This document shows, piece after piece, positions 1 to 64,000 of a DNA stretch of 64,000 nucleotides. The DNA comes from Neoroseomonas soli (GTDB taxonomy: Bacteria > Pseudomonadota > Alphaproteobacteria > Acetobacterales > Acetobacteraceae). The number at the start of each line of letters is the position of its first letter. Within the stretch, counting starts at the first letter, position 1. The stretch lies in contig NZ_JAAEDM010000005.1 in NCBI RefSeq assembly GCF_018129065.1, positions 1 through 64,000 of the forward strand, read 5' to 3'. Under the pieces are notes generated by a model. It did no database searches. It had not been told where the DNA came from and saw only the letters and a list, made by a program, of their open reading frames with translations. The position numbers and the translations under genes were made by a program.

Positions 1-2
1 CG

Positions 3-2120
3 GCAGGCGGCGCCTCCTCGGCGGCGACGTCCTCGGGTGGGCGCGGCCTGGCGGTGCGGGAGCAGCAGCCGGCGCCGACCCCGTTGCCGGCTGCCGTCTC
101 GCCGACGGAGACGCGGCGCGAATTCGTCATCCGCCGCTGGGGCGATTTCGGCTTCGGGACCGCCGCCGACATCCCGGCGGCGCGGGACGCGATATCCCAC
201 CTGCTGCCGCTGCCGCAGGGCGGGCTGGTCTATGCGGCGGCCGATCCGGGCTGGGGGCGGATCGCGCCGGATGGTGCGCTCGCCATCGCGCCCCGGCCGC
301 CGGGCGGGGATTTCCGCAACACCGGCGTGACGCTCGCGCTCTCGGCCGACGGGACGCAGGTGCGATTCACCCTGCGCGCCGGCGGCCAGCCGCTGGTCTT
401 CGATCCGCTGACCGGAAACCTTTCGGCCTGGACGGGGGAGGCCGGCTTCTCCCCGGCGCGGACGGAGACGGCGCGCATCCGCGTGCTCGACTGGCAGGGG
501 TCGAACCGCCCGCGCCTGGGCAACATGCCGCTGCGGCTGGGGGAGGGCGAGTTCTCCCGCAGCCTCGCCATCCTGGTGCGGGAGGACGGATTCCTCCTCG
601 GCACCGACACGCATCTGCGGCTGTTCGACGCGCAGGGGCGGCTGGTGGATTCCATCGCCACGCCGGGCGCGGTCTGGGGCGTTGCGGTGGCGGGCGACAT
701 GGGCGTCGCCGCGCTCGGCGACGGCACCATCCGCTGGTATCGCTTCGAGGCCGGCGCGCTGCGCGAGCAGGCCGCGCTCTTCGTCCATGCCGAGACGCTG
801 CGCTGGGTGCTCTGGACGCCCGAGGGGCTGTTCGACCACGCGCCCAATGGCGGGCAGGAACTCGTCGGCGTCCACCTGAACGGGGCGCGCAACCAGACGC
901 CGGAATGGGCGTCCTTCCAGCAGGCGTATCGCGCGCTCTACGCGCCGCGCGCGGTGCGCGGCAGGATCGCCGGCGACTACGGCCCGGCGCAGGAACGCCT
1001 GGCCCAGCTTGGCGAGGTGCGCAACCGGATTGGCCGGCTGCCGAGCCTCGCCCCCGGCACGCTCTGCGCCGTGGTCGGCGCGGAGTGCCGCAACCTCGCC
1101 TGGGATGCGCGCGCGCTGCCGGAGGGTGCCTCCGCCCTGCGCATGACCTTCACGGCGACGGATCGCGGCCTCGGCCTCGGGCCGCTCGACGTGCTGGTGA
1201 ACGACCGCATCGCCGCGCGCGCCGAGCCCGCGGTGGGCGAGGCGAGCGTCGAGGTGCCGCTCGACCCCGGCACCAACCGCCTGGTGACGCGGCTCTATGG
1301 CAGCGACGGTTCGCTCTTCGCCGAAGGCCCGGCGCTGCTGCTGCGCCGCCCTGGCGAGCCGGAGGCGCCGCCCACCGCCGGCCGCCTGGTGGTGCTGGCG
1401 ATCGGGGTGAACGAATACGCGCAGCCGGACCTCAACCTGCGCTTCGCGGAGCCGGATGCGCGGTCGGTGGGCGATGCGTTGCGCGCGCATGGCGACGGCC
1501 TGTTCCGCGACGTCGACCTGCGCGTCCTGCCGAGCGCGCGGGCGACGCGGCGCGGCGTGCTGGATGCGCTCGCCGCCGTGGCGCGCGACACGGCGCCCGG
1601 GGACACCTTCATCCTCTACATCGCGGGCCACGGCATCGTGTCGCAGCCGGGGAACCGCTTCCTGTTCCTGCCGTCGGATGTGCGCGACACATCGAGCATG
1701 GCGGTGCTGCGCTCCCAGACCATCGACGATGCGACGCTGGTCGCCGCCCTGGCACGCATCCGCGCGCGCGACGCCTTCATTCTGATCGACACCTGCTATG
1801 CGGGGCAGATCGACATCGACCAGCTCGCCGCCATCGGCAACGACACCGGGCGCTTCCTGCTGGCGGCGTCGTCCTCGGTGCAGGAGGCGCTGGATTCCTA
1901 CGACGACCGCAACGGCGTCTTCGCCTATGCGCTGATGGAAGGGCTGCGCGGGCGGGCGGCGGTGGATGCGGAAGGGCGCGTCACGGCGCTGGCGCTGGGC
2001 GAATGGGTGATGCGGCGCGTACCGCAACTGGCGCGCGAGAAGGGGCACCAGCAGAACGCCGTGTTCCGCGCGGCGCAGCGCGACTTGCGGTCCTTCCCCA
2101 TCGCTGTGGTGCAGCGGTAG
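3..2120 (+). CDS. Caspase-fold (peptidase C14-like) protein, 5' truncated by window edge
   Basis: The reading frame is open from the left edge, so the true start is probably upstream; the first usable in-window start is a GTG at 54 (688 residues from there). The C-terminal ~240 residues form a caspase-like domain. They begin with a beta-strand/Asn-Glu-Tyr motif (LAIGVNEYAQ), then the His motif YIAGHGIV (His526 counted from the GTG) and the Cys motif LIDTCYAGQ (Cys581), the expected catalytic dyad. The N-terminal ~350 residues are beta-rich with repeated Trp/Asp segments, suggestive of a beta-propeller, followed by an Ig-like stretch. Bacterial proteins of this type usually serve as sensors with a protease effector. 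No partner gene is visible because the upstream side is cut off. Confidence 0.85.
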   Translation, partial: AGGASSAATSSGGRGLAVREQQPAPTPLPAAVSPTETRREFVIRRWGDFGFGTAADIPAARDAISHLLPLPQGGLVYAAADPGWGRIAPDGALAIAPRPPGGDFRNTGVTLALSADGTQVRFTLRAGGQPLVFDPLTGNLSAWTGEAGFSPARTETARIRVLDWQGSNRPRLGNMPLRLGEGEFSRSLAILVREDGFLLGTDTHLRLFDAQGRLVDSIATPGAVWGVAVAGDMGVAALGDGTIRWYRFEAGALREQAALFVHAETLRWVLWTPEGLFDHAPNGGQELVGVHLNGARNQTPEWASFQQAYRALYAPRAVRGRIAGDYGPAQERLAQLGEVRNRIGRLPSLAPGTLCAVVGAECRNLAWDARALPEGASALRMTFTATDRGLGLGPLDVLVNDRIAARAEPAVGEASVEVPLDPGTNRLVTRLYGSDGSLFAEGPALLLRRPGEPEAPPTAGRLVVLAIGVNEYAQPDLNLRFAEPDARSVGDALRAHGDGLFRDVDLRVLPSARATRRGVLDALAAVARDTAPGDTFILYIAGHGIVSQPGNRFLFLPSDVRDTSSMAVLRSQTIDDATLVAALARIRARDAFILIDTCYAGQIDIDQLAAIGNDTGRFLLAASSSVQEALDSYDDRNGVFAYALMEGLRGRAAVDAEGRVTALALGEWVMRRVPQLAREKGHQQNAVFRAAQRDLRSFPIAVVQR

Positions 2121-2124
2121 GCGA

Positions 2125-2523
2125 TCAGGGGTCGGGCGGCGCCGCCACGCAGCCCGTCCCGCTGCGGGTGAAGGAGGCGATGCGCCCGTCGCGGACCTCG
2201 AATGTGACGCGGCAGGGCGGCGGCGGGGCATAGGCCGGGTACGCCGTGCCGATGCCCCAGCCGGTGCCGTATCCGCCGCGCCAGCCGAAGCCGCCAAGGC
2301 CGAAGCCCATCGTGGGCAGTGGTGTCGGCGCGGAGGTGCCTAGGCGTTCGTATTGCAGGAAACGGCGGCCGTCGGGCGTGGTGTAGTCCGAGTCCGGGAC
2401 GCCGACGGCCTGGACCGCGTCGCCTACGGTCATGCCGACCAGCCCCTGCATCCGGGCGTCGAAGCCGGCCTGGGTGGCGCAGGCTGCAAGCGTCAGGCCG
2501 GCAAGGACCAGGATCGGGCGCAT
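2125..2523 (-). CDS. Small lipoprotein of unknown function
   Basis: 132 residues. The N-terminus is a lipoprotein signal peptide with lipobox LTLAAC, predicting lipidated Cys15. The mature part has a short conserved-looking start (MQGLVGMTVGDAVQAVGVPD) of the kind seen in small outer-membrane-assembly-like (SmpA-type) domains, then a Gly/Pro/Tyr-rich central stretch and a short C-terminal beta segment with two Cys. It is convergent with the caspase-fold gene, which ends 4 bases away. The role is unknown; only export and lipidation are supported. Confidence 0.7.
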   Translation of the reverse strand: MRPILVLAGLTLAACATQAGFDARMQGLVGMTVGDAVQAVGVPDSDYTTPDGRRFLQYERLGTSAPTPLPTMGFGLGGFGWRGGYGTGWGIGTAYPAYAPPPPCRVTFEVRDGRIASFTRSGTGCVAAPPDP

Positions 2524-2560
2524 GGGCGAAGGATGGGATGCCGGGATGGCGTTTGCGAGA

Positions 2561-2664
2561 GCAGATCCCGATCAGGTGGAGCCACCTCATCGGGTGAAGA
2601 TGCTCGCAAGGACAATGATCCAGAGCGGTGAATGTGAGGCTTGGCGAACGGAAACCGCTCTAAG
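2561..2664 (+). repeat. Dispersed intergenic repeat, copy A
   Basis: About 104 bases that match, with gaps, the reverse complement of 30842-30948. Shared landmarks in order are an inverted repeat built on cccgatcaggtgg / ccacct.atcggg, the block gtga.gatgctc, the block gagcggtg, and the terminal ggaaaccgctc. The last few bases overlap the stop codon of the flavoprotein gene ending at 2660. Conservation of arm sequences in two distant places marks this as a member of a repeat family rather than chance. Confidence 0.6.
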
Positions 2665-3835
2665 CGGCCTCGCCCGCGGCCCAGCCACTCGACCAGGCCC
2701 ACTGGAAATTGTAGCCGCCGAGCCAGCCGGTGACGTCCACCGCCTCCCCGATCACGAAGAGGCCGGGGACATTCTTCGCCACCATGGTCTGGGACGACAG
2801 CGCGGCGGTGTCCACGCCGCCGAGCGTGACCTCGGCCTTGGCGTGGCCCTCCGTGCCTGCAGGCGTCAGGGTCCAGGCCTTGAGCAGCGCGCCGAGGCGG
2901 CGGAGATCGGCGTCGCCGGTCTCGCCGATCACGCGCGGCGGGAGATGCAGCGCGGCGAGCGACTGCGCGAGGCGCTGCGGCAGCAGGTCGGCGAGGATGG
3001 TGCGCCCCTCCGCCTTCGGCCGCGTGCGCTTGGCGGCGAGCAGCAACGCGGCCGCGTCCCGGTCGGGCAGCAGGTCGAGGGTGATGGCCTCGCCCTCCCG
3101 CCAGTAGGAGGAGACCTGCAGCACCGCGGGCCCGGAAAGCCCGCGATGGGTAAAGAGCATCGCCTCCGGGAAGGCGGCCTTGCCGCAGCGGGCGATAACC
3201 GGCAGCGCGACGCCCGCGAGCGGGCGCATGAGGTCCAGCGCCTCTCCCGCGAAGGTCAGCGGCACCAGGCCGGGGCGAGGCTCGGCCAGCGGCAGGCCGA
3301 AGCGGCGTGCAATGTCGTGCGTGAAGCCGGTGGCGCCCATCTTCGGGATCGACAGGCCGCCGGTCGCGAGAACCAGGCTGTCCGCGGTGAAGGCGCCGTG
3401 GTCGGTGGCGATGGTGAAGCGGTCGCTGCGCGAGATCTCGGTGACGCGGTGGCGCAGGCGGAGGTCCACGCCGGCCGCCCCGCATTCCGCCAGCAGCATG
3501 GCGACGACCTGCCGCGCGGAGCCGTCGCAGAACAACTGCCCGAGCGTCTTTTCATGGAAGGCGATGCGGTGCTTCCGCACCAGCGCGATGAAGTCGTGCT
3601 GCGTGTATCGGGCCAGCGCCGAGCGCGCGAAATGCCGGTTCCCCGACAGGAAGCGGTCCGGCGCGCAGCCGAGATTGGTGAAGTTGCAGCGCCCGCCGCC
3701 GGAGATGAGGATCTTCTTCCCCGGCTCCTCTGCGTGGTCGAGCAGCAGCACGCGCCGCCCGCGTTGGCCGGCGCGCATGGCGGCGAACATCCCCGCCGCG
3801 CCGGCGCCGATGACGACAATGTCGAAGTGGGTCAC
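2660..3835 (-). CDS. HI0933-family flavoprotein (BaiN/aminoacetone-oxidase-like)
   Basis: 391 residues from a GTG start that overlaps the upstream gene's TGA by four bases (GTGA), so the two are translationally coupled. The N-terminal dinucleotide-binding motif is VVIGAGAAGMFAA (Gly10-Gly15), followed by the family signature SGGGRCNFTN near residues 45-54. A C-terminal motif, VGGYNFQWAW-like with preceding VTGWLGG, is typical of this family. These proteins bind FAD; members reduce bile-acid intermediates or are annotated as aminoacetone oxidase, but the natural substrate here is unknown. A longer open frame continues to 5179, but it only shadows the upstream gene; the GTG at 3835 gives the family's normal N-terminus. 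Confidence 0.85.
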   Translation of the reverse strand: MTHFDIVVIGAGAAGMFAAMRAGQRGRRVLLLDHAEEPGKKILISGGGRCNFTNLGCAPDRFLSGNRHFARSALARYTQHDFIALVRKHRIAFHEKTLGQLFCDGSARQVVAMLLAECGAAGVDLRLRHRVTEISRSDRFTIATDHGAFTADSLVLATGGLSIPKMGATGFTHDIARRFGLPLAEPRPGLVPLTFAGEALDLMRPLAGVALPVIARCGKAAFPEAMLFTHRGLSGPAVLQVSSYWREGEAITLDLLPDRDAAALLLAAKRTRPKAEGRTILADLLPQRLAQSLAALHLPPRVIGETGDADLRRLGALLKAWTLTPAGTEGHAKAEVTLGGVDTAALSSQTMVAKNVPGLFVIGEAVDVTGWLGGYNFQWAWSSGWAAGEAA

Positions 3836-5475
3836 GCCGCCGCCGCGAGCCCCGCCATGTCGCGCCCCATCGCCTCCGCCACGCGGATGCCGTCCACGCC
3901 GGCGGAGAAGATGCCGCCCGCGTAGCCCGCGCCTTCGCCAGCCGGATAGAGCCCGAGCGTGTTCACGCTGCGGAAGGCCGCATCGCGCCGGATGCGCACG
4001 GGGGAGGAGGTGCGCGTCTCCACGCCGGTCATCACCGCATCCGCCATGTCGTAGCCACGGAGCTGGCGGCCGAAGGCGGGCAGCGCCTCGCGGATCGCGG
4101 CGACGACGAAATCCGGCAGGCAGAGGGAGAGGTCGGTCGGCGTCACCCCCGGCCTGTAGGACGGGCTGACGGCGCCGAGATGCGTGGATGGCCGCCCTGT
4201 CACGAAATCCCCCACCAGTTGCGCCGGCGCGCGGTAGTCGCCGCCGCCGGCCACGAAGGCGCGTTCCTCCCAGTGCCGCTGGAAGGCGATGCCGGCGAGC
4301 GGATCGCCGGGGTAGTCCTGTTCCGGCGTGACGCCGACGACGATGCCGGAATTGGCATTCCGCTCGGCGCGCGAATACTGGCTCATGCCGTTGGTGACGA
4401 CACGGCCGGGTTCGGAGGTCGCGGCGACCACCGTGCCGCCGGGGCACATGCAGAAGGAATAGACCGAGCGCCCGTTCCCGCAGTGGTGCACCAGCTTGTA
4501 GTCGGCCGCGCCGAGGATCCTGTTGCCCGCGAAATCGCCGAAACGGGCGCGGTCGATGATCGATTGCGGGTGTTCGATGCGGACGCCGATCGAGAACGGC
4601 TTGGCCTCGACATGGACGCCGCGGTCGAAAAGCACCTGGAAGGTGTCGCGCGAGGAATGGCCGATGGCGAGCACGACATGGTCGGTCTCGATGGTCTCGC
4701 CGGCCTCGGTGACGACGCCGCGAATGCGGCGGGCGCCGTCGCGGCCGGTCTCGATGACGAAATCCGTCACCTTGGTCTGGAAGCGGTATTCGCCGCCGAG
4801 GCCGGTGATCTTCTCGCGCAGGCTTTCCACCATCGTCACCAACCGGAAGGTGCCGATATGGGGCTTGGCGACGAAGAGGATCTCCTCCGGCGCGCCGGCG
4901 GCGACGAATTCCTCCAGCACTTTGCGGGATAGGGCTTCCGGCGCCTTGATGCCGGAATAGAGCTTGCCGTCGGAGAAGGTGCCCGCACCGCCCTCGCCGA
5001 ACTGGACGTTGCTCTCGGGCGTCAGGACGGAGCGGCGCCACAGGCCCCAGGTGTCCTTGGTGCGTTCCCGCACCACCTTGCCGCGGTCGAGGATGATCGG
5101 GCGGAAGCCCATCTCGGCGAGGATCAGGCCCGCAAACAACCCGCAGGGGCCGGTGCCGATGACGACCGGGCGCTTCCAACCCATCGCCGGCGCCTGCGCG
5201 ACGTGGCGGTAAGCGGTGTCCGGCGTCGGGCCGAGGGTGCGGGCCAAGGTGCGGTCGCGCGCGGCGCGGCGCAGCAGGGCGGCCTCGTCCGCCACCTCGA
5301 TGTCCACGGAATAGACGAGGAAGATGTCGGACCGCTTCCGCGCATCCCAGGCACGGCGGGCGACGTGCAGGCTGCGCAACTCGCCGTCCCGCAGGCCGAG
5401 CCGCTCGCGCACCGCCGCCTCGATGGCGCCCTCCGGGTGGTCGAGGGGCAGCTTCAGTTCCGTCAGGCGCAGCAT
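3832..5475 (-). CDS. COG2509-type FAD-dependent dehydrogenase
   Basis: 547 residues. An N-terminal domain of ~95 residues (beta-alpha, beginning MLRLTELKLPL) precedes a Rossmann FAD motif VVIGTGPCGLFAG (residues 104-116), the usual arrangement in this uncharacterised family. Later motifs include NVQFGEGGAGTFSDGKL and the C-terminal GEGAGYAGGI, which binds the flavin in related oxidoreductases. It starts one base from the end of livF (5477) on the same strand and overlaps the next flavoprotein gene by four bases, so the two flavoproteins form a pair possibly read with the liv genes. The substrate is unknown. Confidence 0.85.
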   Translation of the reverse strand: MLRLTELKLPLDHPEGAIEAAVRERLGLRDGELRSLHVARRAWDARKRSDIFLVYSVDIEVADEAALLRRAARDRTLARTLGPTPDTAYRHVAQAPAMGWKRPVVIGTGPCGLFAGLILAEMGFRPIILDRGKVVRERTKDTWGLWRRSVLTPESNVQFGEGGAGTFSDGKLYSGIKAPEALSRKVLEEFVAAGAPEEILFVAKPHIGTFRLVTMVESLREKITGLGGEYRFQTKVTDFVIETGRDGARRIRGVVTEAGETIETDHVVLAIGHSSRDTFQVLFDRGVHVEAKPFSIGVRIEHPQSIIDRARFGDFAGNRILGAADYKLVHHCGNGRSVYSFCMCPGGTVVAATSEPGRVVTNGMSQYSRAERNANSGIVVGVTPEQDYPGDPLAGIAFQRHWEERAFVAGGGDYRAPAQLVGDFVTGRPSTHLGAVSPSYRPGVTPTDLSLCLPDFVVAAIREALPAFGRQLRGYDMADAVMTGVETRTSSPVRIRRDAAFRSVNTLGLYPAGEGAGYAGGIFSAGVDGIRVAEAMGRDMAGLAAAA

Positions 5476-5476
5476 G

Positions 5477-6192
<716 letters not shown>

Positions 6193-6196
<4 letters not shown>

Positions 6197-6987
6197 TCCT
6201 CGTCGCCCTCCCCGAGATAGGCGGCGATGACGCGGGCGTCGGCGCGCACTTCGGCGGGCGTGCCGTCGGCGATCTTCCTGCCGTGGTCGAGCACCACCAC
6301 GCGGTCGGAGATGCGCATCACCACGCCCATGTCGTGCTCGATCAGCAGGAGGGAGCAGCCACCGTCGCGGATGCTGCGCAGCAGGGCGGAGAGTTCCTCG
6401 GATTCGCGGGGGTTCAGCCCGGCGGCGGGCTCGTCCAGGCAGAGCAGCAGCGGGTCGGTGCACATGGCGCGCGCGATCTCGAGCCGCCGTTGCTGGCCGT
6501 AGGGCAGGGCTGCGGCCGGGTCGTCGGCGCGGTCGACCAGCCCGGTCGCCTCCAGCCAGTGCCTGGCCTTGGCGATGGCCGCCTTCTCAGCCCTTCGGTA
6601 GCCGGGCGCGCCCAGCAGCGCGCCGATGCCGAAGCCGGTCGCGGCCATCAGCGTGACGTGCTGCGCCACCAGCAGGTTCTCGAGCGCCGTCATGCCGGGA
6701 AAGAGGCGGATGTTCTGGAAGGTGCGCGCCACGCCCGCGCGCGCGATGCGGTGGCCGGGCAGGCGGTGCAGGTCCACCGGCGTGCCGTCGCGGAACAGGC
6801 GCAGCGCGCCGCCGGTCGGGCGGTAGAAGCCGGTGATGCAGTTGAACATCGTCGTCTTGCCGGCGCCGTTCGGGCCGATGATCGCGGTGATGTCCCCGCG
6901 CATCGCGGTGAAGGAGACGGCGTCCACCGCGGTCAGCCCGCCGAAGCGCATGGTCAGCGCACCGGCCTCGAGGATCGGTTCGGCCAT
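6193..6987 (-). CDS. livG: Branched-chain amino-acid ABC transporter, ATP-binding protein LivG
   Basis: 264 residues. Walker A GPNGAGKTT at 38-46, a slightly degenerate signature (LPYGQQRRLEIARA), Walker B LLCLDEPAAGLN, and the LivG C-terminal extension with the BCA family tail (DHGRKIADGTPAEV...AYLGEG). It sits between livM (3-base gap) and livF (4-base overlap). Hydrolyses ATP on the cytoplasmic face for the LivHM permease. Confidence 0.95.
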
Positions 6988-6990
6988 GGG

Positions 6991-8309
6991 TCAGCCGCGC
7001 CCTTCCGCCACGTGCTCCGCCCCGATGGTCTTGCGTTCCCCGAGGGCGACGGTCGGCGTGCGGCTGCCCACCAGGCCGCGCGGCCGCGCCACCATGATGA
7101 GCACCATCGCGCCGCCGAAGACGAGCATGCGGTACTCGTCGAGGTCGCGGAACACCTCGAACCCGCCGATCATCACCAGGGCGGCGATGGCGATGCCGAT
7201 CTGGCTGCCCATGCCGCCGAGCACGACGATGGCGAGGATGATCGCGCTCTCGATGAAGGTGAAGGATTCCGGGCTGATGAAGCCCTGCCGCGTGGCGAAG
7301 AAGGACCCGGCGAAGCCCGCGAACATCGCCCCCAGCGCGAAGGCCGTCAGCTTCGTGGTGGTGACGTTGATGCCCAGCGCCCGGCAGGCGATCTCGTCCT
7401 CCCGCAGGGCTTCCCAGGCCCGGCCGAGCGGCTGGCGCCGCAGGCGGATGCTGACCCAGTTGGTCAGCAGCGCGAGGGCGAGGATCAGGTAGTAGAGGAA
7501 GACCACGCGGTGGGTCGGCGAAGGCTCGATGCCGAAGAAGTCGGCGAAGGAGCCGGGACCGCCGCCGGCGCTGAAGGTGAGGCCGAAGAAGGTGGGGCGC
7601 GGAATGCTGGTGATGCCGTTGGGCCCGTTGGTCAGGCTGACCCAGTTGGTCAGGACGATGCGGATGATCTCGCCGAAGGCGAGGGTCACGATCGCCAGGT
7701 AGTCTCCGCGCAGCCGCAGCACCGGGAAGCCGAGCAGCACGCCCCAGAAGGCCGCGAGGATGCCGGCGAGCGGCAGGCAGATCCAGAACGAGAGCCCGAA
7801 GGTCGTCGCCAGCAGCGCATAGGCATAGGCGCCGACCGCGTAGAAGGCGACGTAGCCGAGGTCGAGCAGCCCCGCGAGCCCGACCACGATGTTCAGCCCC
7901 CAGCCGAGCATGACGTAGGTCAGCACCAGGATGCCGAGGTCGAGTTCGTAGCGCCCCGTGCCCGGGACGAAGGGCAGCGCGACGGCGAGGACGAGCATCA
8001 CCGGCGTGACGAAGGCCCCGGCCTTCCGCAGCGCCGCCGCGCGGCCCGCGGAGGCCGGCTTCGGCCCGTCACGCATGGCGCGCCAGGCAAGCAGCGCGAG
8101 GCGCCCCGCGAAGGCGAGGCCGACGAGGATCGCGACGTCCCCCCAGCGCTGGCGCAGCATCAACCCGCCAGTCGGGGAAACATCCGTGCGCAGCCCGACG
8201 ATGGGGGCGAAGAGGCCGAGCGCGATCAGCGCCGTCAGGACGGCATCCTTCAACGCCGCCGCACCGGCCGAAGGGCGCTGCGCCGCGGAGGCGGCGGCGG
8301 TCGCGCTGC

Positions 8310-8313
<4 letters not shown>
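6991..8313 (-). CDS. livM: Branched-chain amino-acid ABC transporter permease LivM
   Basis: 440 residues, a hydrophobic multi-span protein. An N-terminal part of ~110 residues holds additional membrane spans, as in long-form LivM. The core follows with GWGLNIVVGLAGLLDLGYVAFYAVGAY-type sequence (quoted here as GLAGLLDLGYVAFYAVGAY) and the permease coupling loop around EDEIACRALGIN. Its ATG overlaps the livH stop by four bases. Forms the membrane channel with LivH. Confidence 0.93.
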
Positions 8314-9224
<911 letters not shown>

Positions 9225-9737
9225 CAGCCGCCCCCCTCATGCCGTTCCGCGTGAAGCCCGAACGTCCCTGGAACAACGCTATGCCGTGGCGCGGATGCCC
9301 GGAAGCGGATTCGGCGTGGGGAGGGAGGATGGCGCGGATGAGTGGGGCATCCGCGAAGCGCGCCGGCAGGCAGGGTCGGCGTGGCGGCCGCCTGCGGGAG
9401 AAAGTGGTGCCCAGGGCCGGACTAAGCCATCTGTCTATAGAAACCCTTATAAATCAATCGACTGAGTGGCACCCCATACCGGCGTCTTGTACCAGTCGAA
9501 TGGCCTTGCGGCAACGGGCGCTATTGCGGTCACCCGAGGCGGACCCGTCTCATCTACACACAGGGGCACGCCTGCTACGGCGCTATGAGCCGCGCGGCAC
9601 GCAAGCGCCGCGATGTTCAGGCCAGAAATTTTTTTTGGCAGCCGTGCAAGCCCTGAGGATCGAGATAGCGGCTGCGCGGCTCCCCCCGGTGGCGGGCCTG
9701 CGGGGGGTGGGGAGTGGCCTGTAGGGCGCCTGCGGGT
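9225..9737. other. Gene-free stretch holding the left element boundary
   Basis: 513 bases between livH and the first cargo gene. The first 180 are host-like and GC-rich. The attachment repeat lies at 9405-9421, and after it the composition changes abruptly to a less GC-rich, AT-run-containing sequence (for example a run of eight T near 9630). I see no gene in either half. Confidence 0.5.
9405..9421 (-). other. attL-type direct repeat (tRNA-Phe 3'-end fragment)
   Basis: Seventeen-base copy of the tRNA-Phe 3' end (with CCA) that is not part of a tRNA here: the sequence diverges at once after position 9421. It marks the far end of the integrated element. Confidence 0.85.
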
Positions 9738-10085
9738 TCACGCCGTGATGCCCTGCTGAAGGAGCACCGAACGGCACATCGCGAGGAGATCGGCCGCGAA
9801 TTCGTCTCGGGCGACGTGATCGCTGGTGATCATCTCCATCAGGCTGGGCACGTTTGCCATCGTCGTACGAGCGATGCCGTCAGCCACCAGGGCGAGCTTA
9901 GAGAGCTTCCAGAAGCTGGCTCTGTGGCCGGTCTTCTCAAGCCAGCGATTGGTGAACTCCGTTCTGATGTCTTCCTGCGGCCAGTCGCCGGTCTTGTGAT
10001 GATAACCAATGATCATCCGAACGAGGTAGCTGACCAGTATGGCCATTTCGTCCAAGTTCATACTGTTTTTTGTAAACAATCCCAT
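9738..10085 (-). CDS. Element cargo protein of unknown function (115 aa)
   Basis: 115 residues, mainly predicted helical, with a hydrophobic segment near residues 14-27 (MAILVSYLVRMIIGYHH) that could be an amphipathic or membrane-associated helix. I do not recognise a family. Codon use is far less GC-biased than in the host genes. It lies 28 bases downstream of the 198-aa gene in the same direction, so the two are probably one transcript and may act together. It could be a defence, immunity or maintenance module, but nothing in the sequence proves this. Confidence 0.7.
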   Translation of the reverse strand: MGLFTKNSMNLDEMAILVSYLVRMIIGYHHKTGDWPQEDIRTEFTNRWLEKTGHRASFWKLSKLALVADGIARTTMANVPSLMEMITSDHVARDEFAADLLAMCRSVLLQQGITA

Positions 10086-10113
10086 TTTAGAATTTCTCGA
10101 TCTCTCGGGGAGT

Positions 10114-10710
10114 TCAATAATAAAAATCGAGCGCCCGCTCGATGTCGGCTAGATGCTTGAACAATGGTCCTGATGAGGCCTCTTCGCGGATGTCCATCAG
10201 CGCAAACAAGTTCTCCAAATCCGCTGTGGCTGTTTCCGGCGGAAGGCCAAGTTCGTCATTTTTTCTGCGTACAGCATCGGCCATTTCGGCGAGGCATGTC
10301 AGGCCTTGCTTCGCGAGTATCCTCCGGGCGCTCTCGTCTTTCGGTGCCAGATGGTCCCGCGCTTCAACGCCCCTGTAAGACGTCGCCAAGTTGCAGATCT
10401 CGGTGACGGCGCGGGCCATGTTTACGTGCCCGATGTCCGAACCTGTTTCTGACAGGACGAGCGCGCGGGCAAACCTGACGGCAAGCACGGATGTCCCGCC
10501 GTCTGCACCCGCATCCGGCATAGCCTCGGCAATTCCCTGATCAAGAATGGTAAGTCGTTGTTCCACCGGGATGCGCTTATTGTTAGCGACGACGCACGCT
10601 CGTCGGAGCGTACTAGCGAATGCGAAGGCGGCGCCCGGCGTCTCGGTGGCCATACGCAGCAGGGTCGCAGTCACGGCCGCGCCTGTGGCTGCATGCTCTA
10701 TCGGACGCAT
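10114..10710 (-). CDS. Element cargo protein of unknown function (198 aa)
   Basis: 198 residues from the ATG at 10710. A GGAAGGA ribosome-binding site lies 12 bases upstream. A TTG at 10731 would add seven residues but has no such site. The protein is helical and soluble-looking, with no signal peptide or transmembrane segment and no motif I recognise. Upstream are two 15-base near-identical direct repeats (10743-10773) that look like an operator. It is first in a two-gene unit with the 115-aa protein. Confidence 0.7.
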   Translation of the reverse strand: MRPIEHAATGAAVTATLLRMATETPGAAFAFASTLRRACVVANNKRIPVEQRLTILDQGIAEAMPDAGADGGTSVLAVRFARALVLSETGSDIGHVNMARAVTEICNLATSYRGVEARDHLAPKDESARRILAKQGLTCLAEMADAVRRKNDELGLPPETATADLENLFALMDIREEASSGPLFKHLADIERALDFYY

Positions 10711-10742
10711 AAAATGTGGACATCCTTCCAATCGTAACAGTT

Positions 10743-10773
10743 ATGACTGAGCCTGATCATGACTGGGCCTGAT
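10743..10773. promoter_or_regulatory. Tandem 15-base repeats, candidate operator of the cargo unit
   Basis: Sequences atgactgagcctgat (10743-10757) and atgactgggcctgat (10759-10773) differ at one base and are spaced 16 bases centre to centre, i.e. about one and a half helical turns. They sit just upstream of the leftward cargo genes, where a repressor or autoregulator would bind. Confidence 0.45.
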
Positions 10774-11003
10774 ACTGCATGTTCTCGCCTTTTGCGGCGC
10801 CTGAACAGATGCGGCGGCCCCCGGGCCTCGATGGCCAATTCCCTCAACCGCGCAGCACAGACATTGCCCTGAGAGACCGGCGTGCCGCCGCCGTGCGGTG
10901 CGAGGTAAGCGGCAGTAGCCGAACCAGCGTTGGCGGCCTGTCCTTTAATGACCGTCTACGGACAGGTGCGGAAAAGGGCGTCTGATGGTGTCCAGAAACT
11001 ATC

Positions 11004-11032
11004 TTGACGACTTTAGGACAGGTGATGATTAT
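11004..11032 (+). promoter_or_regulatory. Candidate sigma70-type promoter of the resolvase gene
   Basis: TTGACG (11004-11009), a 17-base spacer, and GATTAT (11027-11032), located 34 bases before the resolvase ATG. Five and four of six bases match the consensus hexamers. Called by eye only. Confidence 0.4.
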
Positions 11033-11065
11033 GGACGGGGAAATAGGACACCCCGGGGCCACGCC

Positions 11066-11644
11066 ATGCACACCTTCGCCTACCTCCGCGTATCCACCTC
11101 CGAGCAGACGACCGACAACCAGCTTCTTGAACTGCGCACCGCTGGATACGAGCCGGATGCGGTCTATCAGGACACCATCAGCGGGAAGACCAGCGCGGCA
11201 GACCGACCGGACTTCGGGTGCATGCTGGACGCCATCACCCGCACCAAGCGGCCGAAACGCCTGATCGTCACCAAGCTGGACCGCCTGGGCCGCGATGCGG
11301 TGGACATCCAGCAGACCATCAGGCGGCTTGCTGAACTCGGCTGTGCGGTGCGTGTCCTTCAGCTTGGCGACCTCGATCTCACTTCCACGGCGGGGAAGCT
11401 GGTCATGACCACGCTGGCTGCCGTGGCAGAGATGGAGCGGGACATCCTCGTAGAACGCACCAAGGCCGGGCTGGCGAGAGCGAAGCAGGCGGGCACCACC
11501 CTGGGCCGTCCTCGCGTGACCGATGACGCCAAGGCAGCGGCCATCAGGGCCTTGCTCGCGGAGAATGTCAGCGTGTCGGAGATAGCGCGCCAGCATGGCG
11601 TGTCGCGCCAGACCGTGATGCGCCTGCGGGATGCTGCGGCGTAG
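11066..11644 (+). CDS. Serine recombinase (resolvase/invertase family)
   Basis: 192 residues. The N-terminal catalytic motif TFAYLRVSTSEQT places the nucleophile serine at residue 10. The middle holds the family motif KLDRLGRDAVD and TLAAVAEMERDILVERT. The C-terminus is a helix-turn-helix (VSEIARQHGVSRQTVMRL). Length is normal for a small resolvase such as those of plasmids and transposons. The upstream in-frame start at 10985 adds non-family residues and is rejected. A likely role is multimer resolution or inversion within the element. Two 31-base direct repeats follow the gene and might be its sites or a regulator's. Confidence 0.92.
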   Translation: MHTFAYLRVSTSEQTTDNQLLELRTAGYEPDAVYQDTISGKTSAADRPDFGCMLDAITRTKRPKRLIVTKLDRLGRDAVDIQQTIRRLAELGCAVRVLQLGDLDLTSTAGKLVMTTLAAVAEMERDILVERTKAGLARAKQAGTTLGRPRVTDDAKAAAIRALLAENVSVSEIARQHGVSRQTVMRLRDAAA

Positions 11645-11662
11645 ATCGCCATCATAGCCACC

Positions 11663-11752
11663 CACTGTAGGAAGACAGCAGCAGCGCCGTAGCTTGGTGG
11701 GTGGTCGCTGCTTCTACCCCACACTGTAGGAAGACACCGGCATCTCCGTAGC
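11663..11752. repeat. Pair of 31-base direct repeats, 59-base period
   Basis: Copies at 11663-11693 and 11722-11752. Each has a 15-base identical block cactgtaggaagaca, nine variable bases, then ccgtagc. The constant spacing inside both copies suggests a two-part binding site. They lie between the resolvase stop and the ParB-like gene, where they could be recombination sites, a parS-like site or an operator. Confidence 0.6.
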
Positions 11753-11865
11753 CGCTTGGCTGCCCTGAGAGGCCCAGCGTGCGCGTGCGCGCGAGAGGCG
11801 CCCCGTCATCCATCTTCCTTCCAGAGCGACCCCGCTCTCTCATCAACACCCAGGACAACCCGAAC

Positions 11866-12609
11866 ATGACCGATGCCACCACCGCCAGCCCCTCGGGCGC
11901 GGACGAGGCAACGCGCGAACTTTCGATCTCCGACCTTCTGCGCGACCAGCGATACCAGATCAGGGCGAAGACGGACGAAGCCGCAGTCCGTCGATACGCC
12001 AACGCCCTGCGCTCAGGCGCAGAGATGCCGCCTGTCCGTGTGGCCATCGTGGACGGCGTGCCGGTCCTTGTGGACGGACACCACCGCGTTGCCGCGCATG
12101 TGAGTATAGGCCGCAGCACGGTGATGGCTGTCATCGTCACCGCGCCAGCCTCGGAAGCCCGATGGCTCGCAGCACAGGCGAACCTTGAGCACGGATTGCC
12201 GCTAAAGCCGCGAGAGGCCCGCGAGGCATTCCGGGCCTTCATCCGGGCACGCAAGCACGTGCTGAAGGGCCGCAGGCGCCTGATGTCCTTGCGCGACATT
12301 GCGAAGGCCCTGAGTGGCGCCGCCACTCACATGTCCATCCATCGATGGATGAAGAAGGACTTCCCGAAGCTGTCGAAGGAATACGGTGGCGGGCCTGGGC
12401 CAACCTCGAACGAACCTCCTGCCCCGGAGAGCCAGCAGCAGGTGCACTTCACGGACGCGATGAAGGCGGTCGCCCAGGTGCAGATCACCGGCAGGGCCAT
12501 ACGAGACCCGGAGCTTCGGGGGCGCCTGATCGCGGCCATCGAAGACGGATTGAAGATCGTTCGCGAGGTAGGGCCGTGGACGCTGCCTGAGATGTCCCCG
12601 GACTTCTGA
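11866..12609 (+). CDS. ParB/Srx-fold nuclease-domain protein of the element
   Basis: 247 residues from the ATG at 11866. The N-terminal ~110 residues match a ParB N-terminal fold: an ISDLL...YQIRAKTDEAAVRRYANAL region, then PPVRVAIVDG.PVLVDGHHRVAA, where the Gly-His-His-Arg motif is the nucleotide-binding signature of ParB/Srx proteins. The middle resembles a helix-turn-helix (LRDIAKALSGAATHMSIHRWM). The C-terminal quarter is low-complexity then helical. The likely role is partition, transcriptional control or copy maintenance of the element. No ParA partner is present. Confidence 0.8.
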   Translation: MTDATTASPSGADEATRELSISDLLRDQRYQIRAKTDEAAVRRYANALRSGAEMPPVRVAIVDGVPVLVDGHHRVAAHVSIGRSTVMAVIVTAPASEARWLAAQANLEHGLPLKPREAREAFRAFIRARKHVLKGRRRLMSLRDIAKALSGAATHMSIHRWMKKDFPKLSKEYGGGPGPTSNEPPAPESQQQVHFTDAMKAVAQVQITGRAIRDPELRGRLIAAIEDGLKIVREVGPWTLPEMSPDF

Positions 12610-12876
12610 GGAAGCAGGCTGGGACGCCTGGGAGCCTCAGGTATTCCGGGGGTTTGAGTGGCGCCTGTATCATTCCATGCCCTCGGGGCAACAAAACCCG
12701 GTCCCTGGCGGGTGTAACATCGTGACAGGACCGGGCGGAAAGCCAGTTAAGACAAGGCTTTCAGCGAACTGACCTTCGCAGCGCCAGCGCGAAGCCCCGT
12801 GCAGTCCACATTTCGCGCAGGGCTGACCGCGCCATGCGCATCACCACCATCACCGATAACCGAAAGTCCATCAGCA

Positions 12877-13131
12877 ATGTCCACCGTCTACCTCAAGCCG
12901 GGGGAGCGGAAGCTCGCCCTGCGTGTCCGTCTCTCCTCGTCCGACAAGCACCGCCTGAACATCATCGCCTCGCGGTACGAAGGTGTCCTTGGCGCACGTC
13001 CCAGTGCATCCGTCCTCATCGCCCTGGCCGTTGATGCCCTGGCTGATCGTGTTGAGCGGGAACGATACCTTCCGCGACACCCGTCCCTCCGCACTAGGCG
13101 CAGCGCCTCTAACTCGATCTATGGAGGCTGA
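12877..13131 (+). CDS. Small basic element protein, possible ribbon-helix-helix DNA-binding protein
   Basis: 84 residues from the ATG at 12877. A short beta-like segment (RKLALRVRLSSSDKHRL) followed by two helices fits a ribbon-helix-helix or MobC-like accessory protein, but the match is only architectural. The stop codon is one base before the RNase HI start, so the two are translated together. An in-frame start at 12799 is possible but adds residues unlike a protein start. Confidence 0.55.
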   Translation: MSTVYLKPGERKLALRVRLSSSDKHRLNIIASRYEGVLGARPSASVLIALAVDALADRVERERYLPRHPSLRTRRSASNSIYGG

Positions 13132-13132
13132 C

Positions 13133-13618
13133 ATGTCCCAGTCAGCGGACGTTGTCGCGCCTGATGCGCCAGAGATGCCAACCATCGAAGCTTGGACGGA
13201 TGGAGGATGCAGCCCGAACCCCGGCCCAGGCGGATGGGCCTATGTCCTTCGGAACAGTGCCGGGGGCACGAAGGAACGGTCAGGCGCCGTGCCCGACACC
13301 ACCAACAACCAGATGGAACTACTCGCCGCCATCATGGCCCTGGAAGGCTTGTCGGGACCGCGCCGTGTCATCGTTCACAGTGATAGTGAATACGTCTGCC
13401 GTGGCATGACGGGTCGCGTTGCGGACTGGCAGGCGCGAGGATGGTGCACAGCCGCAGGCAAGCCGGTGAAGAACCTGGACCTCTGGCAGCGGCTGCTATC
13501 GGCGGCGGAACGTCATCAGCTGGAATGGCGATGGGTGCGGGCACATGCAGGCGACCCGATGAACGAGCGCGCTGATGCGCTGGTATGTCGAGCGCGGGAG
13601 AAGCACGCCAAGCGATAG
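13133..13618 (+). CDS. rnhA: Ribonuclease HI carried on the element
   Basis: 161 residues from the ATG at 13133, chosen because GGAGG (13123-13127) lies five bases upstream. Catalytic residues are all visible: Asp in AWTDGGCSPNPGPGGWAY, Glu in NNQMELLAAIMAL, Asp in HSDSEYV, and Asp in NERADAL. It cleaves RNA in RNA-DNA hybrids. A mobile element carrying its own RNase HI may use it to process replication primers or R-loops. It follows the small basic gene with a one-base gap. Confidence 0.92.
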   Translation: MSQSADVVAPDAPEMPTIEAWTDGGCSPNPGPGGWAYVLRNSAGGTKERSGAVPDTTNNQMELLAAIMALEGLSGPRRVIVHSDSEYVCRGMTGRVADWQARGWCTAAGKPVKNLDLWQRLLSAAERHQLEWRWVRAHAGDPMNERADALVCRAREKHAKR

Positions 13619-13861
13619 GCAGCGATGGCGTGACAGAACCACCATAGAACCGCCTGGGAGAGTTACTGGGCGGCTTTGCGGCTTCCCTGGGACCGGAGGG
13701 TAGCGGGAACGCACAAGGACGGCCCCAGGGAGCCCTGAAAATCTTCAGCTATCCACCCTCGCGACCAACCCGGCGAGGTTCTGGATTACTGATTTCGGCT
13801 GTGATTTCTTCGCCCCCGTCGCTGTCACACTAGCAGCGCCGTTGGAAGGAACTGACACAGC

Positions 13862-14002
13862 ATGACCATCAAGACGCGTAGTTTTGAACTGGAAGTCTAT
13901 CTGTTCGCCCCGACGATCTACGTCAGGGTCGGGAAGCTGTTCGAGTTCTACCTGTCCAGGCAGTTTCAGACGTTCGATTGGCGGCCTGCGAACGCTTCGT
14001 AA
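13862..14002 (+). CDS. Possible small protein, 46 aa
   Basis: ATG at 13862 with GGAAGGA (13844-13850) upstream and a TAA at 14000-14002. Translation begins MTIKTRSFELEVYLFAPTIY and shows an amphipathic, aromatic-rich pattern with Lys/Arg-rich ends. It lies between RNase HI and the convergent integrase gene. I do not recognise it. It could be a real small element protein, since codon choice is not random, but the evidence is thin. Confidence 0.4.
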   Translation: MTIKTRSFELEVYLFAPTIYVRVGKLFEFYLSRQFQTFDWRPANAS

Positions 14003-14051
14003 TCAGGAAGCCGGGGAGGGGCCGCTACGGTCCCTCCTACGCGATGCGCCG

Positions 14052-15584
14052 CTATGCCAAGCCTATGTCGTAGCGAGGGAACAGGGCCATCGCTCTGGCC
14101 TGCGCTACGGGGCTGAACTCGCCGTAGTCGGCACCAACTGTACCGGGCTCATGCCCAACGATGGCGTCCATCACATCGTGAGGGATGCCGACCTCCCGAG
14201 CCACGGTCTTGAAGCGGTGTCGCCAGCCGTGGTTCGGCTGCACATTCGGGTCGGTCACAACCGTACGCACGAACTCCGTCACTCGGTTCTTCAAGCCACG
14301 CCAGGGGCCGCGAACATCTCCGTCCGCTGCTGGCTTGAGGAACAGATGACCGGCCGGTGCAGCACCAACGAACTCAGGGAAGCCGAGGTCAACGATGTGC
14401 TGGTGAAGCACCACGTCCCTGGCTTCCTTGTTCTTCACCCGACCGGCCTCGGGCGTGATCTTGATGACCCAGTGATCGCCTTCCTGCCGTACATCCTGCT
14501 TGCGAAGCTGGGCCATCTCACCCACGCGCGCACCTGTGTAGGCGCACAACCAGGGAACCCACCGCTTCGCTTGGTAGGTCTGCATCCGCTCACCGGACTG
14601 CTTCAGGTGCCAAGCTGCACGTAGCAGCGACGTGGCCTCATCATCGCTCAGCCCCCGGCTACGCAGCTTCGGCTTTTTGCCGATCTTGATCGTGATGTTC
14701 GCAGCCGGGTTGGAGATCATCCTCCGGTTTGTGACGGCCCAGTTGAAGACGGACTTCAGCCCGGAAAGGTCACTGTCCTTCACGGTCTTCGCGGAGACCG
14801 GCTTTCCCGTCCGAGGGTTCACTTCCTGAAGGCGCTTGTCCTTGTAGGCCAGCACATCGTCGGCGGTGACACGTGCAAGATCGTCATGGCCGATGAAGCG
14901 GACGAACCTGCGAATGGTGGCCCGATAGCTCTCGTATGTGGCGGGAGCGAGGTCCGTCGCCTTCCGTTCGTTCCACCAATCTTCAAGCAGGCCGGTGATG
15001 GAACCTTTGGAGCCGCTTGGCTCCTCGGCCGCCACTGCGGGTTGCGGGGCGGACCACTCGGGAAATCGGTTGGCGTTGGGGTCAGGGCGATAGTCGCCTT
15101 CCGCGAGGCGCTTCAGGTACTCCGCTGCCTGGGTGAGCGCCCGGTCCACCGCTTCGATCAAGCGAGCCCTGCTGCGATCGTCAGCCTTCACGCCTGCTCG
15201 CATCAGGACTTGGTCCACCACAGGACCGACCCACTGTTCCAGCTTACCCGCTGCGGCGGCTTCACGGTGGAGCCTGAGCACGTGCTCCCACATTGTCGGC
15301 GTGTTCGGCTCGTCACCGGCTACGGCAACCAAGTCGGCATAGGCTAGCCCTGCCAGGGCAATGATCTGCTTGTGCGTCAGCGGCTCAGGCTTGGACCGAA
15401 GAACCTTCCAGTGGTTCGCTACCTCGGCCGCGACCTTCGCGTATGCGCTGCGCGCCTCGGTGGGGTGCTTGGTCTTCAGCGAGACCTTCACCTCACGCTT
15501 CCCGATGGCCTCTCGGAGATCGTCGGGAACGGCCTTGCGGAAATAATAGACACCCGTGACGGGGTGCTTGAACGGACGGCTCAT
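14052..15584 (-). CDS. int: Tyrosine site-specific integrase
   Basis: 510 residues from the ATG at 15584 (start MSRPFKHPVTGVYYFRKAVP, a phage-integrase N-terminal motif). An upstream TTG at 15617 is less likely. The SAM-like core-binding domain is followed by the catalytic domain with Arg in YTGARVGEMAQL, Lys in RVKNKEARD, His-x-x-Arg in HGWRHRFKT, His in IVGHEPG and the Tyr in ADYGEF. It begins ~100 bases from the tRNA-Phe copy, as is usual for tRNA-targeting integrases, and catalyses integration of the element at the tRNA 3' end. Confidence 0.95.
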   Translation of the reverse strand: MSRPFKHPVTGVYYFRKAVPDDLREAIGKREVKVSLKTKHPTEARSAYAKVAAEVANHWKVLRSKPEPLTHKQIIALAGLAYADLVAVAGDEPNTPTMWEHVLRLHREAAAAGKLEQWVGPVVDQVLMRAGVKADDRSRARLIEAVDRALTQAAEYLKRLAEGDYRPDPNANRFPEWSAPQPAVAAEEPSGSKGSITGLLEDWWNERKATDLAPATYESYRATIRRFVRFIGHDDLARVTADDVLAYKDKRLQEVNPRTGKPVSAKTVKDSDLSGLKSVFNWAVTNRRMISNPAANITIKIGKKPKLRSRGLSDDEATSLLRAAWHLKQSGERMQTYQAKRWVPWLCAYTGARVGEMAQLRKQDVRQEGDHWVIKITPEAGRVKNKEARDVVLHQHIVDLGFPEFVGAAPAGHLFLKPAADGDVRGPWRGLKNRVTEFVRTVVTDPNVQPNHGWRHRFKTVAREVGIPHDVMDAIVGHEPGTVGADYGEFSPVAQARAMALFPRYDIGLA

Positions 15585-15680
15585 CGCAAGGACCACTGTA
15601 CCCCCCGTTTGTACCAACGAGGAGCGCCGATCAGTCTGATTTCCGAGGATTTCCGCCCGATCAGGGGCTTAGGAGAAAGA

Positions 15681-15697
15681 TGGTGCCCAGGGCCGGA
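15681..15697 (-). other. attR-type repeat inside tRNA-Phe
   Basis: Same 17 bases as at 9405-9421. This copy belongs to the functional tRNA and lies next to the integrase gene, so integration restored the tRNA. Confidence 0.85.
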
Positions 15698-15756
15698 ATC
15701 GAACCAGCGACACTGCGATTTTCAGTCGCATGCTCTACCAACTGAGCTACCTGGGC
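15681..15756 (-). tRNA. tRNA-Phe (GAA)
   Basis: A 76-base cloverleaf on the minus strand. The 5' end is GCCCAGGTAGCTCAG, the anticodon loop reads CTGAAAA, giving anticodon GAA, the T-arm is GGTTCGATTCC, and the 3' end GGGCACCA encodes its own CCA. Acceptor-stem complementarity is complete. Its 3' 17 bases are the attachment site of the element, and the gene is intact after integration. Confidence 0.95.
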
Positions 15757-15829
15757 CCAGCGAGGTTCCTGATGGAACCCGGCGAGGCCGCGGGAAATAG
15801 CGGAGGCCGCGCCGCCTGTCCAGCGGGGG

Positions 15830-16021
15830 TCAGGCGGTTTCGTCGTCGCGGTTCATCGCGTCCTCGGGTTCGCCAGGAATCGCATAGGTTCCGCCGAGCC
15901 AGCGGCCGAGATCGACCTGTGCGCAGCGCGGGGAACAGAAGGGGCGGGCCTCCGCGCTCGCCGCCCGGCCGCAGACGGGGCAGCGGGATGCGGGGCGGGG
16001 GCGGCGGGGATCATGCGCCAT
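15830..16021 (-). CDS. yacG: YacG-type zinc-finger DNA gyrase inhibitor
   Basis: 63 residues. Four Cys arranged as CPVCGR and CSPRC, the YacG zinc-binding pattern, followed by DLGRWLGGTYAIPG, which is the family signature. In E. coli YacG binds GyrB and blocks DNA binding. Start codon lies 11 bases inside the end of the upstream RNase E/G gene, a common arrangement in alphaproteobacteria. Confidence 0.92.
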   Translation of the reverse strand: MAHDPRRPRPASRCPVCGRAASAEARPFCSPRCAQVDLGRWLGGTYAIPGEPEDAMNRDDETA

Positions 16022-17255
16022 CTCTGGCCTCCTCGATCTGCGGCGTGACGGCGAGCGGGTCCGGGGTCAGCGCCAGGGCGTGCCCGGCGGCGGCCGCGAA
16101 TTCCTCCAGCGCGCCGGGCAGGGCCTGCAGCGCAGACAGCACGGGGGGCGCGGCGCGCAGTGCGAATCGCTGTCCTGGCCGCGCCGCGGCTTCCCGCGCT
16201 GCCTGCCGCAGAGCCGCAAGGCCGCGCGTGAGCGGGGAGGGCGGCCAGCCCAGCACCTCATGCAGGGGCGGGTGGATGCGGTCGCGCACGATCTCGGCGA
16301 GGCCGAGCCCGGTGAAGCCCACCAGCCGCGCCAGGCGGTCCGGCGCCAGGGCGGCGCGCAGCGGTTCGGCCAGCGCGGCGCGGCGCTTGGGCGACATGCC
16401 GGCGAAATCCACCAGGATGGCCCCGGCGAGGTTCCGCAGGCGGATCTGGCGGGCGAGTTCCGGCAGCGCATCCCGGTTCAGCGCCGCCACGGCATTGGTG
16501 CCGCGCGCTCCGGCGGCACTGCCGGCATCCATGTCGATCGCGGTGAGCGCCGGAGTCGGGTGGATCAGCAGCCGCCCACCGCCGGGCAGCGGCACCTCCG
16601 GCCCGGCGAGGAGATCGAACTCCTCCTCGAGCGAATCGTCGAAGGCGGGCGTGGTCAGCAGCCGGACCCGTGCGCCGAGCACCCCGCGCAGGCGGGCGGC
16701 GAGGGCTGCCGAATCGACCTCGATGGCGGCGGAGGGGTGGCGGGCCGCGAGTCGCAGCGGCGCATCCGGTCCGCGGGCGACGAGGCGCGGCGCGCCCTCG
16801 GGCGCTGCGGCGATTCGCGCCGCGTCGGCATCCGTCAGCCGGGCCGAGACGCGCGGCCCCTTGCCGCCCTGGGCGGCGCGGGTGATCCGCAGCGGCAGGA
16901 TCATGCCCTCGGAGACCGCCTCGGCGATGGGGCGACGGGTGGTGCTGGCTTCGCTTTCGGGCAGGAAACCGGTCTCGCCACCGGGCAGCGCCACGAAGGC
17001 GCCGGCCATGGGCGCTGCCACCGCCGAGACGCGGCCACGATGCAGGTCGCCGACGCCGTCCGGGCGCGCGGGGCGCTCGACCCAGGCCTCGGTCAGCACG
17101 CCGTCCAGCAGCAGCGCCGTGCGCACTTCCCCGGGGGAGGCGCCGACACGGATCGTCGCGCCGCGAGGCGCGCGGGGCTCGGTCGCCACGCCGCGAGGCG
17201 CGCGGGGCTCGGTCGCCACGCCGCGAGGCGCGCGGGGTTCTACGGCCGCAGCCAT
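16011..17255 (-). CDS. RNase E/G-family endoribonuclease with N-terminal decapeptide repeats
   Basis: 414 residues. The core has the S1-like insert (GDLHRGRVSAV...GAFVALPGGETGFLPESE), the catalytic Asp motif LTAIDMDAGSA, and the second metal-binding Asp in AGAILVDFAGM, both equivalent to the RNase E catalytic aspartates. Residues 1-35 contain three copies of EPRAPRGVAT-like decapeptides. The usual C-terminal Zn-link (CPxC) motif is missing: the sequence ends soon after GLGLAEIVRDR. It overlaps maf by 16 bases and yacG by 11. Probably processes rRNA/mRNA. How it oligomerises without Zn-link cysteines is unclear; adjacent yacG encodes a zinc finger. Confidence 0.85.
   Translation of the reverse strand: MAAAVEPRAPRGVATEPRAPRGVATEPRAPRGATIRVGASPGEVRTALLLDGVLTEAWVERPARPDGVGDLHRGRVSAVAAPMAGAFVALPGGETGFLPESEASTTRRPIAEAVSEGMILPLRITRAAQGGKGPRVSARLTDADAARIAAAPEGAPRLVARGPDAPLRLAARHPSAAIEVDSAALAARLRGVLGARVRLLTTPAFDDSLEEEFDLLAGPEVPLPGGGRLLIHPTPALTAIDMDAGSAAGARGTNAVAALNRDALPELARQIRLRNLAGAILVDFAGMSPKRRAALAEPLRAALAPDRLARLVGFTGLGLAEIVRDRIHPPLHEVLGWPPSPLTRGLAALRQAAREAAARPGQRFALRAAPPVLSALQALPGALEEFAAAAGHALALTPDPLAVTPQIEEARDGA
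17161..17238 (-). repeat. 30-base tandem repeat inside the RNase E/G gene start
   Basis: About 2.6 copies of a 30-base unit beginning ccgcgaggcgcgcggggctc (17161, 17191, 17221), perfectly conserved between the first two. It encodes the decapeptide repeat of the protein's N-terminus, so copy-number change keeps the reading frame. Confidence 0.9.
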
Positions 17256-17827
17256 CCGATGCCGCGCAGCAGTTGCGCCGTCTCGAAAAGCGGCAGGCCG
17301 ACCACGTTGGAATGGCTGCCCGAGAGGAAGCGCACGAAGGCCTCGGCATGGCCCTGGATGGCGTAGCCGCCGGCCTTACCGCGCCATTCCCCGATGGCGA
17401 GGTAGTCCGCTACCTGCTGCCCGGTCAGGCGCTGGAAGGTCACTGCGGTCTCGACCAGGCGCTTCAGCCGCCGCCCGTCGGGCAGGGCGAGCACCACGCC
17501 CGTCATCACCCGGTGCCTGCGGCCGGAGATCAGGTCGAGGCAGGCGCGCGCCTGCTCCTCGGTCTCCGCCTTGGGCAGGATCCGGCGGCCGACCGCCACC
17601 ACCGTATCGGCGGCGAGCACCAGCGCCTCCGGCTCGACCGCAGCGGCGGCCTCGGCCTTGGCCAGCGCGAGGCGCGCGGCGTGCGGCCGCGGCAATTCGC
17701 CGCCATAGGGCGTCTCGTCGATGTCGGTGGGGACCACCCGGTCGGGCGCGATGCCGATGCGGGCCAGGAGGTCCAGGCGCCGCGGGCTGGCGCTGGCCAG
17801 CACCAGGGGCGGGCGCGGTCCGGTCAT
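17240..17827 (-). CDS. maf: Maf-family nucleoside triphosphate pyrophosphatase
   Basis: 195 residues of normal length. Substrate-binding motif LASASPRRLDLL is near the N-terminus, followed by DETPYGGELP and the acidic LAADTVVAVGRRIL that binds the metal. It hydrolyses non-canonical or dTTP/UTP-type nucleotides to monophosphates. Downstream of infA and upstream of the RNase E/G gene, an order conserved in the class. Confidence 0.92.
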   Translation of the reverse strand: MTGPRPPLVLASASPRRLDLLARIGIAPDRVVPTDIDETPYGGELPRPHAARLALAKAEAAAAVEPEALVLAADTVVAVGRRILPKAETEEQARACLDLISGRRHRVMTGVVLALPDGRRLKRLVETAVTFQRLTGQQVADYLAIGEWRGKAGGYAIQGHAEAFVRFLSGSHSNVVGLPLFETAQLLRGIGWLRP

Positions 17828-17852
17828 CGCCGGAAGCCGCGGCGCGGCCGCG

Positions 17853-18071
17853 TCACTTGAAGCGGAAGGTGATGCGGCCCTTGGTGAGGTCGTAGGGCGT
17901 CATCTCGACGTTCACGCGATCCCCGGCCAGCACGCGGATGCGATTCTTGCGCATCTTGCCGCTGGTGTGGGCCAGGACGATGTGGTCGTTGTCCAGCTTC
18001 ACGCGGAACATGGCGTTCGGGAGGAGTTCAACGACCTGGCCGCTGAACTCGATCATGTCTTCCTTAGACAT
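17853..18071 (-). CDS. infA: Translation initiation factor IF-1
   Basis: 72 residues, the full family length, single OB fold with the landmark start [20 protein letters not shown] and end [19 protein letters not shown]. It binds the 30S A site at initiation. A predicted hairpin terminator after hisD separates it from upstream transcription; maf follows 25 bases downstream. Confidence 0.97.
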
Positions 18072-18130
18072 CGGGCCTCATGCATGGGCGCCAGAGGGGC
18101 GCGTTCAAACGCGGCGCGAGGGCGCGCCGC

Positions 18131-18162
18131 TGAAAAGCGGCCGGAAGATGGTCCTCCGGCCG
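18131..18162 (-). terminator. Rho-independent terminator of hisD
   Basis: On the minus strand: stem cggccgga, nine-base loop, tccggccg, followed by cttttca. It lies between the hisD stop (18188) and infA, so it would end the his transcript. Confidence 0.5.
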
Positions 18163-18187
18163 TGTCGGGTCAAGCGCGGCGAAAACC

Positions 18188-19480
18188 TCAGCCGCCGAGA
18201 CGCAGCGCCACGCTGCGCGCATGGGCGGTCAGGCCCTCGGCCTCGCCCAGCGCTACCGCGGCGGGGCCGACCACCGCGAGGGCTGCCTCGTCCGCCTCCA
18301 CCCAGGTGGTGCGCTTGAGGAAGTCATAGACCGAAAGGCCGGATGCGAAGCGCGCCGTGCGCCCCGTGGGCAGCACGTGGTTCGGCCCGGCCACGTAGTC
18401 GCCCACCGCCTCCGGGCAGTAACGGCCGAGGAAGGCCGCGCCGGCATGGCGCACGCGCGCGAGCAGGGCGCGCGGTTCGGCGACCATCAGTTGCAGGTGC
18501 TCGGGCGCCAGGCGGTTGGTGAGGTCCGCCGCCTCATCCAGGCTCCGCACCAGGATGACGGCGCCGTGGCGGCGCCAGGATTCGCCGGCGATGGCGGCGC
18601 GCGGGAGGTGCTTCAGTTCCTCCTCCACCGCCGTCGCCACCGCATCGGCGAAGGCGGCATCGCGGGCGATGAGGATGGATTGCGCGCTCTCGTCGTGCTC
18701 GGCCTGGGCGAGCAGGTCCACCGCGACGTGCCGCGGGTCGTTGTCGGCATCGGCGATGACCACGACCTCGGACGGGCCGGCGATGGAATCGATGCCGACG
18801 CGGCCGAAGACCTGGCGCTTGGCCTCCGCCACATAGGCATTGCCCGGCCCGCAAATGCGATCCACCGGAGCGATCGAGGCGGTGCCCCAGGCCATGGCCG
18901 CGATCGCCTGCGCGCCGCCGATGCGGAAGATCTCCGTCACCCCCGCGCGCTTCGCGGCGGCGAGGACCAGCGGGTTGAGTTCCCCCTCGGGCGTCGGCAC
19001 GCACATGGCGATGCGCGGCACGCCCGCCGCGCGCGCCGGGATGGCGTTCATCAGCACGGATGACGGATAGGCCGCCTTGCCGCCCGGAACGTAGATGCCG
19101 ACCGCGTCGATCGCGCCCCAGCGCATGCCGAGCGTGAGGCCGGCGGAATCCTTCATCTCCAGGTCGTGCGGCAGTTGCGCGCGGTGGAAGGCCTCGATGC
19201 GCTCGGCGGCGAGGTTCAGGGCGGCGCGGCGTTCGGCGTCGATGCGGGCGTCGGCGGCTTCGATTTCCTCCGGCGTCACGCGCAGCGCGGCCGCGTTCGC
19301 GGGCGTCCAGCCGTCGAAGCGCGCCGTCAGGTCGATCAGCGCCGCATCGCCCCGGGCGCGGACGTCCGAGATGATCCCGGCAACCACGCTGTCCACGCGG
19401 GCGGTGGTGTCGCGGGCCTCGTCCAGCAGGGCGGCGAAGGCAGCGGGGAAGTCAGGGGAGGCGGTGTCCAGGCGTTTCAT
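18188..19480 (-). CDS. hisD: Histidinol dehydrogenase
   Basis: 430 residues from the ATG at 19480; a longer open frame upstream is a shadow. Landmarks are YVPGGKAAYPSSVLMNAIPA, IDSIAGPSEVVVIAD, the LLAQAEHDESAQS zinc/substrate site, and PEHLQLM and GPNHVLPTG near the C-terminus. It carries out the last two steps of histidine synthesis, histidinol to histidine, with NAD and zinc. Downstream of hisG, separated by a 148-base inverted-repeat spacer. Confidence 0.96.
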   Translation of the reverse strand: MKRLDTASPDFPAAFAALLDEARDTTARVDSVVAGIISDVRARGDAALIDLTARFDGWTPANAAALRVTPEEIEAADARIDAERRAALNLAAERIEAFHRAQLPHDLEMKDSAGLTLGMRWGAIDAVGIYVPGGKAAYPSSVLMNAIPARAAGVPRIAMCVPTPEGELNPLVLAAAKRAGVTEIFRIGGAQAIAAMAWGTASIAPVDRICGPGNAYVAEAKRQVFGRVGIDSIAGPSEVVVIADADNDPRHVAVDLLAQAEHDESAQSILIARDAAFADAVATAVEEELKHLPRAAIAGESWRRHGAVILVRSLDEAADLTNRLAPEHLQLMVAEPRALLARVRHAGAAFLGRYCPEAVGDYVAGPNHVLPTGRTARFASGLSVYDFLKRTTWVEADEAALAVVGPAAVALGEAEGLTAHARSVALRLGG

Positions 19481-19487
19481 GGTGCAT

Positions 19488-19619
19488 GAAGGTCGGGGGG
19501 AGAGAACTCCCCCCGATCCCCCCTCCTTTCTTGGATACTTGGGGACTGACAGTGGCGGCCGGCGCCAAGAAGACAAAGAAGGGAGGGGGCTCGGGGGAGG
19601 TTCTCCTCCCCCGACCTTC
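19488..19619. repeat. Long nested inverted repeat between hisG and hisD
   Basis: Left arm 19488-19534 and right arm 19565-19619 are imperfect reverse complements with a ~30-base loop. The outer blocks gaaggtcggggg and cccccgaccttc match exactly. Each arm also contains its own short palindrome of the form gggggagaactccccc, so the element can fold in two ways. This is an intergenic palindromic element resembling a MITE or bacterial repeat unit rather than a simple terminator. Confidence 0.7.
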
Positions 19620-19628
19620 TCTTCAGCG

Positions 19629-20336
19629 TCACCGCGCGTCCCGTTCCGCCAGCGCGGCGCGGAATCGCGCGATCCATGCCCCGATCGCCTCCGGCCGCGT
19701 CTTCAGCGCCGTGCGGTTGACGATGAGGCGCGAGGTGACATTGGCGATCACCTCCGTCTCGCGCAGGCCGTTGGCCTTCAGCGTCGATCCTGTCTGCACC
19801 AGGTCCACGATCAGCTTCGACAGCCCCATGGACGGCGCGAGTTCCATCGCCCCATTCAGGTGCACGATCTCCGCCTGCACGCCGCGCGCGGCGTAGTGGC
19901 GCTGGGCGATGCTGGGGTATTTCGTCGCCACGGTAACGCGCGACCAGCGGGAGGGATCGTCCGCCTGCGCCGCGACGGGTTCCGCCACCGACACGCGGCA
20001 GCGCCCGATGCCGAGGTCGAGCGGCGCGTAGATCTCCGGGTAGTCGAATTCCATCAGCACGTCGGCGCCGCAGACGCCGATCTGCGCCGCGCCATGCGCC
20101 ACGAAGGTCGCCACGTCGAAGGACCGCACGCGGATGACGTCGAGCGCCGGATCCTCGGTGGGGAAGCGCAGCCGCCGGCTGCTTTCGTCGGCGTAGTCGG
20201 CGGCCGGGTGGATGCCGGCGCGGGCCAGGACAGGCGCCAGTTCCGACAGGATGCGCCCCTTCGGCAGGGCCAGCACGATCGGGCCGGCATCCTCGGGGGT
20301 CGCGGGGGACAGCGGGGTGGGGATCGGATGGTCCAT
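19629..20336 (-). CDS. hisG: ATP phosphoribosyltransferase, short (HisZ-dependent) form
   Basis: 235 residues. Motifs are LALPKGRILSE, CGADVLMEFDYPEIYAPLDLGIGRC and the PRPP-binding loop IVDLVQTGSTLKANGLRE. The regulatory C-terminal domain of long HisG is absent, so catalysis and feedback should need a HisZ partner, which is not in this window. First step of histidine biosynthesis: ATP plus PRPP. Downstream of murA. Confidence 0.95.
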   Translation of the reverse strand: MDHPIPTPLSPATPEDAGPIVLALPKGRILSELAPVLARAGIHPAADYADESSRRLRFPTEDPALDVIRVRSFDVATFVAHGAAQIGVCGADVLMEFDYPEIYAPLDLGIGRCRVSVAEPVAAQADDPSRWSRVTVATKYPSIAQRHYAARGVQAEIVHLNGAMELAPSMGLSKLIVDLVQTGSTLKANGLRETEVIANVTSRLIVNRTALKTRPEAIGAWIARFRAALAERDAR

Positions 20337-20386
20337 GGGGGAGGCTACACCAGGGTCGCCGGAGTCGATGTCATCGCAATTTCGTT

Positions 20387-21646
20387 TCAGCCCGGCAGCC
20401 GTTCGATGTCGGCGCCGACGGCGGCGAGCTTCGCCTCCACCCGCTCATAGCCGCGGTCGAGGTGATAGACGCGGTTGACGATGGTTTCGCCCTCGGCGGC
20501 GAGGCCGGCGAGGATGAGGGAGACGGAGGCGCGCAGGTCGGTTGCCATGACCGGCGCGCCGGCGAGCCGCGGCACGCCGCGCACGATGGCCGAGGCACCG
20601 TGGTAGTTGATGCGCGCGCCCATGCGCGCCAGCTCGGGCACATGCATGAAGCGGTTCTCGAAGATCGTCTCGGTGATCATCGCGGCGCCCTCGGCCACGC
20701 ACATCAGCGCCATGAACTGCGCCTGCATGTCGGTGGCGAAGCCGGGGAAGGGTTCGGTTACCACATCCGTGCCGCGCAGGCCGTTCAGCCGCGAGACCTT
20801 CAGCCCGCCATCGGCCTCGGCCACGTCCACCCCGGCCTCGCGCAGGATGCGGACCACGGCCCCGAGATGATCGAGCCGCGCGCCGCCCAGCAGCACCGAC
20901 CCGCCGGTGATCGCCGCCGCGCAGGCATAGGTGCCGGCTTCGATGCGGTCCGGGATGATCGGATGGGTGGCGGCGCCGAGGCTCGGCACGCCTTCCACCA
21001 GCAGCCGGTCGGTGCCGAGACCCTCGATCCGCGCGCCCATGCGCATCAGGCAGGCGGCGAGGTCGGTGATTTCCGGCTCGCGCGCGGCGTTGACGATCTC
21101 GGAGGTGCCCTTGGCCAGGGCGGCGGCCATCAGGATGTTCTCGGTCGCCCCCACCGAGACCTGCGGGAAGATGATGCGCGCGCCCTTGAGCCCCCCGGGC
21201 GCGCGGGCGGCGATGTAGCCGGCTTCGATCTCGATCTCGGCGCCCATCTGCTCGAACGCCTTGAGATGCAGGTCCACCGGCCGCGTGCCGATGGCGCAGC
21301 CGCCGGGCAGCGAGACGCGGGCCTGCCCGTAGCGCGCCAGCAGCGGGCCGAGCACGAGCACCGAGGCGCGCATCTTGCGCACCAGGTCGTAGGGCGCCTC
21401 GAGATTCGTCGCCGCGCCCGACATGGTGATGGTGCGCGCCTGCTTGTCGTGCGCGACGGCCAGCCCGTGCTGGGCGAGCAGCCCGGCCATGGTGCCGACG
21501 TCGGCGAGGTCGGGCGCGTTGGTCAGCGTCAGCGGCCCGTCCGAGAGCAGCGCGGTCGCCATCAGCGGCAGCGCGGCGTTCTTCGCCCCCGAGATCTGGA
21601 TTGTGCCGGACAGCGCCTTGCCGCCGCGGATGCGGATGCGATCCAT
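20387..21646 (-). CDS. murA: UDP-N-acetylglucosamine 1-carboxyvinyltransferase
   Basis: 419 residues, normal length. Substrate-binding start [16 protein letters not shown]; active-site loop [18 protein letters not shown] with catalytic Cys117; conserved [13 protein letters not shown]. It transfers enolpyruvate to UDP-GlcNAc, the first committed step of peptidoglycan synthesis. The Cys is present, so fosfomycin sensitivity is expected at this site. It is followed by the his genes on the same strand. Confidence 0.97.
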
Positions 21647-21663
21647 GCCGGTCCTCTACCTTG

Positions 21664-22218
21664 TCAGAGCCGCGGCAGCGCGACGCCGCGCTGGCCCATG
21701 TATTTGCCCTTGCGGTCGGCGTAGCTGACCTCGGGCGCGCTTTCCCCCTTCAGGAAGAGGAACTGGCAGACCCCCTCGTTCGCATAGACCTTGGCGGGGA
21801 GGGGGGTGGTGTTGCTGATCTCGATCGTCACCTGGCCTTCCCATTCCGGTTCCAGCGGCGTGACGTTCACGATCAGGCCGCAGCGGGCGTAGGTCGATTT
21901 GCCGAGGCAGATCACCAGCACGTCCCGCGGGATGCGGAAATATTCCACCGTATGGGTCAGCACGAAGGAATTGGGCGGGATGATGCAGACGGGGCCCTTG
22001 CGGGTGACGAATCCGTCCTCGCTGAAAGCCTTGGGGTCCACCACCGCGTTGTCCACGTTGGTGAAGATCTTGAACTCGTCCGCCGCGCGCGCGTCGTAGC
22101 CGTAGGAGGACAGGCCGAAGGAGATCACGCCCTCCCGCCGCTGGGCCTCGACGAAGGGCTCGATCATGCCGTGCTCGGCCGCCATGCGGCGGATCCAGGT
22201 GTCGGGCATGATGGGCAT
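21664..22218 (-). CDS. dcd: dCTP deaminase
   Basis: 184 residues from the ATG at 22218 ([13 protein letters not shown], the usual alphaproteobacterial N-terminus). Conserved [40 protein letters not shown] and VTIEISN, the Glu of which activates water. It converts dCTP to dUTP to feed dTTP synthesis. A longer open frame upstream is not a protein start. Confidence 0.96.
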
Positions 22219-22298
22219 GGGTGTCGCCTGGCCTGCGTTAAGGACGGGCGGGCGGGGGCGCGACGCGACGCGGCCCCCGAAGGCCCGGGGCGGCCCGA

Positions 22299-22481
22299 TT
22301 AGCCCATGGGCTTGGGCGGGGCAACCTTGGGGGCGTCGGCGGGCTGGTCCGCGGCGGCGTCCCGCGCGCGGGCCTGGGCCTTGCGGCGCTTCAGGTTCTC
22401 CCGCAGCGCGGCGGCCAGGCGGGCGGCGCGATCGGGCGAGGGAGGCGGCGGCTGGCGGGGCTGATCGGGGCGGTGGGCCAT
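22299..22481 (-). CDS. Small basic protein of unknown function
   Basis: 60 residues from the ATG at 22481 to TAA at 22299. The N-terminus is Pro-rich, then a helix [20 protein letters not shown], and an Ala/Pro tail. This helix-with-basic-end layout recurs in short proteins next to dcd/tRNA genes in related genomes, from memory. No function is known; no strong ribosome-binding site is visible. Confidence 0.5.
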
Positions 22482-22607
22482 GGCGCGGAAAAAGTGGCGG
22501 GGCGGGAGTTTCGCGGCAAGGGGCGTGGCCATGCGCGGGCGGCATGCGCGACGGGGTTGCGCCCGAGCCGCCATCCGCCTAGAGAGTGCGCCGCCCGCGG
22601 GCCAGGC

Positions 22608-22682
<75 letters not shown>

Positions 22683-22824
22683 TGTTTCTCAATGGCTTGG
22701 GTCTCTTGGGGGTCCGGTCGAACGGGAACTGGAACGGACCGGACGGCGATCCCGGATCGGAAAGTGGCACAAGGCCGGCACAGTGGTGCGGCCGGCGTTC
22801 CCGGTCCGGTCATTTCAGGCGCCA

Positions 22825-24537
22825 ATGCCGATGCTCATGACCCCGAGCCCCGTCGCCGCGCCGCCTTCCTTCGGATTCATTCCCCAGATGTCCTTCGCCG
22901 ACCTGCCCGCCCCGCTGCGCACCGCGCTCGAAGGCCGTGGCTATGCCGAGCCCACCCCCGTCCAGGCAGCCGTGCTGCAGCCGGAGGCGGCGGGCCGTGA
23001 CCTGCTCGTCTCCGCCCAGACCGGCTCGGGCAAGACCGTCGCCTATGGCCTTGCCCTGGCGGCGGACCTGCTGGGCGACGCGCCCCGCCTGCCGCCGGCC
23101 GGCGCGCCCCTGGCGCTGATCGTCGCGCCGACGCGGGAACTCGCGCTGCAGGTGAAGGCGGAACTCACTTGGCTCTACGCTCCTGCCGGGGGGCGCATCG
23201 TCTCCTGCGTCGGCGGCATGGACCCGGTGGCCGAGCGCCGGATGCTCGCCCAGGGCGCGCATCTCGTCGTCGGCACGCCGGGGCGGCTCAGGGACCATCT
23301 CGAACGCGGCAATCTTGCCCCGGGCTCGCTGCGCGCCGTGGTGCTGGACGAGGCCGACGAGATGCTCGACCTCGGCTTCAAGGAGGAACTCGAGGCGATC
23401 CTCGAGGAAACCCCGGCCGAGCGCCGCACGATGATGTTCTCCGCCACCGTGCCGCGCGGCATCGCAGCGCTGGCCAAGGGCTACCAGCGCGATGCGCTGC
23501 GCATCGAGGCGACCAGCCAGGGCGAGCAGCACGGCGACATCGAATACCGCGCCGCCCTCGTCGCACCGCATGAGCTCGAGCGCGCGGTGGTCAACGTGCT
23601 GCGGCTCGAGGACCCGCGCATCGCCATGGTGTTCTGCGCGACGCGCGCGACGGTGGCGCGGCTGCACGGAAACCTCGCGGAGCGCGGATTCTCGACCGTG
23701 GCGCTGTCGGGCGAACTCTCCCAGTCCGAGCGCAACCGCGCGCTCCAGAACCTGCGCGACGGCCGCGCCCGGGTCTGCGTCGCGACCGACGTCGCGGCGC
23801 GGGGCATCGACCTGCCGGATCTCGGCCTCGTCATTCACGCGGAACTGCCACGGGACCCGGAGACGCTGCTCCATCGCAGCGGCCGCACCGGGCGCGCCGG
23901 CCGCAAGGGCGTGAGCGTTCTGCTGGTGCCGCATACCCGGCGCGGCCTGGGCCAGCGCCTGCTGACCGCCGCGCGGGTGAAGGCGACCTGGGGCCCCGCG
24001 CCCTCGGTCGAGGCGATCCACGCCAAGGACGCCGAACGCCTAGTCGAACAGGCCCGCACGCTTGCCGCCGAGGAACCGGCCGAGGAGGATCTCGCCGTCG
24101 CCCGCACGCTGCTGGCCGATCCCGCCCTGGCGGCGCAGGGCGCGGAGGGTCTCGCTGCCGCGCTGGTGCGCGTGCTGCGCGCCCCGTTGCCGGCGCCGGA
24201 GGAACTCTCGGACGTCTCCGAGCGCCCGCAGCGGCGCGAGGCCCCGACCCCGCGCGCGGAAGGCGACCAGGAAGGCATCTGGTTCCGCATGGATGTCGGT
24301 CGCAACGGCAATGCCGATCCGCGCTGGCTGCTGCCGTTCCTGTGCCGCCGCGGCCACGTCACGCGGCAGGAGATCGGCCGCATCCGCATCCTGGGACGGG
24401 AGACGCAGTTCGAGGTCGCGCCCTATGCGGCCGCCCGCTTCGCCGCCGCGGCGCGCCGGGCCGAGGGCGAGGACGCGCACATCCGCGTCGAGCCCATGCA
24501 GCCGGTGAAAGGCCCGCCGCGCCGGCCGCGGCAGTAG
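22825..24537 (+). CDS. DEAD-box RNA helicase with DbpA-like RNA-binding domain
   Basis: About 570 residues. The ATG at 22825 is the first of three close ATGs (22831, 22837); a GTG at 22783 would give 584. Motif I is SAQTGSGKT (residues 63-71), then PTRELALQ, DEADEMLD, FSATVPRG, and HRSGRTGRAGRKG. A spacer of ~80 residues is followed by a C-terminal DbpA-type RNA-binding domain (GIWFRMDVGRN...GRIRILGRETQFEV). DbpA-like helicases act on 23S rRNA during large-subunit assembly. The C-terminal five codons and stop are duplicated in the downstream sequence. Confidence 0.9.
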   Translation: MPMLMTPSPVAAPPSFGFIPQMSFADLPAPLRTALEGRGYAEPTPVQAAVLQPEAAGRDLLVSAQTGSGKTVAYGLALAADLLGDAPRLPPAGAPLALIVAPTRELALQVKAELTWLYAPAGGRIVSCVGGMDPVAERRMLAQGAHLVVGTPGRLRDHLERGNLAPGSLRAVVLDEADEMLDLGFKEELEAILEETPAERRTMMFSATVPRGIAALAKGYQRDALRIEATSQGEQHGDIEYRAALVAPHELERAVVNVLRLEDPRIAMVFCATRATVARLHGNLAERGFSTVALSGELSQSERNRALQNLRDGRARVCVATDVAARGIDLPDLGLVIHAELPRDPETLLHRSGRTGRAGRKGVSVLLVPHTRRGLGQRLLTAARVKATWGPAPSVEAIHAKDAERLVEQARTLAAEEPAEEDLAVARTLLADPALAAQGAEGLAAALVRVLRAPLPAPEELSDVSERPQRREAPTPRAEGDQEGIWFRMDVGRNGNADPRWLLPFLCRRGHVTRQEIGRIRILGRETQFEVAPYAAARFAAAARRAEGEDAHIRVEPMQPVKGPPRRPRQ

Positions 24538-24558
24538 CCGCGCCGGTTGCGGCAGTAG
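24517..24558 (+). repeat. 21-base tandem duplication spanning a stop codon
   Basis: Unit 24517-24537 and unit 24538-24558 match at 19 of 21 bases. The first unit ends the helicase gene (last residues plus TAG); the second repeats the same codons and TAG after the true stop. It is a local duplication without clear function. Confidence 0.8.
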
Positions 24559-24774
24559 GGCGGGGGCGTTGCCGGCGGCGCGGCGGGGCCTTGGCCCGGC
24601 CGCGGCGCAAGGACCCTGCGGCCCCGGCAAGGCCTTCCATTCGCCGGCCGGCAGATGGCTGCGCCGCTTGCCGAGCAGTTTCGCGCCGATGCCTCGCCAC
24701 TGCGCCATCCGCCCCTGGCCGGCGCCATGCGGCTTCGTCGCCTCGGTGGGTAGCGGGCGTATCCGCGCCGCCGA

Positions 24775-25476
24775 TCAGGGGTTCGGTGCGCTGCGAAGGA
24801 TGTAGGCCGGATTCCCGACCACGGTGGCGCCCGGCGGAACGTCCTTGAGGACGACCGCACCCATGCCGACGAGAGCGCCAGCGCCGATGGTGCAGCCTGG
24901 CCGTATGCAGGCGCCCGTCCCGACATAGGCGCCGGCACCCACGCGCACGCCACCGGCCAGGTTGGCGCCGGCGGCAAGCGTCGCTCCGGCCGCGATCTCG
25001 CAGTCATGCCCGACCAGGCAGTGCGCTCCGATCCAGACATGGTCCTCCACGCGCACCGCGCCGGCGATGGCGCAGTGGGGCCCGATGCAGACATCGCGGC
25101 CCAGCGCGGCGCGCGGCGAGACCGAGGCGAAGGGATGGACGAGGGTCGCGAAGCGCAGGGTCGGCAGGCCGGTGCGGGCGATGATCCCGATCTTCTGCCT
25201 GTGCGTCCGTTCGCTCGCGATCGCGTTGACGAACACGGTATCGGAGAGGGGGCCCGAAACATCGGCGAGCGACGCCCCCTCCTCGAGGCGGCCGAGGATC
25301 GTCGCGCCGAAATGGCCGGCCCCCGCGGGCCGTGCATCGTCGAGGAAGCCGGCGACCTTCCACCGGCACTCGAGCATGTTCACCGCGTCGAGGATGTCGA
25401 GGATGTCGTGCGCATTGCCGGACGCGCCGATGATGACGATGCGCCGCGCCGACCCCGCGAGAGTGCACGTCGCCAT
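24775..25476 (-). CDS. NeuD/PglD-like sugar O/N-acetyltransferase
   Basis: 233 residues from the ATG at 25476. An N-terminal Rossmann-like part (RRIVIIGASGNAHDILDIL) is followed by a left-handed beta-helix with repeated hexapeptides such as VSPRAALGRDVCIGP and VGAGAYVGTGACIRPG, and a C-terminal GNPAYILR. NeuD/PglD proteins acetylate 4-amino sugars (bacillosamine or sialic-acid-like pathways). The gene overlaps the aminotransferase stop (TGATG), so it is the last gene of a six-gene operon. Confidence 0.85.
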   Translation of the reverse strand: MATCTLAGSARRIVIIGASGNAHDILDILDAVNMLECRWKVAGFLDDARPAGAGHFGATILGRLEEGASLADVSGPLSDTVFVNAIASERTHRQKIGIIARTGLPTLRFATLVHPFASVSPRAALGRDVCIGPHCAIAGAVRVEDHVWIGAHCLVGHDCEIAAGATLAAGANLAGGVRVGAGAYVGTGACIRPGCTIGAGALVGMGAVVLKDVPPGATVVGNPAYILRSAPNP

Positions 25477-26615
25477 CAGTGCCGGAGCGCGCCCGACAGC
25501 GCGCCGACGACCTCGTCCTGCATCGCCTCGGTCATGCCGGGAAAGAGCGGCAGGAGGATGGTGCGGTCCTGCGCGGCCTCGGAAGCGGGCAGGGGGAAGC
25601 GCCGCGCCCCGGCATAGGGGCGCTCGCGGTGGATGCACATGATCCCGCGGCGCGTCGCCACGCCGCGGTCCAGCATGTGCTGCATCACGTCCCGCTGGTC
25701 GGCGCCGTCGGGCAGCCGCACGGCGTAGCTCTGCCAGTTGGTCCGCGCGCGGTTGGGCTCGATCGGCGGGGCCACCCTGGGCAGCTGGTGCTCGAGCCGC
25801 TCGCGGTATCCCGCCGCGAGCGACCGCCGCGCGCGGACGATCTCCGGCAGCCGGCGGAGCTGCTCGATGCCGACGGCGGCTTGGATGTCGGTCAGCCGAT
25901 AGTTGAAGCCTTCGACGTCGTAGCTTTCGAAGATGACCTGCGGGCTGCCGTGTCGCACCGTGTCGGGGATCGACATGCCGTGCTGGCGCAGCAGGCGGAA
26001 GCGCGCATCGAGCTCCGGGTTCCGCGTGGTGAGCACCCCGCCGTCGCCGACGGTGACGACCTTGCGTGGATGGAGGGAGAAGCAGGCGACATCGCCCGCG
26101 GGCACGCCGACAGGCTGCCACTGGCCGTCGTGGAGCATCTCGGACCCCAGGGCGCAGGCGGCATCCTCGACCACGGGCAGGTCGTGCTCGCGGGCCACCG
26201 CCATGATGGCATCCATGTCGCAGGGCATGCCGATCTGGTGCACGCAGAGGATGGCGGTCGTGCGCGGCGTGACCGCGGCGGCGATGAGCGCCGGGTCCAT
26301 CGTGTAGCCGATCGGCTCGATGTCGATGAAGACGGGCTCGGCGCCGCAGTATCGGATGGCGTTGGCGCAGGCGATGAAGGTGTGGCTGACGGTGATCACC
26401 TCGTCGCCCGGCCGGACGCCGACGCCAAGCAGCGCCAGGTGCAGCGCCACCGTGCAGTTGGAGACGGCGCAGGCGTGGGGGCTGCCCGTCAGCGCCGCGA
26501 AATCGGCCTCGAAGCGGGCGACGCGCGGGCCCTGGGTCAGCCAGCCTGAGCGGATGACCTCCGCGGCGGCTTCCGCTTCCTCCGGTCCGATCAGCGGCTT
26601 GGTGATGGGAATCAT
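25476..26615 (-). CDS. DegT/DnrJ/EryC1/StrS-family sugar aminotransferase (second copy)
   Basis: 379 residues. PLP-binding features are DEVITVSHTFIACANAI, VVEDAACALGSEM and the Schiff-base Lys in FSLHPRKVVTVGDGG. The family transfers an amino group from glutamate to a keto nucleotide sugar. ATG at 26615 overlaps the epimerase stop by one base (TGATG), as does its own stop with the acetyltransferase. Paired with the acetyltransferase this suggests a 4-amino-4-deoxy sugar branch separate from the WbpE-like copy. Confidence 0.9.
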   Translation of the reverse strand: MIPITKPLIGPEEAEAAAEVIRSGWLTQGPRVARFEADFAALTGSPHACAVSNCTVALHLALLGVGVRPGDEVITVSHTFIACANAIRYCGAEPVFIDIEPIGYTMDPALIAAAVTPRTTAILCVHQIGMPCDMDAIMAVAREHDLPVVEDAACALGSEMLHDGQWQPVGVPAGDVACFSLHPRKVVTVGDGGVLTTRNPELDARFRLLRQHGMSIPDTVRHGSPQVIFESYDVEGFNYRLTDIQAAVGIEQLRRLPEIVRARRSLAAGYRERLEHQLPRVAPPIEPNRARTNWQSYAVRLPDGADQRDVMQHMLDRGVATRRGIMCIHRERPYAGARRFPLPASEAAQDRTILLPLFPGMTEAMQDEVVGALSGALRH

Positions 26616-27616
26616 CAGGCTGCTCCCGCCGTCATGCTCTGCTCGCGCCACCAGCCGACGAGTTCGGCGATGCCCTCCTCGAGCGGCACGCCGGCGTCGA
26701 AGCCGATCAGCCGGCTCGCGGCGGAAACATCCGCCAGTCGGCGCGGCACCGGGTTCACGGCCCGCGCCTCCTGGTGAAGTGGCACCAGCTCCGGCCGCCC
26801 CATGACCCGCGCGAGCAGGCAGGCGAGGTCGAGCAGCGAGGTCTCCGTCCCGCTGCCGACGTTCAGCACCACATCCGAGGCGGGCGAGACGGCGGAGAGG
26901 ATGTTGGCGCGCGCGACGTCGCGCACATGGATCATGTCCATGGTCTGCAGCCCATCGCCGAAGATGACGGGCGGCAGGCCGGCGGCGACGCGTTCCATCC
27001 AGCGCACCAGGACTTCGGTGTAGCGCCCGTGGATGTCCATGCGCGGGCCGTAGACGTTGAAGTAGCGCAGGGCGACATAGTCCAGGCCGTGCATGTCGTT
27101 GAAGGATCGCAGCAGGCCCTCGGCGAAGGACTTGGCGGCGCCGTAGAGGGTGCGGTTGCCGTAGGGGTGCTGGCTCTCCGGCGTCGGGAAGACCTCGGCC
27201 ATGCCGTAGACCGAGGCGGTCGAGGCCACCACCATCTTGCGCACCTGCGCGGCAAGGCAGCGTTCCACCAGGTCGTAGGTGGCGGCGACCATCACCTCGA
27301 AGGCCTGCCGCGGTTCCTGCGCGCATTGCGTGATGCGCAGGGCGGCCTGGTGGAACACCACATCGGCCCCGCGCACGAGATCCGCCATCACCGCGTCGTC
27401 GCGGATGTCGCCCTCGACGAGCCGGACGCGGTTGCTCGCCAGCGCGCGGGCGAGGTTGTCCCGCCGTCCGCGCACCATGTTGTCGATGACGCGGATCTCG
27501 GCGCAGCCCTCGGCGAGCAGCAGGTCCACGATATGCGAGCCGACGAAGCCCGCACCGCCGGTGACCAGGCAGGTGGATCCCGCGAGGCCGAGCGGCCTTC
27601 TGTCGTCAGGCTGCAT
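26615..27616 (-). CDS. NAD-dependent nucleotide-sugar epimerase/dehydratase
   Basis: 333 residues, extended SDR. NAD motif CLVTGGAGFVGSHIV and catalytic Tyr-Lys pair in LYGAAKSFAEG, with SVYG and RYFNVYGPRMD. Substrate could be UDP-N-acetyl sugars, either C4 epimerisation or 4,6-dehydration; the sequence alone does not decide. It begins 11 bases inside the end of the upstream aminotransferase. Confidence 0.88.
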   Translation of the reverse strand: MQPDDRRPLGLAGSTCLVTGGAGFVGSHIVDLLLAEGCAEIRVIDNMVRGRRDNLARALASNRVRLVEGDIRDDAVMADLVRGADVVFHQAALRITQCAQEPRQAFEVMVAATYDLVERCLAAQVRKMVVASTASVYGMAEVFPTPESQHPYGNRTLYGAAKSFAEGLLRSFNDMHGLDYVALRYFNVYGPRMDIHGRYTEVLVRWMERVAAGLPPVIFGDGLQTMDMIHVRDVARANILSAVSPASDVVLNVGSGTETSLLDLACLLARVMGRPELVPLHQEARAVNPVPRRLADVSAASRLIGFDAGVPLEEGIAELVGWWREQSMTAGAA

Positions 27617-28730
27617 GGCTCTTTACCGCGCCTTCGGATGCGAGGCGCAGCAGCGTGTCGCAGATCTGGCGCTGCTGTGCCGGGGTGAGTTCGGGGAAGA
27701 TCGGCAGGGAAAGGAATTCCTCGGCCAGCCGTTCCGAGACGGGGAAGCTGCCCGGACCGCGGCCGAGCTCGGCATAGGCGGGCTGGAGATGGACCGGGCG
27801 CGGATAATGCAGGCCGGTGGCGATCCCGGCCTCGGCCAGGCCATGCGCCAGGCGGTCGCGCTCAGGATGGCGGATGGCATAGACGTGATAGACGTGTTCG
27901 AGTTCCTTCGGCTTCGCCGGCGTGCCGATCGGCGAGCCGGCGAGGAGGTCGTCGTAGAGCGCGGCGACCTCGCGCCGGCGGCGCGTCCATTCCGGCAGGT
28001 GCTTCAGCTTGACCGCGAGGATCGCGCCCTGGATGCCGTCCATGCGGTAGTTGAAGCCATGGCGGACATGGTTGTAGCGGCCTTCCTGCCCCCAGTCGCG
28101 CAACTGGCGGATGGTCGCGGCGAGGTCCTGCCGGTCGGTCACGACACCGCCGCCTTCGCCGCACGCCCCGAGGTTCTTTCCCGGGTAGAAGCTGAAGCAG
28201 CCGATGTCACCGATGGTGCCTGCCGACCGGTTGCGCATTCGCGCGCCGTGGGCCTGCGCCGCGTCTTCGATCACCGCAAGGCCATGGCGGCGGGCGATCC
28301 GGGTGATCGCATCCATCTCCGCCATTCTGCCATGCAGGTGCACGGGGATGACCGCGCGGGTGCGCGCGGTGATTGCGCGCTCGAACGCCGCGGGGTCGAG
28401 GTTCCAGGTTTCGGGATCGACATCCGCCAGGACGGGCGTCGCGCCCGCATAGCGAATGGCGGCGACCGTGGCGACGAAGGTCATCGCCGGTGCGATCACC
28501 TCGTCCCCCGGCCCGATGCCCAGCGCCAGCAAGGCGAGATGGAGTGCGGAGGTACCGGAGTTCAGCGCGATCGCCTCCCGCGCGCCGCAGAAGGCGGCGA
28601 AGTCGGCCTCGAAGGCGTCGACCCGCGGGCCGGAGACGTAGGCGCAACTCGCCAGCGTCTCGAGGACCGCCGCGTCGAGCTCCGCCTTGATGCCGGCGTA
28701 TTGCGCCTTGAGGTCGAGCAGCGGGATCAC
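27606..28730 (-). CDS. DegT-family aminotransferase, WbpE-like
   Basis: 374 residues from a GTG start that overlaps the oxidoreductase stop by four bases (GTGA). Family motifs include MTFVATVAAIRYAGATPV, VIEDAAQAHGARM and the PLP Lys in SFYPGKNLGACGEGG. Next to a WbpB-like dehydrogenase and WbpD-like acetyltransferase it would aminate C3 of a UDP-3-keto-GlcNAcA. Assignment rests on neighbours; ArnB/PseC-type activity is possible. Confidence 0.88.
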   Translation of the reverse strand: MIPLLDLKAQYAGIKAELDAAVLETLASCAYVSGPRVDAFEADFAAFCGAREAIALNSGTSALHLALLALGIGPGDEVIAPAMTFVATVAAIRYAGATPVLADVDPETWNLDPAAFERAITARTRAVIPVHLHGRMAEMDAITRIARRHGLAVIEDAAQAHGARMRNRSAGTIGDIGCFSFYPGKNLGACGEGGGVVTDRQDLAATIRQLRDWGQEGRYNHVRHGFNYRMDGIQGAILAVKLKHLPEWTRRRREVAALYDDLLAGSPIGTPAKPKELEHVYHVYAIRHPERDRLAHGLAEAGIATGLHYPRPVHLQPAYAELGRGPGSFPVSERLAEEFLSLPIFPELTPAQQRQICDTLLRLASEGAVKSHAA

Positions 28731-29752
28731 GACACTTTCCTCATCTGTCCGATCTCCACAGGGTGACCGCGCTGGCGCAGCGAGGCGGTGGCTGCCTCGA
28801 GCGTCTCGACGACACGCAGGCCGCTCGCACCGGAGGTGACGGGCTCGCGCCCGGTCGCGATGCAATCGACGAAATGCTCGATTTCGGTGAGCAGGGCTTC
28901 CTTCACCGAGAGCTGCGGAGCCCACATGTCGCCACTGCGGTAGGAGATGCGCGCCGCAACCGTTTCCGGTCCGTCCCCCAGCGTCACGCCGCGGTCGTAG
29001 ATCTTCACCTTCTCGCTGGGCTCGAGATCGTTCCAGACGATCATCTTCTTGCTGCCGCCGATCAGCGTCTGGCGCACCTTCACGGGCGCGAGCCAGTTGA
29101 CGTTGAGATAGGCGACCGTGCCCGAGGGATAGAACAGGCTGAGATGCGCCATGTTCTCCGTGCGCCCGCGGATGTGGCCCGCGCCGCTCGCCGATACGGC
29201 GAGGGGCTGTTCCTTGAGCAGGAAGTCGAGCACCGACAGGTCGTGCACCGCGAGGTCCCAGATCACGTTCACGTCGTGCTGGAACAATCCGAGATTCACC
29301 CGCGTGCTGTCGTAGTAGAAGACCTCGCCGAGTTCGCCGCGCGCGATGATCTCCCCGATCTTCTGCACCGCGCTCGTGTAGACGAAGGTGTGGTCCACCA
29401 TCAGGACGCGGCTGCGGCGCGCGGCCTCCTCGATCAACCGGTGCGCATCCTCCGAGGAGGCGGTGATCGGCTTCTCGACGATCACGTGCTTCCCCGCGCA
29501 AAGGGCGGCGAGGGCGAGTTCGTGATGGGTGCCGACCGGCGTCGCGATCAGGATCGCATCCGTCGCGGGGTCGGCGACCAGGCTGGACCAATCCTGGTGC
29601 AGGGTGGCGCCGGGGTGGCGCTTGGCCGCGCGGGCGAGGGCGGGCGCGGAGGCGTCCGCGATGCCGGTGAGTCGGCAGCCCTCGGTCTCGGCGACGCAAC
29701 GCGCCAGGTTGGGGCCCCAGTAGCCGTAGCCGATGACACCGATGCCGATCAT
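28727..29752 (-). CDS. Gfo/Idh/MocA-family oxidoreductase, WbpB-like
   Basis: 341 residues. N-terminal Rossmann motif [14 protein letters not shown], then the family EKP motif VIVEKPITA holding the catalytic Lys, and the substrate-domain motif [16 protein letters not shown]. WbpB oxidises C3 of UDP-GlcNAcA in the UDP-ManNAc3NAcA pathway. Overlaps neighbours by four bases on both sides, consistent with a WbpB-WbpE-WbpD unit in one transcript. Confidence 0.88.
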
Positions 29753-30279
29753 GAGGCCTCGCTTGCCGTTGCGGCGACCGCCTCCGGCGCGCGGTCGCGG
29801 ACGTCGCCGACCACTCTCGCGGGAACGCCGGCGACGATGGCGTGGTCCGGGACGTCGCGCGTGACGACCGCCCCGGCGCCGACCAGGGCACCGCGGCCGA
29901 CGACCACGCCGGCGATGATGGTGGCGTTCGAGCCGATGGAGGCGCCCCGGCGGACCAGGGTCGGTACCACCGTCCAGTCGGCCTCGGTCTTCATGGCGCC
30001 GGTCGCGGTGGTGGCGCGCGGGAATAGCTCGTTCGTGAAGATCACACCGTGGCCGATGAAGACTTCGTCTTCAATCGTTACGCCCTCGCAGATGAAGGAG
30101 TGCGACGAGATCTTACATTGGGCGCCAACGGTACTATTCTTCTGGATCTCGACGAACGGTCCGATCTTCGTCCCGGCGCCCACCGAGCAGCCGTACAAAT
30201 TAACGAGATCCGGGTGCGTGACAACGACGCCTGCACCTAATTGAACATTGGTGAGCGGCATGACGGGAGCATCCGTCAT
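29749..30279 (-). CDS. Left-handed beta-helix acyltransferase, WbpD-like
   Basis: 176 residues; first gene of the six-gene unit. Hexapeptide repeats run through the protein ([16 protein letters not shown]-like, [26 protein letters not shown]), ending [12 protein letters not shown] at 30279 has no clear ribosome-binding site and a second ATG at 30261 is possible. WbpD acetylates the C3 amine of UDP-GlcNAc3NA. A WbpA-type UDP-GlcNAc 6-dehydrogenase is not in this window. Codon use near the start is more AT-rich than average. Confidence 0.85.
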
Positions 30280-30509
30280 TCAAGCCGCGGTAGCAACATT
30301 AAAATAAAAGAAAGAGTCCAAGAAACATAATAGCGGTATCCGAGGGGCGTATGGTGAGTATTGGCTGAGCGTGACGTGGCTGCTGCAACCATTGGAGAGT
30401 CTGGCGGGGCCGCTCGGCAACCGGATGGGGCGCCGCCGAGCGTTGCGCATCCGTCCGCATGTGCCCTCTGCGCTTCCGCGTGACGACAGCAGGGCTGGGT
30501 GGAAGGGCA

Positions 30510-30790
30510 GGATGAAGGGCGCGCGGGTGAGATCCGAACTCCACGCCGCCTGCGGCGCGGGGGGCCAAGGGGGTGCCGCCAATTGGTGGCTGAGGCAACG
30601 ACCAAGGTGGCGCCGCGCTGATGCGGTTCCGCCTGCCACGTATGGGCGAACCGATCGCCGACCGCCGCTTGCACCCCTTCAACGCGCAGTCGGAAACTGC
30701 CTGTCCGCCGCGCCCCTGTGCTCTGCCGCCAGCACCACCGGATCGAGCGTGTGTTCGGTCGTCGGGAAGGGGCCGCGCCATGCTGGCGGA
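30510..30790 (+). pseudogene. Decayed IS5-family transposase fragment
   Basis: Translated pieces in two frames resemble the middle and C-terminus of IS5/IS427-type transposases: RVRSELHAACGAGGQGG in one frame (near 30525-30580), then, after a frame change, CTPSTRSRKLPVRRAP and LCRQHHRIERVFGRREG in another (about 30670-30765). The HRIE.FGR motif marks the DDE C-terminal block. No terminal inverted repeats or intact frame remain. Confidence 0.5.
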
Positions 30791-30801
30791 CCTTGCTTGC
30801 C

Positions 30802-30840
30802 GCTGCCCTCCCGCGCCTGCTCGAGGCGCGGGAGGGCAGC
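30802..30840. repeat. Perfect 17-bp inverted repeat
   Basis: Arm gctgccctcccgcgcct at 30802-30818, loop gctcg, and exact reverse complement at 30824-30840. No T run follows on either strand, so it is not a typical terminator. It lies directly beside repeat copy B. Confidence 0.85.
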
Positions 30841-30841
30841 C

Positions 30842-30948
30842 CCTGGAGCGGTTTCCGCCCGATCCGGCTGACGGGCACCGCTCCAGGTCTCTGCTCTTGT
30901 GAGCATCCTCACCCGATCAGGTGCTTCCACCTGATCGGGCTCTGCGCT
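30842..30948 (-). repeat. Dispersed intergenic repeat, copy B
   Basis: Minus-strand counterpart of copy A (2561-2664). The inverted repeat cccgatcaggtgg / ccacctgatcggg is nearly perfect here, followed by the gagcggtg block and ggaaaccgctcc. Ends just before the C-terminus of the RTX gene at 30958. Confidence 0.6.
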
Positions 30949-30957
30949 GGCCTGACC

Positions 30958-33252
30958 TTAGAGCAGGAACCAGTCCGCCGTGGGTCCGGTCGCGCTGGTG
31001 ACGTTGATGGCGAAGTCCGCCGCGCCGTCGCCGTTGATGTCGCCGCGCACCTGGTAGGAATCGCCGCCCAGCGAGGCGACCATCACCTCGCCGGCCTGCT
31101 TCCCGAAGCTGGTGACATAGGCGAAGGCGTCGTCGCCGGCCTGCGACAGGTTGGCATCGATCTGCCGCAGGTCGATCCGGTCCTGCCCGGCCACGAAGTC
31201 GACGATCTGGTCGGGCGCCTTCGTGGTGCTTTGGGAGGCATCGAGGAAGCGGAAGTGGTCCCCGCCGTTGCCGCCGATCAGGACGTCCCGCCCCACGCCG
31301 CCGATCAGCACGTCGTTGCCGTCGCCGCCGCTGAGCGTGTCGTTGCCGGCCATGCCCCAGAGCACATTGTCGCCTGCATTGCCGATGATGGTATTGGCGA
31401 GCGCATTGCCGGCGCCGGTGACGAGGCCGGCCCCATCAAGCCGCAGCACCTCGACATTCGCCGAGAGCGTGTAGCTGGTGCCGCCCGTCGCGGAGACCGT
31501 GTCGATCCCGGCGCCGGAGGCCTCGACGACGGTGTCCCCGCTGCTGTCGACGACGTAGAAGTCGTTGCCCTTGCCACCCACCAGCAGGTCGTTGCCCGAG
31601 CCGCCGTCGAGCGTGTCGTTGCCTTGGTACCCGTAGAGCGAGTCCGCGCCGTCGCCGCCCTGCATGCCGTTGCCGAGGGCATTGCCGTTGAGGAGGGCGC
31701 CGCCCTTGGCGGTGGCGACGACATCCTCCACGTTCGTGGTCAGGGTGTAGGTCGAGAGGCTGGTCTCGACCTTGTCGCGGCCGCCCCCGTTGCCTTCGAC
31801 CACCACGTCGCCGGTCGAGTTCACGACGTAGTGGTCGTTGTCGGCGCCACCGATCATCCGATCGTTGCCGGTCCCGCCGTCCAGCGTGTCATTCCCGGCG
31901 CCGCCCTCGAGCGTGTCGTTGCCCGCGAGCCCGACGAGGAGATCGCTGCCGCCGTTGCCCCGCGCCAGGTCCGCGCCCGCGGTCAGCGTCGGCGCATCGT
32001 TCATGACGTCACCGCCGATGAAGAGACGGCCGGTGACCTCGCTGGCGCTCGAGACCGAAACGCTGCTCGACGAGCCGTTCGAGGCGGTGACGCTGAGGCG
32101 GAGTTGCTCCCCGACCTCGCCCGCGCCCGGCGTGAAGGAGAGCGAGGTGGCGCCCGTGATGTTCTTCCAGGTGCCGGATTCGAGCGACTGCCACTGATAG
32201 GAATTGGTGACGCCGGTGGTCGACGTGGAAGCGGCCACCGAAGCGCCGAGGGCCTCGCCCTGGGTCGGGGTGGTGTCGCCGAGCGTCACGGTGAGCGACG
32301 GCAGGGCGGGGGGGGGCGTGGGCGTGGGCGTGACGGCCTGCCAGGGCGAGGAATAGTCGAGGGCCGACCCGCTCGAGAGGTAGGTGGTCCCGGAGACGTT
32401 CGCCGCACCCGAGCTGATCTGGCCCGAGGTGAGCCCGTAGACGTCGTTGCCGGAGATGGTCGCGGCGATGCCGGTCGCGTTGACCAGCAGCTTCGGGCTC
32501 GTGCCCGACATGTTGTTGAGGACGACGTTGTCGGAGATCAGCAGGCTCGAACCGGCGTAGGGCGCGCTCTCGCCGCCGAAGTGGACGATCGCTGGGTTGT
32601 CGGAATTCGCGCCCTGCTGGATGACGTTGCCCGTGATGATGCCGACACCGCCATTCGGCAGGTCGATGCTGTAGCTCGCCGTGCTGGAGTTGTCGTAGAT
32701 CCGCGAGTTCGTGATGATCGTCTCGCTCGCGCGGCTCTTGATCTCATGGCCGACATTGGCGTCGTGGAAGTAGCTGTTGTCGATGATGAGCTTCGCGACG
32801 TTCCCGACGTAGATGTTGTGGGAATAGCCGTCGCCGGCGCCGTTGAAGGCGAATTCGGAGTCCTTGATCGTGACGGTCGCGCCGGGGATGCTGCCGATCA
32901 GCAGGCCGTTCTGGTTGTCGTGGAAGTAGGACGACAGGACCGTGAGGTCGCCGGCCTCATGGCGGATGCCGGTGCCGTTCATGTCCGGCACCTTGGTCCC
33001 CGAGAAGCTGAGGTTCTGCACCGTCACGTCGTTCTGCGTGACGAGGATGCCCTTGCCATTGGGCGGCGGCACGGTGGCGACGAGGTTCGCCATGCCGCCC
33101 ACACCCACGATGGTGATCGCGGTCTTGATGGTCGCGAAGTCGTTGTAATAGGTGCCGGCCTGGACAGCGATGGTGTCACCATCGCGGGATGCCCCAATCG
33201 CTGCGGCAATCGTGCTGTATTGTTGGCCTGCGCCAACGGTCAGAGTAGCCAA
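30958..33252 (-). CDS. Secreted RTX protein with N-terminal right-handed beta-helix
   Basis: 764 residues from a TTG start at 33252. An in-frame stop lies just upstream, and a GGGGG ribosome-binding-type run precedes the TTG. Residues 1-~300 are a pectate-lyase-like parallel beta-helix, then a Pro/Thr linker (~306-316), an Ig-like domain (~320-410), RTX nonapeptides such as GGAGNDTLDGG (~430-690) and a serralysin-type C-terminal part. There is no signal peptide, as expected for type I secretion with calcium-dependent folding outside. The helix domain is related to the two neighbouring beta-helix proteins. Possible polysaccharide lyase or epimerase, unproven. Confidence 0.88.
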   Translation of the reverse strand: MATLTVGAGQQYSTIAAAIGASRDGDTIAVQAGTYYNDFATIKTAITIVGVGGMANLVATVPPPNGKGILVTQNDVTVQNLSFSGTKVPDMNGTGIRHEAGDLTVLSSYFHDNQNGLLIGSIPGATVTIKDSEFAFNGAGDGYSHNIYVGNVAKLIIDNSYFHDANVGHEIKSRASETIITNSRIYDNSSTASYSIDLPNGGVGIITGNVIQQGANSDNPAIVHFGGESAPYAGSSLLISDNVVLNNMSGTSPKLLVNATGIAATISGNDVYGLTSGQISSGAANVSGTTYLSSGSALDYSSPWQAVTPTPTPPPALPSLTVTLGDTTPTQGEALGASVAASTSTTGVTNSYQWQSLESGTWKNITGATSLSFTPGAGEVGEQLRLSVTASNGSSSSVSVSSASEVTGRLFIGGDVMNDAPTLTAGADLARGNGGSDLLVGLAGNDTLEGGAGNDTLDGGTGNDRMIGGADNDHYVVNSTGDVVVEGNGGGRDKVETSLSTYTLTTNVEDVVATAKGGALLNGNALGNGMQGGDGADSLYGYQGNDTLDGGSGNDLLVGGKGNDFYVVDSSGDTVVEASGAGIDTVSATGGTSYTLSANVEVLRLDGAGLVTGAGNALANTIIGNAGDNVLWGMAGNDTLSGGDGNDVLIGGVGRDVLIGGNGGDHFRFLDASQSTTKAPDQIVDFVAGQDRIDLRQIDANLSQAGDDAFAYVTSFGKQAGEVMVASLGGDSYQVRGDINGDGAADFAINVTSATGPTADWFLL

Positions 33253-33584
33253 GATCTTGCCCCCTTTTCATTTTGCGGGGGCGGCTGGATGCTTGTTCCA
33301 GACCGGGAATACATGCCGTGATCCCCCCTGCAGTGCTGCCGATGCACCTGATGTGCTGCGGCGGCACGAGACAACCAGAAATTGTGGCGACGAGGGGGCA
33401 GGGGCAGAAAACAGGTCCGCTTTCGCGAGATTGTGAGCAGAAATTCCCGTAACGCGAGCGTGTCGCGGATGCTGATCAACCAGTTGGGCATTTCCGCGCT
33501 ACGTGCGAGTCGTCATGAATTGGGACGGAGAAGGCTGACCGTTGCTGGAGTGGATCCCGATCAGGGGGTGGACCAGATCGCGCG
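33253..33584. other. Gene-free stretch between two beta-helix genes
   Basis: 332 bases upstream of the RTX gene. It should hold that gene's promoter, but no clear hexamers stand out. Around 33551-33566 the bases gatcccgatcagg match the start of repeat copy A, perhaps a fragment of the same family. Confidence 0.4.
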
Positions 33585-34544
33585 CTACTCGGCAACGGCG
33601 AAACGCGACATCGGAGGCAGCGCCGTCACTCGGCCGTCGCCGCGCAGCGGCTGCACCGAGCCCGTGATCCGGTTGCGCACCAGGATCGCGGGCGTCGCGG
33701 TGTGGTTCGTGACGAACGCGGTGCGGTAGCGGCCATCGAGGACGAAGCTGTTGTCCTCGATGAGGATCTCGGGCGTCGGCCGGTTGACGCCTTCCGCGCC
33801 GATCGCGATGGCGGTGGAGCGGTTCTCCGAACGCGGCCCCTTGCGCATCCGATTGCCACGGATCAGGACCGCGCCGCCGTTCGGCACGTCGATCAGGTAG
33901 CTCGCGGTGCCGTCCGGGCCGTCGTCGATCTCGTTGTCGAGGACCTCTGTCCGCAGCGCCCGCGACTTGATGTGGTGCCCCTCGCGCGTGCCGACGAAGC
34001 GCGACCTTTCGACGCGGAAGAGCGCGACGCCACCGACGTAGATCCCGTGTGCGCAGGCCCGTTCGCAACTGCCGTTGCCGATGAACTGGCTGTCGCGGAC
34101 GATCAGGCTCCCGCGCGGCTGTCCGCCGGACAGGATGCCGTTCTCGTTGCCGATGAAGCGGGAACCTTCGACCGTGAGCCCGACACCCTCGGCGCGGATG
34201 CCGGCGCCGTTGGCGTCGGGAACGCGCGCACCCGAGAAGGTAAGGTTCCGCACCACGACGTCGTTGCCGGTGATGACGAAGATTCCTTTTCCCTGGCAGG
34301 TGCGTTCGGTCACGATGGTGCGCGCCGCGTCCTCTCCTTCGATGACCAGGCGGCTGTTCCGCCACACGGCGCAGTCCCTGTAGGTGCCCGCCGCAATGCG
34401 GATCGTGTCGCCGTCGGCCGCGGCGGCTGCCGCATCGGATGGTTGCGCGTAGGGGCGGCCGGGCCCAACCTCGAGCACGCGGGCCCCGGAAGGCTGCGTG
34501 CAGACCAGTACCAGCAGGCCAGCGGCCAGGAGGACGGTTCGCAT
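33585..34544 (-). CDS. Secreted right-handed beta-helix protein (Sec route)
   Basis: 319 residues from the ATG at 34544, with an N-terminal signal peptide (MRTVLLAAGLLVLVCTQPSGA). The body is a parallel beta-helix with recurring turns such as GKGIFVITGNDVVVRNLTF and GAGIRAEGVGLTVEGSRFI. It aligns with the N-terminal domain of the RTX protein next door (for example VRNLTFSGARVPD versus VQNLSFSGTKVPD) and more distantly with the divergent gene at 34544. No RTX repeats. Family members include alginate C5-epimerases and lyases, but no catalytic set is evident. A TTG at 34559 is less likely. Confidence 0.8.
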   Translation of the reverse strand: MRTVLLAAGLLVLVCTQPSGARVLEVGPGRPYAQPSDAAAAAADGDTIRIAAGTYRDCAVWRNSRLVIEGEDAARTIVTERTCQGKGIFVITGNDVVVRNLTFSGARVPDANGAGIRAEGVGLTVEGSRFIGNENGILSGGQPRGSLIVRDSQFIGNGSCERACAHGIYVGGVALFRVERSRFVGTREGHHIKSRALRTEVLDNEIDDGPDGTASYLIDVPNGGAVLIRGNRMRKGPRSENRSTAIAIGAEGVNRPTPEILIEDNSFVLDGRYRTAFVTNHTATPAILVRNRITGSVQPLRGDGRVTALPPMSRFAVAE

Positions 34545-35713
34545 TGGCGGGGATCCCAAGGGCAGCGACGACGGAACGCTACGGCACGCGGCGCCGCTGC
34601 CGCAACCGAACTGCGCTGCGAAGGCTGGCCTGCCTCGTCGTCGCCGGCGCCGCGACCCATGTCCCGCCTGCCCCTGCTGCGGAACTCGTCGTCGGGGAGG
34701 GCGCGGCCTACCCGCTGCCGAGTGCGGCCGCCGCGGCCGTCCGGCCGGGCGACCGCGTGCGTATCCTTCCCGGGACCTATTACGATTGCGTAGTCTGGGC
34801 CGTCGACGGGATCGAGATCGTGGGCAGTGGCGAGGCGACGCGGATCACGGACCGCATATGCCAGGGCAAGGCCGTGTTCGTGGTCACCGGGAACGGGATC
34901 ATGATCCGCGGCCTGGTCTTGACGCGCGCGCGCAGCCTGGACGGCAACGCGGCGGGCATCCGCCTGGAAGGGCGCGACCTGACGCTGCGGGACGTCGTGA
35001 TCGAGGACAACCAGGATGGCGTCGTCGCGCCCGGCATCGCCGGAGGAACGCTGCGGATCGAGGACAGCGTCTTCCGCGCCAACGGAACCGCCAGCGCCGA
35101 ATCGCCCACGGGCGCGGTGCGCGTCGGTCCGCTCGAACGACTGGTGGTCACCCGCACGCAGTTCACTGCCGGCCGCGGTGAATCGGTCATCACCTCGGCC
35201 GCGCGTTCGACCGAGATCGCGAACAGCCTGATCGAGGCGGTCCCAGCCGGCCGCGGGCCGACAGTGCGCGTGGAGGGCGGCCTGCTCATGGAGGGAACGA
35301 CGATCGCGCCGGGCGAAGGCCCGCGAGGACGCCGCGCCGCCGTCCTTGCCGTGGGTGGAGACGGCGCGGGAGATCTCATCCTCCGCGGCAACCGCCTCGC
35401 GGGCGAGGGCACCCTGCTGGTGAACTGGTCAGGCCGCGAGGCGCGTCTGGCGGGCAATGAGGTCGGGCGCGCCAGCCTCGCGGAAACGCGCGATGGCGCC
35501 TGGATCAACCGGGCGCGGGGCCTGGCGCGGGCAGCATACGACGCGGTGCGCGAGGCATTTCGCGACGCCCGGCGCGCCCTGAAGGCGCTGCTGCGGTCGA
35601 TCCTGCGCGGGGACGAGGCGCAGGCCGGCGCGCTACCGGTCGGCGCGACGAGCATGGCCATGGGCCGCGGGCGCGGCGTGCGTCGCGGTGGTCGTCGCGC
35701 GGTGCGTCGCTGA
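34544..35713 (+). CDS. Third beta-helix protein with basic C-terminal tail
   Basis: About 389 residues from a TTG at 34544. The TTG is supported by AGGAGG (34528-34533) ten bases upstream. The N-terminus is Arg-rich then hydrophobic (LACLVVAGAATHVPPAPAAE), a possible signal sequence. The beta-helix core repeats the pattern of the two leftward genes: GKAVFVVTGNGIMIRGLVL. The last ~75 residues are amphipathic and strongly basic. The start codon overlaps the divergent gene's start by one base, so promoters must lie within coding sequence or the starts are wrong. Stop is two bases before the 800-aa membrane protein. Confidence 0.7.
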   Translation: MAGIPRAATTERYGTRRRCRNRTALRRLACLVVAGAATHVPPAPAAELVVGEGAAYPLPSAAAAAVRPGDRVRILPGTYYDCVVWAVDGIEIVGSGEATRITDRICQGKAVFVVTGNGIMIRGLVLTRARSLDGNAAGIRLEGRDLTLRDVVIEDNQDGVVAPGIAGGTLRIEDSVFRANGTASAESPTGAVRVGPLERLVVTRTQFTAGRGESVITSAARSTEIANSLIEAVPAGRGPTVRVEGGLLMEGTTIAPGEGPRGRRAAVLAVGGDGAGDLILRGNRLAGEGTLLVNWSGREARLAGNEVGRASLAETRDGAWINRARGLARAAYDAVREAFRDARRALKALLRSILRGDEAQAGALPVGATSMAMGRGRGVRRGGRRAVRR

Positions 35714-35715
35714 CG

Positions 35716-38118
35716 ATGCACGCGCCGGCACCGCGAGGCGCGGAGCAGTCGCAGGACGGCCTCCGACCCTCACGGCCTGCGGCTGCGCTGGGCGCGGTGA
35801 CGCTGAGCCTCTGGCTGATCGTCCTGGCCTGCGTCACCTGGTTCGTGCTGGACCCGGTGAAGGACGCGGTGCTCGTCGCCTGGGTGTCGGGCGGGCGGGC
35901 GCTGGCCTGGCGCGACGCTGCCGTCGCGGCGGCCGGGGCGCTGACGGCGCCGCGGCTGGCCTTGCTGTGCCTCGCGGCAGCGGTGACGGTCGCACTGCCC
36001 GTCATGGAACGGCGGCGGCAGGCCTTCAGCGCGCTGCTCACGGAAGGCGGATGGCCGCTGCTGCTCGCCTTCGCGGCGCTCGTCCTGTGGTTCGGGCACA
36101 GCTACCTGGGCCACGGGCTGCTGCTCAGCGGGGACACCGTGGCGCATGTCTCCATGGTGACGACCCGCGTGGCGGCGATCGAGACGGGTGACGACCCCTA
36201 TTGGACCAATTTCAAGCGCTTCGGCCAGCCGCTCGAAGCCTTCTACAGCCCGACGACCTTCTGGCCGCTGGTCTGGCTGGCGCTCGGGTCGGGCCCGATG
36301 GCGGCGCTGCGGATCTTCCTTTTCATCGCGCATGCGCTCTCGGGCCTGGCGGCCTATGGCATGTGCCGTCAGTTCGGGTTCGGGCGCCGCGCCGCCGTCA
36401 TTGCCGGCATCGTCTATGCGGGGTCCTTCGCGCACCTGCATGCGCTGCTGTACCGGGGCAATATCCCGTTGGCGCTGTCGCTGGCGGTGCTGCCGCTCTG
36501 CTTCCTGCTGCTCCATCGCGTTCTTGCCGCGCCGCGGGTGACGGCCGCTCCGCTCGTGGCCCTGGCCGTCGCGTGCGGCGTGCTGCTCGCGAACTACACG
36601 CCTTTCGGTGTCATCGCCGGCATCGACATGGGCCTTTTCGCGATTGCGCTGATGCTGGCCGGCCAGGCGTCCTGGCGGCGCCTGCCGGCGCTTGCCGCGG
36701 CCGCCATCGCCGCGGGCGGGGTCGCCGCCTTCGTGCTGGTGCCTGCCTGGCTGGCACAGAGCGAGGTCAAGTCGGTTCCCCTGGCCGAACTGGTCTACCT
36801 CGAATGGCCGGGCCTCGCCTATTTCGACCATCTGCTGGTCTGGCGGGGCTGGCGAACGAACATGCCGGGGGCGGCCGCGTATCTCGGCATCGTCGCGGTT
36901 GGCCTTGCCGTGCTGACCGTGCTGCGCGCGGCACTCGGCCGCGAGCCGCCGGGGCCGCAGCGGACACTTCTGCGCATTCTTGCCGGGCTGCTGGTCCTTT
37001 CGCTCTTCCTGCGCGGCATGCATGTCCGCGACATCGGCTTCACGCTGCTGTTCATGGCGGTGCTTGCGGGGGCGGGCCTCGATCACCTGCTGTCGCGCTT
37101 CGGCCGGCGGCACGGTCTCACGCTGACGCTCGCGGCGCTGCTGCTGCTGGATCTGGGCTCCACGGCCATCCAGCCCATCGGCAGGACGGACAAAGGGTTC
37201 CTCGAACGTGCCGGCGCCTATCTGGCGGCCTCGCGTCCTCCCTCGCGCTACCTCGAAGGTCGCGTCGAGGAAGGCCGCTTCGCCTATGAGCCCGGGACGG
37301 GGATGCTCACCTGGTATGCGGCGGAATCCGTAGGCGGCGGCCATGTGGAGATGGCCACGCCCGCTTGGATCCACGGCGATCTGGCGGGGCTTCTGGTCGA
37401 GGAGGACCTGCGTGCCCACGGCGCCCTCCGGGCGGAGACACAGGATCTGCTCTGCCTGCTGCGGGTCGGGCGGATCATCGCGACGGAGCCGTCGTCGATG
37501 GGCCTGCCGACGTTGGTCCGGGATACCGAGGCGGAGGGCCCGCTCGGCCGGGTGCTGGTGCCACGCTGCGCCTTCTCGGTCGTCTTTGCGCGGGAACTTG
37601 CTCCCGCGCCGATGGCGCCGATGGACGCGCGCGTCGGCTACGGGGACGACACCCACAGCGCCAGGATGCCGGCCTACCGACGTTTCGTGCCCGCGCTGCT
37701 GTCCGGCATGGCGCTGGACCGGGAGAGCGGAACTGCGTTTCGCATCCTCGTGCCAGGACTCCAGGAGCCGCGGCGCGTGGGCGATGCGGCGGCTTCGGCC
37801 GGCGGTGTCGTGGTCCGGCGCTACGACGTGAGCGGCGCACGCGTCCGCATCGACGCGGAGGCCGCGGGGGCGGGCTTCCTGCGCCTCAGCCACGCTTGGC
37901 ACCCGCGCCTCATCGTGTCCGTCAACGGCAGCGGCGTGGAGGCGCTTCGCGACGTCACCGGCATGCTCGTGATCCCCGTCGGCGCCGGTGCCCTGCATAT
38001 CGAGGTCACTCCCGGGCCCGACAAGGCGCGCATCCTCGGCGAGGCGGTCTCCGTGGCCACGCTGGCCGTACTGCTCATGATATTCGTCGGAGCAGGATTG
38101 CGTCGCCGGCGGCCGTGA
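35716..38118 (+). CDS. Large polytopic membrane protein, YfhO/GT-C-like
   Basis: 800 residues with roughly a dozen membrane spans in the first ~490, then a soluble C-terminal region and a last span. The acidic motif SGDTVAHVSMV after the early spans, and FGQPLEAFYSPTTFWP, resemble GT-C or YfhO-type membrane glycosyltransferase-like proteins that use lipid-linked sugars. Location in the polysaccharide cluster supports a role in glycan transfer or modification, but the reaction is not known. Two-base spacing from the upstream beta-helix gene suggests co-transcription. Confidence 0.75.
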   Translation: MHAPAPRGAEQSQDGLRPSRPAAALGAVTLSLWLIVLACVTWFVLDPVKDAVLVAWVSGGRALAWRDAAVAAAGALTAPRLALLCLAAAVTVALPVMERRRQAFSALLTEGGWPLLLAFAALVLWFGHSYLGHGLLLSGDTVAHVSMVTTRVAAIETGDDPYWTNFKRFGQPLEAFYSPTTFWPLVWLALGSGPMAALRIFLFIAHALSGLAAYGMCRQFGFGRRAAVIAGIVYAGSFAHLHALLYRGNIPLALSLAVLPLCFLLLHRVLAAPRVTAAPLVALAVACGVLLANYTPFGVIAGIDMGLFAIALMLAGQASWRRLPALAAAAIAAGGVAAFVLVPAWLAQSEVKSVPLAELVYLEWPGLAYFDHLLVWRGWRTNMPGAAAYLGIVAVGLAVLTVLRAALGREPPGPQRTLLRILAGLLVLSLFLRGMHVRDIGFTLLFMAVLAGAGLDHLLSRFGRRHGLTLTLAALLLLDLGSTAIQPIGRTDKGFLERAGAYLAASRPPSRYLEGRVEEGRFAYEPGTGMLTWYAAESVGGGHVEMATPAWIHGDLAGLLVEEDLRAHGALRAETQDLLCLLRVGRIIATEPSSMGLPTLVRDTEAEGPLGRVLVPRCAFSVVFARELAPAPMAPMDARVGYGDDTHSARMPAYRRFVPALLSGMALDRESGTAFRILVPGLQEPRRVGDAAASAGGVVVRRYDVSGARVRIDAEAAGAGFLRLSHAWHPRLIVSVNGSGVEALRDVTGMLVIPVGAGALHIEVTPGPDKARILGEAVSVATLAVLLMIFVGAGLRRRRP

Positions 38119-38142
38119 TGACCCTGCCGGCGCGGGCTTCGC

Positions 38143-39492
38143 TCAGGCGCCCGAAACGGAACGCCGTGCCCGCAGCCGCCACGAGGGCATCGGCGCTTCC
38201 GGCGCTTCATGCCGTGCAGCAGGAACGCGCGCCCTGGCGAGGAAGGCTGTCGCGCAGACGGCCAGCGCGAACAGGTAGTAGTGCAGCGGTTGGAACGCGA
38301 TGCCGACAAAGGCAGCGCCCGCAAGGTAGATCACCATCGACTGCATCAGCGCCAGCGCCAGGCTGTCGAGCCATTGCAGGGATTCGTTGTCCCGCGCCCG
38401 CTGTCGCAGCGTGCGCATGTTCGCGAAGAAGGTCAGGAGGATGGCGCCGAATATCGCCGCGCCGACCCAGCCATGCTCGCCGAGCACCTCGAAGAAGATG
38501 CTGTGGAAGGCACGCCCCTGGACCTCCATCACCTGCCCGTCGGGCATCGCCACCATGGCATGGTTCGCCAGGTAGGCATCGAAGCCTCCGCCCTGCGGAT
38601 GCTGATTGGCGAAGTCGATGGTCCAGCCCCAGACGACGAGCCTGGTCAGCGCCGAGGCTTCCTGCTGCGCGTCGAGGGACGTGGAGATGCGGGCGAGCCA
38701 GCTCTCGCCCATGAGCGGTACGACCACCGCGCCGGCGGCGAAGAGCAGGATGGCCACCGCAAACTTCCTGCGGGAATGCCACCAGGTCAGCGCCGCCCAT
38801 ACGAGGCAGGCGACCACGGCGGAGCGTGCGAAGGTGGCGAAGGCGCCCAACACCGCGATGGCCGGCGCCGCGATATAGGCGTAGCGGAGGAGGCCCCTGG
38901 CCGGCGCCAGGATCGACCATCGCCGCAAATGGGCGATCAGCGGCAGGGACGCGAATGCGTAGGTCGCGAGGGTGCTGCCCTCGCCGCCCCAGCCGGAATT
39001 GACGCCCACCAGCCCGAGGGCGCGGAAGTAGCCGCCTCCCGAGATGAGGCCCTTGATGGCGTAAGGCAGGACATTCGCGAAGATCGTGCAGACGATGACG
39101 AGGACCGCTGCCTCGATCTGGATGCGTGTGCGGAACGCGAAAGGCAGCAGCGTCGAGAAGGCCACCGTCTTGAAGGCCCAGTCCCACTTCTCCCAGGCTG
39201 CATCGGGGAACAGGGCCCAGGTCGTCGTCAGCGTGATCCAGGCGGCCCAGACCAACAGCAATGCGGTCAGCAGGCCCAGGCGTGGCGGGTCGCGCCGGTC
39301 CGCCAGCAGATAGCCGCCGATGGCCAGCACCGCCGTGATCATGGAGATCGGCAGCAGGCGCCCGATCTCCGGCGACACGTATTGTGGCTGGAACAGGTCC
39401 ACCCAGAGATAGGCCAGGGCCAGGACGAACGGCGCCGCGCACCCGATCAGGAGGAGCAGGCTCCAGACCAGCAGGATGAAGAGGCCTTGCAT
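38143..39492 (-). CDS. O-antigen-ligase-like (putative O-glycosylation ligase, XrtA-associated) membrane protein
   Basis: 449 residues with about ten membrane spans. The N-terminal LALAYLWVDLFQPQYVSPEI and the segment GWGGEGSTLATYAFASLPL, and a periplasmic loop with HPQGGGFDAYL, resemble the ligase family associated with exosortase-A loci. It would join a lipid-linked glycan to an acceptor or polymerise units in the periplasm. Convergent with the 800-aa membrane protein (24-base gap). Confidence 0.8.
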   Translation of the reverse strand: MQGLFILLVWSLLLLIGCAAPFVLALAYLWVDLFQPQYVSPEIGRLLPISMITAVLAIGGYLLADRRDPPRLGLLTALLLVWAAWITLTTTWALFPDAAWEKWDWAFKTVAFSTLLPFAFRTRIQIEAAVLVIVCTIFANVLPYAIKGLISGGGYFRALGLVGVNSGWGGEGSTLATYAFASLPLIAHLRRWSILAPARGLLRYAYIAAPAIAVLGAFATFARSAVVACLVWAALTWWHSRRKFAVAILLFAAGAVVVPLMGESWLARISTSLDAQQEASALTRLVVWGWTIDFANQHPQGGGFDAYLANHAMVAMPDGQVMEVQGRAFHSIFFEVLGEHGWVGAAIFGAILLTFFANMRTLRQRARDNESLQWLDSLALALMQSMVIYLAGAAFVGIAFQPLHYYLFALAVCATAFLARARVPAARHEAPEAPMPSWRLRARRSVSGA

Positions 39493-39513
39493 GCGCGACG
39501 CCGCAGCCGCTGG

Positions 39514-39663
39514 TCAGCGCGTTCTGCGCCAACCCCTTGCGGGGAAAGCCCAGATCGATTCCGCCTTCTGCGCGCGCTGACCGCGGCGGTCGAGGAGCGC
39601 GGCGCGGAAGGCAACGAGGACGACGGCCCCGCAAGTGATCAGGATCACGAAGTTGTCAATCAT
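39514..39663 (-). CDS. Possible small membrane protein, 49 aa
   Basis: ATG at 39663, stop TGA at 39514-39516, ending 22 bases before the ligase start. One hydrophobic span (FVILITCGAVVLVAFRAALL) followed by a basic tail (DRRGQRAQKAE...ARGWRRTR). Same direction and tight spacing suggest it may be read with the ligase. No clear ribosome-binding site. Confidence 0.4.
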   Translation of the reverse strand: MIDNFVILITCGAVVLVAFRAALLDRRGQRAQKAESIWAFPARGWRRTR

Positions 39664-39857
39664 GGCAGATGCCGAAGCCGTTACTTAGAAAAACTACCAT
39701 ATCTCCTGGCCTTGGCGCGAGAACTGTCAGTGCCCGGAATGACGAGGCGCCACGAACTCCCCCCAAACCGCATGCATTGACCAAATTGCAACTTTCGAGA
39801 GAAGGGTGGGGATGCTAGCGACCCGGTCCTTCGCATCGGATATTCGGTGCACATTTA

Positions 39858-39890
39858 TTGGTTGTGTTGATCTGGGGGTAACGCAACCAA
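39858..39890. promoter_or_regulatory. Operator-like inverted repeat
   Basis: Left arm ttggttgtgtt (39858-39868), 11-base centre, right arm aacgcaaccaa (39880-39890); ten of eleven positions pair. Size and symmetry match a dimeric regulator site. It lies upstream of the 1261-aa RTX gene and of the leftward ligase unit. Confidence 0.4.
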
Positions 39891-40014
39891 TGATCGATAC
39901 CGCCCTTGCGGGCACCCGGACTTGCCGCGGGGACGGCGAGGGGGTGCCGGGCAGGGTCCGCCGGCTTCCGGGCCGTCGTGACCGGGCAACCCTTCATCGG
40001 ATTCCCCTGGAGAG

Positions 40015-43000
40015 ATGACCGGCCGAGTTCTGGCCGGCGGCATGGAGGCGGGACTGAGCGGCACCAGCGGAACCCCGATCGTCACTTTCAGCCTGCAGAA
40101 CACCGCGGGCACGGCGTCAGCCAGGCAATACGTCCAGTTCAACCAGCAATTCGCCATGGGCGCCTTGCCCACCGATACGGAACTGACAGCGGTTGTCGGC
40201 GGCGTCACGGTCGCCGTGCAGATGGACGTGCAGACGCGCTACGCGGACGGCTCGGTACAGTCGGCGCTGCTGACCTTGGCGGAACCGAGCATCGCGGCCG
40301 GAGGGTCGCTCGCGGGAACACTGCTGGCGGCGCAGTTGCCGGCCACCACGCCGGTCGCGACGAATGCCGCGCTCGCCGGTGGCTATGACCTCGTCGTGAA
40401 TCTCGACATCGCTTCCAACGGCGTGTTCCGGATCGATGCGGCCAAGGCGCTCGCCGGCGCGATCGCCAACAACACGGTCGACGTGGTGCGCCAGGGGCCG
40501 CTTGCCACGGAGGTGAACTTCGACGTCGACGTCACGCGCGCCCTGCATCTGTCGTTCAACGTCGTCACCTATGCCGATGGCAGCACCGCGACGAAGGTGT
40601 GGTTCCGCAACGATATCGCGATGCAGGATATCGGCGGCGATATCCAATACAACAGCATCAGCATCGTCGAGGGCGGCCAGACGAAGTTCAGCCGCGGCGC
40701 CCTGACGCAGTACCAGTATCAGACCTGGACGCAGGACATCTATGACGGGGCGAGCGCCACGCCCACTTTGCACGTGCGCCACGACATCGACTACCTCGAG
40801 CGCATCGGGGCGATCCTCCCCTATGACCTGACGGCGCAGACCGATGCGGTCGGCGGCGTGCCGAGCGGCTGGACGAATGTCCTCGGCGTGAACGGCGTCA
40901 CCCAGTTCATGCCGATGACGGGCGGCAGGGCGGATATCGGGCCCACCACCACCGTCAATGCCAACTGGCTGATCACGCAGGATCCGGCGGCGGCGAAGTA
41001 CGCCCTGATGCAGGCGCAGGCGGCCGGGAGCATCCCGTGGCATTACTACGACGCCGCGAATGGCCACTACCTGTCGCTCGACGACTATCCGTCGATGTGG
41101 ATCGACAACCGCGGCATCGTGAAGCCGACGCAGCTGGCCGGCGACGCGGGCGGCTGGACGACGGACCGCGAGCACGCGCCCGACATGTCCTTCGTCGCCT
41201 ATCTGCTGACGGGCGACCAGTACCACCTGGACATGCTGAACGCGCAGGCCTCCTGGGTGCTGGCATCGACCTGGGACTACCCGCGCCAGCTTGGCGACGG
41301 CATCGTGGTCAACTGGGACCAGAACGTCCGGGCGCAAGCCTGGTCGCTGCGCGTCGTCACCGAGGCGGCCTACGCGAACCCGGACGGCTCCTACGAAAAG
41401 GAATATTTCAGCCGGATCGCCGACAACAACTGGAAGAGCCTCCTCGGGCAGATCCCCAATCTGACGGCGCAGCAGGGCGAGGTCCACGGGATCATCCCCG
41501 GCTACTTCGGGACGCCGGACATTGCGCCCGCGGCGCAGGACTATTTCGCGTCCACCTCGGCGATCGCGGCGCTGCAGGGTAACGAGTACGCCCGCGAGGT
41601 GCTCAAGTGGCAGGCCAACTTCCTGAGCGGCCGCTTCCTCTCGCCGGACATCGATCCGCACAACGGCTACAACTACATCCTCAATGCGATGGATTCGCAG
41701 CGCAACTGGCACGGCACATGGTCGGAGGTCGCGGACGCGACGCGCGCGGCCGGAAACTACAGCACGACCAATGGGCTGCACGGCTTCTTCGCGGAGCTGG
41801 CGGCCATGAGCAACGCGGCCATCATCTCGGTCTTCTCGGGCGGTGACGATCCGACCGACCACCGGGTCGCCGCGGACGCGATGCGCGCCTATGGCTGGCT
41901 GCTGTGGGACAACAATCCCGACCTGCGTTCGGACCTTCAGTACCAGCTCGCGCCGCGGATGGCCGATGGCTCGCAGATCGGCGTCACGGAGATGCGCGTC
42001 GTCACGCCGTCCTCTCTCAACGCGACCTTCACCTTCACTGGCGCGAATGTCTTCGGCTACGACCATGGCGTGGGGTCGGCGAAGCTGATCGGCACCAACG
42101 GCGCCGACGTGCTGGTCGACGCAAGCGCGAGGGGCGGCGACCGCCTCGAAGGCAGAGGCGGCGACGACTACCTGATCGGGGGCAGCGGCACCAACGTCTT
42201 CGTGCCCGGCGCCGGCAACGACTACGTCCTGATCCGCGGCGGCGCGGCCCAGATCGTCGTGGATGCTAGCCTGACCGGCCGGCTGGAGATCGAGGGCTTC
42301 CGCCCCGGCACCGACATCATCCAGGTCTCGGGAAGCTTCAGCCTCTCGACGATGCTCGCTTCCGCGACGGCCGACGGATATGGCGGCGTGCTGCTGCGCG
42401 CCTCCGATGCGATGACCATTCGCATCAACAACCTTCAGCCGGGCCAGGTCGGCCAAGGCATGTTCGACGTGTCCGGCGCGGGGCCGATCAGCCCGCTCTT
42501 CGTGGTCGGTACCGCGGCCGCGGAACACCTGGTGGGAAGCAGCCTCGCCGACACGATCAACGGCGGCGGCGGCGCGGACACGATGGTGGGCGCTGCGGGG
42601 AACGACCTCTACTACGTCGCTACGCCATCCGGCATCATCGTGGAGGTGCCCGGGGGTGGCGTGGACCGGGTCCTTTCTTCGGTGTCCTATGGCCTGCCGG
42701 CCTTCACCGAGAACCTGACGCTGACCGGCACCGCGCATATTTCGGGGAGCGGCAATGGCGCGGCGAACCGGATCGACGGCAATGCGGGCAACAACCGCCT
42801 GTCGGGCTTCGGCGGAGCCGACTTCCTTGCCGGGGGCGGCGGGAACGACATCCTGGTCGGCGGCGCGGGCGCGGACACCATGGACGGCGGTGCCGGCGAC
42901 GACCTCTTCGTGGTCGACAGTGCGCTCGACCGGGTTGTCGAGGCGGCAGGCGGCGGCAACGACCGCATCCAGTCGGCCGTCACCTACAGCCTGCCGGCCA

Positions 43001-43800
43001 ATGTCGAGGCGCTGATCCTGACCGGCGCCGCCGCAATCAACGGGACCGGGAACGGCAGCGCGAACAGCCTCTTCGGCAATGCCGGGGCCAATGTGCTGTC
43101 GGGCCTGGCCGGGGATGACCTGCTCGCCGGCGGTGCCGGGAACGACACGCTGTTCGGCGGGATCGGCGCGGATGTCCTGAATGGCGCGGTGGGTGCGGAC
43201 TCGATGGTCGGCGGCGCCGGGAACGACATCTATGACGTGGACAATGCCGGCGATCGCGTGGTCGAGGCGGCCAATGAGGGCAACGACGTCGTCCGCGCGT
43301 CCGTGTCCTTCGTGCTGCCCGTCGGCGTGGAGCGCCTGCTGCTGACGGGCAATGGCGCCATCGACGGCACCGGCAACGCGCAGGCGAATATACTGTTCGG
43401 GAACGCGGCCGCGAACCACCTTGCCGGGGCGGGCGGCAACGATGTTCTCGTCGGCGGCCTTGGTGCCGACACGCTGACGGGCGGCGCCGGGACGGACTTC
43501 TTCCGCTATGCCGCGCCTTCTCAGGGCGGGGACAGGATCACGGACTTCGATCCGAGCCAGGACTTCATCCAGATCATGCGCGGCGGCTTCTCGCAGGATC
43601 TGGCGGCCGGCCCGCTCGATCCGTCGCAGTTCGTGTCGGGCACGGCGGCCGTCGGGTCAGGGGCGCAGTTCATCTACGATGGCAGCGCCGGCGTCCTGCG
43701 CTGGGACGCCGACGGGGCCGGGGGGCAGGCATCCGTCGTGATCGCCACGCTGACGGGCGCGCCGGCACTCAGCGCGGCGGATATCTCGATCCTGGGCTGA
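40015..43800 (+). CDS. Large RTX protein with YetA/PL26-like N-terminal modules
   Basis: 1261 residues. Residues ~20-100 read like the first domain of exo-rhamnogalacturonan lyase/YetA proteins (a FNQQFAMGALP...VQTRYADGSVQSALL pattern). Residues ~215-650 are helix-rich with repeated Trp/Asp (DDYPSMWIDNRG, DREHAPDMSFVAYLLTGDQY, WHGTWSEV), compatible with an alpha/alpha toroid. Residues ~690-1215 are RTX repeats (GGAGNDTLFGGIGADVL). No signal peptide, so probably a type I secreted calcium-binding protein. A polysaccharide lyase role is inferred from fold resemblance. The ATG at 40015 has GGAGAG directly adjacent; an ATG at 40042 is an alternative. Confidence 0.85.
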   Translation: MTGRVLAGGMEAGLSGTSGTPIVTFSLQNTAGTASARQYVQFNQQFAMGALPTDTELTAVVGGVTVAVQMDVQTRYADGSVQSALLTLAEPSIAAGGSLAGTLLAAQLPATTPVATNAALAGGYDLVVNLDIASNGVFRIDAAKALAGAIANNTVDVVRQGPLATEVNFDVDVTRALHLSFNVVTYADGSTATKVWFRNDIAMQDIGGDIQYNSISIVEGGQTKFSRGALTQYQYQTWTQDIYDGASATPTLHVRHDIDYLERIGAILPYDLTAQTDAVGGVPSGWTNVLGVNGVTQFMPMTGGRADIGPTTTVNANWLITQDPAAAKYALMQAQAAGSIPWHYYDAANGHYLSLDDYPSMWIDNRGIVKPTQLAGDAGGWTTDREHAPDMSFVAYLLTGDQYHLDMLNAQASWVLASTWDYPRQLGDGIVVNWDQNVRAQAWSLRVVTEAAYANPDGSYEKEYFSRIADNNWKSLLGQIPNLTAQQGEVHGIIPGYFGTPDIAPAAQDYFASTSAIAALQGNEYAREVLKWQANFLSGRFLSPDIDPHNGYNYILNAMDSQRNWHGTWSEVADATRAAGNYSTTNGLHGFFAELAAMSNAAIISVFSGGDDPTDHRVAADAMRAYGWLLWDNNPDLRSDLQYQLAPRMADGSQIGVTEMRVVTPSSLNATFTFTGANVFGYDHGVGSAKLIGTNGADVLVDASARGGDRLEGRGGDDYLIGGSGTNVFVPGAGNDYVLIRGGAAQIVVDASLTGRLEIEGFRPGTDIIQVSGSFSLSTMLASATADGYGGVLLRASDAMTIRINNLQPGQVGQGMFDVSGAGPISPLFVVGTAAAEHLVGSSLADTINGGGGADTMVGAAGNDLYYVATPSGIIVEVPGGGVDRVLSSVSYGLPAFTENLTLTGTAHISGSGNGAANRIDGNAGNNRLSGFGGADFLAGGGGNDILVGGAGADTMDGGAGDDLFVVDSALDRVVEAAGGGNDRIQSAVTYSLPANVEALILTGAAAINGTGNGSANSLFGNAGANVLSGLAGDDLLAGGAGNDTLFGGIGADVLNGAVGADSMVGGAGNDIYDVDNAGDRVVEAANEGNDVVRASVSFVLPVGVERLLLTGNGAIDGTGNAQANILFGNAAANHLAGAGGNDVLVGGLGADTLTGGAGTDFFRYAAPSQGGDRITDFDPSQDFIQIMRGGFSQDLAAGPLDPSQFVSGTAAVGSGAQFIYDGSAGVLRWDADGAGGQASVVIATLTGAPALSAADISILG

Positions 43801-43812
43801 GCGCGGGACCGT

Positions 43813-44904
43813 TCAGTCGAGGCCGGCAAAGAGGCGGCGCCAGGCCTCGACCATGCGGTCCAGCGAATAGTGCTCTTCGGCGCGGCAACGGTTGGCCGCG
43901 CCGAGGCGCCGGCGCAGATCTGCGTCTGCCACCAGCGTCGCCAGGGCGGCGGCGAGATCCTCGTCGCTGCGCGGGACGATCTGCGGGCGGTTGGCTTCGC
44001 TGAGCATCGCGCGCACGTCGCCGATATCGGTCGCGGCGACGGGCAGGCCGGTCGCCATCGCTTCGAGCAGCGATAGGGGCATCTGCTCGGTATCCGAGGA
44101 GAGCGCGAAGAGGTCGAAGCCGCGATAGTGCGATGCGGGATCGGCGGCATGTCCGGTAAAGAGGATCCGGTCGGTCAGGCCTCGCGTCGCAGCCAGTGCC
44201 TCGACTTCCCGCCGTTCCGGCCCGTCGCCGACGATGACGAGCCGTGCCGGAAGCGACGCCGGAAGAAGCGCGAAGGCGCGGACCAGGCGGCCGATGTTCT
44301 TTTCCGGGCGCAGCGCCGCAACGGTGCCGATCACCGGCGGGTCGCCACACGGCGCACTGGCCGTCCGGGCCGGGAAACGCGCCAGGTCCACGCCATTGGG
44401 CACCAGGCGCAGTCGCGCCTCCGGCAGGCGCCAGGCCTCGCGCGCGATCCGCCAGAGCACATGCGACGGCAACACCACCGTGGCCGAACGCAGCAGGAGC
44501 CTGCGCGCCAGGACGCGCCGCGGGATCTGTTGCGCGCTCTCCTCCGGTCCGAAGCCGTCCTCGGCATGAAGGTGGCGCAGGCCCAGGCCCCTGCGCGCGA
44601 TGGCCCATTCGATCGTGCCCCAGTTGCTGGTCACCAGCAGGTCGGGCCGCATTCCGCGGAGCAGGGCACGGAAGCTGCGCAGGTTGCGCCAGCTGTCGCC
44701 CTTCACGATCGACACCTCGGGGAAGGCGATGTCGAGGCGAGGGTCGAGCAGCGCCCTGGCTTCCAGCCGGCCGTCCATCGCCACCACCGCATGGCGGAAG
44801 GCGGGGCCGAGCCGATTGGCGACGGTGGCGAAGCGGACCTGCGGCCCGCCGATGGCGAAGGTCGAGAAGACGTGCAGCAGCAGGGGCGGGCTGGCTCGGG
44901 TCAC
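43813..44904 (-). CDS. GT4-family glycosyltransferase
   Basis: 363 residues from a GTG that overlaps the upstream stop by four bases. N-terminal HVFSTFAIGGPQVRF is a GT4 acceptor-domain start. The donor half has LRPEKNIGRLVRAF, LVIVGDGPERREVEAL and the E(x)7E-type site SDTEQMPLSLLEAMATG. It would add one sugar in the cytoplasm to the lipid-linked repeat. Terminal gene of a four-gene leftward group. Confidence 0.88.
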   Translation of the reverse strand: MTRASPPLLLHVFSTFAIGGPQVRFATVANRLGPAFRHAVVAMDGRLEARALLDPRLDIAFPEVSIVKGDSWRNLRSFRALLRGMRPDLLVTSNWGTIEWAIARRGLGLRHLHAEDGFGPEESAQQIPRRVLARRLLLRSATVVLPSHVLWRIAREAWRLPEARLRLVPNGVDLARFPARTASAPCGDPPVIGTVAALRPEKNIGRLVRAFALLPASLPARLVIVGDGPERREVEALAATRGLTDRILFTGHAADPASHYRGFDLFALSSDTEQMPLSLLEAMATGLPVAATDIGDVRAMLSEANRPQIVPRSDEDLAAALATLVADADLRRRLGAANRCRAEEHYSLDRMVEAWRRLFAGLD

Positions 44905-46988
44905 GGAACGTGCACGTCGATCGCGCGCGCGGCGAAGACCGCCGCGTCGGCCACCGGCGTCCAGCCGAGGTCGCGCTCGGCATCGCTGCAGTCGAAGGTC
45001 GCGCGGAGACCGCGGGAGAGGATGTCCCGCCGCGAGGGCACCGGCACGCGCCGCCCGCCGAGGCGCTTGACCAGCCACTTGGCGGTTTCCTCCGCCAGCA
45101 GCATGCCGGGGAATTTCGGATGAAAGCGCAGTGGACGCCCGAGCGCCGAGCCGAGCTGCGCGATGTAGTCGCGCGCGCTCGGCCGCACCCCTCCGACAAG
45201 GTTGTAGCAGCGCCCCTCGATCCCTGGCGCGCGCAGTGAGGACAGGATGGCCTCCGCAATGTCCTCGACCAGGACGAAGGGCAGCGGGTTGAGGCCGCGG
45301 TTCCAGCCGATGCAGTGCTGTTCATTGTTGAAGAAGCCGAGGCCGCCGTGGAACGGGGAGGTGCCCGCGCCGACCACCAGCCCGGGCCGCAGGATGCAGA
45401 CGGGCAGGCCTTCCGCGCCATGCAGGCCGAGCAGCATGACGTCGCATTCCGCCTTGGCCCGGGCGTAGTCGCTTCGCCGGGCGGCCTCCCTGTCGGGCGG
45501 CGTCGCGCCGGTGACGACGCCCGCATCCGGCCCGAGGTAGAGCGCCGCGATGGACCCGACATGGATCAGGCGCCGCGCGCCTTGCCCGAGGCAGGCGCGG
45601 GCGACGGCTTCCGCCCCCCCGACCATGGCCGCGCGGATCGCGGCGTAGTCCGCGCCGCCGCCGCCATGCGCGAGGTTGACCACCTGGCCGGCGCCTTCGA
45701 TGGCATGGGCCACCTCCGCCGCATTGGCGATGTCGCCGCGGGCGAGCCGGAGCCGCGGGCCGGAGAACACCGGCGGCAATCCGCGGACCGATCGCGCCAT
45801 GACCGTGACGCGGAGCCCTTCCTGCAGCAGCCGGGCCACGGTTGCCCGCCCGATGAAGCCCGTGCCGCCGAGCACCGCGACGTCGGGCCGCCCTTCCAGG
45901 GTCGCGGGGGCGGGCAGGGAGGGAGGCTCCTCGCATGGAAGGCTCGCGGCGATCCGCTCGCAGGTCCCGACCAACTGCGTCCCGAAGGTTGCATCGGCCT
46001 CGAAGGTGGTGCCTGGGCCGGCATGGAAGGCGGCGATGCTGTCGCGCATGCTGCGGAAGAAGGCATCGCTGCGCCCGGCGAGGCCCAGCAGGGAGAGCCC
46101 GTAGCGCCCCGCATTGGCGAGGCTCGCCGCGAACATGCCGCCGCCACCGAGAGCCGCCGACGCGACCCCGTCGATCGCATCGGCCCAGCGCGTGCGACCG
46201 TGGGCGTAGAAGCGATTGGCGAGGATGTCGGCGACCGCGACGCCGTCGTCGCAGATCACGCTGACCTGCCAGACGGGATAGGTCTCGCCGACCGCGAAGC
46301 GGAGCTGGGCGTCCAGCCGCTCGCCGCCGAGGGCGACGGTGAAGGCCGGATGAAACCTGCGGCCCTGCCACAGGTCGCGCGACGGGCCGGGGATTGCGGT
46401 GACTTGCCTGAACGGTCCGGCCAGGGCCTGGATCTGCGACAGCGGGTGGACCGCCTGTTCGAGGAGGATGTTCACCGGCGCCTCGAACATCCAATGCCCG
46501 AACTGGCCGGCGGAGAGCTGGCGCAGCGGCACGCTGTACACGCAATCGACGAAGCGTGGCGGGCCGTGGCGCCCCGCCGCGAGGCTGCGCCGCAATGCCG
46601 CGAAGGCGGGGTGGAAGAGGAAGTTCTGGTTCACGCCGAGCCGCGCGCCGGTGGTGCGGGCGGCCTCCGCGAGCCTGGCGCAGTCGGCCGCAGAGGTGGC
46701 CATCGGTTTCTCGACGAGGACGTCCTTGCCGGCCTCCAGCAGGGGCAGTGCGAGGCCGGCATGCGTCTCGGGCGGCGTCAGCACGTGCGCGGCATCGAAG
46801 CCGCGTGCTGCCAGCGCGGCCTCGGCCGAGGCGAAGGCAGCGGCGCCGGGCGTCCGGCCGGCGAGTTCCTCCGCGGCGCCGGGGCGCGGATCGACCACCG
46901 CGACGACGGAGACGTCGCGCATGCCTGACAACGCCTCCGCATGGACACGGGCGATGCCGCCCGCGCCGATCAGGCAGATGCGCCTCAT
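44901..46988 (-). CDS. Fusion of Gfo/Idh/MocA oxidoreductase and SDR epimerase
   Basis: 695 residues in one frame. Residues 1-355 are a Gfo/Idh/MocA oxidoreductase: ICLIGAGGIARVHAEAL, then VLVEKPMAT with Lys94. A ~12-residue linker follows. Residues 368-695 are an extended SDR: AVLGGTGFIGRATVARL, and SDYARAKAECDV with the Tyr-x3-Lys catalytic pair. Both halves keep their cofactor and catalytic motifs. It probably makes or modifies an unusual nucleotide sugar in two steps, with channelling. Overlaps GT4 genes on both sides by four bases. Confidence 0.88.
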   Translation of the reverse strand: MRRICLIGAGGIARVHAEALSGMRDVSVVAVVDPRPGAAEELAGRTPGAAAFASAEAALAARGFDAAHVLTPPETHAGLALPLLEAGKDVLVEKPMATSAADCARLAEAARTTGARLGVNQNFLFHPAFAALRRSLAAGRHGPPRFVDCVYSVPLRQLSAGQFGHWMFEAPVNILLEQAVHPLSQIQALAGPFRQVTAIPGPSRDLWQGRRFHPAFTVALGGERLDAQLRFAVGETYPVWQVSVICDDGVAVADILANRFYAHGRTRWADAIDGVASAALGGGGMFAASLANAGRYGLSLLGLAGRSDAFFRSMRDSIAAFHAGPGTTFEADATFGTQLVGTCERIAASLPCEEPPSLPAPATLEGRPDVAVLGGTGFIGRATVARLLQEGLRVTVMARSVRGLPPVFSGPRLRLARGDIANAAEVAHAIEGAGQVVNLAHGGGGADYAAIRAAMVGGAEAVARACLGQGARRLIHVGSIAALYLGPDAGVVTGATPPDREAARRSDYARAKAECDVMLLGLHGAEGLPVCILRPGLVVGAGTSPFHGGLGFFNNEQHCIGWNRGLNPLPFVLVEDIAEAILSSLRAPGIEGRCYNLVGGVRPSARDYIAQLGSALGRPLRFHPKFPGMLLAEETAKWLVKRLGGRRVPVPSRRDILSRGLRATFDCSDAERDLGWTPVADAAVFAARAIDVHVP

Positions 46989-48145
46989 GCAGTCTGTTCC
47001 GCGGTGGCGGGCAGGCGGGCGCGGGCGGCTTCCGCCAGGGCGACGACGCGCCGCGCGTTGCCGGCCCAGGTGAGGTCGCGGCGCAGAACTTCCTGCCGGG
47101 CGGCCTCGCCAAGTCGTGCCCGCAGCCCGGCGTCCGCGGCCAGGCGCTGCACGCCTTCCCAAAGCGCACCTTCCCGTCCGGGATCGAAGAGCAGCGCCGT
47201 GCGCCCGTCCTCCAGCACCTCGCGGATGTTCGGCTGGTCGGGCGCGAGGATCGGGCGACCTGCCGCCATGTATTCGAAGACCTTCAGTGGCGAGGCATAG
47301 GGAACCGAAGCCGGCTGCAATGCGATGTCGAAGCGCGCGACCAGGGCGGGCACCTCCTCCCGCGCGGCGAGGCCGGTGAAGCTCACGCGGTCGGCGATGC
47401 CGAGTTCCGCCGCCAGGCGCTCGAGGTCGGGGCGCGCAGGCCCGTCGCCGACCACCAGCAGGGAGAGCCGTTGCGAGCCCTGCCACGCGGCAAGCCCGCG
47501 CAGCACGCCGTCCAGCCCGTGCCAGGCGCGCACGAAGCCGACGAAGCCAAGTACCAGCGTGTCATCCTCTCCGCGTGCCGGCAGGGCGGCGAAGTCTGCG
47601 AGGTCGATGCCGTTCGGGATCACGACGATGCGTTCCGCCGGCACGCCGGCCGCGGCAATGCGTCCGGCGAGGACGGCGGTGACGGGCAGCACGACGTCCG
47701 CGCTGCGCCACACATGGGTTTCCGCCGCCGCGGCGAGGCGGCGCAGCCGGAGGCCGCCGAAGCGCCCGCGCTCCTCGGCCAGCGGCGAGTTGACCTCGAG
47801 GATCAGCGGGATGCCAAGGCGCCGCCCCGTGCAGGCGCCCGCGAAGTGGAACAGGTTGGCGCGCTCATAGATGACGTCCGGCGCGAATTCGCGCGCGGCG
47901 CGGCGCAGGCGCAGGCAGGCGGGCAGGGCGTAGGCGATCTCGGCGACTTCACCGGCCCAGGCCGGCAGCCACCGGCGGAGGCGTGCCAGCAGCCGGCTCT
48001 CGCCGCCGAGCGCCGCGCGGTCATAGGCCGCCGGGCCGACCACGCGCACCTCGTGCCCGGCCTCGCGCAGCGCCGCGACCAGGGCGTCGAGGTGCACGCC
48101 CTGGCCGTCCCGCGACTGGATCCGATGGCTGTAGAGGATGCGCAT
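46985..48145 (-). CDS. GT4-family glycosyltransferase
   Basis: 386 residues. ILYSHRIQSRDGQGVHLDAL start, donor-site motifs VIPNGIDLADF, LLVVGDGPARPDLERLA, and the ASPLKVFEYMAAGRPILAPD end-domain. Opens the group that continues with the fusion enzyme and another GT4. The flippase gene is 58 bases upstream. Confidence 0.88.
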   Translation of the reverse strand: MRILYSHRIQSRDGQGVHLDALVAALREAGHEVRVVGPAAYDRAALGGESRLLARLRRWLPAWAGEVAEIAYALPACLRLRRAAREFAPDVIYERANLFHFAGACTGRRLGIPLILEVNSPLAEERGRFGGLRLRRLAAAAETHVWRSADVVLPVTAVLAGRIAAAGVPAERIVVIPNGIDLADFAALPARGEDDTLVLGFVGFVRAWHGLDGVLRGLAAWQGSQRLSLLVVGDGPARPDLERLAAELGIADRVSFTGLAAREEVPALVARFDIALQPASVPYASPLKVFEYMAAGRPILAPDQPNIREVLEDGRTALLFDPGREGALWEGVQRLAADAGLRARLGEAARQEVLRRDLTWAGNARRVVALAEAARARLPATAEQTA

Positions 48146-48203
48146 GGGATCTAGAGCGCCTCGCGACAGCCGGCGCGGCGCGAACAGGGCAGCGCGGTGG
48201 GGG

Positions 48204-49646
48204 TCAGGCCCATCGCGTGAGCCTCCTCCTCAGCCCGAGCAGCTCCGCCAGCAGGGGATGGCCGCTGACATGCAGGCCCACCAGCCAGCCGCAGGCTGCA
48301 AGGGCGATGGCAATGGCCATGGCCGGCATGGAGATGTCGAGATGGAAGCCGCCGAGCGCGACGACCAGAGACGGCCCCGCGGCGGTGCAGAGGGCGATGA
48401 CGGCGCCCGGACACACCGCCCGGGCGATCTCTCCCCAGCCGATCGTCAGATGCCGGCGGATGAAGGAGAGGGCGACGAGCACCTGAAGCGGGGCCGTCAC
48501 CCAGGTCGTTGCCGCCACGGCCTCGATGCTGTGGAAGGAGGCGAGGAGGATGAGCAACAGGCTGGGCGGGATGGTGATCAGGCTGAGCGTGAGCGTGTCG
48601 CGGATCCGCCCGAGCGTCACCAGCGTCGGATAGGTCAGGAAGGCGGGGAAGAGCCACAGCATGCCGACCGCCATGATGCGGACCAGGTGCGGCACGGTAC
48701 TCCATTGCGGCCCGAGCAGCAGGTGGACCACCGGGTCGGCCAGCAGCGCGAGGCAGAGCAGGGCCGGCCATTGCACGGCGGTCATGTGCCGGATCCCCAG
48801 CAGGAACGCCTCCTTGAGTGATCCGCCGCCGCGGGCGTGCTCGGCCAGGGCGGGCAGCACCACCGGATGGACGGCGCTCACGACCAGCTTGTCCGGCAAC
48901 TGGCAGACCATCTGGGCGCGGCCGAACAGCCCGACCGGCGCTGCGCCGAGGATGCGGCCGATCATGAGCTGCGGCAGGGCGTCGTGGATGACGTTGACGA
49001 CAGCGGTTGCCGTCGACCAGCCGCCGAATGCGAGCACCGCCCGCCAGCCGGCGAGGCCCGGCACGAAAGCCCAGGGCATCGGCCGTGCGAGATTGGCCGC
49101 GGCGCCGCGCGTCAGCCCGCTCGCCAGCGCCGCCCATGCCATGGCCATGTAGCCATGCCCGAGCGTGGCCAGGCTGACGAGCACGACCAGGTGCACCGCT
49201 GCGCCTGCCAGCGAGATCGCCGCGAGCACGTCGAAGGCCATGTCCCGCCGCAGCATCGCCGTCGCCGCGGTCGAGAGCGGGTTGGTCAGGAAGGTCCCGG
49301 CCAGCACCAGCAGCACATGCGCTAGGCCTGGCTCGCCGTAGAAGCGCGCGATGGGCCCTGCGGCGGCAGCCAGCGCCGCCGCGCAGGCGAGCGAGATCAG
49401 CAGCGATACCGTATAGGCCGCCCGCACGACGTCGCGGCGCGCTTCCTCCACCTGCACGAGGTAGGTTCCCGCCCCGAAGTCGCGCATGACGTCGATCAGC
49501 ATGACGATGGAGGCGCCGACGGCGAACACGCCGAAGTCCGCCGGTGTCAGCAGGCGCGCGGCGATGACCGTGCCGACCAGCCCGAAGGCGTAGACGCCGT
49601 AGCGGTCCAGGACGGAGAAGAGGAGGGAGCGCCGCAATCCGGTCAC
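48204..49646 (-). CDS. Wzx-like polysaccharide flippase (MVF/PST family)
   Basis: 480 residues from the GTG at 49646, preceded by GGGGAG on the minus strand with about 6-base spacing. Roughly 12-14 hydrophobic spans, start LRRSLLFSVLDRYGVYAFGL followed by AARLLTPADFGVFAVG, a motif typical of polysaccharide transporters. It moves lipid-linked units across the inner membrane. A long open frame upstream to 50810 is a shadow of the GT2 gene. Confidence 0.85.
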   Translation of the reverse strand: MTGLRRSLLFSVLDRYGVYAFGLVGTVIAARLLTPADFGVFAVGASIVMLIDVMRDFGAGTYLVQVEEARRDVVRAAYTVSLLISLACAAALAAAAGPIARFYGEPGLAHVLLVLAGTFLTNPLSTAATAMLRRDMAFDVLAAISLAGAAVHLVVLVSLATLGHGYMAMAWAALASGLTRGAAANLARPMPWAFVPGLAGWRAVLAFGGWSTATAVVNVIHDALPQLMIGRILGAAPVGLFGRAQMVCQLPDKLVVSAVHPVVLPALAEHARGGGSLKEAFLLGIRHMTAVQWPALLCLALLADPVVHLLLGPQWSTVPHLVRIMAVGMLWLFPAFLTYPTLVTLGRIRDTLTLSLITIPPSLLLILLASFHSIEAVAATTWVTAPLQVLVALSFIRRHLTIGWGEIARAVCPGAVIALCTAAGPSLVVALGGFHLDISMPAMAIAIALAACGWLVGLHVSGHPLLAELLGLRRRLTRWA

Positions 49647-50078
49647 GACAGGCTCCCCGGCAATGGGCGACTGCGCATGCGCCGATCTTGCCACTCGCGC
49701 GCGTGGGTTGCCAAAGACAAGGACGCCTGATCGCGCATCCGGATTGCTGCGGTGAGGAAGTTCGTCACCGTCGCCACGCGCGTGAGTTGTGAGCCGCGAG
49801 GCAACACGACGCAACAATCCTGCGGGCTGTCCGCCCGCTATCGCATTTCGTGTGCCCCATCGGATCCATCGCTTCCTGCTCGAATGCCAAGTTGTCAGTT
49901 CGCGATAACTGTACGCGATGACGATATCGTTTCTGAATCGTGCGTCATGATATCTTTCAGTATCATTGTCGTGTGGCGAGAGCGCAAAATATTTCGTAGA
50001 AGGTTTCTGCGCCGCCGATCTCGGTCGCATCGACCCCGAAGCGAGCGACGCGCGACACAACGGCGGAGAGCGACCCTG
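49647..50078. other. Divergent intergenic region, AT-richer
   Basis: 432 bases between the flippase and the GT2 gene. From about 49900 to 50010 it is clearly less GC-rich than the genes, with palindromic words (gatgacgatatcg, cgtcatgatatc). This is where promoters for both directions should lie. Open frames across it lack coding character. Confidence 0.5.
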
Positions 50079-50984
50079 ATGCAGAGGCGGAGTATCTCGG
50101 TCGTCATCCCAGCATATCGGGCTGCCGGGACGATCGCGTCTGCCCTCCGCAGCGTGTTCATCCAGAGCATCCGGCCGGACGAGGTGATCGTCGTCGATGA
50201 CGGCTCTCCCGACGCCCTCGCCGATGTCGTTGCGCGCGACTTTCCCGAGGTGCGCCTGCTTCGGCAGGCGAATGCCGGCCCGGCGGCGGCACGCAATCGC
50301 GGCGCGGCAGCGGCCAAGGGCGAATGGCTCGCCTTTCTCGACGCGGACGACGCCTGGCTGCCCGGAAAGCTCGAGCGGCAGTTGGAGATGGCCGCAGCAC
50401 CCGATGTCGGCGTCATTGCCGGCGGCGTCCTCGGGCGCGAGACCAAGGCGTTCGACCCCGCGCCGGGCTTCGATGCCCTGTGGGAGCGGAACAGCGTGGC
50501 GACCTCGTCCGCCCTTGTCCGCCGCGCTGCCTACCAGACGGCCGGCGGGATGGAGGCGCGCTTCCGGCACTGCGAGGACTACCACCTGTGGCTGCGGCTC
50601 GCGCACGCCGGATGGCGGGTCGTGATCTGCGCCGAACCCATGGTCGTCTACACGCCAGCGGCAACCAGCCTGACCCATCAGCTCGACGCCTTCGCCGAAG
50701 CCGAGCGCATGTGCGTCGAGGACATCGCTGCGCGGTTCCGCATTCCTTCCGGGCAACTGCGCCGACGCATCGCGGAGAGCTATCGCCAACATGCGCGCGG
50801 CGCCCTGCACGTGCGGCAGATGCGGTCCGCGCGCGCCTTCCTCCGTCGCTCCCTGCGCTATCGCGTCACGGCCCGGCAGGTCGTGGACCTCATGGCGGCG
50901 AGCGCGCCGCGCACGCTGCTCGACCTCCGCCGCTGGTTGCGCGGTGGCGACACCCCGGTGGGCAGCCCGGAGGCTGGCCGGTGA
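50079..50984 (+). CDS. GT2-family glycosyltransferase
   Basis: 301 residues from the ATG at 50079 with GGAGAG eight bases upstream. GT-A fold with ISVVIPAYRAAGTI, the nucleotide/DxD motif WLAFLDADDAW and HCEDYHLWLRLA. First of three consecutive rightward GT2 genes. Its stop overlaps the next GTG start by four bases. Confidence 0.9.
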   Translation: MQRRSISVVIPAYRAAGTIASALRSVFIQSIRPDEVIVVDDGSPDALADVVARDFPEVRLLRQANAGPAAARNRGAAAAKGEWLAFLDADDAWLPGKLERQLEMAAAPDVGVIAGGVLGRETKAFDPAPGFDALWERNSVATSSALVRRAAYQTAGGMEARFRHCEDYHLWLRLAHAGWRVVICAEPMVVYTPAATSLTHQLDAFAEAERMCVEDIAARFRIPSGQLRRRIAESYRQHARGALHVRQMRSARAFLRRSLRYRVTARQVVDLMAASAPRTLLDLRRWLRGGDTPVGSPEAGR

Positions 50985-52012
50985 TCCGCGTCGACGTCTT
51001 CATCCCTTGCTACAATTACGGGCGCTATCTGCGGCAATGCGTGGACAGCGTGCTGTCGCAGGAAGGATGCGAGGTGCGCGTCCTCATCATCGACGATGCA
51101 TCGAAGGACGACAGCCTCGCCATCGCGCGGGGCATCGCCGCGGAGGATGATCGCGTCTCGGTCCTGCCCCACCCGGTCAACCGCGGGCATATCGCGACCT
51201 ACAATGAGGGCATCGATTGGGTCACGGCGCCCTACATGCTGCTCCTCTCCGCCGACGACCTTGCCGCACCGGGGGCCTTCGCGCGCGCCACCCGGCTCAT
51301 GGAGGTCCATCCGGGCGTCGCCTTCGTCCATGGCCGGTCGCTCCGCTTCACGGAGGAGGCGGAGCTGGCCGGATTGGCGAGCGATCCCGGCAGTGGCGAG
51401 GCGCGCCTCGTGGCGGGCCGCGACTTCCTCGATGCGACCTGCCGCGGGGGCATCTGCCCGCTGGAGACGGCGACCGCGATCGTGCGCACGACCGCGCAAC
51501 GGCGCGTCGGAGGCTACGATCCCGCCTTGCCGCATACCGGCGATCTCGAGATGTGGCTCCGGCTCGGTGCGGTCGGCAATGTCGGCGTGATCGATGCCTG
51601 GCAGGCCTGCACGCGCATGCACGCCACCAACATGCGGCACGCCTATGCGGCGGACCGCATGATCGCCGATTTCCGGCACCGCCTGCGCGCCTTCGAATCC
51701 TTCGGCCGCAAATGCGCGCCGCAACTCGCCACGGCGCCGCAACTCGCCGGGCGCGGCCGCGCGGCCCTGTCCGAGGAAGTGCTCTGGGCGGCCGCCCGTG
51801 CCTTCGAGGCGGACGAAGGCGTGGATGCGGTGCGGCTCATGCATCTGGCGCGTGAACTGAGACCTGGCGTGGTCACCTCGGCCCTGTGGTGGAAGGTGGC
51901 GGCGCGGCTGATGGTCCGGCCACGTCATTGGCAGGGTTTCGCGCGGCTGCGTGGGCGGCTCGTGCGAGCCGGCGATGCAAGTCGGTCCGGGCAAGGTCGC
52001 GCGGGACCTTGA
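50981..52012 (+). CDS. GT2-family glycosyltransferase
   Basis: 343 residues from a GTG (GTGA overlap). VDVFIPCYNYGRYLRQCVDS, then YMLLLSADDLAAPGA with the Asp-Asp of the DxD-like site, and HTGDLEMWLRLG. The C-terminal ~100 residues are helical and may bind the membrane or acceptor. Co-transcribed with the previous GT2. Confidence 0.9.
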   Translation: MIRVDVFIPCYNYGRYLRQCVDSVLSQEGCEVRVLIIDDASKDDSLAIARGIAAEDDRVSVLPHPVNRGHIATYNEGIDWVTAPYMLLLSADDLAAPGAFARATRLMEVHPGVAFVHGRSLRFTEEAELAGLASDPGSGEARLVAGRDFLDATCRGGICPLETATAIVRTTAQRRVGGYDPALPHTGDLEMWLRLGAVGNVGVIDAWQACTRMHATNMRHAYAADRMIADFRHRLRAFESFGRKCAPQLATAPQLAGRGRAALSEEVLWAAARAFEADEGVDAVRLMHLARELRPGVVTSALWWKVAARLMVRPRHWQGFARLRGRLVRAGDASRSGQGRAGP

Positions 52013-52055
52013 CGGATCTGACCGGTCCCCTCGGGGACCATTGGGAGCAGTGCGG

Positions 52056-53066
52056 ATGACCACGCCGACGCTCAGCATCGTCATCTGCACCGCCAATCGG
52101 GCGGATGCTCTCGCAGCCGCGCTGGCGAGCATCGCGCGTGCGCGGATGCCGGGTGTCGGCACCGAACTCCTGGTCGTCGACAACGGATCGACGGACCATA
52201 CCCGCGCCGTTGTCGAGGCCGCGCAGGCCACGATGCCGCTTCCGCTCCGTTACCTGCATGAGCCCAGGCGAGGCCTCGGCAACGCGCGGAACTGCGGGCT
52301 CTTCGCGGCGCGCGGCGAGATCATCGCGCATACCGACGACGATTGCCTCGTCGCCGAGGATTGGATCGAGCGGATCCTGGGAAATCTGGCCGCGGCGCCG
52401 GAGATCGATTTCCTGAGCGGTCGCGCCGACCTGCATGATCCCGCGGATCTGCCGGTATCCATCATGACGTCGGACCAGCCTGCGGTGATGGGGCCGCGCG
52501 ACATGCCCTACCATGTCGTCATCGGCTGCAACATGGCCTTCCGGCGCCGCGTGGCGGAGCGCATCGGCGGCTGGGACCCGCGTTTCGGCGCCGGCGCGCC
52601 ACTTCGCGCCGCGGAGGAGATCGACTTCGCCTACCGCGCCTCCCGCGCGGGCTTTCGCGTGGTCTATCGGCCCGATGTCGTCGTGCGCCACCACCATGGG
52701 CGGCGCGGGGTCGAGCAGGTGCTGAACCTTCGCCAGGGATACGCCTATGCCGGCGGGGCGCTGCTCATGAAGCACATGCTGGCCGGCGATGGCCTGGCCG
52801 CGCGCTACTTCGCCTGGAGCATCATCCATATGCTCGGCCGCGTGCCGGCACGCACGGAAGAGGACGCCCTGCCGGGCGGCGGCCGCCTGAGGCTGCGGCC
52901 CTTCCTGGGCGGTGCCTGGCGCTTCCTGTGGCAGGGGCGGCGATTGCCCGGCCCGCCGCCTCCGTCCTCGATCGCCGGTGCCGGGGCACAGGCCGGCCCA
53001 GCCTTCACCGGTCCGGCAAGTGACGCGAAGTGGCCGCTGGCCGGCCGCACGCACGAGACGTCGTAG
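52056..53066 (+). CDS. GT2-family glycosyltransferase
   Basis: 336 residues from the ATG at 52056 (GGGAG eight bases upstream). LSIVICTANRADALAAALAS, EIIAHTDDDCLVAEDWI with a clear DDD site, and GCNMAFRRRVAERIGGWD as acceptor motif. Low-complexity Pro/Ala C-terminus. Ends the rightward trio; convergent with the next gene (24-base gap). Confidence 0.9.
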   Translation: MTTPTLSIVICTANRADALAAALASIARARMPGVGTELLVVDNGSTDHTRAVVEAAQATMPLPLRYLHEPRRGLGNARNCGLFAARGEIIAHTDDDCLVAEDWIERILGNLAAAPEIDFLSGRADLHDPADLPVSIMTSDQPAVMGPRDMPYHVVIGCNMAFRRRVAERIGGWDPRFGAGAPLRAAEEIDFAYRASRAGFRVVYRPDVVVRHHHGRRGVEQVLNLRQGYAYAGGALLMKHMLAGDGLAARYFAWSIIHMLGRVPARTEEDALPGGGRLRLRPFLGGAWRFLWQGRRLPGPPPPSSIAGAGAQAGPAFTGPASDAKWPLAGRTHETS

Positions 53067-53090
53067 GAAGGCCGGGCGCGGGCGTTCCGC

Positions 53091-54026
53091 TCAGAGCTGC
53101 GCGATGGCCTGCAAGGTGGCGGCCCGATAGGCGCCGTGCCGGTAGCGGTGCGTCCCCACGAAGTGCAGGAACCGCATGTCGCTTCCCCAGGGCTCGCCCC
53201 AGTAGTTCGCGTAGCGCGTGTAGGGCAGCACGACAGGGGCCGGGTCGTTGGCGATCACGTAGTTGGACGTCACCTGCTCGCTGCCCCATTCGGACCAGCG
53301 TTCCGACCCGAGCCGGGCCTCCGCCGCCGTGCACAGGACTTCCGCCTCGCGCCGTCCCGTGCCCATGCGGGCAAATCCGGCGAAGGCCGCGCAGCCGCGG
53401 ACATAGGCGCGATCGGTGGGCAGGGGCAGTTCGGCCATCAGAGCTTCGATCGTCGCCTGGATGTGCCGGTGGCCGTTGCGGTTGGGCCGAAGATGTCCGA
53501 GCCCGTGCGGGTAGAAGGTCGGGGCAATCGTGCTCAGCGGCAGGGCGCCCGCGTCCGCCTCGGCGATCCCGCCGGCCAGCGTGAAGCTGCGGTTGGCGGC
53601 GATCGCCTCGGCCACCTCGGGCACCGGGCCGATGGTGACCGTGTCGGAATCGAGCTGGATGACGTAGTCGTCGGCGCGCAGGTCGAGGATCGCCAGCAGG
53701 CGTTCCCAGCATCCGCCTCTCGGGCATGGACCGGTGTCGATCTCGGCGATGGGGCTGATCCGGGGGTCGCCCAGGTGACGCGCCAGCACCTCCTTGTCTG
53801 CCCTGGTCAGCGTGCCGTCGTCGAGGATCACCACGCGCCCGCGACGGAGCTGGTGCCATAGCGACTTCACGGCCACCAGGTAGGGCCGGATCACCGCGGT
53901 GCCGATCATCGACAGCAGGACGACACCGTCGTCGGCCGGCGTGATCGGTGCCGTGCGGGCGACGGCGGAGGCCGCGCTGTTGTACGCGAACCTGGCGGCG
54001 TGATTGCGGATGCGATCCCAGCCCAT
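53091..54026 (-). CDS. Unassigned nucleotide-sugar-transferase-like protein
   Basis: 311 residues. A segment YVIQLDSDTVTIG with Asp-x-Asp suggests a GT-A-type sugar transferase, preceded by VVILDDGTLTRADKEVL. No signal peptide or membrane span is obvious. I do not recognise the exact family. Position in the cluster points to modification of the polysaccharide or its acceptor. Confidence 0.65.
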   Translation of the reverse strand: MGWDRIRNHAARFAYNSAASAVARTAPITPADDGVVLLSMIGTAVIRPYLVAVKSLWHQLRRGRVVILDDGTLTRADKEVLARHLGDPRISPIAEIDTGPCPRGGCWERLLAILDLRADDYVIQLDSDTVTIGPVPEVAEAIAANRSFTLAGGIAEADAGALPLSTIAPTFYPHGLGHLRPNRNGHRHIQATIEALMAELPLPTDRAYVRGCAAFAGFARMGTGRREAEVLCTAAEARLGSERWSEWGSEQVTSNYVIANDPAPVVLPYTRYANYWGEPWGSDMRFLHFVGTHRYRHGAYRAATLQAIAQL

Positions 54027-54109
54027 CGAAGCGCGCCTCGGTGCTGATGCTTCAGGTCGGTGTCGGACGGAAGGTGTTGTCGGCGACGGGGAGTGTCGGG
54101 CCGGCCCGG

Positions 54110-56041
54110 CTACATGACGCCCTCCTCCACGCGTGGCCGGCTGGGCTCATGCCCGGCGCCGGCGCCGGCGAGCCAGCCCTCCATCACCAGCAACTGCCAG
54201 ATCGCCTGCGTGTGGTTCATGGCGCCCGAGGCATGCTCGTCGATCACCCGGCGCAGGGCATCGCGCTCGAACAAGCCGGACTCCAGCATCGCCGGTCCCA
54301 GCAGCCTGTGCCGGATCGTCAGCGCGTCCCGGCGGAACTGCCCCGAGATGTCATCCGCGAAGCCCCGCTTGCCGCGCGTGAGCAGCGCAGGCGGCAGCAG
54401 CGAGGCGGCGGCCTCGCGCAGCACCCGCTTGCCCGTCGTGCCCCGCAGCTTGGCGCGTGGCGGAAGGGCGATCCCCCACGCCACCAGGTCCGGATCGAGC
54501 AGAGGGGGCCGCACCTCCAACGACACGGCCATGCTGGTCCGGTCCACCTTGGCGAGGATGTCGCCAGGCAGATAGGTGTGAAGATCCACGTACTGGGCCT
54601 GCAGCAGCGGGTCGGCCGGATCGCATTCCGCCATCAGCGAGGCGAAGCGGTCCGACGGATCGTGCCCTTCCACCGCGACACGCGTGGACCGTGCCAGAAG
54701 CCCGCGCCGGCGCTCCTGGGCGATGCGGCAAACCGTCCCGAAATATCCGATCGCGCTGTCGAGGCTGATCTCCGTCAGTGTCGTCTTGGCGCGGAGCCAG
54801 GGCGGCGCGCGGTCCAGCTTCGGATAGGCGCGCGCCAGGGCGCCGATCGCGTGGCGCCGCACTGTGGCCGGAAGCATGCGGCGCGCAGCCTCGGCGAGGA
54901 GATGCCAGCGATAGCGCCTGTAGCCCGCGAAAACCTCATCCCCTCCGTCGCCGGACAACGCGACGGTGACGTGCCGCCGCGCCAGGGAGCAAACGGCCAG
55001 CGTGGGTACGGCCGAATGGTCGCCGAATGGCTCGCCGAAGATGCGCGCCACGTCGCGGGCGGCTTCGATGTAGTCGGCCTTCCCGTCCTGGGCGGTGTGG
55101 TGCGTCCGATAGCGTTGCGCCACCAGCGCGGCATCCGGCCGTTCATCCGCGCCGCCGGGAAAGCCGATGGTGAAGGTCGCGAGCGGCGCATCCTGCGCCT
55201 GGGCCGCGAGCGCCGTGACGACGCCTGAATCGATGCCGCCCGAGAGAAAGGTGCCGAGCGGCACGTCCGACATCAGCCTGGCACGCACCGCAGCATCCAG
55301 CCGGTCGCGAAGTTCCTCGGCCGGTCGCGCGCAGCCTGGCAGGGAGACGGTCGGCGGCGCCCAGTAGCGCCGCGGTGCCGTCCGCGCCTGGCCGGCGTCC
55401 TCGATGGACAGGCGCAGGACATGCGCCGGCGGCAGGCGGCGTATGTCGGCATAGATGGTGGCCGGGTCCGGCACGTAGCCGAGCGCCAGGTAATCATCGA
55501 CGGCCACCGGGTCGAGCCGCCGCGGCAGGCCGGGCAGGGCGAGCAGCCCGCCGATCTCGGAGGCGAAGGCGAAGGTGCCGTCCGGCAACCATGCGTAGTG
55601 GAGGGGCTTCTCACCGAGCGGGTCGCGCGCCAGCAGGAGGGTCGCCCGGCCGCGGTCCCAGAGCGCGAAGGCGAACATGCCGTTCAACCGCGCCGGCAGG
55701 CCATCGCCCCATTCCCGCCAGCCATGCAGCAGCGCCTCGGTGTCCGACCGCGTCCGGAAACGATGCCCGAGCGCCTCCAACTCGCGCCGAAGCGCGCCGT
55801 GGTTGTAGATCTCGCCGTTGAACACCACGACGACCGAACCGTCCTCGGTCGCCATCGGCTGCGCGCCGCCGGCCAGATCCACGATGGCGAGCCGCCGATG
55901 GCCGAGCGCCAGGCGTGGTTCGGCATGGAAGCCTTCGCCGTCCGGTCCACGATGGCGAAGGGCATCGGTCATCGCCCGGATCCATCCGGGATCGAACAGG
56001 GTCGGCTGGGAAGGCCGGAAAAGGCCTGCAATTCCGCACAT
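54110..56041 (-). CDS. asnB: AsnB-type amidotransferase (asparagine synthase family)
   Basis: 643 residues. Begins MCGIAGLF, so Cys2 is the glutaminase nucleophile, and has NGEIYNH of the class II glutaminase domain. The synthetase half has the PP-loop FLSGGIDSGVVTALAA and SGDGGDEVFAGY. In exosortase-A-associated loci such proteins are thought to amidate a sugar acid or peptide in the glycan; asparagine formation is also possible. First gene of its strand after a ~190-base spacer. Confidence 0.9.
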   Translation of the reverse strand: MCGIAGLFRPSQPTLFDPGWIRAMTDALRHRGPDGEGFHAEPRLALGHRRLAIVDLAGGAQPMATEDGSVVVVFNGEIYNHGALRRELEALGHRFRTRSDTEALLHGWREWGDGLPARLNGMFAFALWDRGRATLLLARDPLGEKPLHYAWLPDGTFAFASEIGGLLALPGLPRRLDPVAVDDYLALGYVPDPATIYADIRRLPPAHVLRLSIEDAGQARTAPRRYWAPPTVSLPGCARPAEELRDRLDAAVRARLMSDVPLGTFLSGGIDSGVVTALAAQAQDAPLATFTIGFPGGADERPDAALVAQRYRTHHTAQDGKADYIEAARDVARIFGEPFGDHSAVPTLAVCSLARRHVTVALSGDGGDEVFAGYRRYRWHLLAEAARRMLPATVRRHAIGALARAYPKLDRAPPWLRAKTTLTEISLDSAIGYFGTVCRIAQERRRGLLARSTRVAVEGHDPSDRFASLMAECDPADPLLQAQYVDLHTYLPGDILAKVDRTSMAVSLEVRPPLLDPDLVAWGIALPPRAKLRGTTGKRVLREAAASLLPPALLTRGKRGFADDISGQFRRDALTIRHRLLGPAMLESGLFERDALRRVIDEHASGAMNHTQAIWQLLVMEGWLAGAGAGHEPSRPRVEEGVM

Positions 56042-56230
56042 CGCTAGAATCCCGTCTTGAGATGGGGCGTGCCCGGATAAAAGTGGCAAAAAACGAAACC
56101 GAAACAACCTATGCTTGTCGAATCGACTTGCAGTTGACGCTCGGGGACTGCTAGCGAAGGGAAGTAGGGAGAGCCTTTTCCCGAATCGGATGAGTGACGC
56201 CCGTCTCGAAAGGTGCGCCGCGTGTCATTG

Positions 56231-56395
56231 ATGGAAAAGACCGAAGGTCGACCGGTTGTGATGGTCACGGGCATGGTCTCCCATGCCGCGGAGACGAAGC
56301 CCTGGCCCTGGCCCCGTGCCGCTCTCCTGATCCTCCTCGCGTCCCTTGGGCTCTGGGGCATCCTGGCACTCCTCGTCTCATCCGTGATCGGATGA
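56231..56395 (+). CDS. Possible small membrane protein, 54 aa
   Basis: ATG at 56231 (a GTG at 56213 is possible). N-terminal MEKTEGRPVVMVTGMVSHAA, then WPWPRAALLILLASLGLWG as a single span to the C-terminus. It fits between convergent/divergent genes with a real coding feel, but no homologue is recognised. It overlaps the 3' end of the epimerase gene on the other strand (56378). Confidence 0.4.
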   Translation: MEKTEGRPVVMVTGMVSHAAETKPWPWPRAALLILLASLGLWGILALLVSSVIG

Positions 56396-57376
56396 CGCCG
56401 GAACGGCGTCCGCGGGGTTGACGTTCGGCGGCGGTCTTGGCGGGCTGCCAGACCTGAGCCAGTTCACCACTTCCCTGAGGCCATCGCCGAGGCTTCGAGG
56501 CGATGGAAGGTCCAATGTCCGGCGCGCCCCGATCGGGGAGCCGAGCGAATGGCGAATTTCGCCGGCGCGCGGCAGGAGGTGCCGGGTGGCCGGCGAGACC
56601 CCGAAGATCTCCCCCAGCGTTTCCGCCAGGTGCAGGACGTTGGTCGCCTGCCCCGTGCAGACATTGAGGACGTGCGCGTCGGTACTGGCGGCGTCCATGG
56701 CGGCCAGCAGCGCCATCTGGACATCGGTTACGAAGACGAAGTCGCGGGTCTGGCGCCCGTCCCCGTAGATGTCGAGGGGCAATCCCCGCAGCATCCGGTC
56801 GCAGAAAACCGAGATGACGCCCGAGTAGGGCGATTTCGGATCCTGCCGCGGCCCGTAGACGTTGAAGAAGCGCAGGCCGAGGGTGGGGATCCCATGCACC
56901 ACGCCGGCGACCCGCGCGTGCAACTCGCACCCCAGCTTGTCCGCGCCATAGGCGGACAGAGGCCGCGTGACGGCACTCTCCACGAGTGGCAGGTCGGCAT
57001 TGCTGCCATAGACCGCCGCGGAGGAAGCATAGACCACGGGCAGGCCCCCGATGCGGGCAGCCTCGTCGAACACGGCAATGGTCGCGGACAGGTTGACCCT
57101 GTGCGTCTCGCACCATTCGCGCACGCCGCGCTCCACCGAGGCGATCGCGGCCAGGTGGAAGCACCCGGCCACGCCTTCCATGGCCTCGCGCAGCAGGGCG
57201 CGATCACCGACGTCGCCTTCCAGCAACTCCACGCCCGGCGCGAGGTTCTCGCGGTGACCGGTCGAAAGGTCGTCAACGACGCGGACGCGATCCCCGCGGG
57301 CGACCAGCGCGTCGACCAGATGCGAGCCGATGAAGCCGCATCCGCCGGTGACCAGGTAGGACATGCCTCGCCTCAT
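56378..57376 (-). CDS. NAD-dependent nucleotide-sugar epimerase (GalE-type SDR)
   Basis: 332 residues. NAD motif LVTGGCGFIGSHLVDAL, catalytic SSAAVYG and YGADK, RFFNVYGPRQDP. ATG at 57376 overlaps the upstream glycosyltransferase stop by four bases (ATGA), so translation is coupled. The most likely activity is UDP-glucose/GlcNAc 4-epimerase. An internal ATG (57364) would also give a normal N-terminus. Confidence 0.88.
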   Translation of the reverse strand: MRRGMSYLVTGGCGFIGSHLVDALVARGDRVRVVDDLSTGHRENLAPGVELLEGDVGDRALLREAMEGVAGCFHLAAIASVERGVREWCETHRVNLSATIAVFDEAARIGGLPVVYASSAAVYGSNADLPLVESAVTRPLSAYGADKLGCELHARVAGVVHGIPTLGLRFFNVYGPRQDPKSPYSGVISVFCDRMLRGLPLDIYGDGRQTRDFVFVTDVQMALLAAMDAASTDAHVLNVCTGQATNVLHLAETLGEIFGVSPATRHLLPRAGEIRHSLGSPIGARRTLDLPSPRSLGDGLREVVNWLRSGSPPRPPPNVNPADAVPASSDHG

Positions 57377-58566
57377 GTGACACCGCCTCCCGACCGTGCG
57401 GCGAGGACGCGACGGAAGAGGGCGAGTTGCCCCGCGGTCGTCTCCTCCCAGCCGAAGCGCTCGGCGTGGGCGCGCGTCGCATCGCGTGCCGGCGGTGCCG
57501 CCAGGACCGCCGCAACGGCCTGCGCGATGGCATCCGCCGACACATCGTCGAGCACGATGCCGGCCTCCGGCGCGCAGATGGCCTCGCGGCTGCCCCAGGC
57601 CGGTCCTGCGACCACGGGCGTGCCGCAGGCCATGGATTCCAGCATCACGTTCGCCCAGCCCTCGCGCGTGGAGGCGAGCACCAGCGCATCCGCGGCGCCG
57701 TAAAGCGCCGGCAATTCCCCATGCGGGCGGGCGCCGAGCAGGCGGACGCGGTCTGCAACGCCGAGCCGCGCGGCCAGTGCCGCCAACGCCTCCCGGTCCG
57801 GACCCTCGCCGGCGATGAGGAGGGTGCAGCCAGGCAGGCGGGGCAGGGCGGAAATGGTGTGGTGATGGCCCTTGCGCTCGATCAGCAGGCCGACCGAGAG
57901 AAGCATCGGCCCCTCGATCCCCAGCGCGGCGCGCGCTCGCGCGCGGTCCAGGGGCGGCCGGAACACCGAGAGATCCACGCCGTTCCGCAGCACGGAGACC
58001 TTTTCCGGCGGCGCGCCGAGCGCGACCAGCCCGTCCCGCAGCCCGCTGCTGACGGCGATCAGCGCATCCGCCTCGTCGAGCGCCTGGAGGATCAGGCGAC
58101 GCGGCAGGGCAAACTGCGGCAGCAGGCTGGTGTCAGAGCCGCGCGCGGTGATCACGACGGGCTTGCCGAGCCTTCGCCCGAGCCACGCCGCCACGACGCC
58201 GTCCGGGTAGAGATAATGCGCGTCGATGGCATCGAACGCGAAGCCCTGTGCCGTCAGCCGGCGGAGTGCTGCCTCCGCGGCCCGCTGCAGCATCCAGGGC
58301 GCGGTCCACATGCCGATCCGTGGCGGCGCGAAGAACCGGGGATGCAGCACGTGCAGGCCGTGGCGTGTCTCCTCGCGCGGGGCCCGGGCGTAGCGCGCCC
58401 AGGTGCCGAAGCGCTCCGAGCGGAGGGGAAACCAGGGCACCGGCGCGATCACGGTGCTGCTGGCCTCGCCGCTGGCGACCAGGTGGCGGAGGCGGTTCTC
58501 GACGAAGACGCCATGCGCCGGCTGCGCCGCGTTGGGATAGAGCGTGCTGAAGGTCAGCAGCCGCAT
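57373..58566 (-). CDS. GT4-family glycosyltransferase
   Basis: 397 residues from the ATG at 58566. LTFSTLYPNAAQPAHGVFVENRL is a characteristic start; donor-site features LLSVGLLIERKGHHHTI, LLIAGEGPDREALAALA and STREGWANVMLESMACGTPVVA with the Glu-x7-Glu. An upstream in-frame ATG at 58698 would add 44 low-complexity residues. Coupled to the epimerase gene. Confidence 0.88.
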   Translation of the reverse strand: MRLLTFSTLYPNAAQPAHGVFVENRLRHLVASGEASSTVIAPVPWFPLRSERFGTWARYARAPREETRHGLHVLHPRFFAPPRIGMWTAPWMLQRAAEAALRRLTAQGFAFDAIDAHYLYPDGVVAAWLGRRLGKPVVITARGSDTSLLPQFALPRRLILQALDEADALIAVSSGLRDGLVALGAPPEKVSVLRNGVDLSVFRPPLDRARARAALGIEGPMLLSVGLLIERKGHHHTISALPRLPGCTLLIAGEGPDREALAALAARLGVADRVRLLGARPHGELPALYGAADALVLASTREGWANVMLESMACGTPVVAGPAWGSREAICAPEAGIVLDDVSADAIAQAVAAVLAAPPARDATRAHAERFGWEETTAGQLALFRRVLAARSGGGVT

Positions 58567-58709
58567 GGATCGCCCCGCAGCAGGCGGTGCGGCCGGTCCG
58601 GTGCCGCTGTCCTGCACCCCTCGGCGGCGTTCGGCGACAGCGGCCGCCGGGCTGCCGGAGGAAACCGGACGCAGCGGGGCATCGATGCCGAAGGGCATGG
58701 CGCGCCGCC

Positions 58710-59762
58710 TCAGCGCGCGCCGGATTGGAACAGCACGACCCGGACGGTCGCGAGGACGATCCGCATGTCGAGCCAGATGCTGCGGTTCTCAATGTAGTAG
58801 AGATCGAAGGCGAGCTTGTTCCGTGCGTCATCGACCGAGGCGCCGTAGCGGAACCGGACCTGCGCCCAACCCGTGAGGCCCGGCCGCACGAAGTCGCGGT
58901 CCGCGTAGTGCGGGATCATCGCCGACAGTTGCTCGACGAAGCCCGGCCTTTCCGGACGCGGGCCCACGAATGCCATGTCGCCCCGAAGGATGTTGAGAGC
59001 CTGCGGGATCTCGTCGATCCGGGTGAGGCGAAGGAACTGGCCCACGCGCGTCACCCTCGGGTCCTGCACCCGGCACCAGACGGGACCGCCGGCTTCCGCA
59101 TCCACCGTCATGCTGCGGAACTTGAGGATGGTGAAGACGCGTCCCCTGCGGCCGACGCGCTCCTGCCGGTAGAGGACCGGCCCGGGGGAGTCGAGCTTGA
59201 TGGCGAGCGCGACAAGCAGCAGGAGCGGCAGCGTCAGCACGAGCAGCGAAAAGCTCGCCGTGATGTCGAGCGTGCGGTGCAGCGCCTGTTCCAGCCGGTA
59301 CTGGCGGGCCGCACGGGTCGTCGTCAGCCAGTCGGGCGGCAGGTCCTCGGGGTCGAGGCAGTCGTCGCGCAGGCTGGCGCGGCGGATTTCGGGCCCGAAC
59401 AACCCCGATGCGCCCTCCGCATAGGTGGTCGAGGTGGATGCCCCGTGATCCACCGTCAGGACGATGAACGGCTCCTGGAAGGCCGCTCGCCCGCTTGCAC
59501 GGCCCGTCGACCGTGCGGTGGCAAATGCGGCGCCGCCCGGAGCCGTGCCGCCTGCAAACGAGAGCAGCATCAGGCCGGCAATGAGTGCGGCTTCGAGGCC
59601 AGCCAGGTCGTGCCGCGCGAAAGCGACGCCCGCCAGGAGGATGACCATGGCCGGGAGAGCCATCCGGCAGCCGGCCGCCGGGCCCCGCCGCAAGGCCCGC
59701 ATGGCACGGCCGGGTCGAGACCCCAGCAAGTCACGGACACGGGTGCCGAAGGATCGCGTCAT
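58710..59762 (-). CDS. Polyprenyl-phosphate sugar-phosphate transferase (WcaJ/WbaP-like)
   Basis: 350 residues from the ATG at 59762, preceded by AGGAAGG on the minus strand. The N-terminal third has two spans and a variable region. The C-terminal catalytic core has DITASFSLLVLTLPLLLLVA (re-entrant helix), RQERVGRRGRVFTILKFRSM, RVGQFLRLTRIDEIPQ and a PGLTGWAQV end. It transfers a sugar-1-phosphate to undecaprenyl phosphate, starting the repeat unit. Start to 59990 is a longer open frame without coding character. Confidence 0.92.
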   Translation of the reverse strand: MTRSFGTRVRDLLGSRPGRAMRALRRGPAAGCRMALPAMVILLAGVAFARHDLAGLEAALIAGLMLLSFAGGTAPGGAAFATARSTGRASGRAAFQEPFIVLTVDHGASTSTTYAEGASGLFGPEIRRASLRDDCLDPEDLPPDWLTTTRAARQYRLEQALHRTLDITASFSLLVLTLPLLLLVALAIKLDSPGPVLYRQERVGRRGRVFTILKFRSMTVDAEAGGPVWCRVQDPRVTRVGQFLRLTRIDEIPQALNILRGDMAFVGPRPERPGFVEQLSAMIPHYADRDFVRPGLTGWAQVRFRYGASVDDARNKLAFDLYYIENRSIWLDMRIVLATVRVVLFQSGAR

Positions 59763-60219
59763 AACGCCTTCCTTGAGTGTATTGCCGCCCCGGCCGGCAC
59801 GAAGTCCGCGGGGCGGTCGAAAACAATCGCTCCGCCCGCGCAAGTTCTGCGCAGGCGTCGCAAAAATGCATTCCCTTGCCCCAACGTTAGCAATGCTATC
59901 ATGCTCAAAGCAATCGTGGTTAAAAAAAGCCTTTGGTAGTTTAAGCATCGATATCGCAACGGTTGAGCGAGGGCGTTGAAACGGATGCACGTCACGCGAG
60001 TGTGGGGCTCAATGCGGCATGTGGTGGCGGTCATGTGCGGGTTCGACCTGCAACCCGAATACTGCGATACCTCTGAAAAATGGAACATCGATTACATTGC
60101 ATTTCGAGTCTGACGGAGCCTAGGATCGGGTGAAAACGGGGCGCCGAACGCTACCGCGCCAGCCCCCGGAGAACTGCCGGTTGAGTGGGCCGCGCCTGGA
60201 GCGGTGGTGGGAGGTTGGG
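59763..60219. other. Divergent intergenic region between initiating transferase and export genes
   Basis: 457 bases; AT-rich around 59890-59960. TTGCCC (59876-59881) and TATCAT (59897-59902) on the plus strand have a short 15-base spacer, so only a weak promoter suggestion. No gene seen. Confidence 0.45.
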
Positions 60220-60843
60220 ATGGGGCACTCTGGCCGTTTCGGGATCGCGGTGTCGGCGCTGTGCCTGCTGCTCGCAGCCTGCGCGACACCATCGGAAGAT
60301 GCGGCCGCGTCGGCGGCGACGGGGCCGGCCTCGGAATATGTGATCGGACCGGGTGACGGGCTCGACATCTTCGTCCACCAGGCGCCCGAACTCAGCGCAA
60401 GCGGATTGCCGGTGCGGCCGGATGGGCGGCTCTCCCTGCCGCTCGTGCCGGATATCGTGGCGGCGGGCCGCACCCCGACGCAACTCTCGCGCGAGATCCA
60501 GGAGCGCCTCAAGCGCTACGTCATCGAGCCGAACGTGACCGTGATGGTGCGCTCCTTCGTCGGCGTGCCGGGCCACCAGGTGCGCATCATCGGAGAGGCC
60601 GCCCAGCCGCGCAGCCTGCCCTATCGGGAAGGCATGACCGTGCTCGATGTCATCATCGAGGCGCGCGGCCTCACGCGCTACGCCGCGGGCAATCGCACAG
60701 AGATCATCCGGCGCGACCCGGCCGGCGGGTCGCCGCGGTCCATCCGCGTGCGGCTCGATGACCTGCTGCGTGGCGGCGACATCTCCCAGGACGTTGCCTT
60801 GCGTCCTGGCGACACGATCCTCATTCCCCAAGGATGGTTCTGA
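60220..60843 (+). CDS. Polysaccharide export lipoprotein (Wza/GumB type, XrtA-associated)
   Basis: 207 residues from the ATG at 60220 with GGGAGG five bases upstream; the open frame from 60130 is rejected. Lipobox SALCLLLAAC predicts lipidated Cys21. Polysaccharide-export domain follows (EYVIGPGDGLDIFVHQAPEL, PDGRLSLPLVPDIVAAGRTP) and an SLBB domain. It forms the outer-membrane or periplasmic channel for the glycan. Followed by the chain-length gene after 3 bases. Confidence 0.9.
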   Translation: MGHSGRFGIAVSALCLLLAACATPSEDAAASAATGPASEYVIGPGDGLDIFVHQAPELSASGLPVRPDGRLSLPLVPDIVAAGRTPTQLSREIQERLKRYVIEPNVTVMVRSFVGVPGHQVRIIGEAAQPRSLPYREGMTVLDVIIEARGLTRYAAGNRTEIIRRDPAGGSPRSIRVRLDDLLRGGDISQDVALRPGDTILIPQGWF

Positions 60844-60846
60844 GCC

Positions 60847-62316
60847 ATGGACCCGAGGGATCTCGTCAGGCGCTACATGGCCGCCGGCTGGCGCCACCGG
60901 TGGAAGGCGATGGCGGCGATCTGGCTCGTCGCCCTGCTCGGCTGGAGCGGCGTGCGCATGCTGCCGAACCAGTATCTCTCGACCGCCCGCATCTATGCCG
61001 ATGCCGACGCGATCCTCGGGCTCCTGCTGCGCGGCATCGCCATCGACAGCTCGCCCGCGGCGCAGGTCGAGATGCTGCAGCGCACGCTCCTCAGCCGCCC
61101 CAACCTCGAGCGACTGATCGATCGCTCCGACCTCTCGCGCAGGGTCGCCGAAGGCGTCGACCGCGAGCAGATGCTGCAGCGCCTGCAGCGTGACGTCCGC
61201 TTCTACACGCAGAGCCGGAACCTCTTCGCCATCGAGTACCGCGACCGCGACCCGGTATTCGCGCAGAACGTCGTCCAGACGGTGGTCAACCTGTTCCTCG
61301 AGGCCGCCAGCGGCAGCGACCGGCGGCAGATGGAGAATGCGCGGACGTTTCTCCTGCAGCAGCTCTCCGCCTACGAGGTGCAACTCCGCGAGGCGGAGCG
61401 CCGCCGCGCCGATTTCACCACGCGCTACCAGGACCTTCTCTCGCTGAACGGCAGCGTCTCGCGCCTCGAGGCCGTGCGCGCCCGGCGGGAAGCCCTGCGC
61501 GGCGAGCTTGAGGACACCATCGCGCGCCGGGACCTGATCCGCGAACAGATCGACGCCGCGCCCCGGATGGCGCCGGTTGCGACGCAGGGCGGTGCGGCAT
61601 CGGAAGCCGAGCGGCGCCTCGCTGAGCTGCGCCAGCGTTATACCGATCAGCACCCGGATGTGATTGCGGCGCGTGCCGCCGCTGCCGCCGCGCGCGGGAA
61701 CGGCGGCCGCGGCGCGACCGCCGCGGCGCGGTCCAATCCGCTGCGCGAGCAACTCACGGTCCGGCTTGTCGATGTCGACGCGCAGATCGCCTCCCTCGAG
61801 CGCCAGATCCGCGACATCGACCAGGAGTCCGAACGCCTCGAGGACATGGCGCGCAGCGCCCCGGAAGTGCAGGCGCAGTTCGCCAACCTCGACCGCGACT
61901 ACAACGTCATCCGCCGCAACTACGAGGAACTTCTGGCGCGGCGGGAATCCGTCAACATCGCCGACGCGGCCCGCACGAGCACCGAACGCGTCACGCTCGA
62001 GGTGGTCGACCCGCCGACCATGCCGACCGGCCCGGCAGGGCCGAACCGGCTGCTGCTGTCGGCGGGCGTGCTGCTTCTCGCACTCGGGGCCGGCGGTGCG
62101 CTCGTCGTCCTGCTCGTGCAGTTCGACGGCTCCTTCTACACGCTCAAGGAACTCCGCCGGCTCGGGCTGCCGGTCATCGGCGGCTTCTCGACGCCGGCGC
62201 CGCGCGTGCGGGCGAATGAGGCGATGCTGCTGGCCGGGAGCTTCGGGTTGCTGGTGATTGCCTTCCTCGCCGCCGCCTACGGCGGCCTGTCCATCATCGC
62301 GAGGCTTCAGGCATGA
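60847..62316 (+). CDS. Polysaccharide chain-length determinant (Wzz/PCP type, XrtA-associated)
   Basis: 489 residues. TM1 near residues 20-38, a long coiled-coil periplasmic part (residues ~170-380, with charged heptads such as RRQMENARTFLLQQLSAYEV), PTMPTGPAGPNRLLLSAGV before TM2, and a further span at the C-terminus. It sets glycan length and bridges export parts. Its stop overlaps the next ATG by four bases. Confidence 0.9.
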   Translation: MDPRDLVRRYMAAGWRHRWKAMAAIWLVALLGWSGVRMLPNQYLSTARIYADADAILGLLLRGIAIDSSPAAQVEMLQRTLLSRPNLERLIDRSDLSRRVAEGVDREQMLQRLQRDVRFYTQSRNLFAIEYRDRDPVFAQNVVQTVVNLFLEAASGSDRRQMENARTFLLQQLSAYEVQLREAERRRADFTTRYQDLLSLNGSVSRLEAVRARREALRGELEDTIARRDLIREQIDAAPRMAPVATQGGAASEAERRLAELRQRYTDQHPDVIAARAAAAAARGNGGRGATAAARSNPLREQLTVRLVDVDAQIASLERQIRDIDQESERLEDMARSAPEVQAQFANLDRDYNVIRRNYEELLARRESVNIADAARTSTERVTLEVVDPPTMPTGPAGPNRLLLSAGVLLLALGAGGALVVLLVQFDGSFYTLKELRRLGLPVIGGFSTPAPRVRANEAMLLAGSFGLLVIAFLAAAYGGLSIIARLQA

Positions 62317-63212
62317 GCAGCATCCGCCCGACCCGCCCTCATCTCGTCGAGCGGGCAATGCTGGCCGCGGCCGTGCCGGCAGCGGTCGCCCCCGAACCGC
62401 CGCCGGCGCCCGTCGCACCGCCCGCCTTCGAGGACGTGCCGCCGGCGGGTCCTACGGAGGACCTCGCGCCGCGGCTGCGGCTCGAGGTCCTTCTGCGGGC
62501 CGGCCTCGTGGGTCCCGCAGCGGCGCGTTCGCGCCTGGCGGAGGAGATCGCGCTGGTGCGCGAACAGGTCATGCGCAACGTCGCATCGGCGGCGACTGAG
62601 GCAGGGCGCAGCGACCGCATCGTGCTGGTCACCAGCGCGCGGCCCGGGGAAGGCAAGTCCTTCGCCGCCCTGAACATCGCCGCGAGCATCGCGGCCGGCA
62701 CGCAGCAGCGGGCGCTGCTGGTGGATACGGAAGGTGAGGCGGGGTCGCTGACGGGTCTGCTCGGACTTGCCGCCCATCCGGGGCTGGAGGCGCTGATGGC
62801 GGAGCCGGACCTCGATGCCGGCACGCTGCTGGTGCCGACCGAACTGCCGCAGCTCGACCTGCTCCCACGGGGACGGCCGGCCGCGGACCGGGCCCGGGCA
62901 CCGCAGGGCAGCGCGATGAACGCGGCGCTGCTTCGTATCGCGCAGGCGCTTCCCCGGCACATCATCGTGCTCGATGCCACGGCCTGCCTTTCCTCGAGCG
63001 ACCCGGGCCTGCTCGCCGCCGCGGCGGGCCAGGTGGTGATGGTCGTGGAGGCCGAGCGGACGCAGCGCGCGGAGCTCGAGGCCGCGCTCGACATCGTCGA
63101 TTCCTGCCCGAACCTGCAACTCCTGCTGAATCGGATCCGGCTGACGGTCAGTGACAGCTTTGGCGATCGTGGCACGGCAGGAGATCATGTTGGTGGCAGC
63201 GCGAGCGCGTGA
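62313..63212 (+). CDS. CpsD/CapB-like tyrosine-autokinase-type ATPase (XrtA-associated)
   Basis: 299 residues. Low-complexity Pro/Ala N-terminal ~60 residues; Walker A TSARPGEGKSFAAL (Lys115), Walker A' RALLVDTEGEA, and the Walker B area HIIVLDATACLSSSDP. No C-terminal tyrosine cluster, so autophosphorylation may be absent or use other residues. It pairs with the chain-length determinant in the inner membrane. Confidence 0.85.
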   Translation: MSSIRPTRPHLVERAMLAAAVPAAVAPEPPPAPVAPPAFEDVPPAGPTEDLAPRLRLEVLLRAGLVGPAAARSRLAEEIALVREQVMRNVASAATEAGRSDRIVLVTSARPGEGKSFAALNIAASIAAGTQQRALLVDTEGEAGSLTGLLGLAAHPGLEALMAEPDLDAGTLLVPTELPQLDLLPRGRPAADRARAPQGSAMNAALLRIAQALPRHIIVLDATACLSSSDPGLLAAAAGQVVMVVEAERTQRAELEAALDIVDSCPNLQLLLNRIRLTVSDSFGDRGTAGDHVGGSASA

Positions 63213-64000
63213 TGCCGGCATCGCCGGAGGCGGCTTGCCCGCCGCGGTCGTGGCCGTGCTGTGGTTCGCGTGGCCACTCGCGGCCGAGGCGCAGCAAGGC
63301 AACGCCCCCGCCACCGGCAGTGTAGCGCCGACGGAGGGCGCAACGACGCAGGCCGGCGAGGCCCCCACGCAGAACGTGCCGGAGCGCCTGGTCTCCCCTG
63401 CGCTCGGCCCGCTTGCGGGCAGCGACAGGCCCATCACGCCGCGCGAAGGCCGGGACGTGCGCCTGGGCGGGTTCGGCGGGCTCGGCGGCCTCGGTGCCCC
63501 CTATGCGCCGGACCAGGCCGTGCCGCTGCTCGATCGCCCATGGTCGGTCCAGCCGCGCCTCACGCTGGAGGTGCTGGCGACCGACAACGTCTTCCTCTCC
63601 GCGAACGACACCCGATCCGACGTCATCACCTCGGTGACGCCGGGCATCACGCTGAATGTCAGCACGCCCCGCCTGCTCGGCACGATCAGCTACGACCCGA
63701 CGGCGCGGTTCTACGCGACCTATACGAACCAGAACCGCGTGGACCAGTACGGCTCGGGGCAACTCCTCGCCGCCGTCATCCCGGGCAGCTTCTACGTCGA
63801 CATGCGCGGCTCGGCCTCCGTCGTGCCCTCCGGCGGTGGCTTCTTCCCCGGTGCGGCGCAGCCCGTCTCCCGCGGCGACGACACGCAGCTCTACGCCTTC
63901 CAGGTGACGCCCTATCTGGTGCATCGCTTCGGCAGCGCCGCCACGGCGCAGATCGGCTACTCGTTCCAGTATTCCGAGCAGACCGGCAACGCGAACATCG
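63187..64000 (+). CDS. Outer-membrane beta-barrel protein of the export locus, 3' truncated
   Basis: Starts at the ATG at 63187 with AGGAG just upstream, overlapping the ATPase by 26 bases, and runs past the right edge. An N-terminal hydrophobic stretch (LPAAVVAVLWFAWPLAAEA) is a signal peptide; a Pro/Gly/Thr-rich region follows, then aromatic-alternating strands (SVQPRLTLEVLATDNVFLS, GTISYDPTARFYATYTNQ). This resembles the outer-membrane protein family that accompanies exosortase-A systems. The end is not visible. Confidence 0.8.
   Translation, partial: MLVAARARDAGIAGGGLPAAVVAVLWFAWPLAAEAQQGNAPATGSVAPTEGATTQAGEAPTQNVPERLVSPALGPLAGSDRPITPREGRDVRLGGFGGLGGLGAPYAPDQAVPLLDRPWSVQPRLTLEVLATDNVFLSANDTRSDVITSVTPGITLNVSTPRLLGTISYDPTARFYATYTNQNRVDQYGSGQLLAAVIPGSFYVDMRGSASVVPSGGGFFPGAAQPVSRGDDTQLYAFQVTPYLVHRFGSAATAQIGYSFQYSEQTGNANI

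Follow-up and report, generated by a model that had tools for sequence, protein, structure and literature searches.

A 6.3-kb island at the tRNA-Phe 3' end

The window analysed here is a stretch of 64,000 nucleotides of Neoroseomonas soli DNA (contig NZ_JAAEDM010000005.1, positions 1 to 64,000). It contains an island of 6.3 kb, inserted precisely at the 3' end of tRNA-Phe, which carries between its two att copies genes for a tyrosine integrase, a serine resolvase, a ParB-like protein and RNase HI, together with three uncharacterised genes. The features of the locus are:

9405..9421, + strand: left att repeat, 17 bp, copy of the tRNA-Phe 3' end, identical to 15681-15697
9738..10085, - strand: orf115, apparent private cargo of no known family (no Pfam, NCBIfam or PADLOC match)
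10114..10710, - strand: orf198, apparent private cargo, no credible family match
11066..11644, + strand: small serine recombinase of the resolvase/invertase type with a C-terminal HTH (Pfam Resolvase, 2e-35; PHROG DNA invertase, 7e-52)
11658..11752, no strand: pair of 36-nt direct repeats between the resolvase gene and parB, candidate res or ParB site
11866..12609, + strand: ParB-like protein, ParB/Srx N domain plus HTH (PHROG ParB, 8e-13)
12877..13131, + strand: orf84, open frame of 84 aa without a family match; a ribbon-helix-helix is suggested by inspection only
13133..13618, + strand: RNase HI, catalytic residues present (NCBIfam ribonuclease HI above cut-off, 3e-53)
13619..13861, no strand: non-coding stretch 3' of RNase HI, more structured than shuffles
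13862..14002, + strand: orf46, conserved 46-aa ORF for a small protein, convergent with the integrase gene
14052..15617, - strand: tyrosine integrase with a DUF6538 N-terminus (Pfam DUF6538, SAM-like and Phage_integrase domains)
15681..15697, + strand: right att repeat, the tRNA-Phe 3' end
15681..15756, - strand: tRNA-Phe (GAA), the integration target (ARAGORN and Rfam)

The att sequence, TGGTGCCCAGGGCCGGA, occurs in the window only at 9405-9421 and 15681-15697, even with up to 2 mismatches allowed, compared with a chance expectation of 0.09. The G+C content of the interior is 62.3%, against 71.4% in the flanks. The integrase gene points at tRNA-Phe and starts 64 bp from the end of the tRNA, which bears out an earlier note, made from the sequence alone, that had described a 17-bp tRNA-end duplication with an integrase placed beside it. 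In two other members of the genus, G006 and G002, the site is empty and livH directly adjoins the same tRNA-Phe; the island is therefore a real insertion. The distance from livH to the tRNA is 6456 bp in the window, compared with 695 bp in G006 and 125 bp in G002. When aligned to the window, the tRNA flank of G006 matched 9373-9421 and then 15672-17401, such that the left att repeat corresponds to the junction position of the empty site. Together, the low chance expectation and the empty sites in relatives rule out a chance repeat as the source of the duplication. Three further members of the genus (G013, G012 and G014) have different DNA at this site. The locus thus displays the characteristics of a tRNA-end island, namely the tRNA 3' end repeated on both sides, an adjacent integrase and an empty site in relatives. 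An integrated element using the tRNA-Phe 3' end, and variation at this tRNA across relatives, were both anticipated by the earlier note.

Integrases about 45% identical to that of the island adjoin tRNA-Phe in G038 and G398. A relative of orf46 (55% identical) lies in the equivalent position beside another DUF6538 integrase in G713. No excisionase was identified in the island.

Gene content of the island

The island is, as judged from its sequence, without recognisable genes for replication or cell-to-cell movement. Searches with Pfam, PHROGs, NCBIfam and PADLOC found no Rep, primase, terminase, capsid or packaging gene in the element, in agreement with the earlier statement that structural genes are lacking. 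Neither a relaxase nor a mobilisation protein was found in it by Pfam, NCBIfam or PHROGs. An AlpA-like regulator and a capsid-remodelling gene are likewise absent from the element, which therefore lacks the combination of AlpA and a primase or replication gene by which phage satellites of the PICI/P4/PICMI type are recognised.

Private cargo seems to be limited to two ORFs, of 115 aa and 198 aa. Homologues of orf115, whose best PHROG score was only 0.011, were confined to its own genome among 150 family genomes and were not found in viral contigs. Those of orf198 were confined to its own genome among 200 family genomes, with none in viral contigs or plasmids; this protein is predicted with low confidence to be all-helical (pLDDT 53, from a single-sequence model too poor for structure searching). 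Two unknown cargo genes had been counted previously, and these two stand, but the count omitted orf84 (12877-13131), which is likewise uncharacterised, and the conserved 46-aa ORF at 13862-14002. Defence cargo was also considered; PADLOC returned nothing for the proteins of the element except weak HTH matches for the resolvase.

The resolvase, ParB-like protein and RNase HI named in the earlier note are all present. The resolvase combines a Resolvase domain with a C-terminal HTH, as is characteristic of the serine resolvase/invertase family. The 36-nt direct repeats that follow its gene are 83% identical and lie 59 bp apart, start to start, and their core occurs nowhere else in the window. The ParB-like protein scored only 0.086 against Pfam ParB_N, compared with 8e-13 for PHROG ParB. 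Its AF2 model (pLDDT 86) had Noc, ParB and KorB as best PDB matches, and the predicted fold, an N domain plus HTH, is ParB/Noc/KorB-like. Canonical ParB proteins bind CTP through the motifs GERR and ENxQR. In alignments A1 and A4 the island protein has G-H-H-R in place of GERR and N-L-x-H-G in place of ENxQR, and no ParA-type gene was found in the element by Pfam, NCBIfam or PHROGs. Since a ParA is missing and the motifs are degenerate, real partition by this protein is uncertain. The integrative element SGI1 (PMC10954446) is similarly linked to a partition system, from which it gains stability. However, SGI1, which is mobilised by IncC plasmids, has parS sites and borrows the ParA/ParB of its helper, whereas the island encodes a ParB-like protein itself and lacks ParA.

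A recurrent ParB-like/resolvase pair

A ParB-like gene and a serine resolvase gene lie within about 5 kb of each other at 22 of the 28 loci examined. Among these loci, at least 11 are islands 5-8 kb in size that lie at the end of a tRNA gene (or another gene) and have clean att repeats. One, in G398 from another family, is at tRNA-Phe and has the identical 17-bp att. Others are at tRNA-Thr (N. marina, N. terrae, G795, G716 and G026), tRNA-Gln (G795 and N. marina), tRNA-Leu (R. palustris), tRNA-Arg (P. insulae) and a gene end (G136). The expectation that similar elements exist elsewhere is thus borne out. In the window element and all 11 sister elements with flanks available, G+C is below that of the flanks. 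Six resolvases that we compared are mostly 28-37% identical to one another, indicating that the function, and not one gene copy, has been kept. Non-coding DNA conserved between the window element and its sisters was not found to any noteworthy extent. Separately, we observed a mini-remnant at tRNA-Glu (L264:8754-11565) and an RNase HI fragment beside tRNA-Gly in L269.

The same pair is found on free plasmids. It is present on p1318-9 of Roseomonas marmotae (NZ_CP061100.1, 3454 bp) and on a 4.4 kb contig of Pelagimonas varians (NZ_QKMF01000045.1) that encodes a Rep_3 initiator and is taken to be circular because of its 95-bp terminal repeat. Like the island, both have a ParB-like protein and a small serine recombinase within about 1-2.5 kb, on molecules of 3.5-4.4 kb in total; unlike the island, neither has an integrase or an att site. 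The window element also lacks both the Rep_3 initiator of the P. varians plasmid and the small HTH protein encoded by p1318-9. On these comparisons of gene content, the ParB-like/resolvase pair is a recurrent core common to islands and small plasmids. Tiny Alphaproteobacterial islands of this kind, in which an integrase is combined with small-plasmid maintenance genes, with or without RNase HI, but with no recognisable replication or transfer genes, form a recurring family, one that has apparently not been described.

This recurrence bears on the idea that the island derives by decay from a larger prophage or ICE and has lost its mobility. Such an origin would fit the lack of transfer genes and the existence of fragments of these elements, as in L264 and L269. 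However, both att copies are exact, the integrase, resolvase and RNase HI are full length, and the same compact layout is present in unrelated hosts at different sites, a recurrence that decay would not yield. We regard this explanation as very improbable.

RNase HI as a component of the islands

Aligned to solved RNase HI, the island protein keeps the D/E/D/D catalytic positions, and the family scores (including 1e-38 for Pfam RNase H) likewise identify it as RNase HI. It is 57% identical to the host's own RNase HI, and its sister in a tree is the extra copy in the N. marina tRNA-Gln element, with support of 86/85, rather than the host gene; a recent duplication of the host gene is thereby ruled out. 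The tree has long branches and does not fix the number of origins among all the elements. RNase HI is a recurrent component of such islands, not one-off cargo, with a gene no more than 1.1 kb from ParB at 5 of the 28 loci. The gene set, RNase HI included, is accordingly less unusual than the earlier note had supposed. Mutual exclusion of RNase HI and an HNH-like protein upstream of ParB was suggestive, with 0 elements having both, but not significant (the chance of no overlap, calculated by hand, is about 0.17 at these small numbers).

The 243-nt stretch at 13619-13861 is more structured than shuffled sequences (z of -3.5 on the + strand and -2.7 on the - strand). It had no Rfam match, and its sequence is not conserved in sister elements. 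A structured-RNA family was not detected elsewhere either, as Rfam matched only the tRNA region of the element; nor was an RNA I/RNA II-like origin found at E<=1, although a diverged origin would escape such a search. One idea, of low probability, is that the excised circle replicates without Rep in a ColE1-like manner, with its own RNase HI trimming an R-loop transcript, possibly from 13619-13861, into a primer. If true, RNase HI would be the replication gene of this class of elements, and its repeated presence next to ParB in elements with no Rep detected would be accounted for.

Alternatively, the same stretch could hold an oriT, such that the island would be an integrative mobilisable element moving with a conjugative helper. 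Integrative elements with an oriT only are known (PMC11389934), but with no relaxase or mobilisation protein detected by Pfam, NCBIfam or PHROGs we think this improbable.

A probable plasmid-derived integrative island

By sequence comparison, the island has exact 17-bp att copies, an empty site in close relatives and a gene pair shared with free small plasmids. We favour, with a probability of about 0.68, a compact integrative island of plasmid origin, built on a small-plasmid maintenance module in which the integrase replaces rep. The DUF6538 integrase would recombine the attP carried by an excised circle with the tRNA-Phe 3' end, so that a complete tRNA is regenerated, and the reaction is presumably reversible. 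In the free circle, the resolvase would resolve multimers, and the ParB-like protein would bind element DNA and act either in regulation or in segregation, the latter perhaps together with a ParA from the host or from a plasmid. Integration, instead of a Rep protein, would be the main means of persistence. RNase HI would be a recurrent accessory whose substrates are RNA-DNA hybrids formed by the element, possibly during priming of replication. To reach new cells, the island would probably depend on other elements, such as phage particles or conjugative plasmids, or on DNA uptake.

A phage satellite of a minimalist type, which excises on helper infection, replicates with help and is packaged in helper particles, appears unlikely, though several observations are consistent with it. 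The 5-8 kb size and tRNA-end integrase fit the satellite range of 6-18 kb (PMC11389934), two sister elements encode BRO antirepressors, the N. terrae element encodes a T7 gp14-like protein, a C5 methylase plus Vsr make up defence-like cargo in sisters, and one close ParB/resolvase pair is in L120, a contig classed as viral. There is also a precedent in ML_43_3791 (PMC4490671), a putative satellite phage-plasmid that, like the island, is small and encodes ParB, a resolvase and an integrase; however, it is 15.8 kb long, has terminase, tail and primase-polymerase genes, and its integrase is of the P4 type. PICMIs (PMC10803314) are minimal tyrosine-integrase islands of similar size with variable defence cargo, but they require integrase, AlpA and primase, integrate beside fis, and have a reported core without ParB or resolvase. 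The window element has no AlpA, primase, terminase or capsid-remodelling gene, a search of 50,697 phage records with its ParB-like protein gave only two matches, both weak and short (covering 20% of the query), and the ParB-like/resolvase pair is present on plasmids. The earlier proposal of a satellite or mobilisable island is thus not supported as it was put. Nevertheless, since ParB-like proteins with the same fold are also common in phages, and given the BRO and gp14-like genes of the sisters, the island that we favour as plasmid-derived may instead have a phage origin.

Recent reviews have stressed how many genomic islands lack a known means of movement. One such class now has a definable core, consisting of a tRNA-end integrase, a ParB-like protein and a serine resolvase, often with RNase HI. 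It raises a sharp question, namely why RNase HI should be encoded on a 6-kb island at all, given that all host genomes examined have such a gene of their own. With two free-plasmid cousins and intact examples in named strains, the replication, stability and transfer of these elements are directly testable.

The island and its insertion site

The window forms part of contig C5 of the 5.24-Mb host genome. The 17 bp at the tRNA-Phe 3' end have an exact second copy at 9405-9421 and no others in the window at up to 2 mismatches (chance expectation 0.09). The 6.3-kb interval between these att repeats has a G+C content of 62.3%, against 71.4% in the flanks.

Features of the island and its flanks, left to right
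Left flank: livM/livH (identified by eye)
9405-9421: left att repeat
minus: ORF, 115 aa, leftmost in the element
minus: ORF, 198 aa
serine recombinase, 192 aa
ParB-like protein, 247 aa
ORF, 84 aa
RNase HI, 161 aa
13862-14002: ORF, 46 aa
tyrosine integrase, 521 aa, rightmost gene, start 64 bp from the tRNA end
15681-15756, minus: tRNA-Phe(GAA), integration target, its 3' 17 bp being the right repeat
Right flank: yacG, an RNase G-like gene (here rng), a Maf-like gene

The island is a real insertion. Alignment revealed the precise empty site in the genus member G006, where the tRNA flank matches window 9373-9421 and then directly 15672-17401. The distance from livH to the tRNA is 125 bp in G002, 695 bp in G006 and 6456 bp in the window, and other DNA lies between livH and tRNA-Phe in G013 (2.4 kb), G012 (9.7 kb) and G014 (10.9 kb, with an integrase-like ORF extending into the tRNA region). 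Since the site is empty (G006, G002) or filled with different DNA, it is variable across these relatives, and the integrated element at tRNA-Phe proposed in an earlier note is borne out as one not present in all.

The 46-aa ORF is convergent with the integrase; a relative 55% identical occupies the same position beside an integrase with the same N-terminal domain (DUF6538) in G713 (L204:4054-4179). It is a candidate small partner of DUF6538-type integrases, for instance an excision factor. In the right flank, the RNase G-like gene has a perfect 30-bp tandem repeat at its 5' end (2.6 copies, window 17159-17237), which suggests either that the start of the gene is misplaced or that its leader varies.

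Sister elements and plasmid cousins

An integrase ~45% identical to that of the window occupies the same tRNA-Phe/yacG/rng site in G038. Another, 45% identical, lies beside tRNA-Phe in G398, from a different family of the same class, in a 5.1-kb element that is bounded on either side by the same 17-bp att as the window element and also encodes a resolvase and a ParB-like protein. Searching with the ParB-like protein gave further compact elements with att repeats. Similar elements, compact and att-flanked, exist in other genomes at tRNA-Phe, -Thr, -Gln, -Leu, -Arg and a protein-gene end.

Sister elements (G numbers are genomes; all with att repeats)
Neoroseomonas marina, tRNA-Thr, 5.9 kb
N. terrae, tRNA-Thr, 8.0 kb
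G795, tRNA-Thr, 6.6 kb
G716, tRNA-Thr, 8.0 kb
G026, tRNA-Thr, 5.5 kb
G795, tRNA-Gln, 6.4 kb
Rhodopseudomonas palustris JSC-3b, tRNA-Leu, 6.8 kb
Pseudoprimorskyibacter insulae, tRNA-Arg, 7.2 kb
G136, protein gene 3' end, 5.3 kb
N. marina, tRNA-Gln, 8.1 kb: from the RNase HI search; integrase, resolvase, RNase HI, no recognised ParB

N. marina also has a 2.8-kb remnant at tRNA-Glu (L264:8754-11565), with 18-bp att repeats, a truncated DUF6538 integrase and a few genes. ParB-like genes in two other alphaproteobacteria (L205, L206) lie in DNA preceding a gene that looks by eye like a Mg-chelatase/ComM-type ATPase, possibly another integration site.

At 22 of 28 loci with this ParB-like protein, a serine recombinase lies within about 5 kb, in most cases no further than 2.5 kb away; of the other six, several are near contig ends or are distant relatives. 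The recombinase types among six compared are mostly 28-37% identical to one another (two are 69% identical), and this divergence argues that the pairing was kept while the recombinase was exchanged. The integrases likewise differ among elements. The same pair is found with a small HTH protein on the Roseomonas marmotae plasmid p1318-9 (3,454 bp), and with a Rep_3 initiator on a 4,518-bp Pelagimonas varians contig whose ends have a 95-bp exact repeat in common, as expected for a circular molecule assembled linearly. These plasmids lack an integrase, whereas the window element lacks Rep; the pair is common to all. Mainly for this reason, we interpret the island as an integrative element derived from a plasmid.

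The ParB-like protein

The AlphaFold model (15 homologues; pLDDT 86) best matches the solved structures of Noc, ParB, pNOB8 ParB, KorB and sulfiredoxin, and predicts a ParB/Srx domain with an HTH region C-terminal to it. Canonical ParB proteins have sequence motifs that bind CTP; by sequence comparison these are degenerate in the window protein. The window element has no ParA, and we do not assign the protein to ParABS. It plausibly works like ParB; a regulatory role is also possible, since similar folds are common among phage proteins.

In N. terrae a gene for a T7 gp14-like internal virion protein lies directly upstream of the ParB-like gene (L107:9162-9974). Roseomonas rosulenta has the same gene, judged by its sequence start (L108:460-1272; the Pfam match is from N. 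terrae only). In six elements that lack RNase HI (L063, L107, L200, L202, L199, L108; alignment A6), a small protein, degenerate-HNH-like by eye, is encoded ahead of ParB, and none of the elements examined has both this protein and RNase HI.

RNase HI

At 5 of the 28 loci (window, R. palustris, G136, P. insulae and Ruegeria sp. PrR005), ParB and RNase HI are no more than 1.1 kb apart, in differing gene orders. An RNase HI gene is present in each of the 39 genomes searched, to which the element copies are additional; chance is therefore a very unlikely explanation of these neighbourhoods. The window copy pairs in the RNase HI tree with the extra N. marina copy (support 86/85), and the Ruegeria copy with that of P. 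insulae (99/94); with branches as long as these, the element copies may stem from one origin or from several. In G026 a C-terminal fragment of an element-type RNase HI (L269:4439-4837) lies very close to tRNA-Gly, a trace of a lost element.

The non-coding stretch directly downstream of RNase HI has an unusual amount of structure (z -3.5 against shuffled sequences). This, together with the lack of Rep in the window element, makes Rep-free replication primed through RNase HI attractive. We nevertheless consider it improbable, because the stretch has no Rfam match and is not conserved in sister elements, and many large phages also carry RNase HI.

Accessory genes and classification

We found neither a relaxase nor any AlpA, primase, terminase, capsid or Rep gene in the window element, and we therefore refrain from classing it with satellites or IMEs, departing from the earlier 'satellite or mobilisable island'. 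The 8.3-kb tRNA-Thr element of G171 (L070:6507-14796) has genes for a related integrase, for a resolvase and for a large protein that looks by eye like a phage-type helicase, and is nearer to a satellite than the window element. When 39 accessory proteins of sister elements and p1318-9 were pooled with three uncharacterised window ORFs, Pfam matched only BRO antirepressors (2), C5 methylase, Vsr, RelA/SpoT-like, DUF4435, gp14-like and Crp-type HTH, plus a weak histidinol-dehydrogenase match; in PHROGs, antirepressor and methyltransferase families predominated. Sister cargo comprising C5 DNA methylase with Vsr, a RelA/SpoT-domain protein and a DUF4435 protein (L201:7877-9668 in G716; L199:7213-8475 in G795; L118:7702-8568) looks like defence or stress genes.

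No description of this element class was found in the open-access literature, which is weak evidence of novelty. The nearest published systems are a putative satellite phage-plasmid that combines ParB, resolvase and integrase genes (PMC4490671), minimal satellites (PMC10803314) and SGI1, which uses a plasmid partition system (PMC10954446).

Beyond the observed site, boundaries, gene content, variability, recurrence and plasmid cousins, we propose that the integrase would excise the element from the tRNA end and insert it there, the serine recombinase would resolve multimers, the ParB-like protein would bind DNA, and transfer would be helper-dependent. RNase HI is a recurrent component of such elements.

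Follow-up and report, generated by a model that had tools for sequence, protein, structure and literature searches.

A small integrative element at a tRNA-Phe gene

In the window, that is, the whole stretch of 64 kb analysed here, two short minus-strand genes, A (10114-10710) and B (9738-10085), lie with an upstream tandem repeat at one end of a 6.3-kb element extending from att core to att core at 9405-15697. The element is bounded by 17-bp direct repeats: the one at the distal (cargo) end, 9405-9421, is identical to the one at 15681-15697, which lies in the 3' end of a tRNA-Phe(GAA) gene (15681-15756, minus strand). A tyrosine integrase gene (14052-15617, minus strand; phrog_1, E=1.9e-43; DUF6538, E=1.1e-17) adjoins the repeat in the tRNA gene, and A and B occupy the opposite end.

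The genes between them are read on the plus strand. The first encodes a serine resolvase/invertase (11067-11644; PF00239, E=2e-35, scored on an ORF from 10985). It is preceded by three inverted subsites of 28, 34 and 25 bp with spacers of 22 and 5 bp (10938-11051, plus strand), which we take, from the dimensions and canonical spacing of Tn3, to be a Tn3-type res-like site, subsite III having one clear half only. As this site occupies 10938-11051, the most likely start of the resolvase is 11067. There follow a gene for a ParB-like protein (11779-12609; phrog_1033, E=6.3e-13), a short ORF (12877-13131) that resembles CopG/ribbon-helix-helix proteins by eye and has no database match, and an RNase H gene (13121-13618; PF00075, E=1e-38, scored on an ORF from 12983). 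Part of the latter (13193-13583) shares about 70% DNA identity with another copy in this genome (G000:C47:19746-20133) and with copies in the greater part of the genus, so that capture of a host-like RNase H gene by the element is possible. Searches of the element against Pfam, PHROGs and NCBIfam recognised neither an excisionase or replication initiator nor a relaxase or mobilisation gene, and family searches recognised no gene that redirects or uses a helper phage.

The corresponding site was compared in relatives by searching the tRNA-yacG stretch in 35 genomes of the genus, 34 of which matched, and inspecting 15 loci (L062-L076). At L062 (G003), positions 1477-1525 correspond to 9373-9421 of the window and positions 1505-1827 to 15677-16000, with livH upstream, so that the site is contiguous and free of the element. 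At L065 (G004), livH directly adjoins the same tRNA gene, again with no element, and at L072 (G001) about 1.2 kb separate it from the tRNA gene, on the same side; the remaining 12 of the 15 inspected loci have no livH match within the stretch compared. The att repeats and the uninterrupted site in relatives show that 9405-15697 is a small integrative element with a tyrosine integrase. An earlier, sequence-only reading of this DNA had called the pair a cargo module; this description is upheld and can be sharpened, as the pair lies inside a tRNA-integrated element whose site is empty in relatives.

Coding nature and upstream region of A and B

A encodes 198 amino acids from an ATG at 10710, which has the motif GGAAGGA 12 bases upstream, or 205 amino acids from a TTG at 10731, which has no obvious ribosome site; the ATG is the more likely start. 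B encodes 115 amino acids and begins 28 bases past the end of A. The length of A is indecisive by itself, an ORF of at least 205 amino acids arising in 126 of 1000 simulations of the region under a trinucleotide model. Both genes are nevertheless confirmed as coding by their codon periodicity, which lies beyond all shuffles: the 3-base periodicity of A (G=42.9) and that of B (G=48.4) were each matched by 0 of 500 dinucleotide shuffles. The same outcome, 0 of 500, was obtained for the ParB-like gene and the integrase, and A and B fall within their range. The intergenic controls were reached far more often (9422-9737 by 54 of 500 shuffles, 10732-10937 by 297 of 500), and the periodicity of the short ORF at 12877-13131 is weaker (25 of 500).

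The codon use of the pair is unfavoured by the host. Log-likelihood per codon against host usage is -0.225 for A and -0.019 for B, compared with 0.59-0.61 for livH, livM and murA, on a table built from four host ORFs, these three genes and hisD; the table is imperfect, since hisD was read out of frame. On the same scale the integrase scores 0.005 and the ParB-like gene 0.153, and the codon use of A weakly resembles that of the element. GC content drops to 54% at 9750-10500; low GC and host-unfavoured codons mark A and B, and to a lesser degree the whole element. The two adjacent short genes of the sequence-only reading are thus real, and their codon use is indeed atypical against the host table, a property shared by the whole element.

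The ATG of A is preceded, at a distance of 32 bp, by the tandem repeat (10743-10773, minus strand). Its units, 10743-10757 and 10759-10773, are identical at 14 of 15 positions with a period of 16, and such a pair was obtained in 0 of 300 shuffles of a 270-bp stretch and in 0 of 60 shuffles of the element. The pair of 15-base near-identical repeats reported just upstream is therefore present, and as far as sequence goes the term operator-like fits; the repeat, a putative operator, sits where one could be. The motif does not recur elsewhere in the 64-kb window with up to 2 mismatches. The same scan returned a further near-perfect tandem repeat, of period 18, at 51715-51749. The minus strand yielded no sigma-70-like promoter, which means little for a bacterium of this type.

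At the last codons of A, ahead of B, there is a weak terminator-like hairpin with a T-rich tail (10126-10143, minus strand). It folds slightly better than its shuffles (z -1.57), and it counts weakly against a simple A-B operon. A type III toxin-antitoxin system, in which the repeats would be the RNA antitoxin, was considered and dropped: there are just two 16-bp units, the interval from the repeats to A contains no terminator, and the leader folds at the level of its shuffles (z -0.17).

Searches for relatives and comparison of sibling elements

Neither protein matches a Pfam or PADLOC model. In NCBIfam the single match, for A, is far under its cut-off (E=0.015; 14 bits against 643), and among PHROGs only phrog_31328 was returned, for B (E=0.011); as the profile of the latter matched 0 of 190 genomes and also 0 of 14 controls, its genome search is uninformative. 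The absence of recognisable domains noted from the sequence is thus borne out. A PDB sequence search gave one match for A (E=0.075) and none for B. The structure prediction proposed for both proteins produced poor, all-helical models from single sequences (pLDDT 61 for B, where five helices are predicted, and 53 for A). Foldseek at E<=0.001 found no fold match for B in PDB or viral structures and none for A in PDB. The best match of A, a DUF416 protein (E=0.62, TM 0.33), counts as no evidence. Rx4-6H patterns occur in HEPN nucleases; one is present in A and two in B, and the pattern is too common to count.

Within overlapping sets of genomes, A was found in its own genome only, both in 1 of 146 and, at E<=0.001, in 1 of 279. 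When the threshold was relaxed to E<=0.1, matches appeared in a further 45 genomes of the order (46 of 395; E 0.0018-0.1); these are short, fall on differing parts of A and mostly lie within long frames, and they were taken as chance, not being inspected singly. B was likewise confined to its own genome in sets of 146 and 279, and matched 6 of 299 at E<=0.01, these sets also overlapping. The matches in the other five, all from the order (E 0.0014-0.0095), were rejected after inspection: four of them lie over one conserved gene in one genus and all cross a stop, three being in a non-coding frame of the gene and one across the frame start, and the fifth lies within a long low-complexity frame.

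Translated searches (tblastn) with A and B found nothing in 72,556 plasmids at E<=0.01 or in 50,697 phages at E<=0.1, and at E<=10 A gave four phage records of E 0.9 or worse. Collections of viral contigs and genome contigs, searched by a method that detects close relatives only, held no relative of either. The match of B to upf86.8 of phage P7 and its copies (E=0.4, seven records) was rejected: upf86.8 belongs to phrog_874 and not to phrog_31328, and 181 of 2000 shuffles reach the same score. Across all genomes, plasmids and phages searched, the pair turned up in its own genome only. The sequence-only reading had named lack of conservation of the pair anywhere as one of the results that would refute it, and within the collections searched this is what was found.

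The backbone of the element does have relatives. The ParB-like protein is related to proteins in seven other genomes among 119 searched, including those of sibling elements, and to none in the viral contigs; the integrase has relatives in seven other genomes among 35. Three siblings, all within the genus, are complete, with integrase, ParB-like gene and serine recombinase, and are bounded by att repeats of 26-28 bp at tRNA-Thr(GGT): those of G020 (L035 4871-10839), G014 (L036 3508-11588) and G031 (L037 5392-10934). Those of G006 and G022 are interrupted by contig ends. We define the distal slot as the stretch from the recombinase to the att repeat or contig end, and it is readable in G020, G031, G014 and G006; the comparison of cargo covers these four slots, and not the remoter integrase relatives (L102-L104) or the ParB-like match lacking an integrase in G016 (L040).

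The slot of G020 contains ORFs of 161 and 78 amino acids, small genes with no assigned function, and that of G031 an ORF of 79 amino acids related to the smaller of them (phmmer E=2.5e-6); the two related proteins are encoded at L035 5646-5882 and L037 10428-10667. In G014, the slot holds a 266-amino-acid protein with weak matches to PF18736 (E=0.33) and phrog_22031 (E=0.0047), nothing in PADLOC, and an RNAFAH motif which we take to be HEPN-like. In G006, a gene near the contig end has an HSDR_N_2 restriction-type domain (E=1.3e-7) and matches PADLOC models for a type I methyltransferase (E=2e-5) and a type IIG enzyme (E=0.0054). Comparison of A and B with 694 ORF segments from nine sibling stretches gave no phmmer match at E<=10, and the best blastp match reached only E=0.32. 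The distal slot thus varies from element to element and, in some of them at least, carries defence-like genes, as in two of the four readable slots, one of them on weak evidence.

Possible roles of the pair

We read A and B as a pair of accessory genes that a small element integrated at tRNA-Phe carries in its variable distal slot, and we hold this cargo reading as a whole to be probable (about 0.75). As for what such cargo would do, the likeliest function, tentatively put forward, would be to protect against phages or rival elements as a defence or toxin-antitoxin system does. Transcription of A and B would start at a promoter close to the tandem repeat, the repeat would be bound by the product of A or B or by another regulator of the element, which would keep expression low, and the pair would confer a conditional benefit on host or element. 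The toxin-antitoxin or defence role originally proposed finds no family, fold or homologue match, and what stands in its favour is positional. The positive case for defence consists of the slot contents, where two domain matches in siblings, one of them good and the other weak, make up the evidence; the slots of G020 and G031, with their small genes, count against it. It is rather unlikely that A and B are more specifically a defence or conflict system of an undescribed family, within a group of small ParB/resolvase elements of the genus that exchange systems beside the distal att.

The pair might instead serve the element itself by controlling how it is excised, replicated or transferred, for instance as a regulator and an excision factor. 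If the element moves, some unassigned gene is needed, as no excisionase or replication initiator was recognised, and the tandem repeat resembles a regulator site; siblings with the same backbone nevertheless do without A and B, and the pair lies at the end opposite the integrase, so that we regard this role as doubtful. A two-protein toxin-antitoxin pair stabilising the element would be suggested by two short neighbours with an upstream repeat, and by the small variable genes in sibling slots. Toxin and antitoxin proteins are usually shorter than A, which exceeds the usual length for either role; moreover, no toxin or antitoxin model in Pfam, NCBIfam, PHROGs or PADLOC matches, neither protein has a recognised DNA-binding domain, and the hairpin separates A from B. 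We regard such a pair as improbable, the least likely of these alternatives. It is also unlikely, if somewhat less so, that A and B have no function at present, being genes in decay or specific to the lineage: relatives are absent from all collections searched and an ORF of the length of A is not improbable by chance, as simulated above, but the frames are intact and their codon periodicity is like that of the integrase and the ParB-like gene.

In type II toxin-antitoxin modules, an upstream repeat precedes two short neighbouring genes. The layout here is the same, but A and B match no toxin or antitoxin family and neither was recognised as a regulator, and they differ from known anti-phage defence systems in matching no PADLOC model. 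The element resembles integrative and mobilizable elements (PMC5704250) in being small, with its own integrase and att repeats at a tRNA gene, but has no recognised relaxase or mobilisation gene. P2-like phages and P4-like satellites have hotspots of accessory genes whose changing content includes antiviral systems (PMC9122126), which makes variable slots in small integrated elements a known source of such systems. Our element is likewise small and integrated, with a slot of variable content; the backbone differs, being composed of ParB-like, resolvase and RNase H genes, no helper phage is known, and a defence activity here would be putative. If the slot of this group behaves alike, its uncharacterised genes are reasonable candidates for testing, among which A and B alone, without relatives, are a weak one.

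A last observation concerns the siblings of G014 and G006, in which a gene with a T7 gp14 internal virion protein domain lies immediately before the ParB-like gene (L036 6528-7340 and L038 460-1272; PF24072, E=1.9e-10 for the former, to which the latter is 69% identical). Such a gene would not be expected in an element of this size, and it hints at a link with phage satellites.
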